From contig NC_003284.9 of NCBI RefSeq assembly GCF_000002985.6, forward strand, positions 1,984,001 through 2,048,000: a stretch of 64,000 nt of DNA. The letters are read 5' to 3'. This DNA comes from Caenorhabditis elegans. Taxonomy: Eukaryota > Nematoda > Chromadorea > Rhabditida > Rhabditidae. Made by a program: the position numbers and the translations under genes. Shown piece by piece: positions 1 to 64,000 of this stretch (positions within the stretch are counted from its first letter, which is position 1; the number at the start of each line of letters is the position of its first letter). The notes below the pieces were generated by a model. That model did not search any database. It saw only the letters and a program-made list of their open reading frames with translations, and was not told the origin of the DNA.

Positions 1-2
1 TG

Positions 3-833
3 ATATTGGACGGAAATTGGATAAGATACAGTGCTGGCTACGAAGAATCAGAAAATTCATGTTTTTCAATACCATTTTGGAAAGCTCTGTGTATTGATGC
101 AGGAAAACGAGGTTCAACGGTAACTTACAAAGGGCATAAAAAACAAATTAAAGGAGATAATTTTATGGAAACAGCGTTCAAGGATTTGAAGACATCATTG
201 AAGCATGTATCAAAATTGGAAATTTATTACTGTATACCAAATAGATACGACGTTTTTGCATCTTTCATTGACTTTTTGAAATCAAAAAAATTTATTCACT
301 CTGAGATGATAGTTTTTCACAAATTCCCATTCGATGACGTCATTTCTATCCTTCCATATTTCGATGCACAAACACTGGAGACGATTGAGTTGTGCCGTTT
401 TGGCTCACTGGATCAATTTGAACGGATAATTTATTTGGATCAGTGGAGAAATGCGAAGACCTTCAAATTTGAAAATTCCTATTTTTGCAGTAAGTTACTG
501 GTTCATTTGTTTCATTTTCAATGTTTTTATATCAACGAAATGCTCGACTTTACAACACAAGTTGCAGTTAAAATTAGAGATGTATGTTTTACATGTTATA
601 TTTCGTTTAATTATTTATTGGCTTTACAGGATCTCATGAGAAGAAGTACATTTCAATGTTGTCAGATTTATTTCGAAAAATCTGACTCAATGGAGCTTGC
701 AAAAGTATTCAAACCGGACTATACTGGCGGAATTGAATTCAACATCGAATTTTCTGATGATAACTTAAATTTCTTGGTTACTTGTTCACGTTTGCATTTT
801 GATAGTTTTATTTTCTCTGTGAAAAGATTATGA
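3..833 (+). CDS. FTH (DUF38) domain protein, F-box A-like family, 3' part only
   Basis: C-terminal part of a nematode FTH-domain protein, the domain that usually follows an F-box in the large Caenorhabditis fbxa family. These are presumed substrate adaptors of SCF ubiquitin ligases. The reading frame is open to the left window edge and has no convincing ATG, so the F-box end lies outside. Family-like stretches are ILPYFDAQTLETIEL near residue 115 and KRSTF-type DLMRRSTFQCCQIYFE near residue 209, followed by VFKPDYTGG. A 48-bp intron at 582-629 (GTATGT...TTTACAG) is a multiple of three and contains no stop, so an unspliced ORF also reads through it; the spliced join AVKIRD/DLMRRS fits the family better. 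Stop TGA at 831-833. The family call rests on motif memory, not on a search. Confidence 0.75.
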   Translation: MLDGNWIRYSAGYEESENSCFSIPFWKALCIDAGKRGSTVTYKGHKKQIKGDNFMETAFKDLKTSLKHVSKLEIYYCIPNRYDVFASFIDFLKSKKFIHSEMIVFHKFPFDDVISILPYFDAQTLETIELCRFGSLDQFERIIYLDQWRNAKTFKFENSYFCSKLLVHLFHFQCFYINEMLDFTTQVAVKIRDVCFTCYISFNYLLALQDLMRRSTFQCCQIYFEKSDSMELAKVFKPDYTGGIEFNIEFSDDNLNFLVTCSRLHFDSFIFSVKRL

Positions 834-1331
834 AACTTCAAAAATTTTGTCTCCGAGTTCGGACTTGTGTGAAGACACAAATTTCAACTAAAATAACAGT
901 CGAATTAATTTTATTAGGTTGCTGGTTATTTTTAATCTTGAAAAAAAACATTTAGAGAAAAAAAGTAAAGAAGTATGGAGGTAAAACTCCCCGAGCTTAC
1001 AACAAACGAAGAAATAGCAAGGAATAACAACAGGTGCTCTCCAGTGTTTGTTCTCAGTGTTTGTCAGTTGGTGTGGTTGCAAGTAATTTCGAGAAGATCT
1101 TTGGTCAAAATTTGTGAGATTTCAAATTGAGTGCTACTTCTTGCATTAGAGTTAGGAATATATTTTGAAATCGTGTTCTTTTTTGTAGTGAAAATTGAGT
1201 TTTCACAGCACAACTGAAACTAATAGTTTAATGCTCGTATGTACAAGATCTGATTGTGAAAATTGTCAACCTGGAGTATGCTTTTCAACTATTTGTTTGC
1301 TACCAGATGTTTCACATGATTTTTTACTTTA
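834..1331. other. Intergenic, nothing recognised
   Basis: AT-rich spacer between the FTH gene and the transposon. I see no ORF with coding character and no RNA gene here. Confidence 0.5.
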
Positions 1332-2260
1332 CAGGGTGGACCATAATTATGCGCACTCGTTTCTAGCCTATTTACTGTAGTTTTTTACGCGACTGCCACG
1401 TCATGTCTCAAATTTTTTAATTTATTCTGGTTGCCGGGATGATTATCTTCCATTTGACATAAAATTTAATATGTTTCTCAACAAGATGCACTCTCCACAA
1501 CCACGACAATCTGAAGCACCCCTCTACCAAAGTGGTGTTTTGGCGGAGAGCCTGTACCACCGGCCAATATTCCAAAAAATTTTGATTTTCAGCATTAATA
1601 TGAAGTTTAAGTAGCTGTGAACCAGTTACGTATGTTTTGAATCAGCAAAAGTGGTTATGCGCCAACACTGATGGATATAATGATGGATAATAGTGTGTGT
1701 TTTAAAGACCGTCCCATTAGTTCGCATCACTTTTTTCTGTTCCACGAGACACACCGATCCGCAAAATCATCTATGAGCAAATTCGTAAGAAAATATGAAA
1801 CCTTGGGTAAAAATAATAACTAAAAACACAAATATGATTTTCTTAGCATGTCAGTGCTTCCGCGCACAAGCTTCGTTTAGGCCTTGACTGAATTTCACAG
1901 TACTCGATACTCAATCAGCTGCCACTGTCACCTAACAATATCAATCTTTTAGATTTTTTGTGTGAAGCATCTCTGAATCAAGAGCATTCTTTGAACTTTA
2001 AATTTTACTTGATAACTAATGAGTCCTCCGAGAAAAACATGAAAAACCCTGAAGCGTGCCTACTTGTCCGCCATCGTTGGTGCGTTTCCGAAACTTGTGA
2101 AGGCCTGTAGCAATGCGGACGGTGATATTTTCGAATTCAAAAATGGTATCTTATTTAGTTTTTCTCGGAGAACAAAACCTATATGATTATTTGTTTAATG
2201 TGTTTTTTGTTTTGGTTTTATGAAGCTTCAAAGTAGTGCGCATAATTATGGCCCACCCTG
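1332..2260. mobile_element. Tc1/mariner-type DNA element with decayed transposase
   Basis: A 929-bp element bounded by inverted ends: CAGGGTGGACCATAATTATG at 1332 and its near-perfect reverse complement ending at 2260. TA dinucleotides flank both ends (1330-1331 and 2261-2262), the target duplication typical of the Tc1/mariner superfamily. On the plus strand at about 2055-2165 one frame reads RAYLSAIVGAFPKLVKAC and onward, which resembles the C-terminal end of Tc1/mariner transposases. The rest of the interior is broken by stops, so the element is non-autonomous. A 30-bp palindrome at 11335-11364 is made of the same two ends. Confidence 0.75.
2055..2165 (+). pseudogene. Transposase C-terminal remnant
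   Basis: Open stretch inside the 1332-2260 element with the sequence character of a Tc1/mariner transposase C-terminus (RAYLSAIVGAFPKLVKAC). No DDE/D catalytic motifs could be placed upstream. A degenerate relic. Confidence 0.45.
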
Positions 2261-2652
2261 TATTAAAAAACGGAACTTTTCCAAACAAATCTGAAGCATC
2301 TGTTTTAAAATTGAATCCGTGACTACTATTTTGCCTAATGACAGTATTTAAATTTCACAAAAAAGATCTATGAGAAGATATGTATATTTTCAAATCAGTT
2401 ACCAATCATCTTTTCTTAAATCTATTTCGAACTTTTCTTTTATTCTAGTTCCACTCCAAATCTTAAAGAATCGGCAATTCTTTATCAATCATCCAGACAA
2501 CAATATAATACTACCCTCTACAAGTATCTGGGTAGACATAATACAAATTCACAAGGAGAAGCGAGTTGAAATATAACAAGAGTGGATAAAGGGTTAATGA
2601 ACAAGAATAACATACAATATAGTCTACAAGTAATAGATATAAATTGGTACAA
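2261..2652. other. Spacer between element and minus-strand gene
   Basis: AT-rich sequence containing the presumed 3' UTR of the minus-strand gene that stops at 2653. No further feature recognised. Confidence 0.4.
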
Positions 2653-5605
2653 TCATTGATCTCTGGGTGGGTCAAAAATAGATTCCAGCCAATCCCGTTT
2701 TACATTCAAGTATTTGATAGGATCCGATTTCCGAAGATGTGCAAGTAAACACGCATCAGCAATTGCGATGATATTCTTCTGTCCGATACACTCCTTCCAC
2801 AACATGTAGAGCATATTGGTGGAGTCTGTGGAGCTGCTCGTATCGTCCAGCCGAGCCTGAACAAACGTGGCAGCAATCTCTTGCATAACTGCAAGCTGGT
2901 GAGGATTTCCTAAGCAGGCTTCAGCAAAACGGAGGAACCATTTTCTGAACATATTTCGCACAGGTGGAACTCTTGGATCTGAAAAAATTAAAGTTTTCAA
3001 GATTAAATATGTCTTATCTTTCTTACCATCGGCATAAGGACCATCCAATCTTGGAATTGTCTCGGTGCAAAAATAATTCAAGTACAGCCATCTTTCAGGT
3101 GACATCCCGTGAATATTCAAATTCACTTTCAGGAGTTGTGTCTTTTCTTTGTAGTTAGTATCAATGTAGTCGTTAAAGTCTTGCTGAGCTTCCAGGAATG
3201 CTGTCAAGCTTTCAGAAATGCGAGGTGGTGGCGAGGTTGAAGCTGGATCTTGAGTGCAATCTTGAGAAGGATATTCGATCCGATCGGCTGATTCACAAGG
3301 AAGTGGAGCCGGATCACTGAAAGAAATTTACTGTACTCAGAAAATAATTTTACAGGATTTGAATCAAGTTTTGAGCTCAATCTTTTCAGCTTGTACATTA
3401 TTTTCCATATGCTTGATCGATAGCGGATTTATTAACTTGGACCTTACCTGGTGATTTCGAAGGGCCATTTCCCAGCTTGATTGTATACTTCAGCTGCACG
3501 AATTTCACAATTGATTCCACTTCTCTTCGGAGTTGGGCAACCATTACAATCCGTGGAAACTGGAATTCCGGTAATGTAAGAGCTGGAAAAGAAAATATGG
3601 AAATGTTGTTCGTTTTTTGTAAAGTCATACCTTTCCAGCGCCACAACCTTTGGAGTCAACTTTTGAGCAATTCGCTTTCCTGAAGCTGTTTCTTTTCCAG
3701 AAACTGTGACGGAATACATTGGTGATTTTGTAGCTTTAGAATCAACCACGCCAAGTGACTTGTTCAACTTTGAAGACCTGTAAAAAATATAATGAAATAA
3801 GAAGCTCCAAGTGTAAAACTAACTTGCTGGATGATGTCAGACATCTTTCTCCGATCAAAGCCTTTGGAGTTGGGATGATTGACGAGGAAGGTGTTCTCTT
3901 TACATCCACATTGTTCCGATTGATCTGATCCTTGCTGAAATTTAAATTTTTACTAAAGATTTTACTATTTCACTACATACCTTGAGGAAGCACGATTTGC
4001 AGATTTCGGCATCTCAGGGTCCCCATGAAGTAAACGTCTCATTTCCTCAACGTTGGCATCAAAAGTTCCTGTCCACTTTCTTCTTGAGATCTTTGGAGGA
4101 GAACTCGGCTGTGGACTTGGCGTGGGTTCCTCGTCTTCTTCAACAGTTTCCAGTGTCACATCAAGACTGGCCAGACGGGAGGCACTACGAGAACTTCCAC
4201 GGCGCTTGATCGACAGTGAAGTTTTCTTGGGAAGACTCACTGGTAGGGTTTGGTTGTTAGCATCCACAAAACTGGAGTCAAAGTCTTCACCAATTGAGCA
4301 ATTTAGATCACTTGCTGGTAATGTCCGATTCAAATTGCTGCATTCTCCATGAGAGCTGGAAGGCAAGTGAATCTGTTGTCCGATCTTCATGCTGACAATT
4401 TCCAATAACTGTTCAATGGAGAGTTCAGTGCCGTCCTTGCTGAATACATTGGATACCAGGTTACGTTTAGCCGCTTCTTCAGAAGATTTGCATTTTTCAG
4501 TCAATTGTTTACTGCCTGCATTCTGCTTTGAATAAGTCGATTGTTGAAGTTTCTTAGTGACTGATCGAGATCTCCGACCACGGGCAGCATCCATGGAATC
4601 GTCTATGAACACATCGTCAGTTAATTCATCGTCATTTGTGTTGAAGTAAGTACGATCCTGGAAGTTGCTGCTACCACGTGATTTTTTTCTGTCGTTTCTT
4701 GATTTCTGTTGTTGATTTTTCATCGATGAGGTTTCATGTGTAGGAAATCCAGAGAAGCTCTGGTTCAAATTCCGCGACTTAATAGCATCGTGCTTTTGGA
4801 CAAGACTAGAATTGATAACCTCCTTTCCAGATGCATTTTTATTGTCCTTATGGCCTTTTTTAAAAGCGTGTCCATGAACTCCAGCTTGAGCGTTGAAGCT
4901 TTTATTTCCAAGACATTGCTGGTGAACATTGGTTTGTCGCAGTTTCTTAGAATTATTTTCTTGCTTCTGGAACCCAACGGGAACGGAACTCACACTGAAT
5001 GACTTATTCCCAGCGTGACCATAATTGTTCGAACCATCCGAGAAGCTTAGGCCATGTTGTCCATTCTGACGACTTCTACTACGTCTTGTGTTTGATTGCT
5101 GAACGTCGTCCTGATCTGTGGATACTGGGAATCTTCGTTCATACCAGCTGGAGCTATTGCGTGTTTGCAAGTTGCGGCGGAAGTCTGCAGAGAAGACGGG
5201 GGCCGTAGGAGGAATACTGTTAAAGGCGTTGCTGCCGTTTCCTTGAGCTGCATGCATCGACTGATTGAATACTCGACCATGTCGAGTCATCGAGTGATTC
5301 AGCTGTTGGCCATTCATGAATGTATTCCCGTTGAATGATACGGATCCGTGATGAGATATCCCCGATTTTGCACCATATTCACGGCTTGTTGACTGAGCAC
5401 TGTCTTGTTTTGCGATCGGATTGAACAATTCGTCAAGAGTGATTTGGTGTTCCATGTTGTTGGATGCACTTTCCTGATTGCTACGACTACTTGAGCGGCG
5501 ACCTGAATTTACAAATTGAATGAAAAATTGATGCAAAAAACTCTCACCTCCTCTTTTTCTTCTCGAGTTTGGCAGACCGCTTGGGTAAGGTTTTGAGGAA
5601 CTCAT
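2653..5605 (-). CDS. Low-complexity Ser/Asn/Gln-rich protein, 862 aa, function unknown
   Basis: Seven exons on the minus strand: 5548-5605, 3981-5502, 3824-3934, 3631-3777, 3448-3582, 3027-3316, 2653-2978. They total 2589 bp, all phases join, giving 862 residues. Introns are 45-50 bp except the 131-bp one after 3448. The ATG at 5605 lies 2 bp after a TTTTGCAG, so the message is probably trans-spliced. The N-terminal two thirds is disordered: an Arg/Ser-rich start, a LDELFNP segment, long Ser/Asn/Gln/Gly tracts, many SRS/SGS motifs, and an acidic Glu/Asp segment followed by a Pro-rich stretch near residue 470. The C-terminal ~200 residues look folded and helical, with MFRKWFLRFAEACLG and YMLWKECIG. 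I do not recognise the family. The composition would suit an RNA- or condensate-associated protein, but that is inference. Confidence 0.85.
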
Positions 5606-6690
5606 ACCTGCAAAAATCAAAACTTAATGAAATATTGAAATAAATGAAATTTAAAAAAATACAACGAAAAAGAAAGACAGAGATGAAAAAATGCAAACCG
5701 GTGGGACCACGCAACAAGAATGAACACTTGAGTTAGGGAGATTGAGAGAGTGTGAGAGGTAGAGAAAGAGCGCGCGGAAATAGTGTGTGGCGAGACGGAC
5801 AGGGGCGATGCGTGCGCGCGGTGAAAAAATAGTTCAAATGCGGCAGGGAATCAACAAAACAACACACACCGTTTGCATGGTATCGATCAGTTTTCAAGAC
5901 TATCCAAGACTATGGAGTTTTGAGGAACAATTGGATTGATAGTTAATTCTCTAAAATATTGGATAATCACTGAATAATAAATGAGAAGAATAAATTTATA
6001 AAAAGAAACAGGATAATAGGCAGTAAAGGAGATGTTAATTAGAAAACCTGTAAGCGAAAAATCAAAACTAAAATAATTTTTTATCTCAAACTTTTTAAAA
6101 GAAACGGCGGAACATAATCCTGAATTCCTGAAAACGAGATGTAAAGGGTCGTTAAAATAGCTCCAAAAACGGATTTGTGCAGAGTTTTGAAATTTTTTAA
6201 AATTATTTTAATATAGGAATACTAAGTACCTGGAAAGTAATAAAAACTGCTTTATATAGAACATTGAAATCTTTTGTTTTTTAACATAAATTTTAAAAAA
6301 TGTTTGGATATCCCAAACTAATAAGGATTCTTAACATTATTAATTCATAAAAATATGAAAAAATGTCTATTCAAAGGATTTTTTTTGATCGAAGACTTCT
6401 AAAAAGTTACAAAAACTGAGAATCTTCAAGTAGAAATTTGGTATTCCTTGGGACTTCAGATTATTCATATTTTATTTTTCAAATTATTCTCGATGGTTTT
6501 TTAATTTAAAAAACAACTCATCGACATTGATGCTTTCAAACAGGATAGATCTAATGTTACTAATTTCCTGCTACTATAGCTACTGCTACATTGTGCACAA
6601 TGTATGATGTCACACACTTGGAGGATTTATAACCACTTTCTATGTATCGATTATACCATTTAGACGCTCGCCTGCTCCGTTAGTCTGCTC
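5606..6690. other. Upstream region of the 862-aa gene
   Basis: Contains a GA-rich and CG-bearing stretch at 5700-5830 that resembles a nematode promoter/5' outron, then about 850 bp of AT-rich sequence with no coding signal. Confidence 0.35.
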
Positions 6691-7015
6691 AGTGTTTTTT
6701 TTTTTCGATTACATATTTGAGTTACCATTTGGTATGAGCTCCTTTATTTCACAACTCTCCTCATTTATTTGTCTGAGATTTTTTAAACGTCGAGGTATCA
6801 GGACCCCGTCAAACAAGGCAAGAACATATGTATTTTACAGTTTTTCGTTTAATTTTATTGATTTTTTAGATTCAACCCTTTCACCTACTTGGTTTACCGT
6901 ATCCTGCATTTCGGAATATTATACATCAATTGAAGTTGACTGAAGTGTGAGTTGAAGTAGGTTTTAATTATCTAAATGTCTATTGTTTTCAGAATAGAAC
7001 TATCAAAAAATTCTG

Positions 7016-8215
7016 GTGAAACCAGATGTAGATTTAAAAAAAATTAATCGAAAAATCTACAAACTTCTTATCGACAACCGTGTTTTCCATGTTGATCTAC
7101 CACCATTCCGAAATCCTAGTGATTTATTTTCAAGCAAAGTGATTGCTATAGAGACTTCAGAAGACATGTATTATCCTTTTAAGTCTGGTAAACTACTGAC
7201 TTTAAGATATCCAAACCTTTTTTCAATCAGCATTACCAACTTTTGCATCTCTACGTTTTGGTAATTTTTTGATTTTTCTGCTAGTTTTTTCTCAAACATG
7301 TGTGATTTGTTTAGTCTGAATGACCTTAAACATTTGAAAACTTTCAAAAAGTTTTTACCTAACCATGTTTTAACATTTCACGGTAGTTCAAAAATTTTAG
7401 ACCGGAGGGGTTGCTCAGTCGGTAGTGATGACCAGGCAGTGTACCTGACTCTCAGTTCCGCAGTGCATAGCACTTAAGTCGAGATCGTTTTTTAATCTTC
7501 AATTAATATAAACCCCAAGTAAATAAAACTCTACTGAAACAATTCTCATGCATCGCCATATAAAACTGTAATTTTTTCAGTGACTATTCGAAATTTAAAA
7601 AATTCAATACAATGAGCTACGACCAACCGAATCAGTTGATCGAAATTTTGAATTCTATTGACCAATTATTTTTTTGTTGAAAACCTCGATTTACTGATCA
7701 GCCATGAGAAGTTATTCGGCGATTATCGGCCAACACTAAGTCATCCAATGTTCAATAAATGCAAATGTGTGGAAATTTTTGGTGGTCCAAATGAAAATTT
7801 ATCAACCAGTAATATGAACGAGTTGACGACAATGATTGAGTTGAAACAAAAACTTAACATTCAATGCTTTTTCGAAAATAAAGAGTTGGTAAGGAAGTTG
7901 CAAAAAATCCCAATTACTTATAATCATATTTCATTTCAGATCTACAATGTTCCTGAGATAGAATTTTACCACGCCAAAAATATCACACTACAAGATTTAA
8001 GATCAATGAATTGTGAAGTGATCAGATTATGTGTACATTCAATCAAAGAATTGGATCTAAACAACATAGTATTGTATTGGTTAAATGGAAAATTGCCGAA
8101 CCTCCGAAGACTACGGTTGCACAGCAGAATGAGTCCCATTATGTATGAAAAAATCCTGAAAGGTATTAAAAACTATACATGGCATCCGAAACGTCGACCT
8201 AAAATCTATTGGTAA
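7016..8215 (+). pseudogene. FBA_2-type F-box family gene, probably decayed
   Basis: Pieces of an F-box B (FBA_2, sdz-33-like) protein. An N-terminal piece at 7016-7264 reads KKINRKIYKLLIDNRVF and so on. A second at about 7305-7385 reads DLFSLNDLKHLKTFKKFL. The C-terminal piece at 7658-8215 ends in ELDLNNIVLYWLNGKLPNLR, a pattern I associate with FBA_2. The pieces are in different frames. A T-run near 7668 breaks the frame between an upstream ATG at 7612 and the C-terminal piece. A tRNA-like repeat sits between them at about 7400-7480. Splicing can explain some breaks, since TTTTTTCAG occurs at 7580, but I could not find phases that join all parts. Degraded F-box-like sequence may extend upstream to 6720. 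Confidence 0.55.
7400..7485 (+). repeat. tRNA-like repeat (SINE-like head)
   Basis: Begins near GGGGTTGCTCAGTCGGTAGT, which resembles an RNA polymerase III A box (compare GGGATAGCTCAGTGGGTAGT at 56861). A weak B-box-like segment, AAGTCGAGAT, follows about 60 bp later. It lies inside the F-box pseudogene. It is not a foldable tRNA. Confidence 0.4.
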
Positions 8216-9019
8216 GTTATTTGATTTTTTTATTGTGCTTAATTTTTTACTACCACAAAATGGCGAACTTAGGGATTTCAGTCACACATAATTTGGCCTT
8301 TTTTCAAACATTTAATCCGGCTTGTAATTCCTTTAGTATTTCACAAAAATACTCCATGTAAAATTTCTGACATCTGGAAAAAAAGCTTTGTGATTTTTTA
8401 AAACAAATTTTTAAAGCAATTTTGTTTTCAATAGTCCATTTTCCATCTTTTAATACTGAATTGAAAAAGGTTTTGCAAAGCAATGGGATATGAAAATATA
8501 TCCAGACTACTACCTAATAAATACCACACGTCGTATTCAATTTTCAGCAATGAAATCGAACGATTAGACTGTGAAAGTGGAAGAGATATCGTGAGCAACA
8601 ACGGAACAGTAGCAACACTCCTGCTGTTCAATCGCTCTTTTGATTTTATTGTTTGGAAAAACTGAAGTATATATAAAAACAATATCTGTGTCGTAGATTT
8701 GACCTAAAATCTTTTTCATTTCGGTGATGTTAATTATAGCTACTACACAATTACCTAACAAGCTTAACGCCTCAAAATAGTACATCAAAATGACATCCAA
8801 AATTTGTAGCAATCACAGTCCCCCTCTCCCTCATATCCTGCCCCACTCCCCTCCTCAAACTCCGTTTTTAATGTACCAATTTTTTTTAAACCTTGATGAA
8901 AATTTTTTGTTTTAATACTAAAAATTGTTAAATAAATTATGGATGGAAAAAATTAACTTTTTGACAATTTTTAGCTATTGTACAATCGTTCCGAGACACA
9001 CATGATTCAGAAAAAGCAG
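8216..9019. other. Intergenic, nothing recognised
   Basis: AT-rich, with a pyrimidine-rich patch at 8818-8860. No gene or RNA recognised. Confidence 0.4.
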
Positions 9020-9447
9020 TTTTAACTTACCGCCCATTTTTTAAAAATCATTTTGTTTAATAATTTTCTGTGGCATTATTCATAGAACTTTTGTAGATTC
9101 TGCATATTTTTCAAACTTTCACTGAAGTCTTTTTGAAACATGATCAATCCGGATGGCCAATTGGAAAGGTCACTCTACTCGTATATATACAAAACTTACA
9201 AAACGCACCAGAAACTCAACAGAAAAACATCTAATGAGATTGAAATGATAAACTCGCGACGTGAATAGTCAACTTTAACAGAATTTATTAAAAAAGTTGC
9301 AAACTCTTCTTTTCAAACATTTATTTATGATTAATTCACTTTCTCTGGTTCAATAGTTACAGTGTTTCTGCGCGAAGCATTACACGCCACGCCTGGTGGC
9401 CTTTGACCTTTCGATACTTAATTGCTAATTGGTCGCCGTGTTAAAAT

Positions 9448-9550
9448 GGGCCTGTGGTGTAGTGGTTAACACACTGGTCTTGTGAGTCGGATTTCATCTC
9501 CCGGCTTCAAGTTCAAAGCCAGAGACGTCGGTTCGAATCCTTCCGGGTCC
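9448..9550 (+). repeat. tRNA-Thr-like sequence, left arm
   Basis: The 7-bp ends GGGCCTG and CGGGTCC pair (with G-U pairs), there is an A-box-like TGGTGTAGTGGTTAAC, and the B box GGTTCGAATCC is perfect. An anticodon-loop-like CTTGTGA would read TGT (Thr). At 103 nt it is too long: an extra segment with its own GGCTT/AAGCC hairpin sits between the anticodon and T arms, and the T stem is imperfect. It is most likely a tRNA-derived repeat rather than a working tRNA gene. Confidence 0.55.
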
Positions 9551-9611
9551 AATTTTTGTTTTGTTTTTTTGTTTTGAAAAATAAACTTCTTAATACAAGC
9601 ATTTATAACTA

Positions 9612-9674
9612 TTTGGTGTATTGGTCAAGCTGTGTTCTGCACATAAGACCTGGGTTCGATCCCCCCAGAGTGCG
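9612..9674 (+). repeat. Second tRNA-like module, left arm
   Basis: Carries an A-box-like TTGGTGTATTGGTCAAG and a strong B box GGGTTCGATCCCC. Only a partial cloverleaf can be drawn. The same downstream sequence (TTACTTGATGCC and following) recurs at 15155, which marks a dispersed family. Confidence 0.5.
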
Positions 9675-10092
9675 ATATTTTTTATTGTTTACTTGATGCC
9701 ATTTTTCTTGATTTTCTTGATAGTCTTGATGATTTTTAAAAAGTTTTCGATAAGTTTTCAGCATATTCATGCTCTCATATTATGCTCAGAAGACTTGTGG
9801 TTCAAACTCATTTTAGTGCAAAACTATAATTTGCTAAATTCAGCTGCAATTTGAAATTTTGCCAATTATTCCACGTCGCAGTGGTCCAAAACTGATTTTT
9901 ATTTGAAAGTTCTTAAAGTTTGCATTATTTTTTCCTTTTATCAAACGCGTCGTTTGAGATACACTTCTGGGTGCTTCGAACACAAAACTTACCGTGTTGC
10001 ACCTAGGGGAGGCGAGACCTATGTATGTCGCATGTCAAAAATCATCAAGACTATTAAAAATGGCACCAAGTAAACAATAAAAAATATCGCAC

Positions 10093-10155
10093 TCTGGGGG
10101 GATCGAACCCAGGTCTTATGTGCAGAACACAGCTTAACCAATACACCAAATAGTT
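10093..10155 (-). repeat. Second tRNA-like module, right arm
   Basis: Inverted copy of the module at 9612-9674, near-identical, with the same B box on the minus strand. Confidence 0.5.
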
Positions 10156-10213
10156 CTAAATGCTTGTATTAAGAAGTTTATTTTTCAAAACAAAAAAAAA
10201 CAAAACAAAAATT

Positions 10214-10316
10214 GGACCCGGAAGGATTCGAACCGACGTCTCTGGCTTTGAACTTGAAGCCGGGAGATGAAATCCGACTCACAAGACCAGTGTGTTAACC
10301 ACTACACCACAGGCCC
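10214..10316 (-). repeat. tRNA-Thr-like sequence, right arm
   Basis: Inverted copy of 9448-9550 with the A box, the anticodon-like loop and the B box all conserved. The two copies face each other across the fold-back element. Confidence 0.55.
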
Positions 10317-10966
10317 ATTTTAACACCGCGACCAATAAGCAATTAAGTATCGAAAGGTCAAAGCTCATCAGGGTGGCGCATAATGCGTCTGCGCCGAATC
10401 GCGGTAACTTTCGAACCTAAATTCTTCTAACCATAATATGTGCGCATAAAAATGCTGAAAACTCATCGAAAATTGAGAAAAAGCCATAATGACCATGGAA
10501 CAATTGGCAAAATTCCAAATTGCAGCTGAATTTAGCAAATTATAGTTTTTCACTAAAATGAGCTTGAATCACAAGTCTTCTGAGCATGATAGGAAAACAT
10601 GAAACTGCTGAAAACTCATCGAAAACTTTTTAAAAATCATCAAGGCGTGAATTAATCATAAATAAGTGTTTGAAAAGAAAAGTTTGCAACTTTTTTAATA
10701 AATTCTGTTAAAGTTGACTATTCACGTCGCGAGTTTATCATTTCAATCTCATTAGATGTTTTTCTGTTGAGTTTCTAGTGCGTTTTGTAAGTTTTGTATA
10801 TATACGAGTAGAGTGACCTTTCCAATTGGCCATCCGGATTGATCATGTTTCAAAAAGACTTCAGTGAAAGTTTGAAAAATATGCAGAATCTACAAAAGTA
10901 TTATGAATAATGCCACAGAAAATTATTAAACAAAATGATTTTTTAAAAATGGGCGGTAAGTTAAAA

Positions 10967-11703
10967 TCACTGGTGTTGGTATGTCGCCATGGCAACGCGC
11001 CAGCGGCGTAGAATAGTGCAAGTTGTGCATTAAAAGAGTGCAATTAAAGTGGATAACCCATATATTTCTAGGAGCAGAATTTTGAGCTGAGTTTTGTTGC
11101 GCAAAAAAATTCAAAATTGTTTGCTGTTAAAAACCTGGGGCTTCAATCAAAAATATGAACAGTCATCGCGTTGCTGAAGTGGTAAAAAAGCTTCTGGGAA
11201 TATATATGTAAAGCACAAAACTTGAAAGAAAAATATAAAAATTGATAAAACTCCAGCGCAGTTCGGTTTTTTTTTCAAGCAGTTTAAAATTAAAATTCAT
11301 ATTGGTAGAGATTCTTTTGGCATTTCCTAACATACAGGGTGGTCCATAATTATGGGCCACCCTGTACACTGCTTGGTGGTAAACGTTTATCAATTGCTAC
11401 TATTCTCAAATCTGGAATAATTTTTTTTCGTCAAATATCCAGTCATCAAACTCCAAAAAACATTATCTTCAGCAAACAGTTGGCGATGGATTAAACAGCT
11501 AATAAAGTGAAACTTTTCATTCTCTGAACATGGAATAAACATTGAAAAATAACACGAAATAAAGCAATTTCAAAGATTGGAAACCGAAAATCAATACCTT
11601 CCAAAATAAATATGTACATACGGAAAATCGTCGGTTTGTCCACTTGGGTTGAATTATTCACTTAAAAATTGGATTCATAACTGACAAACACAATGTAGAT
11701 ATT
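10967..11703. other. Intergenic with a 30-bp transposon-end palindrome
   Basis: AT-rich spacer. The only distinct feature is the palindrome at 11335-11364, listed separately. Confidence 0.4.
11335..11364. mobile_element. Palindrome of two joined Tc1/mariner-type ends
   Basis: Thirty bases made of CAGGGTGGTCCATAATTATG running directly into the opposite end GGCCACCCTG, flanked by TA on both sides. The ends match those of the 1332-2260 element. It looks like a copy that lost its whole interior. Confidence 0.65.
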
Positions 11704-12614
11704 TCAATGAATGAAACTGGCAAATAGTTCATCCTCTCTTTCTCTCAGCTTTCTCTCGTATTTCATCAATGGACTAAACCATGCGCCATCTTTTATCGCA
11801 TGAACATCATCATGCTCGATCAACTCCTTCCATCGACAATATTCCTCATATCGAGACGTCTTTTTCGAGTGAACAAGTGAATCGAGTCCCCAAGCCAAGA
11901 TACGACTGTTCACAAATGCTAAAGCTCGGCTTTTCATCTGACCAAACAGCTCCGGAGCATCTCTCCACTCAAAGTTCTCGAACCACTGACGATCAAGAAG
12001 TCCCGAAAGCTTTTGGAAGTAGCCGCCTGAAAATAAAATTATTTAGTTATTTAATTATTTAGTCTCAGTGAAAAGATTTCTTCGGACTATGCTATTGTGA
12101 ACGTATAGTTCAGTTCTATTGTTTACTATCCCTCTATTATTATCGCATTTCCCATCTGTCTTTGTGTAATAGAGGTCACTCATCTGGCCTGCCCTCTTAG
12201 TGTTCTACCCCTTCAATATATTCATTCTATACATCAGCTGGCGAGTGAGAGGCGACCTATATCCTCTCTCTCCATCCGGCCTATTTAATTAATAAATACA
12301 TGTATTAAAACACTATATTTAACAATCATAAACAGATAATGAGGTACCATTATCTTCCGTTTATACTATCTACTGCTACCTTCCCTCATCACGCTACAAA
12401 AACCATTTCTAATTAGCTCACAACACTTGCAAAAAAAAAACACATTTTAATGGTCTTTCCGTATGGAAACAGCCTTGTGATGCATAAACGTGACTCGAGA
12501 AGGTTTTCTTTCAAATAAAACTACCCACAAGGTGAGACGGATCTGCGTTCGGCTGCTGCTCTCACATGTGCTTCAATCGAAGAATTATCCGCTGGACCAT
12601 TGGCTTTTTCGATC
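11704..12614 (-). CDS. Unrecognised protein, two 3' exons
   Basis: Two minus-strand exons that join in phase: 12529-12614 (acceptor ATTTTAG, donor CTT/GTGGGT) and 11704-12026 (acceptor TTTTCAG). The join reads VSPCGYFQKL. The last exon encodes a charged, largely helical C-terminus (RILAWGLDSLVHSKK, KYERKLREREDEL) and ends in TGA. The upstream end is unresolved: exon 12529-12614 needs a preceding exon ending in phase 2, and the candidates at 13133-13268 and 13678-14103 do not clearly supply it. The family is unknown. Confidence 0.6.
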
Positions 12615-12679
12615 CTAAAATTTTTGCTCCTAACCAACTGTATTTTTCTAGCTAGAAATAAAGTTTATTGAGGACTCAT

Positions 12680-13039
12680 CAGGGCTGTGCGGCAAACGGC
12701 AACCAGGTTGCCGGTTGCCAAAAAGTTGCCGAAGTTTTGGCAAACAAAAAGGGCGGTTTGCCGAAGTTTTTAGGGTTCGGCAATTTCGGCAATTTCTGAT
12801 ATCAATGTGAAACATTTTGTAGATCAGAAAAAAGCATTCAGGGAGCCTGAAAAATGCTAAAATTCCACACTGTGAACGAAAAAAACGACCATACTTTTTT
12901 CCAAAACGCTCAAAAATATAAATTCAACAAAAAACAAACTTTTGAACCTGGTTGCCTTTTGCCGGTTGCCGAAATTTTTAAGGTTCGGCAATTTTGGCAC
13001 TTGCCGCTTGCCAAAAATTTTGGTTGCCGCACAGCCCTG
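12680..13039. mobile_element. MITE of the GTGCGGCAA family
   Basis: Terminal inverted repeats CAGGGCTGTGCGGCAA and TTGCCGCACAGCCCTG bound a 360-bp AT-rich core with further internal TTGCCG/CGGCAA repeats. Related copies occur at about 31041, 44502, 54908 and 60203. No coding capacity. Confidence 0.75.
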
Positions 13040-13132
13040 GTACTTATAGCATTTTTAAATTGGAAAGCATAAATGGCATTTCAGTGAAATATACGTACAA
13101 CCGTGTTAGATTAATCGATATTCAAAAATCAC

Positions 13133-13268
13133 TCATGAGCCAGCATCAAGAGATTTGGATATTCTCACAGCAGATCTCTTTCTTGGTGGGCTATCCGGTG
13201 ACATTGCATCAAACGAAGGCATCCGTGGCGGTGTTGCAAATGGATTTGGAAGAAATCGTCGGTCAATG
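13133..13268 (-). CDS. Candidate terminal exon
   Basis: After a TTTTTTCAG the minus strand is open to a TGA at 13133-13135, reading RRFLPNPFATPPRMPSFDAM and on to a basic Ser/Pro-rich tail. An internal GTGAGA could act as a donor. The phase would need two bases from an upstream exon. It may be an alternative last exon of the gene continuing at 12614; this is not proven. Confidence 0.4.
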
Positions 13269-13677
13269 CTGAAAAAATAAATAATTAAGTTAAAGTTGTC
13301 ATGGTGCATCTGACATTTTAAACGGTCAACTGTGAAATGCTCAGCAATACACGTTTATTAAGCTCAGAGCTAGCAATAAGGACATATCGGCTCGGCTTTC
13401 TTTTTGAGGTTCGAGCAAAAATATTAAAACATACACCGCCCTTTCTAGCACAGATCCCCGACGTTTTCCACAGATTTTGAATGTTTAGAAAATGTTTAAA
13501 TTGCCATTCTCCGCACTACATTCCTGTTATTTACTTATTGCTAAACGTTTTTTTGAAAGTTGAAGAACTGCGCTGAAAAAGACGCGAGACAAGGTACGGT
13601 GCGGCAACTAATACGAAGGTTATGTAAAGCATCTCAAACCCTCGATTGCTCTGTGATGAACATTTGTTCTAAAACAC

Positions 13678-14103
13678 CTAGCATTCTCTGTATTCGGAGC
13701 CATTTCGCAGAACCGTTTCGTAGACGGGGTAGATTTCCCTCAGACGTTGTTTCAGAACACCATAATCCGGCCGCATCGGAACTCCACGCTTAGCAGCAGC
13801 GTCTCGTTGTACTCTCATAATTCCAGCAGCTGACAAGTTCCCATGTGGTGGAGTACGTTCTTGTAGTGCGAGAAGCTGCTCTTCGTCAATTCCATGAGCA
13901 TATCGTTGCTCACGCTCTCTTAATATCTCTTCCCACTGTCCCGAGTATGTTTTTAATTTTGGCATCATTTTCATATTGTCCCCAGAAGAGAACCCCTCTG
14001 GGTTAAACGGTGCTTTTACGAAGAATGGATCAGGAGCCCATCGTTGCTCCGTGCTCAACTCCGCTCAATATTCCGGTGGAGTTACGTTTTCAGATGCGTT
14101 CAT
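13678..14103 (-). pseudogene. Unrecognised ORF with in-frame TGA near the start
   Basis: An ATG at 14103, shortly after an AATTCCAG acceptor, begins a frame that runs to a TAG at 13678. It is interrupted by one TGA at codon 13 (14065-14067). The residues on both sides (VTPPEY, then AELSTEQRWAPDPFF) look continuous, as if a CGA codon had mutated. The rest encodes about 126 residues, rich in Arg/Glu, with LREREQRYAHGIDEEQLLAL. Either the gene is inactivated or translation starts downstream. The family is not recognised. Confidence 0.45.
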
Positions 14104-14960
14104 TGTCCTTTGAGCTATGGGGTTTCTGGAATTTCAGAATTGTAATACTTTGATAGAACAGAGGAAGAGAAAAGGTAATAGCGAAGAAAAGCAAAAAAGG
14201 AAACTTCTGAGGGAAATATGCGGCAATCTTTTGCCGATATAGAATTGTCTTTAAAATAATGCGAAATAAACAATTAAAGCTCACTTTTAACGTTCTAAAC
14301 GAGTAAAAATAGAATATTTTTGTTTGCTCGCGTTTAATACAACATATTCTACTAAAAATTATAAATAATTTAAAAGAAATTTATAGAAAAAATGAGAAAT
14401 CTCTGGGGGAACAAATAAAATCAATATGATAAAACACAAAAAGAGGTAGTTGTTTTGTCTGCAGAAAAGAGGATGAACATTTTTTTCTGCCTGCGTCTAC
14501 GCTCTCTCGCCGGCCACTGTGCAACGCGTCCCCCACCACAGGTGCGCGCCAATTTCCGACATGCAGTTCTGCAAAATGAGACAGTTGGGCAGGTTCCTCC
14601 GACATTATTCATAGAAATTTATTGAAATAATATGAAAAAAATATAAAAAACAACATCAAGCCAGTGGCACTTATTTCTTTGACTTTTCAGGAGCTTCAAC
14701 AGGACAATATAGAAATTCAACAGCAGTTATGCTCACAGTAGGGAACACGGAACAATTTGTAGAATAGTTCAAGTTCCAGTATTACCGCGACTTGTGATCA
14801 TTAGAAATGTCTACAAAATTACTGCAAAAACCCACGTGGCCAAAATTTTTTTTTTGTTGGTTTTTTTTTCTTCAGGTCTGAGCCTGGTTATTTTTAATAC
14901 TTTTCACAATTCGATAAGACAGTGGAACGAACACTGAATTCCCATTTAAGGCTGGAAGGA
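14104..14960. other. Upstream region, promoter-like patch
   Basis: GC-richer patch at 14475-14560 with CGCGTCC/GCGCGCC words, in otherwise AT-rich DNA. It could be the promoter of the minus-strand gene(s) below 14103. No ORF supported. Confidence 0.3.
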
Positions 14961-14963
14961 CCT

Positions 14964-15037
14964 AGGGGGTGGGGGTCGAACTTGTGACCTTGTGATTGCA
15001 AGCAGCGCGCATAGGCACTGAGCTATGCACCCCCCCA
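14964..15037 (-). repeat. tRNA-like repeat
   Basis: On the minus strand GGTGCATAGCTCAGTG (A-box-like) is followed by AAGTTCGACCCCC (B-box-like), with G-rich and C-rich ends that can pair. The T stem does not pair, so this is a tRNA-derived repeat rather than a tRNA. Confidence 0.5.
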
Positions 15038-15087
15038 ATGATGTGAGTGACTAATTGAATGTATGAAATCGATCGCCGAAGCTGACA

Positions 15088-15510
15088 AAAAGCTGGCTGG
15101 CAAGTTTTGCTTGGTACCGGGGTTCAATCCCGCCAGCGAGCAATACTTTTTTGTTTTTTACTTGGTGCCATTTTTCATAGTCTTGATGATTTTCACAAAA
15201 TTTTCGATGAGTTTAAAAAAAAACAAGTCAAGTTACACTTAAGTCTTGCCAAACTTTTATTGAAACGAAACAAGAAAAGTTTGGACCAACGTTTGGCAAG
15301 AGTTGTGTGAAACTTGGGTGAAACTTTGATGCAGCCTGAATCGAAGTTTTGCCAGAATCTTGCCCAACCTTTGCCCAAGTTTAGCCAACTTCTGATCCAA
15401 GTTAATATTTTTCGGGCCAAACTTGGGCAAGAAACTAGAGACAAATGCAATGCCGAGTTCGATTCATCGGATTTAGCTTGGAGTATCTGCTGAACCTTTC
15501 TGGCCAACTT
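15088..15510 (+). repeat. tRNA-like repeat with TTTGG/CCAAA tail
   Basis: Starts with a B-box-bearing segment (GGGGTTCAATCCC at 15118) and the same TTACTTGGTGCC tail as the fold-back element at 9690. It then runs into a region of repeated CCAAAC / GTTTGG words (15245-15430) related to the arms of the inverted-repeat region at 27.4-28.8 kb. Confidence 0.5.
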
Positions 15511-17005
15511 TGTAGATACTCCTAATACAATTAAGTAGACATAATTGAGTTAAGCTACTAGAGCAGCATATTTCAGTCTATTAATCAAAGCCAAATTTTG
15601 AATAGACAGTTACGCTCTCCTCACTTCCAGAACCAGTCTGTACAAAAACTGTATCAAGAATTTAATATACACATTTAATGTTTTCTATAGGGCTCTACAT
15701 CCCTCTTGGTACAAGAAACTGTCTTCTTCACAGTTATTGTCCCCACACTCTCAAAATCCAGCAGCAGCTAATACACCTCATTTTTCCTATTATCACTTTG
15801 TTTGTATATATTATTCAAATAAACTAACTCTTGAGTCTATTTCGAGAGGCTATAAATCCACTACCATTGTGTTTATGGTGTATCGACCGGAATATATGAT
15901 GATTCCCGAGACTCAAGAAGCAATCACAATCATCCGGATCTCAAAGAAACTGACATATCCATCCATCCATCCGACTTAATGATCTATTTTGGAAAGTGCG
16001 GCTTCCTGATTAGCATAACCTTAGATGGAAAATAGCAAACTGAATATACTTTTCATGATTTGATAAGTTTCAAGAAAAAAACAAAAAAAGTTTTTTGAGT
16101 AAACATATTGCGATCAAACGTCAAATTGAGAAAATTTAAAAAAAAATTAAAATTTCCCAGTTTGTGTGAAGATTCTCGAACCCATTTAGAGTTCAAAATT
16201 GAAAACCTAACGAAAATGTTTTGCTAGTTCGTTTTCAGACACCAAATATTTCAGTCAAAATTTTAGTCTTGATAAAAAGACCTATTTTGTAAGAAAGGTT
16301 GAAGTTAATTACATACAGGGAGGCTGTATACTGAAAGCAATCAAAGTGAAACTTTTGCGTAAAGTGAAACTCCTAGGGATTATTGCATAGAAATTAAGGA
16401 TTCTTGCTACAATTTTGCACAACTCGATGGTCTTGTGTAGTTTGAAACAACTCCTGCACACTCCACAATTTGCCACAAACTTATTAGTACTCAAAATTTC
16501 TTATTGTTGCCAGAATTAGAAAAAACTAAGATCCAATAGTTGTTCACAAAAAATAATCAATATTGTTTGTGTTGTTTTCTTCCCACATTCGAACTGTTGG
16601 CCCTTTGGCGCGCTCGAGTGCCCGCTCTCTGTCTCTCCACACACGATTGCTGCGCTTTCTTTCTCTGCCTCTCCTCCTCTCTCACTTATCCAAATTCAGT
16701 GGTCCATTTTAGTAGTTTTTTTTCCGGTTTTCACTTTTCATTCTTTTGCGTTATTTATAATCGATAAATAATGCAACCGAGTGTAAACTAATTTATCACA
16801 TGCAAAACACTTCAATTTAGTACGCCACACTCGAATCATAATAGAAAAAAAAATAATTTTTCGGAGAATTTTTGAGTTTTTTTAATTAACTCTCGAGATT
16901 CAAGTTTTAAACTCAAATGTTTGTTATATGTAAGATAGTTTACACATGGTTATATCAATTTTGTGTAAAAATCACATTCAGCAATTGCCAATCAAGTATT
17001 TTCAG
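15511..17005. other. Intergenic region upstream of the kinase gene
   Basis: No supported gene. A CT-rich, GC-richer stretch at 16600-16700 looks like a promoter or outron. A short CCAT repeat is at 15958-15972. Confidence 0.35.
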
Positions 17006-17354
17006 ATGTCGTTTACAAACAAAAGGAAGATGCTTATAAACTTGATCAAAAAGGCAAGAGAAAAAAATAGTTATTTTCAAAAGAAAGTGAGTACAATATT
17101 TGAAATCTATTGCATAAAATCTAATAATTTCATTAATTTAGAAACATCGCTCACCCCGGTCACCACGGTCACCAAGATCACCACATTCACCACGGTTAAG
17201 TGCCACGTCGAACAGTTTTCATGATAGTAACCCCCAAGATGAGTGCCATGTAGAAAAATTTGTGGAAATTATACAACTCAAGCAAATCATCGAAAACCAG
17301 AAAACGAATAGAATATTGGCCGGCACTGTAGTAAAGTGCTCACAACTTCTGTAG
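17006..17354 (+). CDS. Short Ser/Pro-repeat protein or N-terminal exons of the kinase gene
   Basis: ATG at 17006 directly after TTTTCAG. Exon 17006-17086 joins in phase across a 55-bp intron to an exon starting at 17142. That exon encodes repeated SPR units and a short helical segment, and stays open to a TAG at 17352-17354. It may be a separate 90-residue protein. More likely it is the 5' end of the haspin-like gene, with a donor such as GTAAAG near 17335, but no donor gives the phase needed at 17667. Confidence 0.45.
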
Positions 17355-17666
17355 TGTCTCCTCTAACTTAGAATTTTTGCATGACGATGGCTTAAAAAAT
17401 ATAGAAATGAGGTTTAAAAAAGTTGAAAAAACGACCGCCCAATTGCACCTCATCATTTTGTGACATTATTTGTTAAAATCAGTGATCTTTTTGTAATTTA
17501 TGAATTTATCTTGAAAATAACTTCATGCAAAATGTTCTGGAGATTTTAGTTTAAAATTAAATTTTTTGTTTGAAATCCTCGTCTGATGATACGCTTAACA
17601 AAGTGTCTACAGATACCGCTCGCGTGCAACTTTGAATTTTGAATCAATATAATCTTACTTTTTCAG

Positions 17667-18654
17667 ATGAACCAGCACTTGAACAACTGCTCAACAACTG
17701 CGGTCAAACCAAACCTGAAAAATGGTCCTCATTGCAAAAAGGATCTTTCGATTACGCAAACGTGGCTAAAGTTGGAGAAGGTTGCTTCGCTGAAGCATTC
17801 TCAACAACGTTCAAAAATGTATCGGTCGTCGTGAAAGTGCTCCCGTTAAGAGATGGACCAATTGGAAAGGATTGCGATGAATACGTTCAACGAACAGAAG
17901 CAGTGCTGGCAGAATTGATTGTCTTAAAATTGCTGTCTGCGTTGAGTACTAAAAACCGCCCTAACGTCACGGAAAACTTTGTGAAATTGGTTATGACAAA
18001 GGTTGTTGTTGGAAAGTACCCAACATCATTATTGAAAGCTTGGGACAAGTTTCGAGTGGAAGAACAATCTGGGAACATCCGTCCGTCAAAATTCAAGAAA
18101 AATCAATTATACCTGCTTTTGATTATGTCAAACGGTGGAACTCCTCTCGAAAAGTTCGAAATGGACAATATTGGTCAATTCTGCTCAATTATTCAACAAC
18201 TTCTCTTCTCTCTAGCAATTGCCGAAAAGGAAATGCAGTTTGAACATCGTGACCTCCACCTCGGCAATGTTCTTATAAAAAAACAGGTGTGGGAGAGTTG
18301 AATTTCGAAGCCGGATAGATACAGGTTTGTCTGGATTTCGAAAAATTATCAATTTCCTGAACTAAATTGTTTTTTTCTTCAGGCACTCAAATCATTTACG
18401 AGGACATGGAGAAAGACGGAGCAATGTTTGAAGGGTTCGGCGACTCGCAATTCGATGTCTATCGAGAGATGAGAAGCAACTGCAAGTGAGTAATGTTAAA
18501 ATCAAAAAGCGATAAACAGTTAAACCGTCAGGAGAAATTGGCAATTGTTTTCAAGTAAATCGAACATCATGTGGATCAAGTTTATCGCCACCACCATCAT
18601 CAGGAAAAACGTTTCCCCGTCTGCAGAATTCGAATTCTCCGAAAAACAACTTGA
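17667..18654 (+). pseudogene. Haspin-like protein kinase, probably inactivated
   Basis: Three exons of a nematode haspin-family kinase: 17667-18286, 18383-18485, 18532-18654. The first carries a glycine-rich loop (KVGEGCFAEAF), the ATP-binding lysine (VVVKVLPL), a helix-C glutamate region (VLAELIVLKLL) and the catalytic loop HRDLHLGN. The later exons carry the haspin-type tail GDSQFDVYREMR and the SSKSNIMWIKF segment. Between HRDLHLGN and GTQIIYED the metal-binding DFT/DYT segment is missing. That interval holds stops and sequence resembling a degraded version of it, and no donor/acceptor pair restores the phase. A run of seven A at 18277 is a likely frameshift site. The gene ends at a donor at 18655 and meets repeat DNA 30 bp later with no last exon. 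A frameshift from sequencing error cannot be excluded. Confidence 0.65.
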
Positions 18655-18756
18655 GGTTTGCATAAATTTAAAAACCATATATAATCACCAGCCGCTGACC
18701 GCGCCTACGGCGCGGCCAACGACTGGCACCATTAAAAGTATTGACACACATACACT

Positions 18757-19492
18757 TCCAGAATTTTCTCGATTTTTCTAGAAAGTCCTGGAACTTTCCT
18801 GAATTTTCTCGATTTTTCTAGAAAGTTCTGGAACATTCCAGAATTTTCTCGATTTTTCTAGAAAGTTCTGGAACATTCCAGAATTTTCTCGATTTTTCTA
18901 GAAAGTTCTGGAACATTCCAGAATTTTCTCGATTTTTCTAGAAAGTTCTGGAACACTCCAGAATTTTCTCGATTTTTCTAGAAAGTTTTGGAACGTTCCA
19001 GAATTTTCTCGATTTTTCTAGAAAGTTCTGGAACATTCCAGAATTTTCTCGATTTTTCTAGAAAGTTCTGGAACATTCCAGAATTTTCTCGATTTTTCTA
19101 GAAAGTCCTGGAACGTTCCAGAATTTTCTCGATTTTTCTAGAAAGTTCTGGAACATTCCAGAATTTTCTCGATTTTTCTAGAAAGTTCTGGAACATTCCA
19201 GAATTTTCTCGATTTTTCTAGAAAGTTCTGGAACACTCCAGAATTTTCTCGATTTTTCTAGAAAGTTTTGGAACGTTCCAGAATTTTCTCGATTTTTCTA
19301 GAAAGTTCTGGAACATTCCAGAATTTTCTCGATTTTTCTAGAAAGTTCTGGAACATTCCAGAATTTTCTCGATTTTTCTAGAAAGTCCTGGAACGTTCCA
19401 GAATTTTCTCGATTTTTCTAGAAAGTTCTGGAACATTCCAGAATTTTCTCGATTTTTCTAGAAAGTTCTGGAACATTTCAGAATTTTCCCGA
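18757..19492. repeat. 40-bp minisatellite that is a near-continuous heat shock element array
   Basis: About 18 copies of a 40-bp unit. Read in steps of five it is GAATT TTCTC GATTT TTCTA, then GAAAG TTCTG GAACA TTCCA. Seven of eight pentamers per unit follow the alternating GAAnn/TTCnn rule of heat shock elements, and only GATTT breaks it. Over the array this makes roughly 125-130 matching pentamers. HSF trimers bind three or more such units, so the region could hold tens of trimers. Units 5-11 (18941-19220) recur as units 12-18 with the same variant order. Confidence 0.9.
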
Positions 19493-19534
19493 AGTTTCCA
19501 ATTTCCCTTCCAAAGACGGAAAGTCAATTTTTCC

Positions 19535-19980
19535 CAAACTACAGTAATCCTACAGTAATCCTACAGTGCTCCTACAGTACTACTACAGTACCCCGACCAT
19601 GTCCCACTACTAACCCCAAACCTATATCTCTTCAAAAGACAAAAACACAATTTTTCATAAACTACAGTAATCCTACCGTACTCCTACAGTACTCCTACAG
19701 TACCCCGACCATATCCCACTAATAACTCCAAACCTATATCTCTTCAAAAGACAAAAACTCAATTTATCCTAAACTACAGTAATACTACAGTACTCCTACA
19801 GTACCTCTACAGTACTCCTACAGTACTCCGACCATATCCCACTAATAACTCCAAACCTACATCTCTTCAAAAGACAAAAACACCATTTTTCCCAAACTAC
19901 AGTAATCCTACCGTACTCCTACAGTACCCCGCCCATATCCCCCTACTAACCCCAAACTAATATCCCTCCAACAGCCGAAA
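19535..19980. repeat. CTACAGTA-rich tandem repeat
   Basis: About four copies of a roughly 110-130 bp unit. Each unit has a run of TCCTACAGTA words, then CCCGACCATATCCCACTA, then CTCTTCAAAAGACAAAAAC. Similar CTACAGTA words occur in copies B and C of the element. Confidence 0.75.
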
Positions 19981-20040
19981 ACGCCTTGCCTTTGTAAGCT
20001 ATGACGTCACTTCTTAACAAACGGACACTATTTTTTTATA

Positions 20041-20701
20041 TATAGGTAATGATATTTATTTATTTAATTAATATTTATTTATTTAATTAATATTTATTTA
20101 TTTAATTTATATTTATTTATTTATTTAATTAATATTTATTTACTTAATTAATATTTATTTATTTAATTAATATTTATTTATTTACCTAATTAATATTTAT
20201 TTATTTAATTAATATTTATTTATTTATTTAATTAATATTTATTTATTTAATTAATATTTATTTATTTAACTAATATTTATTTATGTATTTAATTAATATT
20301 TATTTATTTATTTCATTAATATTTATTTATTCAATTAATATTTATTTATTTAATTAATATTTATTTATTTACTTAATTAATATTCATTTATTTAATTAAT
20401 ATTTATTTATTTAATTAATATTTATTTATTTATTTAATTAATATTTATTTAAGTAATTAATATTTATTTATTTATTTAATATTTATTTATTTATTTAATA
20501 TTTATTTATTTAATTAATATTTATTTATTTAATTAATATTTATTTATTTATTTAATTAATATTTATTTATTTATTTAATAAATATTTATTTATTTAATTA
20601 ATATTTATTTATTCAATTAATTTTTATTTATTTAATTAATTTTTATTTATTTAATTAATTTTTATTTATTTAATTAATTTTTATTTATTTAATTAATATT
20701 T
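20041..20701. repeat. AT satellite, 19-bp unit
   Basis: Tandem AATATTTATTTATTTAATT units (19 bp, often 23 bp with an extra TTTA). Pure A/T except for rare C or G. The same satellite recurs at 24247-25248, 25497-25545 and 26795-26872. Confidence 0.9.
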
Positions 20702-20949
20702 ACCAGCCGTGGACCGCACCTTCGGCGCGGCCCCCGACTTCTGGGGCTGAAAATTAATTTTTTATGAAACTACCGTAACCCTACAGTATTCCTACCGTAC
20801 CACTATTATACCACTACAGTACCCCTACTATGTCCCTACACTAACCCTAACTCACTATCCCTCCAGAAGCCAAAACTTCACAGACTACAAAGACTACATA
20901 GACTACAAACTATGGACACACAGAATAAGCGCTTTATATATAGTAAATG
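20702..20949. mobile_element. Non-autonomous element copy B
   Basis: About 245 bp: head ACCAGCCGTGGACCGC with a GCACC-TTC-GGCGC-type hairpin, CTACAGTA words, an ACTACA-rich stretch and the tail GCGCTTTATATATAGTAAATG. Nearly identical to copy C. The LINE starts immediately after it. Confidence 0.6.
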
Positions 20950-20950
20950 A

Positions 20951-23900
20951 TGCTCTTTCTGTACTAAGCCTCTTCGTGGCGAAAGGGATCAACAGATAAC
21001 CACTTCAACAAACTCGATGATTTCGTCACATCGAGAGTGGCTTGGTTTGCAACCAAGTGCAAATTATCTGGCCAAGAAGTACACCGTCTCACGCAGGCCA
21101 GAGGTAGTGTCGAATACTCTCTGTCCGGGCGGCTCTAGATTGGCTTAGCAGGCCATTATAGAGTATCTAGAGACACAACTTTTGCTCTAAACAGCAACCC
21201 ATCCTGCCTCAGTCCTCCGCATCCGGCCTCTGCAAAGGGAAAGACAGTTCCTGGAGCACGTCGGAAGAGGCGATCTAATCTCGGAGTCCAAACCATCTGT
21301 CAATCGGACTTGGAAATTAAGAAGCCGCGGGACAAAACAAGAAGAACTGACTATCGCGTGTGCACCTTCAACTGCAGGTCCTTGTCTTCGGATGATCGAC
21401 TTGCTGAGCTGCTAGAAGAGACGAGGCGGATCCAATTCGACGTCATCGGATTGTGTGAAACCAAACGAGCAGCCGAAGCACACTTGATACATCAGGACGG
21501 TACCGGCGTCTTCTTAGGCAAACGGAATGAAAGTTCTGTATCCGGAGGGGTCGGCTTCATAGTTCGAAGCACCCTCCTTCCCAAAATCGTAGAAGTACGA
21601 TTTCTCAGTCACCGCATCGGCTTACTCACCTTCAAAGTGAGCCGAAAATTCAACTGCACGGTGATTCAAGTCTATGCTCCAACTGCGGACTCAGACCTTG
21701 AGGAAATCTGCGACTTCTACGACAGTGTTGAAGACGTCTTCAGAGAGTCCCGAAGCAAGTATAAACTTGTTATCGGCGACTTCAACGCTCGAATGGGATG
21801 CAGACAAAACAACGAAAGGTACATTGGCCCCCATGCCATGGAACCAAGAAATGATACTGGAGAGCTTCTCGCAACATTTTGTGAAACCAACCGTCTGTGG
21901 CACACGAACTCTACGTTCAAAAAGCCTATGCACAAACGGTGGACTTTCGTCAGTCCCGACGGGAATCACAGACACGAAATTGACCACATTCTGGCCAATG
22001 GAAAGTTTGTCACAGATACCACTGTACTCCCCTCTTTCACAAATGGTAGCGACCATAGGTTACTCCGCTGTAACCTCCACTTCAACAATTGCCTAGCAAA
22101 GTTGGAGCAGGTCAGACGGAGAAAACCTCCGAAAAGAGTGTTGGACCCGGCGATTGCTTATGCAATCTCAGCGACAGTCACGGTTCAGAGTGATCCTGAT
22201 TTAGATATCGACTATGATAATCTGATTCAGTCACTAAAAGAACTCCAAGACCAAGCTATCGTTCGACCGGCCAACCACTCATCCAACAGACTTTCGGAGG
22301 AAACCCGAAAACTGCTGAACAAAAGACGTTTTATGGATAGAAATGATCCTCAATTCAAATCTATTTCAGACAAATGTCGTGAAGCAGTCCAGAAAGACCA
22401 TGAAGCTTTTGCCAGTACTCGCCTTCTATCTGCTGCGAACCAGAAAAAGAGTTTGAAAAGAGTTGCTAGGGACATCAACGAATATAAGTCAGCTATCCCA
22501 TGCCTCAAATCAACCTCTACTGGTGAAAGAATCACTTCCAGGGTGAAAATGGAGCAGGAGATTGAGAAGTTCTACACGGAGCTCTTCAAAAGCGCTGTGA
22601 GCAACTCTCAAACATCTTCAATACCCGCCACGGCAACTCCACCGCCGTTTCTCCCGGAAGAAATTCGTCATGTTCTCCGTTCCTTCCCGAATGGTAAAAC
22701 TGCAGGCCAAGACAAAATCAGTGCAGATTTCTTGAAATCTTGCCACGATAACGTCATTGACCTGATAACGGATCGATTCAACAGGTACCTCCACAGCAGA
22801 AATGTACCGAAACCCTGGAAAACCTCCAAAACCACTCTCATCTTCAAGAAAGGTGACCGTGAGAATTTGGAAAACTACAGGCCCATCTGCCTACTACCCG
22901 TACTCTACAAAGTATTCACCAAGTGTTTGCTGAATAGAATGCGAAGATCCCTTGATGAGGCTCAACCTGTCGAGCAGGCCGGATTCCGACGATCTTTCTC
23001 TACGATCGATCACATCCACTCGCTCCAAAGACTTCTTGAAGTCGGCAGGGAATACCAGATCCCACTGACACTTGTCTTCATAGATTTCAAGAAGGCATTT
23101 GACAGTGTTGAACACCAGGCAATCTGGAAAAGTCTCGACGAGCAAGGTGCAGATGGAGCCTATATTGATCTACTGAAAGAGTGTTATAAAAATTGTACCA
23201 CAAATTTTGCCCCATTTCACAGGCCAGTCACAGTACCAGTGACCAAAGGAGTTCGACAAGGAGACCCCATCTCTCCGAATCTCTTCTCCGCTTGCCTCGA
23301 ACACGTTTTCCGAAAGCTTTCCTGGATTGAATTGAAAGGAGAAGCTGAGGATTACGATACGATCCCTGGAATGAGAGTGAATGGCAGAAATCTAACGAAC
23401 CTCAGATTTGCTGACGATATTGTGCTTATCGCCAATCATCCGAATACTGCCAGCAAAATGCTCCAAGAACTCGTACAAAAATGCTCTGAAGTAGGTCTCG
23501 AGATCAATACTGGGAAGACGAAAGTCTTGCGAAACCGATTCGCTGACCCCAGTAAAGTCTACTTCGGTAGCCCTTCCCCCACCACCCAGCTCGACGACGT
23601 CGACGAGTACATCTACCTCGGTCGTCAAATCAACGCCCAAAACAACTTGATGCCGGAAATCCACCGAAGACGTCGAGCAGCCTGGGCTGCATTCAATGGA
23701 ATCAAGAATGCCACCGACTCCATCACCGACAAGAAGATTCGTGCGAATCTGTTCGACTCAATTGTCCTTCCAGCGCTCACCTACGGTTCAGAAGCCTGGA
23801 CATTCACCAAAGCTCTATCCGAACGAGTACGAATCACACATGCCTCCCTAGAAAGACGGCTTGTTGGGATAACACTCACCCAACAACGAGAGCGAGATCT

Positions 23901-24246
23901 CCATCGAGAAGACATCCGAGTGATGTCTCAAGTAAGAGATCCGCTCAACTTCGTGAAAAAGAGGAAGCTAGGATGGGCTGGACATGTTGCGAGAAGAAGA
24001 GACGGAAGATGGATCACGTTGATGACAGAATGGCGCCCATATGGATGGAAAAGGCCTGTTGGAAGGCCGCCGATGCGATGGACTGATTCGCTGCAAAAGG
24101 AGATCACCACTCGTGACGCAGACGGAGAAGTCATCACCCCCTGGTCCACTATAGCCAAGGACCGAAAAGAATGGCTTGCTGTGATCCGCAGGAATACCAC
24201 GAATTCCTGAAGAACGGATCGTCTAAGTATCCTAAGTAAGTAAAGT
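20951..24246 (+). mobile_element. RTE-type non-LTR retrotransposon, about full length
   Basis: About 3.3 kb: a 5' part with no homology to the surrounding satellites, one long endonuclease-reverse transcriptase ORF, a short 3' UTR, and a (TAAG)-like tail (AAGTAAGTAAAGTAAG) instead of poly(A), as in the RTE clade. It sits exactly between element copy B and the AT satellite. No clear target-site duplication could be defined because the flanks are low complexity. Confidence 0.85.
21310..24210 (+). CDS. LINE endonuclease-reverse transcriptase, RTE clade
   Basis: A 966-codon frame for target-primed reverse transcription. Residues 1-260 form an AP-like endonuclease: CTFNCRSL at the start, GLCETK near 48, [10 protein letters not shown] near 155 and GSDHRLLRC near 245. 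The reverse transcriptase follows from about 430: [50 protein letters not shown], and the catalytic [11 protein letters not shown] near 700. A C-terminal region carries [13 protein letters not shown]. There are no stops or frameshifts. The position given starts at a TTG. The frame stays open upstream to at least 21160 without an ATG that I found, so the true start is unclear. Confidence 0.9.
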
Positions 24247-25248
24247 AAGATATTTATTTATTTATTTAATTAATATTTATTTATTTAATTAATATTTATT
24301 TATTTAACTAATATGTATTTATTTATTTAATTAATGTTTATTCATTTAATTAATATTTATTTGTTTAATTAATATTTATTTATTTAATTAATATTTATTT
24401 ATTGATTTAATTAATATTTATTTATTTATTTAATTAATATTTATTTATTTATTTGATTAATATTTATTTATTTAATTAATATTTATTTATTTATTTAATT
24501 AATATTTATTTATTTAATTAATTAATATTTATTTAATTAATATTTATTTATTTAATTAATATATATTTATTTAAATAATATTTATTTATTTAATTAAATG
24601 TTTTTTTATTTATTTAATTAATATTTATTTATTTAACTAATATTTATTTATGTATTTAAATAAAATTTATTATTTATTTAATTAATATTTTTTCATTTAA
24701 TTAATATTTTTTTATTTAATTAATATTTATTTATTTAATTAATATTTATTTATTTAATTAATATGTATTTATTTATTTAATTAGTATTTATTCATTTAAT
24801 TAATATTTATTTATTTAATTAATATTTATTTATTTATTTAATTAATATTTATTTATTCAATTAATATTTATTTATTTAATTAATATTTATTTATTTACTT
24901 AATTAATATTTATTTATTTAATTAATATTTATTTATTTAATTAATATTTATTTATTTATTTAATTAATATTTATTTAAGTAATTAATATTTATTTATTTA
25001 TTTAATATTTATTTATTTAATTAATATTTATTTAAGTAATTAATATTTATTTATTTATTTAATATTTATTTATTTATTTAATATTTATTTATTTAATTAA
25101 TATTTTTTTATTTAATTAATATTTATTTATTTAATTAATATTTTTTTATTTATTTAATAAATATTTATTTATTTATTTAATAAATATTTATTTATTTAAT
25201 TAATTTTTATTTATTTAATTAATTTTTATTTATTTAATTAATATTTAC
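24247..25248. repeat. AT satellite, second block
   Basis: About 1 kb of the same 19/23-bp TATTTATTTAATTAA units, with a terminal part that matches the end of the first block almost word for word before element copy C. Confidence 0.9.
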
Positions 25249-25496
25249 CAGCCGTGGACCGCACCTTCGGCGCGGCCCCCGACTTCTGGGGCTGAAAATT
25301 AGTTTTTTATGAAACTACCGTAACCCTACAGTATTCCTACCGTACCACTATTGTACCACTACAGTACCCCTACTATATCCCTACACTAACCCTAACTCAC
25401 TATCCCTCCAGAAGCCAAAACTTCACAGACTACAAAGACTACATAGACTACAAACTATGGACACACAGAATAAGCGCTTTATATATAGTAAATGAT
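25249..25496. mobile_element. Non-autonomous element copy C
   Basis: Differs from copy B at only a few positions over about 245 bp (for example 20737 versus 25302, both in the GAAAATTA(A/G)TTTTTT word). Same head hairpin, CTACAGTA words and TTTATATATAGTAAATGATG tail. Confidence 0.65.
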
Positions 25497-25545
25497 GATT
25501 TATTTAATTAATATTTATTTATTTATTTAATTAATATTTATTTAT
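25497..25545. repeat. AT satellite, third block (left of mariner)
   Basis: A few 19/23-bp units; the mariner at 25548 is inserted here at a TA. Confidence 0.8.
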
Positions 25546-25547
25546 TA

Positions 25548-26794
25548 GGTTGAGCAAAAAGTCTTTGCAACATTTTGAATTTTTTTTGGAAAGAATATTT
25601 ATTCAAACCTAACAAGATTCAACCGGTAATATATTTACCATTAGTGTCTCTGACTTCTTGCCAACACAACGGAAGTTGAGCAATACTTTCCGCATAGAAC
25701 TCCTGAGATTAGGAGGCAAAGAAGTCGTCCAACCACGTTTCGACGACCCTTCGATCATGAAACTTCTGTCCGGTAGGGCAATTGTGGAGAGAACGGAACA
25801 AATGTTAGTCAGTAGGAGCCAAGCCCGGTGAATACGTTAGGTAAGTCAAAATTTGGATTCCGATTGTCTGGAGCTTCTGGCGGATCTTCAAAGTTTTATG
25901 CGGTCATGCGTTGTCATAGAGCAGAAACAATTTTAATCTTCTTAGGGTGATGTAATCGATGAGCATGGACTACCTTATTCAGTTAAATAGAGTACATGCC
26001 AGCGTTGATTGTAACAAAGTTTGGAAGAAGCTCTCGGAAAATGACACCCGCACTGTCCCACCAAATTGAGAGAAGCACTTTTTCTCGTGAAATTCCCCTT
26101 TGAGGTCAGGTTTCACGGTTTCCTCGACCGGGGCCCACTGTTTCTTTCTGGTACGGTTAACATGCAATACCCATTTATCATCTCCAGTAATAATATCCTT
26201 AATCCAGTCCGTCGTTCGTTTCCTAGAGAGCAGCAAAAGAGAGTGGTCACTACGCAAAATTTTCTGAGAATCGGACAATTGTGAGGAACGAGTTGACCGA
26301 ACTTTGGCTCCCTTCCGGTTTCGTGGAGATGGTTGATGATGGTTCTTTTGAGATGCTTGAGAGTCGCAGAAAGTTCACGTGACGTTGATCTTGCATCATC
26401 TTCCAGGGTTCTCGAAATATCCTCATCGATATCCAAACGAGGGCGACCGTATCTTGGTTTATCATCGGGATCGTAGTTCTTTTTCGTGAACTTTTCAAAT
26501 CAAAACTTTATGATGTTATAGGTGACAGAGTTCTTGACTAACACTGCAAATATGTTACGACGAGCTTCGTTGCACTTGCAGCCTTTGGGGAACTCGTACA
26601 GAAAAACTCCTCGGAGGGCGTGGCGTTTGGCGAGCAAATTCTCGGTTGTTTTGAACAGGACCCAAAAGTTTTTTCAAATGTATTAAACATGTACATTACG
26701 TACTATACAAATAAAAAAACAGAATAGGAAAAAAATGAATTACCGCTGAGAAATGAAGAAAAATACAAATTTTGCAAAGACTTTTTGCTCAACC
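25548..26794 (-). mobile_element. Decayed mariner-family element
   Basis: 1247 bp with 23-bp inverted ends GGTTGAGCAAAAAGTCTTTG at 25548 and the complement ending at 26794. TA is duplicated at 25546-25547 and 26795-26796. The size and ends are typical of mariner. It lies wholly inside the AT satellite. Confidence 0.9.
25640..26690 (-). pseudogene. Mariner transposase relic
   Basis: Minus-strand fragments in several frames: a helix-turn-helix region with DKPRYGRPRLDIDED and SRELSATLKHLKRTI, then DIITGDDKWVLHVN with the first catalytic Asp, then YDNA*PH where the second Asp is expected, and SPGLAPTD near the C-terminus. Several stops and frame changes make it inactive. Confidence 0.85.
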
Positions 26795-26796
26795 TA

Positions 26797-26877
26797 ATAT
26801 TTATTTAATTAATATTTATTTATTTATTTAATTAATATTTATTCATTTAATTAATATTTATTCGTTTAAAAAATTAG
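26797..26877. repeat. AT satellite, right of mariner
   Basis: Continuation of the 19/23-bp satellite interrupted by the mariner insertion. Confidence 0.8.
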
Positions 26878-27353
<476 letters not shown>

Positions 27354-27369
27354 TATTCCTTTCCTCCCT

Positions 27370-28798
27370 CCACCAAACTTTGTTCCAACTTTGGCCCAAC
27401 TCTGGTCCGAGCTTTGCCCAAATGTTGTTCATGAGTCAGCCAAGTTTAGCGAAGGTACTAGATGAAATGCGTCATCTCTTAAATAAGCCTTCAGAAAAAT
27501 CTTTTGATTTGTAGTTTTTACAGCGTTCTGAATGTGGCTCTATATTTATTCCTCATCCTGTAAGCACGCAATGCCCATCCAGTGCGCAACCAACGTAAAC
27601 TAATCAAAATTAACTTTATCTTTCAATTTCCGTATTTTTTCTTCTTGTTTTCTTCATTCTGAATCAAACAAAAATTTTTAACCAAGCCGTATGGGTACTT
27701 AAATGACAGCTAGTGACGTGAGGATTACGAGTCCTAAATTTTTTTTTTGCGAAATATGACCGAGGAAGCACTCGGTCGATGACCGAGGAAGCACTCGGAC
27801 AAATTTTAAAATTTAAACTTGCAAAAAAGAGATTTTGCAGCTAAACAAACTTGATTGTACTCGACATAATAAAATATTTTTGAAGGTAAGTTTCGAAACT
27901 AATTGCTTTACGTTGTTTGCGCAGTGGATGGGCATTGCGTGTTTACAGCGCCGCATTCAGGACGTTGTAAATAGTGCAAATCGAATTATTTTTTCTGGTG
28001 GAAAATGGGGTTATTCGAGTAGCGTCTAGAAATTAAAATGTTTATTTCAATACTCTTTTTGCTTTGTTCAAGTAACTTCAAAAAAAAAAACGTATATCAA
28101 TACAGTTTTGTTAATTTCGTGACGTTTCTCGTCGTTAGGCCTGTGGAGTGGGTCGCCCCATTTTTTTTCGGGTCGGCCGGGTCGGGGTCGCGTCACCGAC
28201 CCATTTTTTGGGTCGGGGTCGCGGCCCCGACCCACTATTTGGGTCGGGGTCATGTCCCCGACCCTTTTTTTCAAAATTTAACAGCAAATTATCAAAAACT
28301 TGAAAAATTATTTTTTGTCAAAAAACACGTGTAAAAGCTGAAAATTATAAAGTTATCGTATTTTTATCAATTAAAAAACATACCCTATTTTCGATACAAA
28401 CAAGCATAAGAGTCAAAGTTTAAACACGCTTTACAACAAAACAAACATGTTTTTTCAATTTCAGACATTTTCCGGAAATGGGTCGGGGACGTGACGGCAA
28501 ATTGTGTGGATTTTCACCCTGCGGGACACCTTTCGCTGTGTTTTTCATTTACTTGTCCGAAATGTCGCAAAATTACGTCACAAACTGTATTGAAATAAAT
28601 GTTTTTGAAGTTACTTGAATAAGGCAAAAAGTGTATTGAAATGACTCTTTCACTCTTTAATTTTATAACACTACTTCAGTAACCCCATAAGGAGTGGCTC
28701 ATTGCATTAATCTTTGCTAAACTTGGATAAATCATGGGCAAAACTTGGGCAAAGCTTGTGCCAAAGTTAGTCCAAAATTGGAACAACGTTTGGTGGAA
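27370..28798. mobile_element. Nested inverted-repeat element
   Basis: Outer arms at 27370-27460 and 28715-28798 are inverted copies built of CCAACTTTGGCCCAA-like words. Inside, 27555-27590 (CACGCAATGCCCATCCA) is inverted at 27910-27945, and 28065-28125 is inverted at 28565-28620. The centre, 28140-28270, is made of GGGTCGGGGTC palindromes. No ORF with coding character. It resembles several fold-back elements inserted into one another. Confidence 0.65.
27756..27800. repeat. Short direct duplication
   Basis: ATGACCGAGGAAGCACTCGG occurs twice in direct succession. Confidence 0.6.
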
Positions 28799-29280
28799 TA
28801 AATTGCACTAGGAACCCTGAAATAAAACTTGGGTAAGAGGCCGCTGAAAGCTGATGTCTAACTAAATGTAGAGAATTTTTGGAATATCTACGAAAAAATA
28901 TTTGAATTTTGTTCCGGAACTTAATCTCCCACTTATTGGAATCCCGAAGATGTTCCAGTTATGTTACTCCATTCATATATGCTTCATTCATACTCAACAC
29001 ACACACACACACACACACACAACTATGAAAGAGCAAGCGATTTGATTAAACTCATGGGGCGACATGCTTTATAATATTTAAAATAGAGGTGCAGAGAATG
29101 TAGAGAGTCGGGGGCCGTAAGTCTCCACGGCAACCACACTCCACCTGCCTATTACGCAGAGAGCGCGAGAAGCCGGCAGTACGTTGCTGCCCACGGCGCA
29201 TTTGTGGTTAACTAAATCAGATTTCAATATTCGTAGTTAGGTATATGTTTTCGAGATTTCGAAAAATTGAGTCCTGATTA
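28799..29280. other. Upstream region of the coiled-coil gene
   Basis: Contains a (CA)n run at 28997-29020 and a GC-richer, GAGAG-bearing stretch at 29095-29210 that is probably the promoter of the gene starting at 29281. Confidence 0.4.
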
Positions 29281-32200
29281 ATGCCTCCACCAATCGGTCG
29301 AAATATCAGTGTAAAGCATGGACGTTCGAAATCAACTTCTGCAGCAACAGGTGAGTTTTTCTTCCTTGTTTTCTGAAGTAATCAATTATCTTAGTAAGGT
29401 AGTAGCGTTTTCGAATTATACTCACATTGTCAAAACCCCAATTTCTCTTTTTTTTAGTAGCTGTCGACATTTAAAACAGAGTTTTAAACATATTTTGCTT
29501 ATTTGAGCAGTTTATAGTTTGCGGTTTAAAGGAGGACTAATAGTTTGGACGATTCTAAACGTGTAGACCCAGAAAAGACTCAAATGAGCAAATTTTGTAA
29601 TGAAACTTCTCAAAAATTGTTTAAAGAATTTTTATCGCGTGTCAAATCTTCGGAAAAATTACACAGATTTTAGTTAAAATCTCGAAGTTTGGCTACTTTT
29701 CCGGGCCACATCTGTCCTTTTGATATTTTTGAAGTGGTTTATCTCATTTAATTTTGTCAATTAAGATACACTTGTAGCGATTGGAAACCAAAAATTATTG
29801 AATTTGGTTACCTATCGACTTTAATCGGTGAAATTTGACATTTTTGTAACTAACCATTTTTTTAATCGCAAATGGTGTTAGTCGATCTCACCTTATTATT
29901 TATTTTTAAGCTTCCAAAAGTTTATCGTTAATTTGAGAAAAGTTTTAGTCGAAAGTCGTTCGAAGGGTTACTCCTCCTTTAAAAGAAACATGAGTATGCT
30001 TCTAGATTATTCTTGCTCATAAAAAAATGCAATTTTTCATTTGCACCCATTGCGAAATAATTTTATACTTTATAACCGAGAGTCATGCAATGTTATGTTT
30101 AAGGAAAACTGCCACCAGTTGTTTCGCAAGAAACGCGAGATCGAACGGAAGCTGTCAAAAAGGTACTTAATCTTCGACTATTTCGCAAGTTTATGTTTTC
30201 AAAAACTGCTGAACATTCCATCCTGAAGAAATATTATTCAGACATTTGATCGACCAAAAACTGCGCATCGGAATTCTAGGCCTCCGACATCGTGTAAGTC
30301 ATTTTTTTTTAAATTTTTAACAAACAAGGGTCCAATTTCCGTTTTTTCAGCTCATGCTCTCCCCTCGTTTGGTAACGGACGTATTATAACTGCATCAAAG
30401 CACATGAAATTAGCAATGAAGCGTTCTAATTCGGAAACCAGACCACTGCCACGAATAGAGTACGGGCGTTCTCCAAGCAGAGAAAAAATGACAGATTTGA
30501 GAGATGAATTGTTTCACGCTAAAAAGGTATTTTCTTTGCAAAAATTAGAGCCTCTTTTTGTTGATCGTTAATTTCAGAAAGTTGCATCTTACGAAACTGA
30601 TTTGAAAAAATTGAGCACAGAAATGCAACGTCTACGCAGAGACGCAGAAAAACGAGAGACATTCCTGGAGCGTATAGTGACGGCGCAGGTGAGAGATACC
30701 CAGCAGAGCACACACACACACACACCATAAAAGTGCATTTTAGTATCACCCTACGGAGCTGAATGATACCAATTTGGCCAGGACGTTGACATCAATCAAA
30801 CGGAAGGAAATGGCAAAAGAAAACTTGATTGACATTCAAGCCAAGGAATTAGAGTTCGTGGTTTTTTCACGTATAATTCACGTATAAGGACAATTTTAAA
30901 AATCGATATATTATATAATATTAGAAAAACATAACTTTATCTACTAATTTTGAAAATTACTCATTTACAATCATTTTAAATCGCCGGCCGATATTATATT
31001 TGCAGTCTGTTTTGCGAGGCTTTGCTTGAGTTGTTCACACCAGGGGTGTGCGGCAAATCTCAAAATTTGCCGAGCTCAGCAAATTTTAAACTACTGAATT
31101 CTTAACACTCATCTGGTTTCTGAATAAGTTCCGTGTAGTATGTCTGTTTAAGCATCAAAATAACGCAATCTTGTGTCATTTTACTAATTTTTTGGCGAAA
31201 AAATCAATGGTTTCAGTCAAAATTGCACTGTTAAATTTTTGACGTGTGCGGCAAGTTTCGAAATTTGCCGAGCTCGGCAAATTCGGCAAATCGGGAAAAT
31301 TTGCGGGAAAAGTTACAGCAGCTGACATCCAGCGGGACTGTATTTTCGTAAACTGGGTGTTTTCACAAAATCTAGTATCATAATAAAAAAATTTCCACAA
31401 AGTTTTTTTTTCACTTTTTGCATTGTTATTTCTAATTGTTATTTCACAAAGTAATTAGAACAATTTATAAGGTATACAAATTATTAATCATGCATAACAA
31501 AACTCAAAATTGACTATAATTTTAAATTTTAATATTATCAGCAAAATTGTTTCAGAAGACTCCGCAGTCTTTTAAAAGACAGCCATATTCCTCTAGGGTC
31601 AAAGCATCCAACCGAAACAATGACCGTATCAGTTGCCAAAGATTCAGAACTGGATGTGGACAACGAAGATTATTCGGATTACCCGGAGGGTGAGCAGTGC
31701 TCACTGAGCACCCAGAGAATACATTTCTTTTATTTTATATTTTCATCTTTTTAGAACCGGATCTAGTGGAAACTGCTGGGCACTCAGAACGAGGTAGTAT
31801 TCAAATTTAATTTATTAAGAAAAATGTTCAATTTCAGATGAAGAATATGATGAAGTTTTCGAAGAAGTACACAATCGAAAGCTGGACAAAAGCAGAGTGA
31901 AAACAGCATCTAAGGAAAGAAATGAGTATGGTCATTGTTCGAAATCAACAAAAACGTTTCTCTGATTTCAGGTTGGCGAAAAAGTACGCAGAGCAAAACG
32001 CAAAGTTGAAACTGAAACTTAAAGAGGTCAAGAATAACTATGCTTCAATGCTCGAGAAAAATAAAAAGAAAGGTGAAGAATTTATCAAGCAAAGTGAAAA
32101 CTCGAAAGCAGGTATGATTTTGAAAAGTATTGAAAAGTATTTTTTAAACCAAATGATTACTGTTTCGTTTCGAACAGTTTCATGATCAAAATTATTCCAA

Positions 32201-33808
32201 AATCAACAATCTAAAGTATTTCTTCTTCAGTTGTCGAAAAAACCGTCCAAATCAGCACTGTTCTCGATTCACTGCAGAAAGAACGTGAAGATTTGTCAGA
32301 GATCAGAAAGAAAAACGAGCAGAAAATTGAAGGACTATCGCAAGAGTTGATTGAGGCTTACGGAGAAATTGATGCGTTGAAGTAAGTGAGAACGAGAAAT
32401 GTTTAAAGTAAGAGTGTCGGTTTTGGGAATTTTGAACGTATAGGCCCAAAATGTGCTCAAGCCAACAAATTTTGTGATGAAACTTCTCAAAGTTTTTGTT
32501 AACATTTATTTTAATAGTGGTTCGAAAAATCGAAAATTGGTCTCACATCATTATTGAATATGTAACCAATTTTGGTAATTTTTGGCACCGGCTCACGTGG
32601 TGTCAGGCTGTCTCATTGCTCCACCGCACACAAAATGGTGGTAAAATATTTTTAATTTTTGTGACGACACAGCGAATTTCAAGTCGATTTTTGGGAAACT
32701 TTCCATTTTTTCCAACTAATTTTTGTGTTAATTTGTGAAGTGGTTATTTTAAAAAAATCGAAAAGTTTAGCAATCAGTCATGGATTTCACGTTTAAAATT
32801 ATTCGAGATGCACTGTGACGTCACAAAAATTCGAATATATTTTCCAGCTCTTTTGTGTGCGGTGGAGCGATAGGACAGACTGTCACCATTCGCTGCCTTC
32901 AAATGTTCATTAACTAACGAAATAACGTGAGATAAACGACGGAAATATGTATGCGAAAATGGATGAGAACTCAAAAAAAAATCTTTGATTCGCTGCGATA
33001 CAAAAAAACTGAAAGATAAAAAAGATTTGATATTTTTTCAAAACTTTGAAGCGCCTGAAAAAACTTTAACCAATTGTTTTAATTTTAAGTTTTAATTTGA
33101 AATTCGTTCATTTGAGCACATGTTGAGTGTATACGTTCAAAATATTCCAGAACTACTCCTCCATTACCAAAATTTTCAGAATGAACAATGAGAAACTGCA
33201 AGAACATTTGGGTGATTTGGAGCAACGTGTTGGACATTTAAAAATTCAGCCGGACTATGAGAGCCTTCCACCATTAAAGTGAACATTTTGATATTGTTTG
33301 TTTTTGTTCAAAGGTGAAGTAGAGTCGTTTTGAAATTTTGCTTTAAATCAGAGAAAATAGACCATAATTTTTTATTTTATTTTGGCGGAAACCGGCAGAA
33401 TTAAATTTGAATTCCCGCGTATTTTTGAGTTTTTTTTTTCTTTTTTTTCTTTCGCATTTTTTCGTTAAGAAGACTAAAAAGACAAAAACCCATAAAATAT
33501 CGTTTAGAAGAATTAAACAATTAAAAAAATATTTAACAGTTACATTAGGTTATTAGTGTTTATTTTCTGTCATTTAAAGCAAAATTCCAAAACGACTCTA
33601 CTGCACTTTTAATGACACACGTCGTTTCAGTATACCTCGACTCGACATGACCGATATTGACAATGACGAGAACGGCACGTTGCACGAGTTTTCTGAAAGA
33701 AGTGTTTTATCGAATCTTTCTGAATTCGATCATGTACACCTTGCTGGTGCATTAGCAGAAATTGCTGGTGCTCATTGTGAGCGATTGCGTATGATCACTC
33801 AATCATAA
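29281..33808 (+). CDS. Coiled-coil protein, 468 aa, function unknown
   Basis: Thirteen exons: 29281-29350, 30104-30162, 30242-30293, 30351-30526, 30578-30688, 30744-30853, 31556-31689, 31755-31793, 31838-31925, 31972-32111, 32231-32381, 33180-33278, 33631-33808. All phases join, giving 1407 bp and 468 residues. The N-terminal 80 residues are basic and Pro/Ser-rich. Coiled coil begins with MTDLRDELFHAKKKVASYE and runs for about 80 residues. An acidic linker follows (DNEDYSDYPE, EEYDEVFEEV), then a second long coiled coil of about 130 residues (LAKKYAEQNAKLKLKLKEV to GDLEQRVGHL) and a short acidic C-terminus. Three introns carry inverted-repeat elements. The donor of exon 6 is the unusual GTTCGT. 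The architecture suits a structural or centrosome/cilium-type scaffold, but I cannot name a family. Confidence 0.85.
29526..29982. mobile_element. MITE in intron 1 (GGAGGA family)
   Basis: Left end TAAAGGAGGACTAAT and right end GGGTTACTCCTCCTTTA are inverted copies. Related ends occur at 32397-33165, 34684-34976 and 51508. Confidence 0.6.
31041..31305. mobile_element. GTGCGGCAA-family MITE in intron 6
   Basis: Starts CAGGGGTGTGCGGCAAATC. A second GTGTGCGGCAAG follows at 31244, with repeated TTTGCCGAGCTCGGCAAA palindromes. The right end is unclear. Confidence 0.55.
32397..33165. mobile_element. Inverted-repeat element(s) in intron 11
   Basis: Outer arms around 32400-32510 and 33080-33165 are inverted copies of the GGAGGA-type family. 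Nested inside, GTGGTGTCAGGCTGTCTC at 32598 faces GACAGACTGTCACC ending at 32886, with shared GCTCCACCGCACACAAAA arms. Confidence 0.55.
33310..33612. mobile_element. Inverted-repeat element in intron 12
   Basis: AAAGGTGAAGTAGAGTCGTT on the left and AACGACTCTACTGCACTTTT on the right; arms extend about 50 bp. It belongs to the dispersed AAAGGTGAAGTAG family also seen near 58049, 60170 and 62818. Confidence 0.65.
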
Positions 33809-35170
33809 CAGACTACTTTTATTACTTCCCACTCTTTCCTGTCAATCTATCTATTAGTATACAACCTGTCTGATTTTTTTCCCCTGATGTGATAATTTTG
33901 AACACTGGTCAGCCCTTTTTCTATTTTCTTCCAATTAATTTGATTCTGCTGTGCAATCCCAATTGAGTGTGAAAATCTTTGTGTTGAAAACTGTACAATT
34001 TAGTTTATACTACATATTCGAAAATTAAATCCTTCTGAAACTTCTAAATAAATTTTTTTAAAATTTTTTAAATAAAGTTTTTTATTGTTTTAACATGTTA
34101 CCTGGCAAAATTTAACCTCTATAAGTGGAGTGTCGCCACCACTGGGGAAACTGTTCAAAACTGCTTCTATTGTGCTGAAATTATCAAAGTCCACCGTAAC
34201 AACTTTTCAAAAAAATTGTGCACTATTTCCTTACATATTAAATTGCGAAGAAAACTACAAAAAAAGTGACGACCCGGAACTTATTCCTCCCTAATATTTT
34301 TTACGATTCCTGCCAAGTGAGCGCATTTTTGGCATTACACGGTGTTTTACATTTTGTTCTCCATCTGTCAATCTACTCGATGCTCCTTTTTTCACAGTTC
34401 TGATGAAATGTATACATTCCAAACCACTTTTATCATCAAGTCATACATCACTGGAAAAAGGCATAGAGCAGCAGTTGTAACTGCTGATAATGCAAGTTTT
34501 TCATTGGTATCGGCGAGCATTACATTTCGTTTTTTTTCTGTTTCTTGAGCACTCGACTGCAAATTAACATTATTTGCTTTGTTTTTGTGGAATACTAATT
34601 TAATATGATTCGATTGTAGTAGCTGTACTTCAATTTTATTTTGTAGTTTATCAAAAATAAAACGTGAATTTTTTATTTTAGGCTTAAAAGAGGAGTATCG
34701 GTTTTAGATATAATAAACGAATAAGCCCAAAATGGGTTCAAATGAACAAATTTCGAATAAAATTAAACTTCTTTAAAACATTTCAAAATTATTTATGGCG
34801 GTCCAACATTTCGAAAACAATTGGTTAATTTTAGGTCACATCATTTCGTTATTTATAAATGTTTATAAATGTTTTGTTTATAAATTATTTATAAATGCAA
34901 AAAGAATAATAGTTCAATTTTTTGCGAAGTTTTATCACGAAATTTGTTAATTTGAGCACATACTCATCCTTGTAGAAAAACTTTTTATAAACTTAATAAT
35001 AAAATAGGAATAGTTATTCACATTATGGAATTTCATTTATTGCGAACATTTTGAGATACTTATTAAACTATATCTATAGACCAAATCAAATTCTATCGAA
35101 TTTAAAAATACAAAAAAAATCAGATCACATTTATTCTAATTTTCCAGATGATAACTTGAATGTTGAGCAC
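33809..35170. other. Intergenic region between two plus-strand genes
   Basis: Holds the presumed 3' UTR of the coiled-coil gene (AAATAAA near 34048), a GGAGGA-type repeat relic at 34684-34976, and AT-rich sequence. A short open stretch from an ATG at 34404 could not be joined in phase to the next gene. Confidence 0.4.
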
Positions 35171-38100
35171 ATGAATTCTGACTGTGACCAACACATCAAG
35201 GTATATTTATATTTTTTCTAATACTTTAAATTTATACAATGTATACACATTTCAGAGTAGAGTTAGATATCATCAATCCGAATTTTGTACGAAACTAAAC
35301 TATGTGTATACTTCTCGCCAGTGTGACGAATATTTCAACTATTTGGCTGAATTGAGAAGAATTATTTTTGGTGACAAACAATATTCGGAAAAAATGAAAC
35401 CAAGTAAGTTGGAAAATAAAACCAGAAATGTAATGAAAATTGTTTCAGAAAACAATTGTGACCCAATTAGACACTCAATTCATTATCGCACACGGGACGG
35501 CAAAACTCTGGTTTATGAGTTGGGAAATACGTCAGACTACGGCATTAATCTTTTTGCAATACCGTCTGAAACAAAAACGGTTGCAACAAAAACGTATTAT
35601 GCAGAAGAACACGTACTCACTCAGCCGGAGACTTGTCGAGTGTTACCTCTCACTCACTGCTTTCATCTTGTAAAACGTTCGTCAATTCAATTTTTTGAGC
35701 ATTTTTTAAAATAATTGTTTCTAGAGCCATCGGACAACGTGAGCCCATCAAAATTACGCAATAAGATGTGTGATGCTCATCTGGGAAGCTCAAAAACATT
35801 TTCCACAAGTGAGTTAAAATATACATTGCTGGTGATAAAGATATGCACAAAAGCTCTTGCAAGAATGTGCTGTGAAGTTGCATGCCTTTATGACCAGCAC
35901 TAATTGTAAAACAATTTTGTAAACCAAAATAAAAACATTCAAAAAACAACTAAATACTCAAATTTTCTAGATCAAGAATGTCTACAGTTGTCTCAACCTC
36001 CAGATGATCAAAACAACTTCCACATTATCGACCAACATTTGTGTTTTGCCTGTGTCGACGACTTTTCAGAAGAGCATGTTGGATTTGAAGACGCTGAAAG
36101 TCTGAGTGACGTGGTAGATGAAGATTTTGCAGTAATGGAAGAATTCGCGAGCGTTTTGGAGGAGACGGGATCGGTTTTTGAAGAGTTGGGTGATGATGAT
36201 TCAATTGAAGACAATTGTTCCATATCCGATGATAAAGTGAACAGGATTGTGGGAATTGTGAAGAGACAAATTGAATTTTCAAAAGACAGACACAGTAGAT
36301 CTGAAGAAAGAAATGTTTGTCATCTCCAGGATCAAACAATTTCTGAACAACCACATTTTCATTCAGCTGTGCTTGAAAAATCAGATGAAAACATTTCCTG
36401 GGTGCAGCTGCCCACATTTCAACTTCCATCACTATTTTCAAAACAGCCTATTCTCCCACCAAATGTGAAAATGGAATCGGAAAAACAAGAAGACGAGGCT
36501 AATTTTGATTATTCTTTACAATCAGTACCAGAACCGTCCAGTGCTTATCTTCCTCATGAAACTGATCAAAATCAAAGTAGTACTTCTTTCCCGCAACAAG
36601 AATCTGACAATGAAGATTCTGAGACAAGTTCTCCTGACACACCTGAAAACGGCAGTGTACTTGTGAATATGATTCAAGATTACGTTCAAATGGTAATGTC
36701 CGTGTCTCGAGAATTTCAACAGTCACACAGAGAAGAAGCCTCACAAGGTAATAAATGTCTTGCACGTGGTGTCAGATTGCCTCTTTTCGGCCTGATCTAT
36801 GTAGATCTACAAAAAAATGCGGGAGAACAGACGCAGATTGCTCAACTGACGTCACATTTTTCGGGCAAAAAATACTCCCGCAATTTTTTGTAGATCAGCC
36901 CGTAATGGAAGACTCTGACACCACATGGTCTGGCTTATAACCATTTTTTATAATATGAGCGGTGCAATAAGTCCTGGGTCAAAATTCATAAATGTTTGGT
37001 AATTTGTTTTTTAAAGCGAAAACTTCCGAGCTCGTCAGTCTGGATCTACAGTTGCTGACATATGCTTCGAAAGCTGACCAGATAGAAGAAGGTTTGAAAA
37101 ACAATTTTTTGAAATAAAATAATATAAGTTCTAGATCCTCGACTGATGCTGAGAAGATTGGCTCCACGAAAAACGTCAGTTGATAAATGGAAAAGTTCTA
37201 CTTTGTTGAATGAAACTGTTAAACCCTCGGCTACTGAAAAAGAGAAAGTTTTTGAAAAATTGTCAGCAAATGGTGAAGACTACAGTAGAGAGAAAGCCGC
37301 CGATCAAGAGTCTACTGGAAATCATTTTTTTCGTACATTAACGTCTGAGCTTGAAATCAACCAACCGGGAATACCAAAAACTCCAGATGTTAGTTGTTTC
37401 TTTTCAGAAGACAGTGTTTGTTCTGAGTATGCTCCAAATCTCCAAGAAGAAAATCTTCCACCGGTTTTACTCAATTCGAATACGCAACCAGAAACCGATT
37501 TTGAATTTCAAGTAGACACATCAACTTCTGAAATTTTATCAGACCAATCAAATATGAACATCACATTTGAACCGATCGAAGACATCGCTGAAGATCGGCC
37601 AAAATTGAATGGAGAGGAAATTGTTCAAGTTCAGATCATGGAAAGCACTTCTAGATCCACTGCACCTTCAAACATTAATCTTTCTGAAAACTCTGACGTC
37701 ACACCGTTTACTAGCAACTGGAAGGAAATAACATGTGATGTTGATTGTGAGGATACGTCACAGAAAGAGCATTGTGCACATTCAAACGCTATCACTCCCG
37801 AAACAGTTTTTGATATTTCACCAGAATTGGGAAAGAGCAAACAACATTGCATCGATAAACAAGCTGAATATAGCGGAAAACTTGTTCACTTGAAAAACCA
37901 TATTGAAGTTGCTTCTGTTTTGGAGAGCATCCTGGTCGAAGTATCCAACAATACTGATTCTAATGCAACATTGAACTCTGCAACTTCTCAAGAAATCTTC
38001 GACGTGGTTGAACTTCTGCAAGTACCAATTGAGATTACTGTAGATGTGTTGCCGGAAATAGAAGACCAAAGCGATACTGAAACGTTCACACCTGAAGAAG

Positions 38101-41100
38101 CCACACCATCCGTATCTGTATTCGATGAAGTTCAGTGTTCCCTTTCTATCAGTATGGATACTACTCTAAAGACGGTCAATTCAAAGGTTTTAATCAACAC
38201 GGAATTTTTACAAGAGAACTCGTTAACCATCAATGTCATTGATAGTTGTTATCACGAAAACATCCAAAACCATGTGCTCAGCTCAATAAATAACAATTTG
38301 GAAATTGTTGAAATTTCAAACAACATTTTGAGCAAAGCATCAAGTTACTCAGAACTCGTTGTTGATGATATTGTTATCACTGTTGTCCCAGATATGCTTT
38401 GTCATGTTACCTTTCAGGCTCTTCCACCAATTATCTCTAGGAAAGTCGATGAAAATCGAATTGGAGACGAAAATGTTCTTCTGAATAATTTAAATAATGT
38501 TACAATGAGAAGTGGGAGAAGCCAAACTCAACACTCAAAAATTTTTATCAATAAGGACGTCCACCATTTTTTGCAAGATCAAATCAACTTTCTGGAACGA
38601 CAAGAACAAACAAATGATGCAGAGGACAGTATATCGGTTACATCCAGCTTTTCCACTTCAAATACGAACGATAACGATTTGCAATCTTGTGTTCCGCTGA
38701 GTATAGAAGAAACCTGGGACATTGAAGTTGGGCTGAACCACTTTTTGAATTGGCTACACGGTTTGTCCGAAAACTCAAGTGATGCTGGGCCGACTGAAGA
38801 TTTTCCACAAAACACAATCAGTCTTGACTTTAACATAGAACATGAATTAATAGCATCAGAATTGCCGGAAAGAAAAGAGGCCACTGGAGATTCTGAGGGT
38901 GACAACAAGAAAGCGACAAAAACGTTTGAAAATAGTAAATCTTTAGCAAAGTGTGGTATGTCCAATTCAATGGATGTTCTCGAACCACGAAGTTTCAAGG
39001 AAAAAATTCAAGACCGGCGCTCTCAAACGTGTGAGCATTCTTCCGAAAATCAAGGTCTAGAAGAAGTCAAGTTAGAAAGATCAGAGCAAGATCCCAATTC
39101 AATGGCGTGCCTGCTAGAAATCAGCACAGCAGATAATTTCGAAAATGCGGAAAATCAGTTAGAATATGATCAACAATTGGTAGTTTTCAATCTGGACAAC
39201 ATACAAGAAGCCTGCGGACAAACGAACAACATAGGCAGCACTGAAACGAGTTCAAAATCAACTGAGCAATCCGAGGACATTGACAAACTCGATCATCATT
39301 TCGAGGATGCATGTGAGAGAAAGTATTGCGAAACTGATACAATGCTCAAGGAAAATCCAGACAGTACGAGGTACGCGGTATAATTATTGGGGAAAAAACT
39401 ATGCTACAATATATTGTAAATTTAATCATGCGAAAAAAACCACAAAGCGGTTTTTACTAAGTTGCCGTGAAATGAGAAAACTCAGCCACCCTCATAACTC
39501 ACGGTAGAATCAAAGGACACCCTTTCCAAGACTATTCTCGTTAAGTTTCAAAAATATGTACCGTAAAAAATCATAGATAAATAATTGCCCGAGTTTTTGA
39601 TTTTTCTAGGCTACGGGGTATTTCCAGTATTTCCATATTCCTCAAAAAAAGATATTTTCAGAAAAATGGCAAAAAATCTCAATGAAAACGAAAGTGGTAT
39701 AAACATTATAAAAGATTCCAACTCGGAATACAAAAGTGAAATTGCTGAAATGGATCTATTCTATGCCAACTTCGAAGTTCCGTTGCCTGATTCAAGTTGC
39801 ATCAAAATTTCGGAAATGCAAAATAATCTCGCCTCATTGGTTGATCATCTTTTGTCTGATCAAATTCAAGCTGCTGTCCAAGAAGCTTCCAAGCTGATCT
39901 GTCACAGAATGATACCCCTCGCCAGAAATCAGTCTTGTAAAATCATTGAGGATACATTTTATACCGAGTATATTGCTGATAAAACAGCATCAGCAGTCAC
40001 GGAAAAAGAAAACGTCGAAGATTGTACCGATACTTCATTTTGCGATCAATCAAGGTAGTTTTTGATATAACTGTGGTATGATTAAGATATGAAAAATTAA
40101 GGAATGTTGAGAGATGTTGCACTACGCTAGATACCGACAAAGCTGTGGTTAAACAATTTTTGAATAGAATGATGCATGATCTAGTCTCCGATGCAGTTCT
40201 CGAAGCGTGTCTGGTACCCGCACATTTTCCCGATTCAATTGAAACAGCAGTATGTGAGCATTTCGATTCTTTCCCAGATATCCCAAAGTTATTCTTGTCG
40301 CCAAAACTGGAGGATTTGAGCCAATCAACTTCACACAAACCAATATCTGAACTTCAGTCCAGTTCCTCAGAAAACAGGTAATTTTACTTTGATCTTGAAA
40401 ATCTGAATAAAATTTTTTTTCAGAGTTTCTTTGAATGAAGTTTTCGAAGAAAAGATGTGTGACGTGTTAAGAGAAAATACACATTTGGGTAGCTTGTAGC
40501 GTTTTAAAAGGTTTCCTATTATACTTCTTTCAGAAACTAATGCAGATCGCGAGCCGTTTAGAAATAATTTATCAAGATCCAATTTGGAAACTTGTCAAAA
40601 CATTATTGATTTGACACCCGAATCCAGCGATTCTAGCATTTGTGCAGAAGTATTCGTTCCGACAAACTCAACACCACCTTCGGAGACTTCCCCTACCGAC
40701 ATTAGTTTGAACTCTTCGGAACAGCAGAACACTTCTTCGGTACGTAAGTTCCAAAGCCATGAGACAGTAGGGGCCAAAATTCTATTCGTTTTTGGTTTTA
40801 AGGTTTTTTCTTCTTTTGTTCAAATTCTATAAGAGCTGAAATTTGAGGCTTATGTTCAATTTTTGTACAACTTTTCCCGGTCACCGTGTAAACTGTATGT
40901 AGATTACCAGTTAAGTGATTCGGACGTAATCACAAATATATGTAGTCCAAGTAATTAGCACCATTTTGTTAGCAAACGTATTTTGCGAACTATTATAGTA
41001 GTTACACATATTTTAACAGCTCAAGCAAAACCGATAGCGAAGAGATTATTCGATGGTCGGCAATGTACTATGTATATTAATTTAATGATTTTATAGGTAT

Positions 41101-41295
41101 TAGAAGAAGTCTCATATTTCTTCACAACCGCGTGTGTTGCTGCACTTGCATTCATGTCCCCGGCAGAAAAGTATAGTCTTTTTTTCAAATATTTTTTATT
41201 AATTTAATAATTTCAGCGATTCATTATTAAATTCGGAAATCATTGAAAATGCATCAAAATATATATCCAACTCTCCGGAAGCAAATGAAAAATGA
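35171..41295 (+). CDS. Large acidic Glu/Ser-rich protein, 1556 aa, function unknown
   Basis: Thirteen exons: 35171-35200, 35256-35403, 35449-35676, 35725-35808, 35971-36747, 37017-37091, 37135-39370, 39662-40054, 40102-40377, 40424-40488, 40534-40739, 41097-41170, 41217-41295. Phases join throughout, giving 4671 bp. The ATG at 35171 lies 22 bp after TTTTCCAG, suggesting trans-splicing; a further 5' exon is possible. The N-terminal ~130 residues are basic/aromatic. The centre is a very long acidic, Ser/Thr/Asn-rich region (SDVVDEDFAVMEEF, GDDDSIEDN) with few predicted folds. Near residues 1200-1330 helical segments appear (NNLASLVDHLLSDQIQAAVQ, VVKQFLNRMMHDLVSDAVL), where two similar LVSD/LLSD-type helices hint at a repeated module. 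No known domain recognised. Confidence 0.8.
36766..36924. mobile_element. MITE with GTGGTGTCAGA ends
   Basis: Terminal inverted repeats GTGGTGTCAGATTG and GACTCTGACACCAC, with inner arms GATCTACAAAAAAATGCGGGAG and complement. It lies in the intron after exon 36747 of the acidic-protein gene, and the exon frame reads on into it without a stop for about 145 bp. Confidence 0.7.
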
Positions 41296-42652
41296 GACAA
41301 TTAAAAACCCTAGATATTCATTGATTTTTTGATAAATAAAATTTCCCATTCTATTTTTGGAATAAACATTTAAACTTCTCACTTTTGTTTGATTTTTCAG
41401 TGGTGTATTTTCCAAGCGTCTGTAAATGTGAATCACCTATTTTATTATCAATTTACCACCCACATCTCAATGAAGTGTTTAAACAGTGCCTAAACTGTCT
41501 TCCCAAGTTTCGAACCTTATCAATTTTCTCTTTCTGAGTCTCGCAAATTTTCATTTCACCCAGTACTTTAAGGCGATCGCTTACATTTTGTGTGGCACCG
41601 ATCTGTTATCAGTTTTTATGTGTGCCTGTGTGCGTGTGTGTTGTGCATGAAGAGTCGTTTATGACTTTTCTAACCAACTTGATTTAGTCTTCAATCGCTC
41701 TTCTCACTATTTTTACAGGAATACTGTTTATTTATGTATAAGGAATAATTTTAATTTTATTATCATTTTTATTAGAAATAATTTTAAATAAACTCTCATC
41801 TCAACTTTCGTAATTTCCATCTCGAATTTTTTTCGTGAATTTTTCCACTACTTTAGAGGCCTGTACGGTTTTATTGAAATAGTGTTTTTGCAAACTTTCA
41901 ATGTTTTTCAAAATATTTAAGGGTAGGTAAACATTTTAGGAAAGTTTTCGAAAATTTCTTTGCTCCATACTGGCGAGAAATCATCCAAAAACGGTATTTA
42001 TGGGTTTCGTTCCCCTCAAAATGCTTCAATTTTCTTAATTTCAATTAACCACAAAAACGTGAATTTTTTGGAACGATTTATAGAAATGAATGTTTTGTTC
42101 CGACACTTTTGTTCACGTTTTTAATTTGAAAAGTCGAAAATTGAATTTCAGAAACGACAAAAACCACAAAAACGTGAACTTTTTGGAACAATTTGGAGAA
42201 ATGAATGGTTTTATTTGTTAAAATGAATGCTTTGTTTTCTACTTTTGTTCACGTGTTTTAATTTGAAAGGGGGTTATTGAAATTTGGAAAATTAAAACAT
42301 TTGGGGGGGGGGGGAACGAAACCCATAAGTACCCCAAAGAGTTTTCATAATTTTTACCTGCCCTTGAAAAGTTTCAGCATCTGGTGCAATTCTAGAGGCC
42401 TCGAAATTAGTGAAAAAATGTACTGAAAAATGTTTAGATCAAAATTGAAGGCTCAACATTTTGCAGTGACCACCCTTCAGTATATATTTTTCAAATGACA
42501 CATGTCTCGTTTTGAAATGTAACGGTAAAATGAAAACATTTTTTTAGACAAAAAACCTTGCATCTCTGTTGTTCTCATTGTTAAAATTTTGCTTGCACAA
42601 AAGTGTACTCGAAATACAGTTTTTACTCTTAACATTTACAGAAAAAGGCATA
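41296..42652. other. Intergenic region between two plus-strand genes
   Basis: AATAAA at 41335-41340 fits the 3' end of the acidic-protein gene. About 1.3 kb of AT-rich sequence follows, including a duplicated ACAAAAACGTGAA-type stretch (42053-42110 and 42160-42200) and a G-run at 42304-42314. Confidence 0.4.
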
Positions 42653-45600
42653 ATGGCCAACCAAGATCAAAACTATTTAGGACCACGGACTCATCCTCCA
42701 AATCTTCAAAAATCTACATCATGTGAGTTTATGACATATGTATAAATACAATTTAAAATGTATAAATTTTCAGTTTCTGGTGCAAAATTGCACTATCAGT
42801 ACACTGGAAAAGAACAAAAAACGAGCAGTTCCAAAGATGAATCCCGTGTACATCATTCTGAAAATAGAAGTCCACATTTGTCAAGGCAATTAACAGTTGA
42901 TTATGGTGGTGGCTCAACAGTGGATCAACGATCGCAGCTGGGAACTCAAGCTACTTTCTCACCTGGAAGTTCAAGAAAGACTAATTTCAATCCTTACGAT
43001 CCAGGTGTTCATACGAAAAGTTACGAGGAATCACAGAAACCGCCGCTTTACGTGGGTTACAATAGTTACGCGAGTCATTCCAATGAACAACCGACAACTG
43101 TCAGTAGCTCTAGTGCACGACAAAGCTTTCAGGATTCTGCCAGTATGCAGAACCCAGCAGAAAGCACAAGATCTATTCACTACAGTCGGTATTATCCTGA
43201 AAATTTAACTGCTCCAAATGATGCTTCAAATGCAAGAAATCAAAAAAACGAGACCGTGCATCCTAGTACTGATGGAATAAGAAGTTTCCAACAATCCCCG
43301 ACATCTTCTTACAATGACTCTGCTCAACCGAACTACGAACTCTCAAGGACGACATACTCTCCGGCTTCTCACCGACCTACACCCACTAAGGATTACTCCG
43401 ATCATCGCGAAAAGCCATATAACACGGCTACATCTCATCAATCAAGTGAAAGATTAAACTCCGAATCTAGAAGTTCCAGAAGTTCTCAACTGACACACAA
43501 TCCTTCTTTCGATTATTCAAGTAGTAATCACAATACCAAATTAGAACAACCCAATTCTCATTCTCCACACTTTAGCTCACGCGCTTTCAACGCGGTTCGC
43601 TCCCCTGTAGTCTCTATGGATTTGCATCATCGTCCAAAAGACGACGTCACCTTGGCAACTTCGACTGCTTCACCACTCTCTTTCTCTGGGCACAGAGCAC
43701 CACCTGCCGAAGTGCGTGAAACTCTACCCATGTCTTCTCAAGTAAGCACATTTTTAAGAGGTAACGAGAGTTCTCGGCATTCATATTCAAACCCGTCCAC
43801 AAAAGTAACTACGACTCCGCCAATACAACAATCACATTTGGGTACAAACTATCTCACAACTGTGCAATCATCGAACTTAGACAGAAGTCCTTCACCGTCA
43901 CGATCGAGATATATGAACAGTCGAGATCGTCGTAAAACAACAACAATCATCCCATCTTCAATTCCACAGTCCAGTGAGTATAAATCAGCTTTCCAAAGGG
44001 AAGCCCCAGCAGTGTACTATACAGAACCTCAATCAACATACAAGCCTCTGCCCATGAGCTCTCAGACGCAAAATAGGAATCTCACAATAGGATACACTCC
44101 AAATCAGTTTCAAGAAATTGAAAGAGCTCAGAGGGAATTCAAGAATCAGAAGAAACAGGAGGAAGAAATTCGGGCTAAACTTGAAGCCAAAAAGAAAGCA
44201 GAACAAGAGAAAGAGAGGGCAAAACGAGAAGAGCAACGAAGAATTGAAGAAGCTGCTAAACTGGAATATCGGAGAAGAATTGAAGAATCGCAGCGGCTGG
44301 AAGCAGAAAGGCTCGCATTGGAAGCAACAATGGTTGATGAAGATGAAGACGTGGCAAAGTTTATCCGCAATCTTGAAGAAAGAATCAAAGACTCACGCGA
44401 TTCAAAAAACTTGAATGGCGCTCTCGTAGGGCGCCAAATCAACCAGAGCGTAGGTATTCCATTTTAGAAACAATATATCTCCTCTTTTTGATTTTACAGA
44501 GGTGTGCGGCGAATCTCTAAATTCGCCGAGCTCGGCAAACCGCAAATTCGGCAAATTTGCCAAGCTCGACAAATTCGGCAAATTTGCCAAGCTCAGCAAA
44601 TTTGGCAAATTTGCCAGGCTCGGCAAATTTGGCAAATTTGCCAGGCTCGGCAAATTCGGCAAATTTGCCACGCTCGGCAAATTCAGCAAATATTATAGTA
44701 AAAAATGTTTAACAAATTCTAAATTTTATATGATTTTTTAAAATTTAGAAAAAGCTCAATGTTTGTAATTTTTTTTAGAAGTCATTTATCGAAAAAAAAA
44801 ACAATTCTCCTTTGAATTTCATGGCTTACTTGTTTTTCAAATATTATATTATATTATATTATAATATTATATATAATATTATAATATTAAATATTATAAT
44901 AGTGGAGTGGCACCAAAAATTTTGAATTTTTTCAAAATTTCCAGTCAAAGTTCTGGCACACTGCCAAATTTTTGAAAAATATATGTTTTTAAAGAAATCC
45001 AAAGCAATGTCGCATCTTCTGACCTCTAGAGTGTTTTGGCACACTTAATTAAAATAAAATTGAAGTATAAAAATCGTAGGAATTTTTTTTAATCGACTTC
45101 CAAAATTATAAATGGCAAAACTGAGTAATTGTACCTTTTTGACAGTAAATAAAAATTTTTCAATTTTTCTCGAAAAGTTTTACTATGATATTTGGTCATT
45201 TTGGCATCATAAAGTGGCTTTTAACAATTTCCCCACTGTCGCTACTCTTCCTTTTAGTTTGAAATAAAGTGCATAACTGACAGAAAAATATGTTCTTCAA
45301 AGTGTTTTCTGCCCTTCAGTAACTATTAGTTTCCCACCAACGTCACTTTTTCAGCTTGCAAAAAATGCGGAAAATCTCACAAGTGCGCAGACTGATGAAG
45401 ACAACGGACAAGTTGAAGGACACGACGGCGCTAATGATCAGGTGGGTATCGTGTCGTAAAAACGGTCGTTTATTGCCTTTGTAGGAGTCTATACAAAACG
45501 TTGCCGACAGCTCGGAAGAGTACACGTTTCTTCAACGAATTGTATGTGTAGCTAGTTCTTTACAACTTACAATTTACTTATTTATTTCAGAAAAATATGA

Positions 45601-46980
45601 AAACCGATCAGAACGCCAATCGCAAAAAGTATGCCGAGCATTATTATGATTTTGATGATTATGATGACTCGGAACTTCATTCGACGGTATAGTAATCTTT
45701 CTATTTTTATATTTATTCTATTTATTGTGACTGACTCACTATTAGAACACTCACATTTTCAGACAAGCATGAATTCTCTTCTCTCTACTGTCACTGAAGA
45801 AGATCCTGATTCCACTTCACTCAATAATCATTCGACTTCAACTAATCCTAAAGTAATATTTGCGCGAGTGGGGAAGTGCTTAAAAATTACTCTACATAAT
45901 GGTGACAAAATGACAGAATATCATAGTAAAACTTTTCAAAAAAATTTTGGAAAATTTTAATTTTCTGTCATAATGTGACAACTACAAAGTGTTTCTACGA
46001 TTTTTACACTTAAATTTTTTTTTTCTGAAAATTTTCGAGTGTTTTGAGTCACTATAAGCGTAGTTAAACAAAATCCACACATGCTTTTCTTCACCTTCAA
46101 ACAGTGCTATAAATTGAAAATTTCAGTTATCTACTCTTCAGCCAAGTGTCATCTCTTTCATCCACGATCTGGTGGACGGCATCTTATCATCTTTAGATAA
46201 AACCGATATTTCAAGACCTACTGATACTCAACATCTTATTAAGCAGCACGATGTAAGATTCCATAGACCCAATACGAAAGTATCAATAACTAACCCTAGA
46301 AGGTTTGAAATTTTGATTCAACTGATAGAAAATGGGCCGTAATAACCGAAATTAATTGTAAAAAAAATTATAAACTTTTATTAAATTTTTAATGATTTTT
46401 TTTTCAATTTTGCGACAATCCAAGAAACGGCCATATTAAATTTTAATTTTCTCGCAAATGAGTGACGTCATTTTTACACTCACAGGGTTTACTTCATAAT
46501 TTTATTTGACAAACTAATTGTACTTTTCTCAAACATAGTTCCGTGAAGAAAACTTGTTTACCCAAAAAAAATCAGCAATATTTTTTATGCGGAAAATTGC
46601 TGGAAAAATTGACAAGCTGTGTTTCAAATATAACATTGAAAAAAAATAGAGAAAAACAGATAAATATAATCTGAAAAAAAGAAAATGTCAAGAGTGACGT
46701 CACTTATTAGCGCGGGAATTTAGATTTAATTTGGCCGTTTCTTCGAATTTTGCAAAATCGGAAAAATCATTAAAAGTTTAGAAAATTTGATTAAAAAAAC
46801 GACAGTGCTCTTCCAAACTGAACTCTATTTAATATGGACTTTATTTTATAATTCAACTTTCAGGAAGAATTCTACAATAACTATCAAACCATGACTACTG
46901 ATACAGTCCGCCAGTTTTTCACCCCGCAGTATTCTCAGGAAGAAGCAACTACAAGCACTTTTTATAATGACTCTTTATAA
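42653..46980 (+). CDS. Ser/Gln-rich protein with charged helix, 772 aa, function unknown
   Basis: Eight exons: 42653-42722, 42774-44449, 45355-45441, 45485-45541, 45591-45686, 45763-45852, 46127-46252, 46864-46980. They join in phase to 2319 bp. The ATG at 42653 is 12 bp after a TTTACAG, so trans-splicing is likely. Residues 20-440 are disordered and rich in Ser, Tyr, His and Gln. Residues 440-560 form a highly charged single helix or coiled coil (QEEEIRAKLEAKKKAEQEK, REEQRRIEEAAKLEYRR). The C-terminal part is acidic, with DFDDYDDSELHS and a possible helix SVISFIHDLVDGILSSLDK. AATAAA at 46993 follows the stop. I recognise no family. Confidence 0.85.
44502..44697. mobile_element. GTGCGGCAA-family MITE in intron 2
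   Basis: Starts GAGGTGTGCGGCGAATC and continues with at least five tandem AATTTGCCAAGCTCGGCAAA units. No clean right inverted end. Confidence 0.6.
44880..45265. repeat. Dispersed GGCACC/ATGATATTTGG repeat in intron 2
   Basis: Contains ACTATGATATTTGGTCATTTTGGCA and CACTGTCGCTACTCTTCC, words that recur at 50790, 58060-58210, 60095-60170 and 62845-63090. Several copies have inverted ends, so it looks like a MITE family. Confidence 0.5.
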
Positions 46981-47042
46981 TTGAAATTGATGAATAAACG
47001 AGACAATTTTATTATCAGTTTTATTATTGCTATTCCTCTTGT

Positions 47043-47502
47043 TTACTTTCCGCAGTTTCCCTCGGAGCACGCGATTCCTTGTCTGTCGAGTACATTGAGA
47101 GTATACTCATCATCAACAGCTGTCAGGAACCATCCGTTTCCAGTGAACTTGGATTGAGTCTTCTTCTTGAGAACCCATTTGTCGTCTTGCCATCCGTAGA
47201 TCATGAATACCCATGGCTTCTGCTCGCAGTTTTTTCCCTTGATCTGAAAAAAAAACTGGAATATATCAAGAAAGCCTGCAAAATGCGAAACTCACATGAA
47301 CACTTTTCTCGTGCTTCCACGCGTCAAGAATAACTGGGTCAGACATGATAGAAAGTGATGGGACGAGAAGATCGATACGAATCTTTTTGTGCGCATCATT
47401 ACGGAATTTCACTTGAATTTTACACTCGAGATTCCATTGTGTAGAAACAAGTCCAATGAAAGCACAAAGCAAAAGCAGCTGAAGAGAGTTCATTTCGATC
47501 AT
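47043..47502 (-). CDS. Small secreted protein, 135 aa
   Basis: Two exons on the minus strand, 47296-47502 and 47043-47243, separated by a 52-bp intron and joined in phase 0. The start is ATG at 47502 or the nearby ATG at 47493. MNSLQLLLLCAFIGLVST is a clear signal peptide. The mature part is about 115 residues with four cysteines (LECK, KNCEQK, IACSEGNC), enough for two disulfides. Its YGWQDDKWVLKKKTQSKF segment suggests a small beta-rich fold. It is convergent with the 772-aa gene: the stops are 62 bp apart. The family is unknown to me; probably a nematode-specific secreted protein. Confidence 0.8.
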
Positions 47503-48044
47503 GAAAGTAGCCTATCATTCAATATTTTTCTTTTATATAAGAATCCAGAAATGGGGGTCACGGGAAGGCGGAGGACAACTTTCGATTTGCGCAAGAAGTC
47601 CATTCGAACGATAAGAAGTGATCTGGTTTCATAAATGATAACCTAGGAAGAACGAAATTTGTGTTTTCACGGATATCTTCGTAATACAAAAAGATAAGAT
47701 TGCATTTGGAAATACACGTTCTGTGTACAAAATCTCGTTGCCCGAATATTTGACCCTAAAGATTTTGATCCGTTGTCGATAAAATTGATTTTTATCGCAG
47801 TATATTTTTTGGATAAATAATTTCAGGTATTTATGTAGCATACTATGTAGTATTATCTTATGTAGTATTATTTTATTTTAGCAAAAAATTATCAACCTCC
47901 TCTCCGTTTAACAATTGTATATAAACTAAAAGTTGAGGCAAATGTTGCAAGATGCCAAAAAATATATAATAAACTTTATTTGAATATTTTTTCACACGCA
48001 CAAATAAAAAGATCAACTTTGAGATATAATACTTGAATTATTGT
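47503..48044. other. Spacer between two minus-strand genes
   Basis: About 540 bp of AT-rich DNA; contains the promoter of the secreted-protein gene and the 3' UTR of the ERGIC1-like gene. No other feature seen. Confidence 0.4.
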
Positions 48045-51000
48045 CTAAGTAAGTTTCCCCAGCCGTTGTTTTTTCACCAACTCAGATATCGTGAAAAATG
48101 TCGAGTCGATGATGCCAGCAACCGTGAATGTTCCACCAACCACAGCACAAATCTGAAACAAGAAACTTAGTGGTTATTAATTTTAGATTTGTAAAGTAAA
48201 AAGAAACATACGGATGTAAGAAACGCGTAGAAAGACTGCCTTTGTTCGGTTTGTTTGAGGGTGATTGGCTGCAGCTCGTATTTGAACCAGACGGCAGGAA
48301 TAATCTTTCCGGAGTGATGATAGGTGATGTATGATTTGTGGCCAAAAGTGTATTGATAGCTGTTCAGAATGGTGCCAGAGTAGTCTTCATGAACGGATGG
48401 CACAATTTTCAAAATGTATTCGTGAGTGTTGAGTCCATTTTCTTGAGATGTGTTCCTTTTGGCTAACGGGTCAAAGCTCCCTTTGAGGTTTTTATGCTGT
48501 AAATAATAAATAGTTTCGTATGTGTAAATTGTAATGATTTTATTGTTAGGAACAATAACTAGAAATTGGAAAAATAATTTCAATTTCAACTTCATTGCTA
48601 TTGAGAAAAAACTACTATAGTTTTAGGGAGGAGGATATGTTCCGAGCTCATGACTTTTTCATGACTTTGTCACAATTTTTTGATCTCCCGAAGTGTATGG
48701 GATTGCCGTTTCGATAAAATTTACTGCTATCATTATTTTGATGAAATTGTTGTCATTGTTTTCCCTGCCCATATCTATTCAAAAATTAGCAAAACTTCAA
48801 CTAACCGAAACATCGTCGCCAAATTTGATGGAGTGAATCAAATGTCTCATGTCGTAACTCTCCGGTTGCGTAGCAGCCGAGTGTGTCGACAGATGAAAGT
48901 TACCAGGAACTTTGTTAATTTCGAATCGACTTTCAAACCGACATCCTCCATCTCCAATTGAGACTTTATTCGTTTGATCAACAAACCCGACTTCATGGCG
49001 GCCATTCTCATCTTGAATGTCTACCCCAAGATCTGGAAATTTTCAAAATAAAATTTAAATCAGTGATGATAAAAAATCATACATTCGCAGGCCATATGAG
49101 GAAAAGATACATTCACTTGGACATCAATTTTCCCTTCTCTTCCCGGGTCGTCTATGAAGAACTCGCTTCTTCTGAAAAGGATATAATCATTTTTGAGAGA
49201 AAGTTGCGTTTATGTTTTTGTTCACTTTAGAAGTTTGAATTAACTCCAGCAAATTTAATAGCATGAAATTTTTCAAGAAGAAAAAGCTTGTGTTAATTTA
49301 ATAGTGGTGAAGTGCCAATGAAAAAATTGCTTTAAAATGTACCAAAAAGTAAAGACCTAATAATATTATTAGGTCTCCAAATAAGTTCCGGGTCAAAATT
49401 GATAACTGTGTTCGCTGCGTATCGATTTTTATGAAACTTTGGGAACCTATGTTATCAACTATGATCTTTCATTTGGCAATAGTCACAAAATTTTTTGGCC
49501 ACCCCAAGTGTCCTAACTCGGAGCCATTATTTTCAGGCATTATTCTGATCTCGCTTCTTTTCAGCTTTCAATTGAGCTTTGTGCGCGGATTTTGCTTTGT
49601 TTAGAATACATTATTAAAAAATAACAAAAGTTTTGGAAAAAACCGTACAAAAAAAAGTTTTTTTGGTTGGTCGTCAAAAAATCTTCAAAAAAAATTTTTG
49701 TCGAAAATTCTAGATTTTTTCTACAAAAATGATGTAACCAACTGTAAACTATTTTTACGCATATAAACCATTTGAGTTAAAAATTTGAATCTCAAGAAAT
49801 ATTCAAAAAGCTCAAAAATTATCCGAAAAAATTATATTTTCTACTATCATTTTAGTGTATCGAGCTAAAGTGATATGTTTTGTATGTGTAAAAATAGTTT
49901 ACACTTGGTTACATCATTTTTGTAGAAAAAATCTAGAATTTTCGACAAAATTAAAATTTTTTTGGACGGATTTTTTTCCAAACTTTTGTTGTTTTATAAT
50001 AATGTATTCTAAACAAAGCAAAATCCGCACACGAAGCTCAATTGAAAGATGAAAAGAAGCGAGATTAGAAAAATGCCTGAAAAAATTGGCTCTGAGTTAG
50101 GGCACCTGTGGTGGTCAAAAAATTTTGTGACTATTGTCAAATGAGAGATCATGGTTGATAACATAGATTCCCAAAATTTCACAAAAATCGATAAGCAGCG
50201 AACAAAGTTATCAATTTTGACCCGGAACTTATTTGGAGACCTAATATATATTTTTTTCCTTATGTGAATTTTTTATTATTTTTCGAAAATAGGAAAAAAT
50301 TTCAGTTTGCATCAAATTAAATTTGAACCTCCCGCCAAGGCATTTGTTTGATGGAGCGTTCTTGTACGTTTTTTCTTTATTTCTTGTTTTTTTTTGCACC
50401 GACATTCTATGTTTTCAGTTATTTTTATTGAAAATTTAACGAAAAATTCAAGACAAATGCAAAATGTCCGTTAAAAAGAAACTCTACAAGCGTAAGTTTG
50501 TTAAGTTAATTATTTCAAGCTTGGCGTCGTTTAAAAACATTCGTTCTTTTTTTTTGTTTGTACAGTTGTTTTTAATCGAAAATTTGCAATTATTTTGACT
50601 TTTCTACAAATTACAAATTTCAGGTGTAAATAAATTGAGAACATGAGAATCGGTGGAAAATAATAGCATAAAAATATTTAAAAAAAAAAAATGTGCAAGC
50701 ACGGTCCATCGAACAATTTGATGCAAACTGCTTTTTTTTCCACTTTTCAAGAAATCATCTAAATTTTAGCATTTTTTTGTTGATCTTTTGCTATGATATT
50801 TGGTCATTCTGGTACCATAATAAAAAAATCAGGAAAAAAGGTACTCCCTGTCAAATCATTCCAATAAAATTTTTTACAGTTTTCTGGATTTTTGAAAAGT
50901 CACATAGTACATCAAATCTTTCAGTAGTCTTCAAAGCTGCTCATTTACTAAATTTGAAAAACTTGAAAACATATTTTTATAAACTTACAAATCTATAAAG

Positions 51001-51193
51001 ATGTAGGCGAGGATATCATTGAAAATCATGAATGAAATAAATAAAACACATAAAATGGATATGACTGCTCCAACAGTGGTAGGTTGCGTCAAGTCTTTTG
51101 GCACTTTTCGATAAATGTCAAATCTGAATATTATGATTGCGGACAATTTCTCATTTTCAAATTATTATGTTCAAACCTTCGAATGTCCAGCAT
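48045..51193 (-). CDS. ERGIC1 / Erv41 homologue (ER-Golgi intermediate compartment protein), 286 aa
   Basis: Early secretory pathway protein that cycles between ER and Golgi and, in other eukaryotes, pairs with Erv46/ERGIC3 in cargo retrieval. Six exons: 51177-51193, 50989-51123, 49083-49171, 48806-49032, 48212-48496, 48045-48152, giving 861 bp and 286 residues; vertebrate ERGIC1 is about 290. Residues 1-20 read MLDIRRFDIYRKVPKDLTQP, the conserved cytosolic start. A first membrane segment (VGAVISILCVLFISFMIF) follows. The lumenal domain has DIQDENGRHEVG, INKVPGNFHLSTHS and HEYILKIVPSVHEDYSG. A second membrane segment at the C-terminus is ICAVVGGTFTVAGIIDS. The signature FEINKVPGNFH is intact. 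The 1.8-kb intron 2 contains a long palindrome. Confidence 0.93.
49369..50244. mobile_element. 876-bp fold-back element in an ERGIC1 intron
   Basis: Left arm starts TTAGGTCTCCAAATAAGTTC at 49369, and the exact complement ends at 50244. Homology continues inward on both sides almost to the centre near 49800, so the whole element is one large palindrome of about 430 bp per arm. Shorter relatives are at 53474-53885, and single-arm fragments at 36962 and 54835. Confidence 0.8.
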
Positions 51194-52103
51194 GGCAGCT
51201 ATAAATAAAACAAAATTAGACAAAAAAAACTAATATCCGTAAGAAGAAATAGAGAAAGAGGAACACTAGATTGCAATACAATATGAGCGTGGCAAACAGA
51301 TTGTCGGTGCCCAGTGGTTTGGCCAAACCAAACAGTCAAAAAACTTGAACGAAATAGTGCAGAAAACGAGAGAGACACAGACGTTTACAGTTTGCACACG
51401 TCGGGGATTTGTGAAAGAAAAAGAAAGAGAGAGGGAGAGAGAGTGAGTCTACGTTCCTTGCCACATTTTCTGCTATACCGAAAATTGGTAATGGTCAACG
51501 AGCAGTGTTAAAGGAGGAGTAACTGTTCTGGGAATTATAATCGTATGAATTTTGTAATGAGACTTATCGAAAATTGTTTTAAAAAAGTGTCAAATTTGTT
51601 GCTGCGCAGAAAAGTTGACAACATTTTAGATTTTGGCAAAAATCATCCTTTTTTCAAAAATCTGAGCCACCATAATTTTTTTTCAAATGTCAGAATGTCT
51701 CCTTTCGATGTTTTTTTTTGAACATTTTTTGCCTAAAAAGCAGAGTCACTATTCAAAAAAGTATTGCAAATAAGAAAAATGTCTAATTGAACTTGAAGCC
51801 GTAAAAATAAATCTTCTCTACATTTAGTAGGAGTGCAACGTCTTAGCTGCAAAGTGGATGAAACGGAAAATGGCTTTTTCTTATTCGAAACGGGACACAT
51901 TCGCTACCAAGGTGATTGAGCACATAAATGAGTCAAATTTATTCATCGCAAAAATGAATTTCGCATAGAAAAGGAAAACGACAAAGAATATCCGATGGTC
52001 CAAATATATATATAAAAGCAAGATGAAGTCGAAATATTTTTCGAGATTTGTTAAATCTAGACTAATGTTTAGAACAGAAAAAATATATGTAATGCAATAA
52101 AAA
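51194..52103. other. Spacer between ERGIC1 and the Cys-rich membrane protein gene
   Basis: GA-rich promoter-like stretch at 51415-51450 upstream of ERGIC1, and a single-ended GGAGGA-family repeat starting at 51508. Confidence 0.4.
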
Positions 52104-54077
52104 TTAATATTTGGTTGGATAATTTAAAGGCGGCGATTGGAATGGTCCGGTCCCGAAATGATAATGCCCATTAGCAATTGGATATGCAAAAGACATCTGT
52201 AAATAAGAAACAGTATAAAAAGAAATAAAAAGAGAGCAAAAAAAAAACCAACATTTGAAACAGAAGACGAGCTTCCAAATTTGAGTAATTCCTTCTTTTG
52301 GTTCTTGTCTTTTCTTCTATTACAAAGCCATATTCCCATCCAACAAATTACCGTGAGAATGACAACAAGAGAAAATATACAAATAAGTGCAACAGCCCAT
52401 CCGTACTTTTCTTGCCTGGAAAAATAGGTAAACTGGAATAAGAAAAAAAAATTAGGGAAAAATTCGATTATACTGGTAAATATTCTTTTTTTTTATATTT
52501 TAATTTTAATTTTAATTATAACAATATAAATTACATTTTTTGTTAAATTTTATATAAAGACGGGTTAATTAAATTGTTCATGATATAAAATTTGTGGTAT
52601 ATAGTTTGGTATTTTGATAAAGTCGCTGTACTTATTCAATTTTTCCAAAACAGTTTCCAATTTGCACAAAATAGCAAATTAATCACAGTGTCGGAATTAT
52701 ATTTAATTTTTTGACTTGAAAATACCAATTTTGGAAAGAGTTACTGTTTATTATCGAATCGGTTAAAATCTTGCAGTACAATAAAAATACCATTTTTAAT
52801 TTATTGATGGAGAATTATTTTTAAAAATCTATTTTCAAAAATTAATCCGAACTTATTATTTTAAACATAATCAAACTCACCATTCAGTATTTGTGCAACA
52901 TCCACTAGCACAGCATCCAATATCTCTATAACATCGTTCGGTGATGGTATTTGAAGAATCTGCGATCGAATACACACAGTCGTAAAACGACGGGTCAATG
53001 GCTGGAAATAATGTCAGTTGGTTAAACAGGGAATATTTATTAATTTTACTCACTGTTCACTCTCTTCTCGAATAAAACAAGGCGAGGTGCTTCAATGGCA
53101 TCGGAGAGAAGTTTCTCGATGGTTCGAAGAGAGGTGATGTTTTTTGGCTCTGAAAGATCGAGAACACAGGAAATGAGACACCGTTCATTTTTTTGGTCAC
53201 AAAATGTTTATTAAAAGCAAAATTTGTCTGCTGTAACGCTTCGAAAATACTTGTAAACTTTGCAAAACTGGAAAGTGAAAAAAATGTGAATTTCTGAAAT
53301 TAGTTTGTGATATATTATAATTCAGTATAAAGTCTACCAACAAAACATTTTTCCTGGTTCTTCCGGTCTGCCAATCAGATAAGCTCAGATAAGTAAGTTC
53401 TCATGTTTCATTTTTCCCAAATCCAAAAATTTGGAGAACCCAAACATGTGTAAATTTTGCTAATATATACCAGCGGGAAATAAGATTCCGGTTTAAATCT
53501 ATAACACTTTCGTTGGAATATCGATTTTTATGAAATAATGGGAATTTTGACAACTACCTTCATTGTCGCATTTGGCCAATTAAGCACACAATGTAAAAAT
53601 ATAATTAAAATAAGTTTTGAGTCAGAAAAAAATTTGAAAAAAATAAAATTTTCGATTAAAAAAATCGATTTTAAAAAACTATCAAAATGCATACATACAT
53701 AAATCTCGTATTAAAGCTTGAGAGAAGCGAGATGGGGCAGACACCTCATAAAAGTTGCGTCAACTACGATACCTGGGTTGGTCAAAACTTTTGGAAAGTG
53801 TAGTCATATGAAAGATCATAGTTTCAAAAAACTCGATAGTCCACAAAAAAAAGTTTGATTTTTAAACCGGAACTTATTTACCGACAAATAAAATTACATA
53901 TTGGAAAACAGTGTACAGTGTACAATAATTTACATTAAATGGGTATTCGTCAGTTCAATTATTTAATAAATCGATTATAAATATATTTTAAAAATAATCA
54001 AATAAAAGCTCTTAAAAAAAACAAAAATTACCAGCATCTGGGGAATCCCAACGATTACGCAAACCAATGGTACTCAT
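52104..54077 (-). CDS. Cys-rich single-pass membrane protein, 172 aa
   Basis: Five minus-strand exons: 54032-54077, 53054-53149, 52881-53001, 52253-52415, 52104-52196, joined in phase to 519 bp. Order of features: a short hydrophilic start MSTIGLRNRWDSPDAEP, a helical region, a Cys-rich module CYRDIGCCASGCC at about residues 78-90, one membrane segment (WAVALICIFSLVVILTVIC), then a basic stop-transfer CNRRKDKNQKK and a C-terminal tail with QSPPLNYP. The plan resembles small shisa/VOPP1/WBP1-like adaptors, in which a Cys knot precedes the membrane span and a Pro-Tyr-bearing tail binds WW proteins; that link is inference. No signal peptide is visible. The donor of exon 4 is a non-consensus GTTGGT. 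A 74-codon upstream ORF ends on the start codon. Confidence 0.75.
53474..53885. mobile_element. Fold-back repeat in intron 1
   Basis: GGAAATAAGATTCCGGTTTAAA on the left and TTTAAACCGGAACTTATTTA on the right. A diverged relative of the 876-bp palindrome at 49369. Confidence 0.6.
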
Positions 54078-54298
54078 TCCCAATGTTGCATCGACCGTGT
54101 GTATGCCAATAACTTTTCCGCAAATTCAGAATTGCCAGACAGACGTTGGGGCGTGTACGAAAAAGCTGGTATACGCTCGCGACTGCGACCACCGGCGCAA
54201 TCAATCTGAGCCACCGGAATGGAGCTCATGCTTTTGGCCGCTAACGCCTGCGCGTTTATGTCGTCATACACCGGTCTCTCGCGCCCGAATGTATGCAA
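54074..54298 (-). other. Upstream ORF overlapping a start codon
   Basis: A 74-codon frame (ATG at 54298) in GC-richer DNA ends in TGA at 54074-54076. That TGA overlaps the ATG (54075-54077) of the Cys-rich membrane protein gene in the form ATGA. The deduced peptide begins MHTFGRERPVYDDINAQ and has no low complexity. Whether it is translated depends on where the transcript starts. Confidence 0.4.
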
Positions 54299-55707
54299 TG
54301 CGGCAAGGATTGTGCTTGTGTCTCAGTGTGTGAACAGTGAAATAATATGGTTTTTTAGCATTGCTATAGACGCGCTAAGCTTGATAATCGAGCCGGCTAA
54401 CTGCCCGTCGAAAATGCAAATAGCAGGTAAGCAAATCTGTGCCGTCAAAGGGAATGTTCTACTTTTTTGTTGACTTTCACATTGAATGTTACTTGAAGAT
54501 TGCAAAAAAAATACTAGTCGCTGTTTGTACAAAAAATTAACTGGAATTCTAATGAGATTGTCACTTTCATAATAAAATTCAGATTGATAACAACTCTGTA
54601 ATGTTTTTGCATAAGAAAGGTTGCATTCTTTTAAATATTCTGTGAACCAAAGTTGTTACTTATGAAATTGTTAATGTAAATTCAGTAGATCTAATATACC
54701 CCATTACAATTGTGTGGGAATTTTAGATCTTCAGGCTTTTTTCATCACTGATTTTTTAAAAACATATATTGCAATTCATTATAAAAACATATATTGCAAT
54801 TTCAATGTTATTTTCTCCGATTATTTAGAATTGCAAAAAGTGCTGGGTCAAAATTGTTAACTTTCTTTGTACTTCTCTGGATTTTTTGGAGTTTGTATTA
54901 TGGGACCTGGGGTGTGTGGCAAAACTCAAAACTTGCCAAGCTCGGCAAATTCGGCATATTTTCCAAGCTCAGCAAACGCAAACTTCGACAAATTCGGCAA
55001 AATTACCGCACACCCTTGTTATGAACTTATTTCTTTTATTTGATGGTAGTTTCAAAAACTTTTTGCCTCTCCAAGTGTCCTAGATTTCAGCTACTTTTTA
55101 CAGGCTTCTATATATATCTCGATTTTTTTAAACTCTGATTTGAGTTTTAACAAATAGAACATACAAAACTCACATTTTCCATCACTTTGGGTTGCATCAT
55201 TTCTGTATTAAAAAATAAATAACTTTTGACAAAAAAACAATGCTTAACAAATTTCCACAAATTTTGAAAATTTTCCAACTAAGATTTAAAAAAAGGTATT
55301 ATTTTTCCGATATCTTGCGAATCTGTTTCCAATGAAAACGTTGTGGTTTTCAGCGATGCAAATTCATATTTTATTTTTTAAAAAACTCTTCAATCTAAAA
55401 ATAGGATGAAACATTTTATTCAGTTGTTAAGCTCATTTGGTAACGTTTTGTGACACTGAAAAACAAACACGAGCTCGGAGATGTGAGAAAACCGGTGACA
55501 AATTGCAATAAGTAAAATACACTTGACTGAAATGATACAACTTGAAAGATCTATTCTTAGAAAAAGTTCAAGATGCTTATAACCAAATGAATGACATAAA
55601 CCCGTTTTCATCAGAAAATAAATAGAGCTCTGTGAAGGAAAGTGAGGCAAAAATGTAAGAAGACCCGAGTTGACATGAGAGACGCTAATGCAAAATTATA
55701 GACTTCG
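54299..55707. other. Intergenic, with MITE
   Basis: AT-rich. Contains a GTGCGGCAA-family repeat at 54908-55018 and a single-arm GTGCTGGGTCAAAATTG fragment at 54842. The 3' UTR of the FGFRL1-like gene lies at its right end. Confidence 0.4.
54908..55018. mobile_element. Short GTGCGGCAA-family MITE
   Basis: GGGGTGTGTGGCAAAAC at the left and TTACCGCACACCC at the right, with AAGCTCGGCAAATTCGGC units inside; about 110 bp. Confidence 0.65.
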
Positions 55708-58700
55708 CTACTTATAATAAAACATATCCTGATCGGTGTATTCTTCTGATGTTGGATAATTCCGATGGTTGTAAACTTCAAGTGTCCGGTAGCCACCATT
55801 GTATATCGAATTATTGTTTCTTTGTTGAATATGGTATGGCTGGAGTGTACTGTTGTCGTAGACGTTCGAAACTTCATCGAATCCTGCAATTTGAAAATTT
55901 AGTTTCAGTAAAACTATTGCTTTTTAAGAAAAAACTTACGTCTCTCAGCTCTTATCATATTCTTTCTGTCCATTGTTGCTGCATGAAATTTGATCGGATT
56001 TGTGTGTTTAAACATTGAATTGTGCAAAAGGAGAGGCTTTGATGAGTGTAGCGTTCTGTCACTGGACCAATCATTATCCTGCGGAGCAGCTGGTGGTGGC
56101 ATTCGAGGTGGTGGTGGCGGCTTCAGATCTTTGCCTGACGTCGACTCCTGATTCTTTTTGAGCCAGATGATTGCCAGTATGACAACAAAAATGAATAAAG
56201 TGACAACTACTGCAAGTAGTACAAGGAAACCGTCCGATTTGAACGGGAAGGTGAAGTCGTATGCAGAGAGAACTTTCAGCTCAGCAGACTTGTAAACAAT
56301 TTGACCCTGAGCACTTGTCACGACGCAAATGTATTTTCCAGCATGATGATAATCAACTTTGTGAATAGTTAGTCTATTTGTATAGATATTGTCCATGTCT
56401 TCTTGTGGTAGTGAAGACTCTGTTTGAATATGATCTAGCACCAACAGGTTCATTCCATTTACATGAATTACGGTAGAATTGGGATCTTTTCGACGGATAG
56501 AAAGTGGATCAGAAACTTCTTTCAGCCATTTAATAATCGTGTTCTCATTTGACTTGACTTTGCACTGGAACTGTGCAGTGTGCCCTGCATAGACACTAAT
56601 ATTATACGGTTGGTCAATGACAGGCTCCATCGCGGTTTCTTGGTATTCTGTAGCTTCTGTTGTTGTTGGATCAAAGAAATCGCCTACTGATACATCGAAT
56701 GCAAATGATAAAGAACCCAATGGATTTTCGACAACGCACCGGTAAACTCCACTGTGAGAGCTCTCGACGGGCTCAACTGTGATTGTAGACACATGTTTGT
56801 GAGTTTCTGAAAAATTTCACTTTTTTAAATGTTGAATCATATGTTACGATTTTGAAGGGGATAGCTCAGTGGGTAGTAGTGGCCGCTAGCAATGTGGAGG
56901 TCAAGAGTTCAAGTCCGGCCTCGCCGAGCCTTAACTGGGAAATGGAGGTAATCCACGGCAGAATTATTTGGCCACAAAGCGCTTCCGTCCTTCAATCCTT
57001 CAACTTTACTTACTCTCGCTTATTTCCATTTCGTTCTGATACCATCGAATCTCAGGCAACGGGTTTCCTTGCGCCGGACAGCGCAACTCAAGTTTCCCTC
57101 CCGTGTTGATCTTGATAGGCGATCTCCATTCCGAGTTCATGTCAATCAACCAACTTGGACTGGCCGCTGCAACAATGGAATTGGTTTTAAACAATTTTGA
57201 AAGTAAGACTACGTACACTAAATCTAATTTAAACTCAAAATTCAAAATCCAAAAACAATTTTGAAAAAATTAACTCACTTGTATTTGAAAGTACAAGATA
57301 ATCCTTTACAGAGTTTTCTTTATCGTGTTGATCATGCACATGAACAATAAATTCAATTGTTTTATGCCCAAATCCATTTGTAGCTTGACACTGGTAGCGT
57401 CCACTATCTTCAAATTTTACAGATTTCATTTTCAGCTCCTTGCTATCCTTGGAAAGTTTGTATTGACTGTCCCAGTCGAGCTGTAAAAATTTGGTACTTC
57501 ATTATGCCTGTTTCATTCGAAAAACGTATTGAATGATTGATAATGTTTTGGTAGTTTTCCCTGGGGGTTAGAAATGAGACATAATCTAGTGTGTATGTTA
57601 GTAGTACATCCGTTTTTAAAACTCTCTCTCATCTTCTACACCCCCCCCCCCCCCCCCCGACTGATTCAATCGCAGTCCAAGTGTGGGCACCACTGCCGCA
57701 CTCCATCACACTCGGCATTACAAACGACAATGATGGATGACCTTGCCACATACTAACATATATCTAAAATGAATGAGGTAGTAAGTAGTACTAACTGGAT
57801 ACTTAATTCAACATGATCATAGGTGGCAAAAATTTCAAAATTTTTCAGGTATAATAATGAATGAAGTAGTATATTTGGAAACTTGGGTTTCTAAGTTAAT
57901 TTCAGAAAACAACAACAGTTTAAATGTTCAAATATGACAAAATTTTGACTATAAGTTACTGGTCTAATTGAAATTTTTTGATTTGAAGATTTGTGAATTG
58001 TATTATTTGTACCAAATATCAGAAGTGTTGAAATACCGTATTTCCTTTAAAGGTGAAGTAGTGTGAATGGGAAACTATTGAAAACTACTCATATGGTGCC
58101 AAAATGACTGAATATCATAACGTTCATTAACAGTAAAAACTGGCAATTACTAGGGTTTTAACACTTTTAAAAAAACTATAGCACTGTCGCATGTCCGACA
58201 ACCTACAATGTTTGACTATTATTTATATTTGAAACATAGGTAGATCATAAAATTTAAAAGAACTTTTTTATCAAGGACCTTCAAAAAAGTGGCAAAACCT
58301 GAGTTTTCCAATTTCCAATTTTATAAGCACCTCATTATTTAATTTTGACAGCTTCTATCTCAGTTGTCGTTTGTCCTATACAAAAATTGTCAACTAACAA
58401 AATATTTGTCAGTTCTTTTCCTATTTTTTTGTTGTTCACTTTTTATTAATATCTGCATAATGTACCGAGATATAAGGTTTCAATGTGAACTAGTGGGGGG
58501 GGGGGGGGGGGCAATACTAATTATCTTACACCTATTTCAAATAAGGTGAATCTTTTCAACCTTTCTCTTTACCTGCTCTCCATTTTTAGACCATTGAATC
58601 ATTGTACTGTCCTTCTCAGTCGCAATTATGGGACACACCAGCCTGAACTGTTTCTGACCCAGCGGGATACGGAATTTGGTCTCAACATTGCGCATACGTG

Positions 58701-59254
58701 GGGGCACTGAAATTATGATATTAAAATCGATATTATTCTTAGGTGACGTTCTATTGTGTCAGATTACTGTCTCTGTCTCTAGAATGCACTCTCCCTCCAT
58801 TAGCGCTTATTATATCTGTAGGTTAATAATAAGAGAGAAATGCACAGGTGTCTGACTTTTCTTCTCCGTGGTGTTAAATTACATTATTACAATTATTTGA
58901 CACTGCCGGTCTGCCCTTTAAGACTATCCAATATCGTTTCTTTGTCTTGTCTTGTGTCAGACGGCAGGTGATGTTCATGATTTGACGTGTACCGTATATT
59001 GTGTTGCATTTTCAATTACTCTCCTCACCGCATAGTAGGATGCCAGCAAAAATGTATACACAAAAAGTTTTTGGAAATAGTTGCCCAGCACAATATTATA
59101 TATGCTTGAGGGCATTTCAATTCAAAAATAATGTATATGCATGAATGGATATTAACACTACTAAACCTACATGTGGTGTAGGAAACGAAACGAATTCACC
59201 CTTACGAAATATCTATGTTTATCCCACTTATTTGTTTGGATTGTATTTTAGAGC

Positions 59255-59335
<81 letters not shown>

Positions 59336-61913
59336 ATATATCGAGCAATGGCGTTGAGCTCTCTCTTGAAAATGTGCAATGGACACGTGAATGGTAAACA
59401 TTAGTAAAAGGGAACACAATGCAGCTGCTCGCGCACGCGGGGATCTAAAAGTAATGAAAAGGCACCTAATTGCCAGGAAAGCTGCCGTAATTTGAGCCAT
59501 GAACAACTCTAGCACTCCATGGAAATTTATTCAAGATTTGAAAATTGAGACTGCAATTAGTAGGACGTTGGAACGGAATTCTAATGAAGATCCCTTCCGG
59601 GAAATGACCGGAAACACCAAGCCCCTCTGTTTCTTCTTTTTCTTCTATTCTTAGAGTGTTGGAAAATTGAGAAGAATCGGTGGGCACTAATCGGATCGAG
59701 AAGAAATCCTGTCTAGATATGGAAAATTTTGCCGGTAAAGATGAAAAATTTTACCTACTACGGTATTTGTGTATAACAGATTTTGAATTTTTAGGGAAAT
59801 GTCTTTAAAACACCACAATTTCAAGATATCATATTAAAACAATTTTTTAAAAATTCTAACTTTTATATGATTTTTTGAAAACAGGAAAAATCTCTTTTAT
59901 GCCACTTTTTTGGAAGTCGTCGATCAAAATTTTTTTTTCAATTTTTATAAACTACCTATGTTTCAAATACTAATATTCAGACAATGTAGGGGTGACAGTG
60001 CTATAGTTTTCTTTTTCAAAATGTAGCAATAACTCAAGTAATTGCCATTTTTGACTGTCAATAAAAAAATTTCGAAAATGGTTAAAAAGTTTTACTATGA
60101 TACTCGGTCGTTTTGGCCCCATAAGAGTGGTTTTTAACCATTTCCTTATTGGCGTTATTCTACCTTTAAAAAATAATATTTGAACCCCTCAAGAGAAAAA
60201 TGGGGCTTTGCGGCAATTTTTTGAATTCAAAATTGGTACAAAAAATTGAAAAAAATTTGTTTTATCTGAAAATAATATTCATATTTGTTGGAAAAAGTTG
60301 TAAAAGATTTCAAATAGTGCCTGAACTGTGCCGCTTGCCAAAAAACTTTTAATGGCACTTTTTCGGCAACAGGAAATTTTCAGGCACTCTCTGAAGTATT
60401 CCAAAATTTTTCGACAAACAAATATAATTTTCTGATACATAGATCAAATTTGTCTATACATTTTAATATCAATTTTGAATTTAAAAAAGTTGGATTTTCA
60501 TATTGAAGTAAGCTATTGTGTACTTTTACCAAAACAAATTGCCGCACAGCCCTGATGTGAATTACGATTAGTTAACCCTAATGAATAAATAAAAGATTTA
60601 ATTTCAAACTTTTGGACTTTTATACAAAATATCCTATTTGTGTTCTATCTTTGCTGATTTTTAACTAATTCTTTTACGATTAATTCTTTTCTCACACTAC
60701 TTTCCACAAGCAAATTGCCAATTATCATTAATTTTCGCAAATCTTTTAATAATATTCGTCCCGTCTGCCATCCTCACACGTGCTCCAAAGCCCCGCAAAT
60801 GCACTTAAACGAACGAATCGTGTGCTCGTTCTTACTTGATTCAAATTTGTAATTAAGTGTCGTCGTTGCGATGAATACAACAGACGGAGAAGAGCGTCTA
60901 GTCTTCCATTTCCTTTTGCTGTTGTGCTCGGTGGGCAACAAGAACAATAGGTGAGAAGAGGCTCTCCCCCCCCCCCCCCCCATGCTGGACAGCTGCCAAA
61001 GAGCAGTACAATTCTAGGTGAGAGTTGTGGCGCAATGGCAGTCAATGCATTGCGTAATTATGGCTCGTTGGGTTCTTTAGTTTTCTGTTCTGCTAATACG
61101 TAATACACTCCAATTACCAATGCCATCTTTTATTATTTCATTTCACTACTCAAATACATATCTTTTGAGTGGCAATATACAAAGTATTGAGTATAACATA
61201 TGATAGATCATATATCAACAGTAGTATTCCGTTATGCTCTGGCAATCCCCCTCCGGCATCCTTGAGATGTGTTCTACAGTTAGATAATAACGGCGAGGTG
61301 AATGACATATCGTATCTCGTCGCATTCGTTATCAAAAATGCGTATCAAATGGTATCTACTTGGGAAACAATGGGCAATGGGAAGAACCGAACGGAAGGTC
61401 TAATCTTGTCAACCAATCGGAAATGGGAAGCATATGAATATGAATTATAAATTATAAATTATAAATTATAAATTATGCAATGACAAGAACATGTCTCATT
61501 TCGATTCACTTTTACACCCTACCCCGGCCCAAGAAAAGACGGACTCTATCCTTCTTCTTCTTGGGATTCAAAGTGTCAATCAAAAATGCTTGACTTTCGA
61601 CTCGATTTTCGTTTTGGTTATAGCTTTCGAAACACTAGTTCCAACGACATACGGGACGCTTTTTAGGAATTAGAAATTAGAAATCACAAAGGACCATCGA
61701 AAAACAAGCCAAAAACTGTACATATGGCAAATTAGCTCTTGACATTCTGGGGGTCAAGAGCGCACGCGTAATCTACGTTTTCAACATCACTCCACGCTAA
61801 TTCAATTCAACTATTTCCCGCTCCCCTTACTCACTTCCACGCGCTGCTTCAACGTGCGGTCGAATGATTGCCGAGTTGACCATTGTGATGATTAGCAAAA
61901 ATACGGCACCCAT
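55708..61913 (-). CDS. FGFRL1-like receptor: three Ig domains, one membrane span, no kinase, 536 aa
   Basis: Cell-surface protein related to FGFRL1, the FGF-receptor family member without a tyrosine kinase, thought to act in adhesion or as a decoy. Six exons: 61835-61913, 58573-58706, 57279-57480, 57014-57166, 55940-56806, 55708-55883, totalling 1611 bp in phase. ATG 61913 starts a signal peptide (MGAVFLLIITMVNSA). Ig1 ends in DSGRYQCQATNGFG, matching the FGFRL1 DAGVYVCKATNGFG pattern. Ig2 has LELRCPAQGNPLPEIRWYQN and SGVYRCVVENPLG. Ig3 has AQFQCKVKSNENTIIKWLK and AGKYICVVTSAQG. A membrane segment (FLVLLAVVVTLFIFVVILAI) and a roughly 140-residue tail follow. The tail has a PPPPPRMPPPAAP stretch that could bind SH3 or WW domains, and ends in several Tyr motifs. 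Intron 1 is 3.1 kb. Confidence 0.9.
56856..56945 (+). repeat. tRNA-like repeat in intron 4 of the FGFRL1-like gene
   Basis: GGGATAGCTCAGTGGGTAGT (A box) and AGAGTTCAAGTCCGGCC (B box) 50 bp apart, in the tRNA orientation on the plus strand, antisense to the host gene. The extended tail (CACGGCAGAATTATTTGGCC) suggests a SINE-like family rather than a tRNA. Confidence 0.6.
57643..57658. repeat. Poly(C) run
   Basis: Sixteen consecutive C in intron 2 of the FGFRL1-like gene. Poly(G) runs occur at 58495-58511 and 42304-42314, and a C run at 60967-60980. Lengths of such runs are unreliable in sequence data. Confidence 0.8.
58049..58335. repeat. AAAGGTGAAGTAG-family repeat
   Basis: TTTAAAGGTGAAGTAGTGTG followed by GGTGCCAAAATGACTGAATATCATA, the same words as at 62818-62870 and, inverted, at 60095-60170. 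Intronic MITE copy. Confidence 0.5.
59259..59333. repeat. (GT)n microsatellite
   Basis: About 37 uninterrupted GT repeats in intron 1 of the FGFRL1-like gene. Confidence 0.97.
60000..60175. repeat. AAAGGTGAAGTAG-family repeat, inverted copy
   Basis: Contains TTTTACTATGATACTCGGTCG, GGTTTTTAACCATTTCC and ATTCTACCTTTAAA; an intronic member of the dispersed family. Confidence 0.5.
60203..60554. mobile_element. GTGCGGCAA-family MITE in intron 1
   Basis: Left GGGGCTTTGCGGCAATTTTT, right AATTGCCGCACAGCCCTG, an intact inverted pair around a 310-bp AT-rich core; same size class as the 12680-13039 copy. Confidence 0.7.
61440..61474. repeat. (ATAAATT)n short tandem repeat
   Basis: About five copies of ATAAATT. 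Confidence 0.8.
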
Positions 61914-64000
61914 TTTGAATGAATCTGAAAAAAATTGTTTGAAAAATATGGAGAAAAAATTAGTAAAAGTAAAAATGCTAGAAATTAGTTTATAGAGAAA
62001 AAAATATTGCAGGTCAATGAAAATTTAGCATTTTGAAAGAGTCGCTTTAAGTTTTAGTTTACTTTAACACCTTACTAATCGCTTTATCTATTCGATTTAC
62101 CGAGTCGAAAAGCTGATAAGAAAAGTGTTGAGAATCAAAATATTTGAGTGAAAAAAACAAAGCATAACTATTACTCACCCATTGCAAACTTGAAAATTGC
62201 AAATATACTTTAGAAACTAGCAGAAATTTTCAAAAAGTTCATTAAAATCACTTCCGGCGTTCTTCGGTTAATTCGTTAAGAACACGCCGCAAAACACGCA
62301 GAATGATTTATAGCCTCGACAACTTGGCGAAATTTTGATTTACGATGTGCGTACATCCGCGGGAGAGTGGGGGGTGGGGCCTAGTGGTGTGGCTAGGGGG
62401 AAAGAGAGAGCGTCAGAAGGCGAGAAACGCAGACGACGGTCCGCCCGCACTGACAGTTAATGAAGATGGTCAGCTCATTCGGTAGTCGATGGGAGGAGAG
62501 GAAAAATACACGGTGAGTTCCCTACCCATGTATGGCAGATGAACACGGGAGATTTGGATCTCTTGTGAGTGACAGGCGTTGTAGGTTTTCCGGATTAAGG
62601 AGATCCCTAGAGAGCAGTTGAAACAGGTGGTTTTTAGTTAGGAAGGTGGACAATGAGGTGTTAATAAAAAAATGTGCCGAATTTAATCTCAATTCGTATT
62701 CTACCTCCTGCCAATATTTTAACAGATTTAACAAAATATGCATAGTTTTATATTGGGAATTTCCAGGTGATATTAGAAAAAATTTATACACATTTTAGTT
62801 TAAGAAATATTTCGTTTGAAGGTGAAGAAAACTGCTTAGAACTGGTGCCAAAATGTCAAAATATCATAGTGAATTCTTCCAAAAAAAATTTGGAAATTAC
62901 GATTTTTATACTTTAATTTTTGTTAAATTATTTTTGTTTAAACATTTTCAGTGTCGCGACATTTCTCTGGGTTTACTTAAAATCTCATATTTTTTGAAAA
63001 CTTGGCACCTTGCCAAAACTTTGACTTTTGAAGTGTTTTATTATGTCATTTGGTGTATTCAGGCAAAATCCTCACTGGCGCTATTCCCTGTTAATGAGCT
63101 AGTTAACAATATTAAGGCCAGTGCCAGTGCTGAAGAAGACATATGTTAACAAAACTATAATCCAAATAGACAACTTAAGCCAATATGTAAATACAAATAC
63201 GACCACTGTGCTTCTGACTATGTAAGCAGGCTCGATACACATGGCAATATTAATAAGAGGAAGTTCATACAGTTGTTTATAGGATAACGCTTCGAGCATA
63301 CAGGGTGTTTTGCAGAATGCGAAAAATGAAGATATAGATGAAAGTGGCAAGATAATCCGGAAATTCAGTGTGATCATTCAAAAACTCAATGTGCTCAATC
63401 ATTCACAACTGACAGCTTGAGGTTGTAACATTATTGATGACTTGACTCCTTTTTATTTTTGCGTGTTTTTGCGTGTAGATTATTTAATAGGTGTATTTAT
63501 ATGAATTAATTTATTCTACAAACATTTTGAATTTCTGACCTCAAGTTTCAATTTTCGACTTCCCAGCCTACTCTCTCAACTTGAGAATAATAGGTCAAAC
63601 AATGCATATTATCGCGCATGACAGGTAGCTGTTAGCTGACACCACACCGTAAACAGAGTATCGAAGAGGTTTGTTCTTCGCTGCTCGAATAACACAAGTG
63701 AGCACTCATCCGTCTAGTGATACAACCTGGAGAACACACCTCAAGAACCTACTCCTTCTACGTACTTCAACCAAGGTTTCAAGTGATACTAGATACGCAT
63801 CGCAACGGGGTCCCCAAGAAAGTGGAATCACATTGCATTCACAGGTATTGTTTTGAGTTGGTAATGCTAGGCCTGCCGAGTTTTCGGTAGGGCTCAAAAT
63901 CTTAGAAATCGAAAAATAATTGAGGTCTCAATTGTCATAAAAAACTGGAATTTCAATAGCTTGTATGAAATAGTATGAAAACCGGAAAATAAACATTGAA
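61914..64000. other. Upstream region of the FGFRL1-like gene and unassigned DNA
   Basis: A GC- and GA-richer stretch at 62340-62460 is a promoter candidate for the minus-strand receptor gene; the ATG lies 10 bp after a TTTTCAG, suggesting trans-splicing. An AAAGGTGAAG-family repeat spans 62818-63090. From 63650 to 63860 the sequence is GC-richer with an open frame, and it could be an exon of a gene continuing past the right edge, but I could not support it. Confidence 0.35.

Follow-up and report, generated by a model that had tools for sequence, protein, structure and literature searches.

What is a tandem repeat made almost entirely of alternating TTCnn and GAAnn pentamers, and what could it do where it lies? 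This question is raised by a 64,000-nucleotide stretch of Caenorhabditis elegans DNA (C6:1984001-2048000, here called the window), in which such an array occupies C6:2002757-2003492. We are highly confident that the array is a satellite of heat shock elements (HSEs) within a non-autonomous HelitronY4_CE-type Helitron, and infer that it could act as a heat-inducible enhancer. Our confidence in the Helitron identity derives from the motif grammar, the termini, the genome-wide copies and an identity of ~95% with a published copy at the gene nhr-247.

Anatomy of the array

Tandem Repeats Finder placed the array at 18756-19492 of the window, with a period of 40 bp, 18.4 copies and 96% matches, but without a defined strand. 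This agrees with the initial annotation, which had described about 18 copies of a 40-bp HSE unit. Read in phase, the unit consensus is GAATT TTCTC GATTT TTCTA GAAAG TTCTG GAACA TTCCA. Seven of its eight five-base steps alternate between TTCnn and GAAnn, as had also been noted, and the exception is the third step, GAT. Across the whole array, exact GAA/TTC alternation holds at 120 of 146 steps, so the earlier estimate of 125-130 pentamers was slightly high. The 26 misses consist of 18 occurrences of GAT at one fixed step and eight others.

When an HSE is defined as the three-pentamer motif NGAANNTTCNNGAAN or its complement and overlapping occurrences are counted, the array holds 68 HSEs, and it thus represents an HSE cluster in the sense of at least three contiguous alternating nGAAn/nTTCn pentamers. 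Dinucleotide shuffling of the array (500 replicates) gave a mean of 0.17 and a maximum of 2, which rules out a chance origin. The whole window contains 70 HSEs, compared with a mean of 2.0 and a maximum of 6 in 30 shuffles.

The units are organised into a higher-order repeat of seven units (280 bp). Mean unit identity peaks at lag 7 (0.989), with the other lags from 1 to 9 giving 0.964-0.972; since units seven apart are most alike, this pattern points to growth of the array by 280-bp blocks. Tandem Repeats Finder also reported a second period of 10 bp with the consensus TTCTAGAATT, and an alignment of the array with its own reverse complement shows 74% identity. The name RcS5, presumably an older one for the repeat family, was not found in the literature looked through.

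The host element and its published relatives

The array lies inside an element of 1,365 bp on the minus strand (18688..20052), whose sharp termini are common to other copies. Its 3′ end, at 18688, reads CTGG and adjoins a GC-rich hairpin (palindrome) on the inner side, and its 5′ end, again on the minus strand, is TC at 20052, where the letters TATATATAGGTAATGA are followed by T. The host bases bordering the element are A at 18687 and T at 20053. Helitrons carry a 3′ CTRR after a hairpin and a 5′ TC end, and they insert between a host A and T. Because the termini of the element match these rules, we regard them as Helitron ends at an A/T target. The initial annotation had suspected a link between HSF-1 sites and Helitrons, and with the termini and the insertion site identified this suspicion is borne out. 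No open reading frame (ORF) of at least 80 amino acids was found inside the window element, from which it follows that it is non-autonomous. Near the 5′ end of the Helitron, 11-bp repeats of the CTACAGTA type are arranged in super-repeats of 101-123 bp (19539..19982, no strand defined), and similar sequence is present in other copies of the element.

The boundaries become visible when copies are compared. A query with the left flank (18480-18780) gave at least 47 matches, with the best 40 of 140 candidates scored. Among the 47 matches listed, 38 start at positions equivalent to 18664-18687 of the window and then run into the element; the remaining nine comprise the window's own sequence, seven short pieces and a single match (74%) to the part outside the element. 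In a line-up of 15 copies (the window and 14 loci), in which one sequence (L015) is diverged and a few rows are offset in the display, the outside sequence differs from copy to copy and is followed by the common ACCAGCCGCTGACCGCGCC... end. A fuzzy search of 20 stretches from other clusters found the 3′ end in 13, the 5′ end in 16 and at least one end in 18; both ends were found in 11, a count by stretch rather than by element. In L009, whose array is 96% identical, the tolerance used brought out neither of the two Helitron ends, and the flank had no match either; an enclosing Helitron is thus not visible around every copy. No Helitron end was found in L017 either, a stretch that represents the interior of a large array.

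The type of Helitron can be assigned by means of a published copy. The accessible part of Garrigues et al. 2019 (PMC6927752) gives primers that bracket a HelitronY4_CE copy inserted upstream of nhr-247. In the genome, the forward primer of this HelitronY4/nhr-247 assay has one match (C5:15320317), and both primers were found in the stretch L020, on either side of an element that shares both of its ends with the window element; by eye, a nuclear-receptor-like (zinc finger) ORF follows ~1 kb beyond it. Window positions 18687-19363 are 95.2% identical to the nhr-247 copy over 682 bp. The two copies thus share the 3′ and 5′ termini, a closely similar 40-bp HSE array (~95% identical) and a similar CTACAGTA region. 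They differ in size (2.1 kb at nhr-247, 1.4 kb in the window) and in a 15-bp CCATCGTGG array, which has 45 exact matches in L020 and none in the window. Moreover, the nhr-247 copy lies upstream of a gene, whereas no recognised gene promoter borders the window copy. The absence of CCATCGTGG is not disqualifying, because the name HelitronY4_CE covers partial copies. Judged by sequence, the window holds a HelitronY4_CE-type copy that is shorter than the one at nhr-247.

Two further papers bear on this assignment, each in the part accessible to us. A 2014 study (PMC4039745) assigned both a 40-mer and the 15-mer CCATCGTGG to HelitronY4_CE; compared by eye, this 40-mer and the reverse-complemented window consensus agree at 38 of 40 letters. 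A 2023 study (PMC9918286) described a 40-nt satellite family, Fam_5_40_94, with one member labelled as part of HelitronY4_CE. In the main text as accessible, the term 'heat shock' does not occur in the former and 'heat' does not occur in the latter.

Copies across the genome

The search of the genome for the 40-bp unit that the initial annotation had proposed was carried out on 100,286,401 bases in seven contigs, a genome in which two genotyping primers published for C. elegans N2 have a single exact match each. With up to two mismatches it returned 445 occurrences (265 forward, 180 reverse), and none for the backward control. A query with the array, for which the best 40 of 290 candidates were scored, gave at least 131 matches on C1-C6; alignments of the array family with its own complement are among them. 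Merged by hand, they form at least 39 clusters including that of the window, and 19 of the 38 others, mostly the higher-scoring ones, were examined as the 20 stretches mentioned above. Exact runs of seven pentamers occur 2038 times in the genome (1000 forward, 1038 reverse), as opposed to 0 for the backward pattern. The GAA/TTC register is kept between copies. The initial annotation had held that a genome-wide satellite with unconserved phase would speak against it; the unit is indeed dispersed, but a satellite with lost register is rejected by these counts.

The length and purity of the array had also been considered exceptional. This view did not survive the comparison: the copy number and the density rank reject a unique array. 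The densest 736 bp of the window hold 69 HSEs, which is rank 11 among 21 sequences (the window and the 20 stretches, picked as best matches) with a top value of 87. The highest number of HSEs among the clusters examined is found at C5:7.913-7.925 Mb (L016-L017, C5:7912900-7925100), with 555 three-pentamer HSEs in 12 kb; an 8-kb part in the opposite orientation accounts for 495 of them. The element also recurs ~55 kb from the window copy, just past the window end (L022, C6:2054500-2063500), with 96.6% identity over 652 bp.

Possible heat response and alternative readings

For C. elegans it is already reported that the HelitronY4_CE-type family scatters HSEs and makes nearby genes heat-inducible. 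According to the accessible part of PMC6927752, 61.4% of genomic HSEs lie within Helitrons, and more than 100 HSEs each are present in eight HelitronY4_CE copies. The nhr-247 copy is reported to have 96 HSEs and to associate with HSF-1 and Pol II, and the heat induction given for nhr-247 is 254-fold in the strain N2 vs 3.2-fold (not significant) in QX1211, which is without this element.

By analogy with its sister, the window copy should also be able to bind HSF-1. Upon heat shock, HSF-1 trimers would occupy the overlapping nGAAnnTTCnnGAAn sites in the array, and the bound HSF-1 would in turn recruit RNA polymerase II. Binding and recruitment together would enable the array to serve a nearby competent promoter as a heat-inducible enhancer. 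As to the element itself, the HSE array may in the past have caused it to mobilise in response to heat; the host, in turn, could gain new heat-responsive genes from the array.

At the window site, no host promoter facing the array was recognised. A haspin-like kinase sequence on the plus strand (17639-18488; Pfam PF12330, E 2.8e-27) points to the array with its 3′ end. By eye, it seems frame-shifted after the HRDLHLGN motif, and it is likely to be a pseudogene, barring an overlooked intron that would account for the change of frame. An RTE-like LINE (20953-24210) encodes an ORF of 966 amino acids with endonuclease and reverse-transcriptase domains. Its conserved 5′ edge at 20953, which is the exact start of eight of its 13 other matches (97-99% identity, at least 748 bases), lies ~1.46 kb from the array, beyond a 248-bp mini-Helitron (20703-20950) located between the two. 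The LINE is possibly within reach of the HSE array, and its family is apparently young given the identity of 97-99% among the 13 other matches. Two copies of an AT-rich ATTTATTTAATTA array plus mini-Helitron flank the LINE (20053-20950 and ~24605-25497); they are 91% identical over 921 bp and look too diverged for a target duplication of a young LINE. A fragment at 25979-26278 on the minus strand shows weak similarity to a transposase of the mariner type (PF01359); the match (E 5e-4) falls short of the curated cut-off.

The strongest alternative to the enhancer reading is compatible with the HelitronY4_CE identity and denies only function and selection. The satellite would have spread neutrally as Helitron cargo, its HSE grammar would have arisen as a side effect when an ancestral palindrome-like unit of 10 bp expanded, and HSF-1 binding at the window copy would have no consequence. 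We consider this quite possible, if somewhat short of an even chance. The 10-bp period and the match of the array to its own reverse complement fit such an origin, as does the lack of a recognised competent host promoter beside the window copy. A comparison of HSE cores with spacers, based on 636 units (193 distinct, at least 29 of 40 letters) from 21 sequences, favours constraint on the cores only weakly. With the degenerate pentamer left out, mean variability is 0.063 in cores vs 0.135 in spacers (permutation p=0.015; loci-weighted p=0.031; p=0.11 when distinct alternative bases are considered), and with this pentamer kept it is 0.084 vs 0.125. On each measure, shifting the labels by one base gives a better separation than the true labels do, and we therefore make no claim of selection on HSE cores. 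On the other hand, the seven-pentamer runs with their kept register argue against mere neutrality, and so does the nhr-247 sister copy, which in the accessible published record accompanies heat induction of its neighbour.

A more far-reaching alternative is that HelitronY4-type arrays jointly titrate HSF-1 and seed nuclear stress granules, which we regard as unlikely. Equally doubtful is the specific proposal that the dispersed arrays, above all the C5 cluster with its large local number of sites, are the DNA scaffold of worm HSF-1 granules. In the accessible part of a review (PMC9737000), worm granules are described as re-forming at similar places, implying a scaffold, and HSF-1 in heat-stressed germ cells as preferring to bind helitrons; the composition of the granules is called largely unknown. 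Against this reading, the window copy accounts for a small share of the sites, and no tie between granules and Helitrons was found in the literature, which for open-licence papers only is a weak absence. The same part of the review states that C. elegans chromosomes are without satellite repeats, which is contradicted by the present arrays and by the accessible part of PMC9918286.

Finally, a chance or assembly artefact has a negligible probability, since the shuffles, the hundreds of unit copies and the common termini all oppose it and the genome-wide copies refute it. The array is real and striking in the raw sequence, yet it is already explained as a HelitronY4_CE-type copy with an HSE satellite. 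Behind the motif array stands a single member of a transposon family whose rewiring of the heat shock response is published and has experimental support. The boldest reading left, by which nuclear organisation of HSF-1 would be a further role of the largest arrays, is a long shot. If the scaffold reading were true, HelitronY4-type arrays would be a transposon-made counterpart of human satellite III. The human repeat unit differs from the worm 40-mer, and satellite III, unlike the worm arrays, is pericentromeric. The likeness, as far as the accessible literature goes, is that of a tandem repeat tied to HSF1 granules (nuclear stress bodies) under heat; this stress-body role belongs to human satellite III, and the worm arrays are only a candidate for it.
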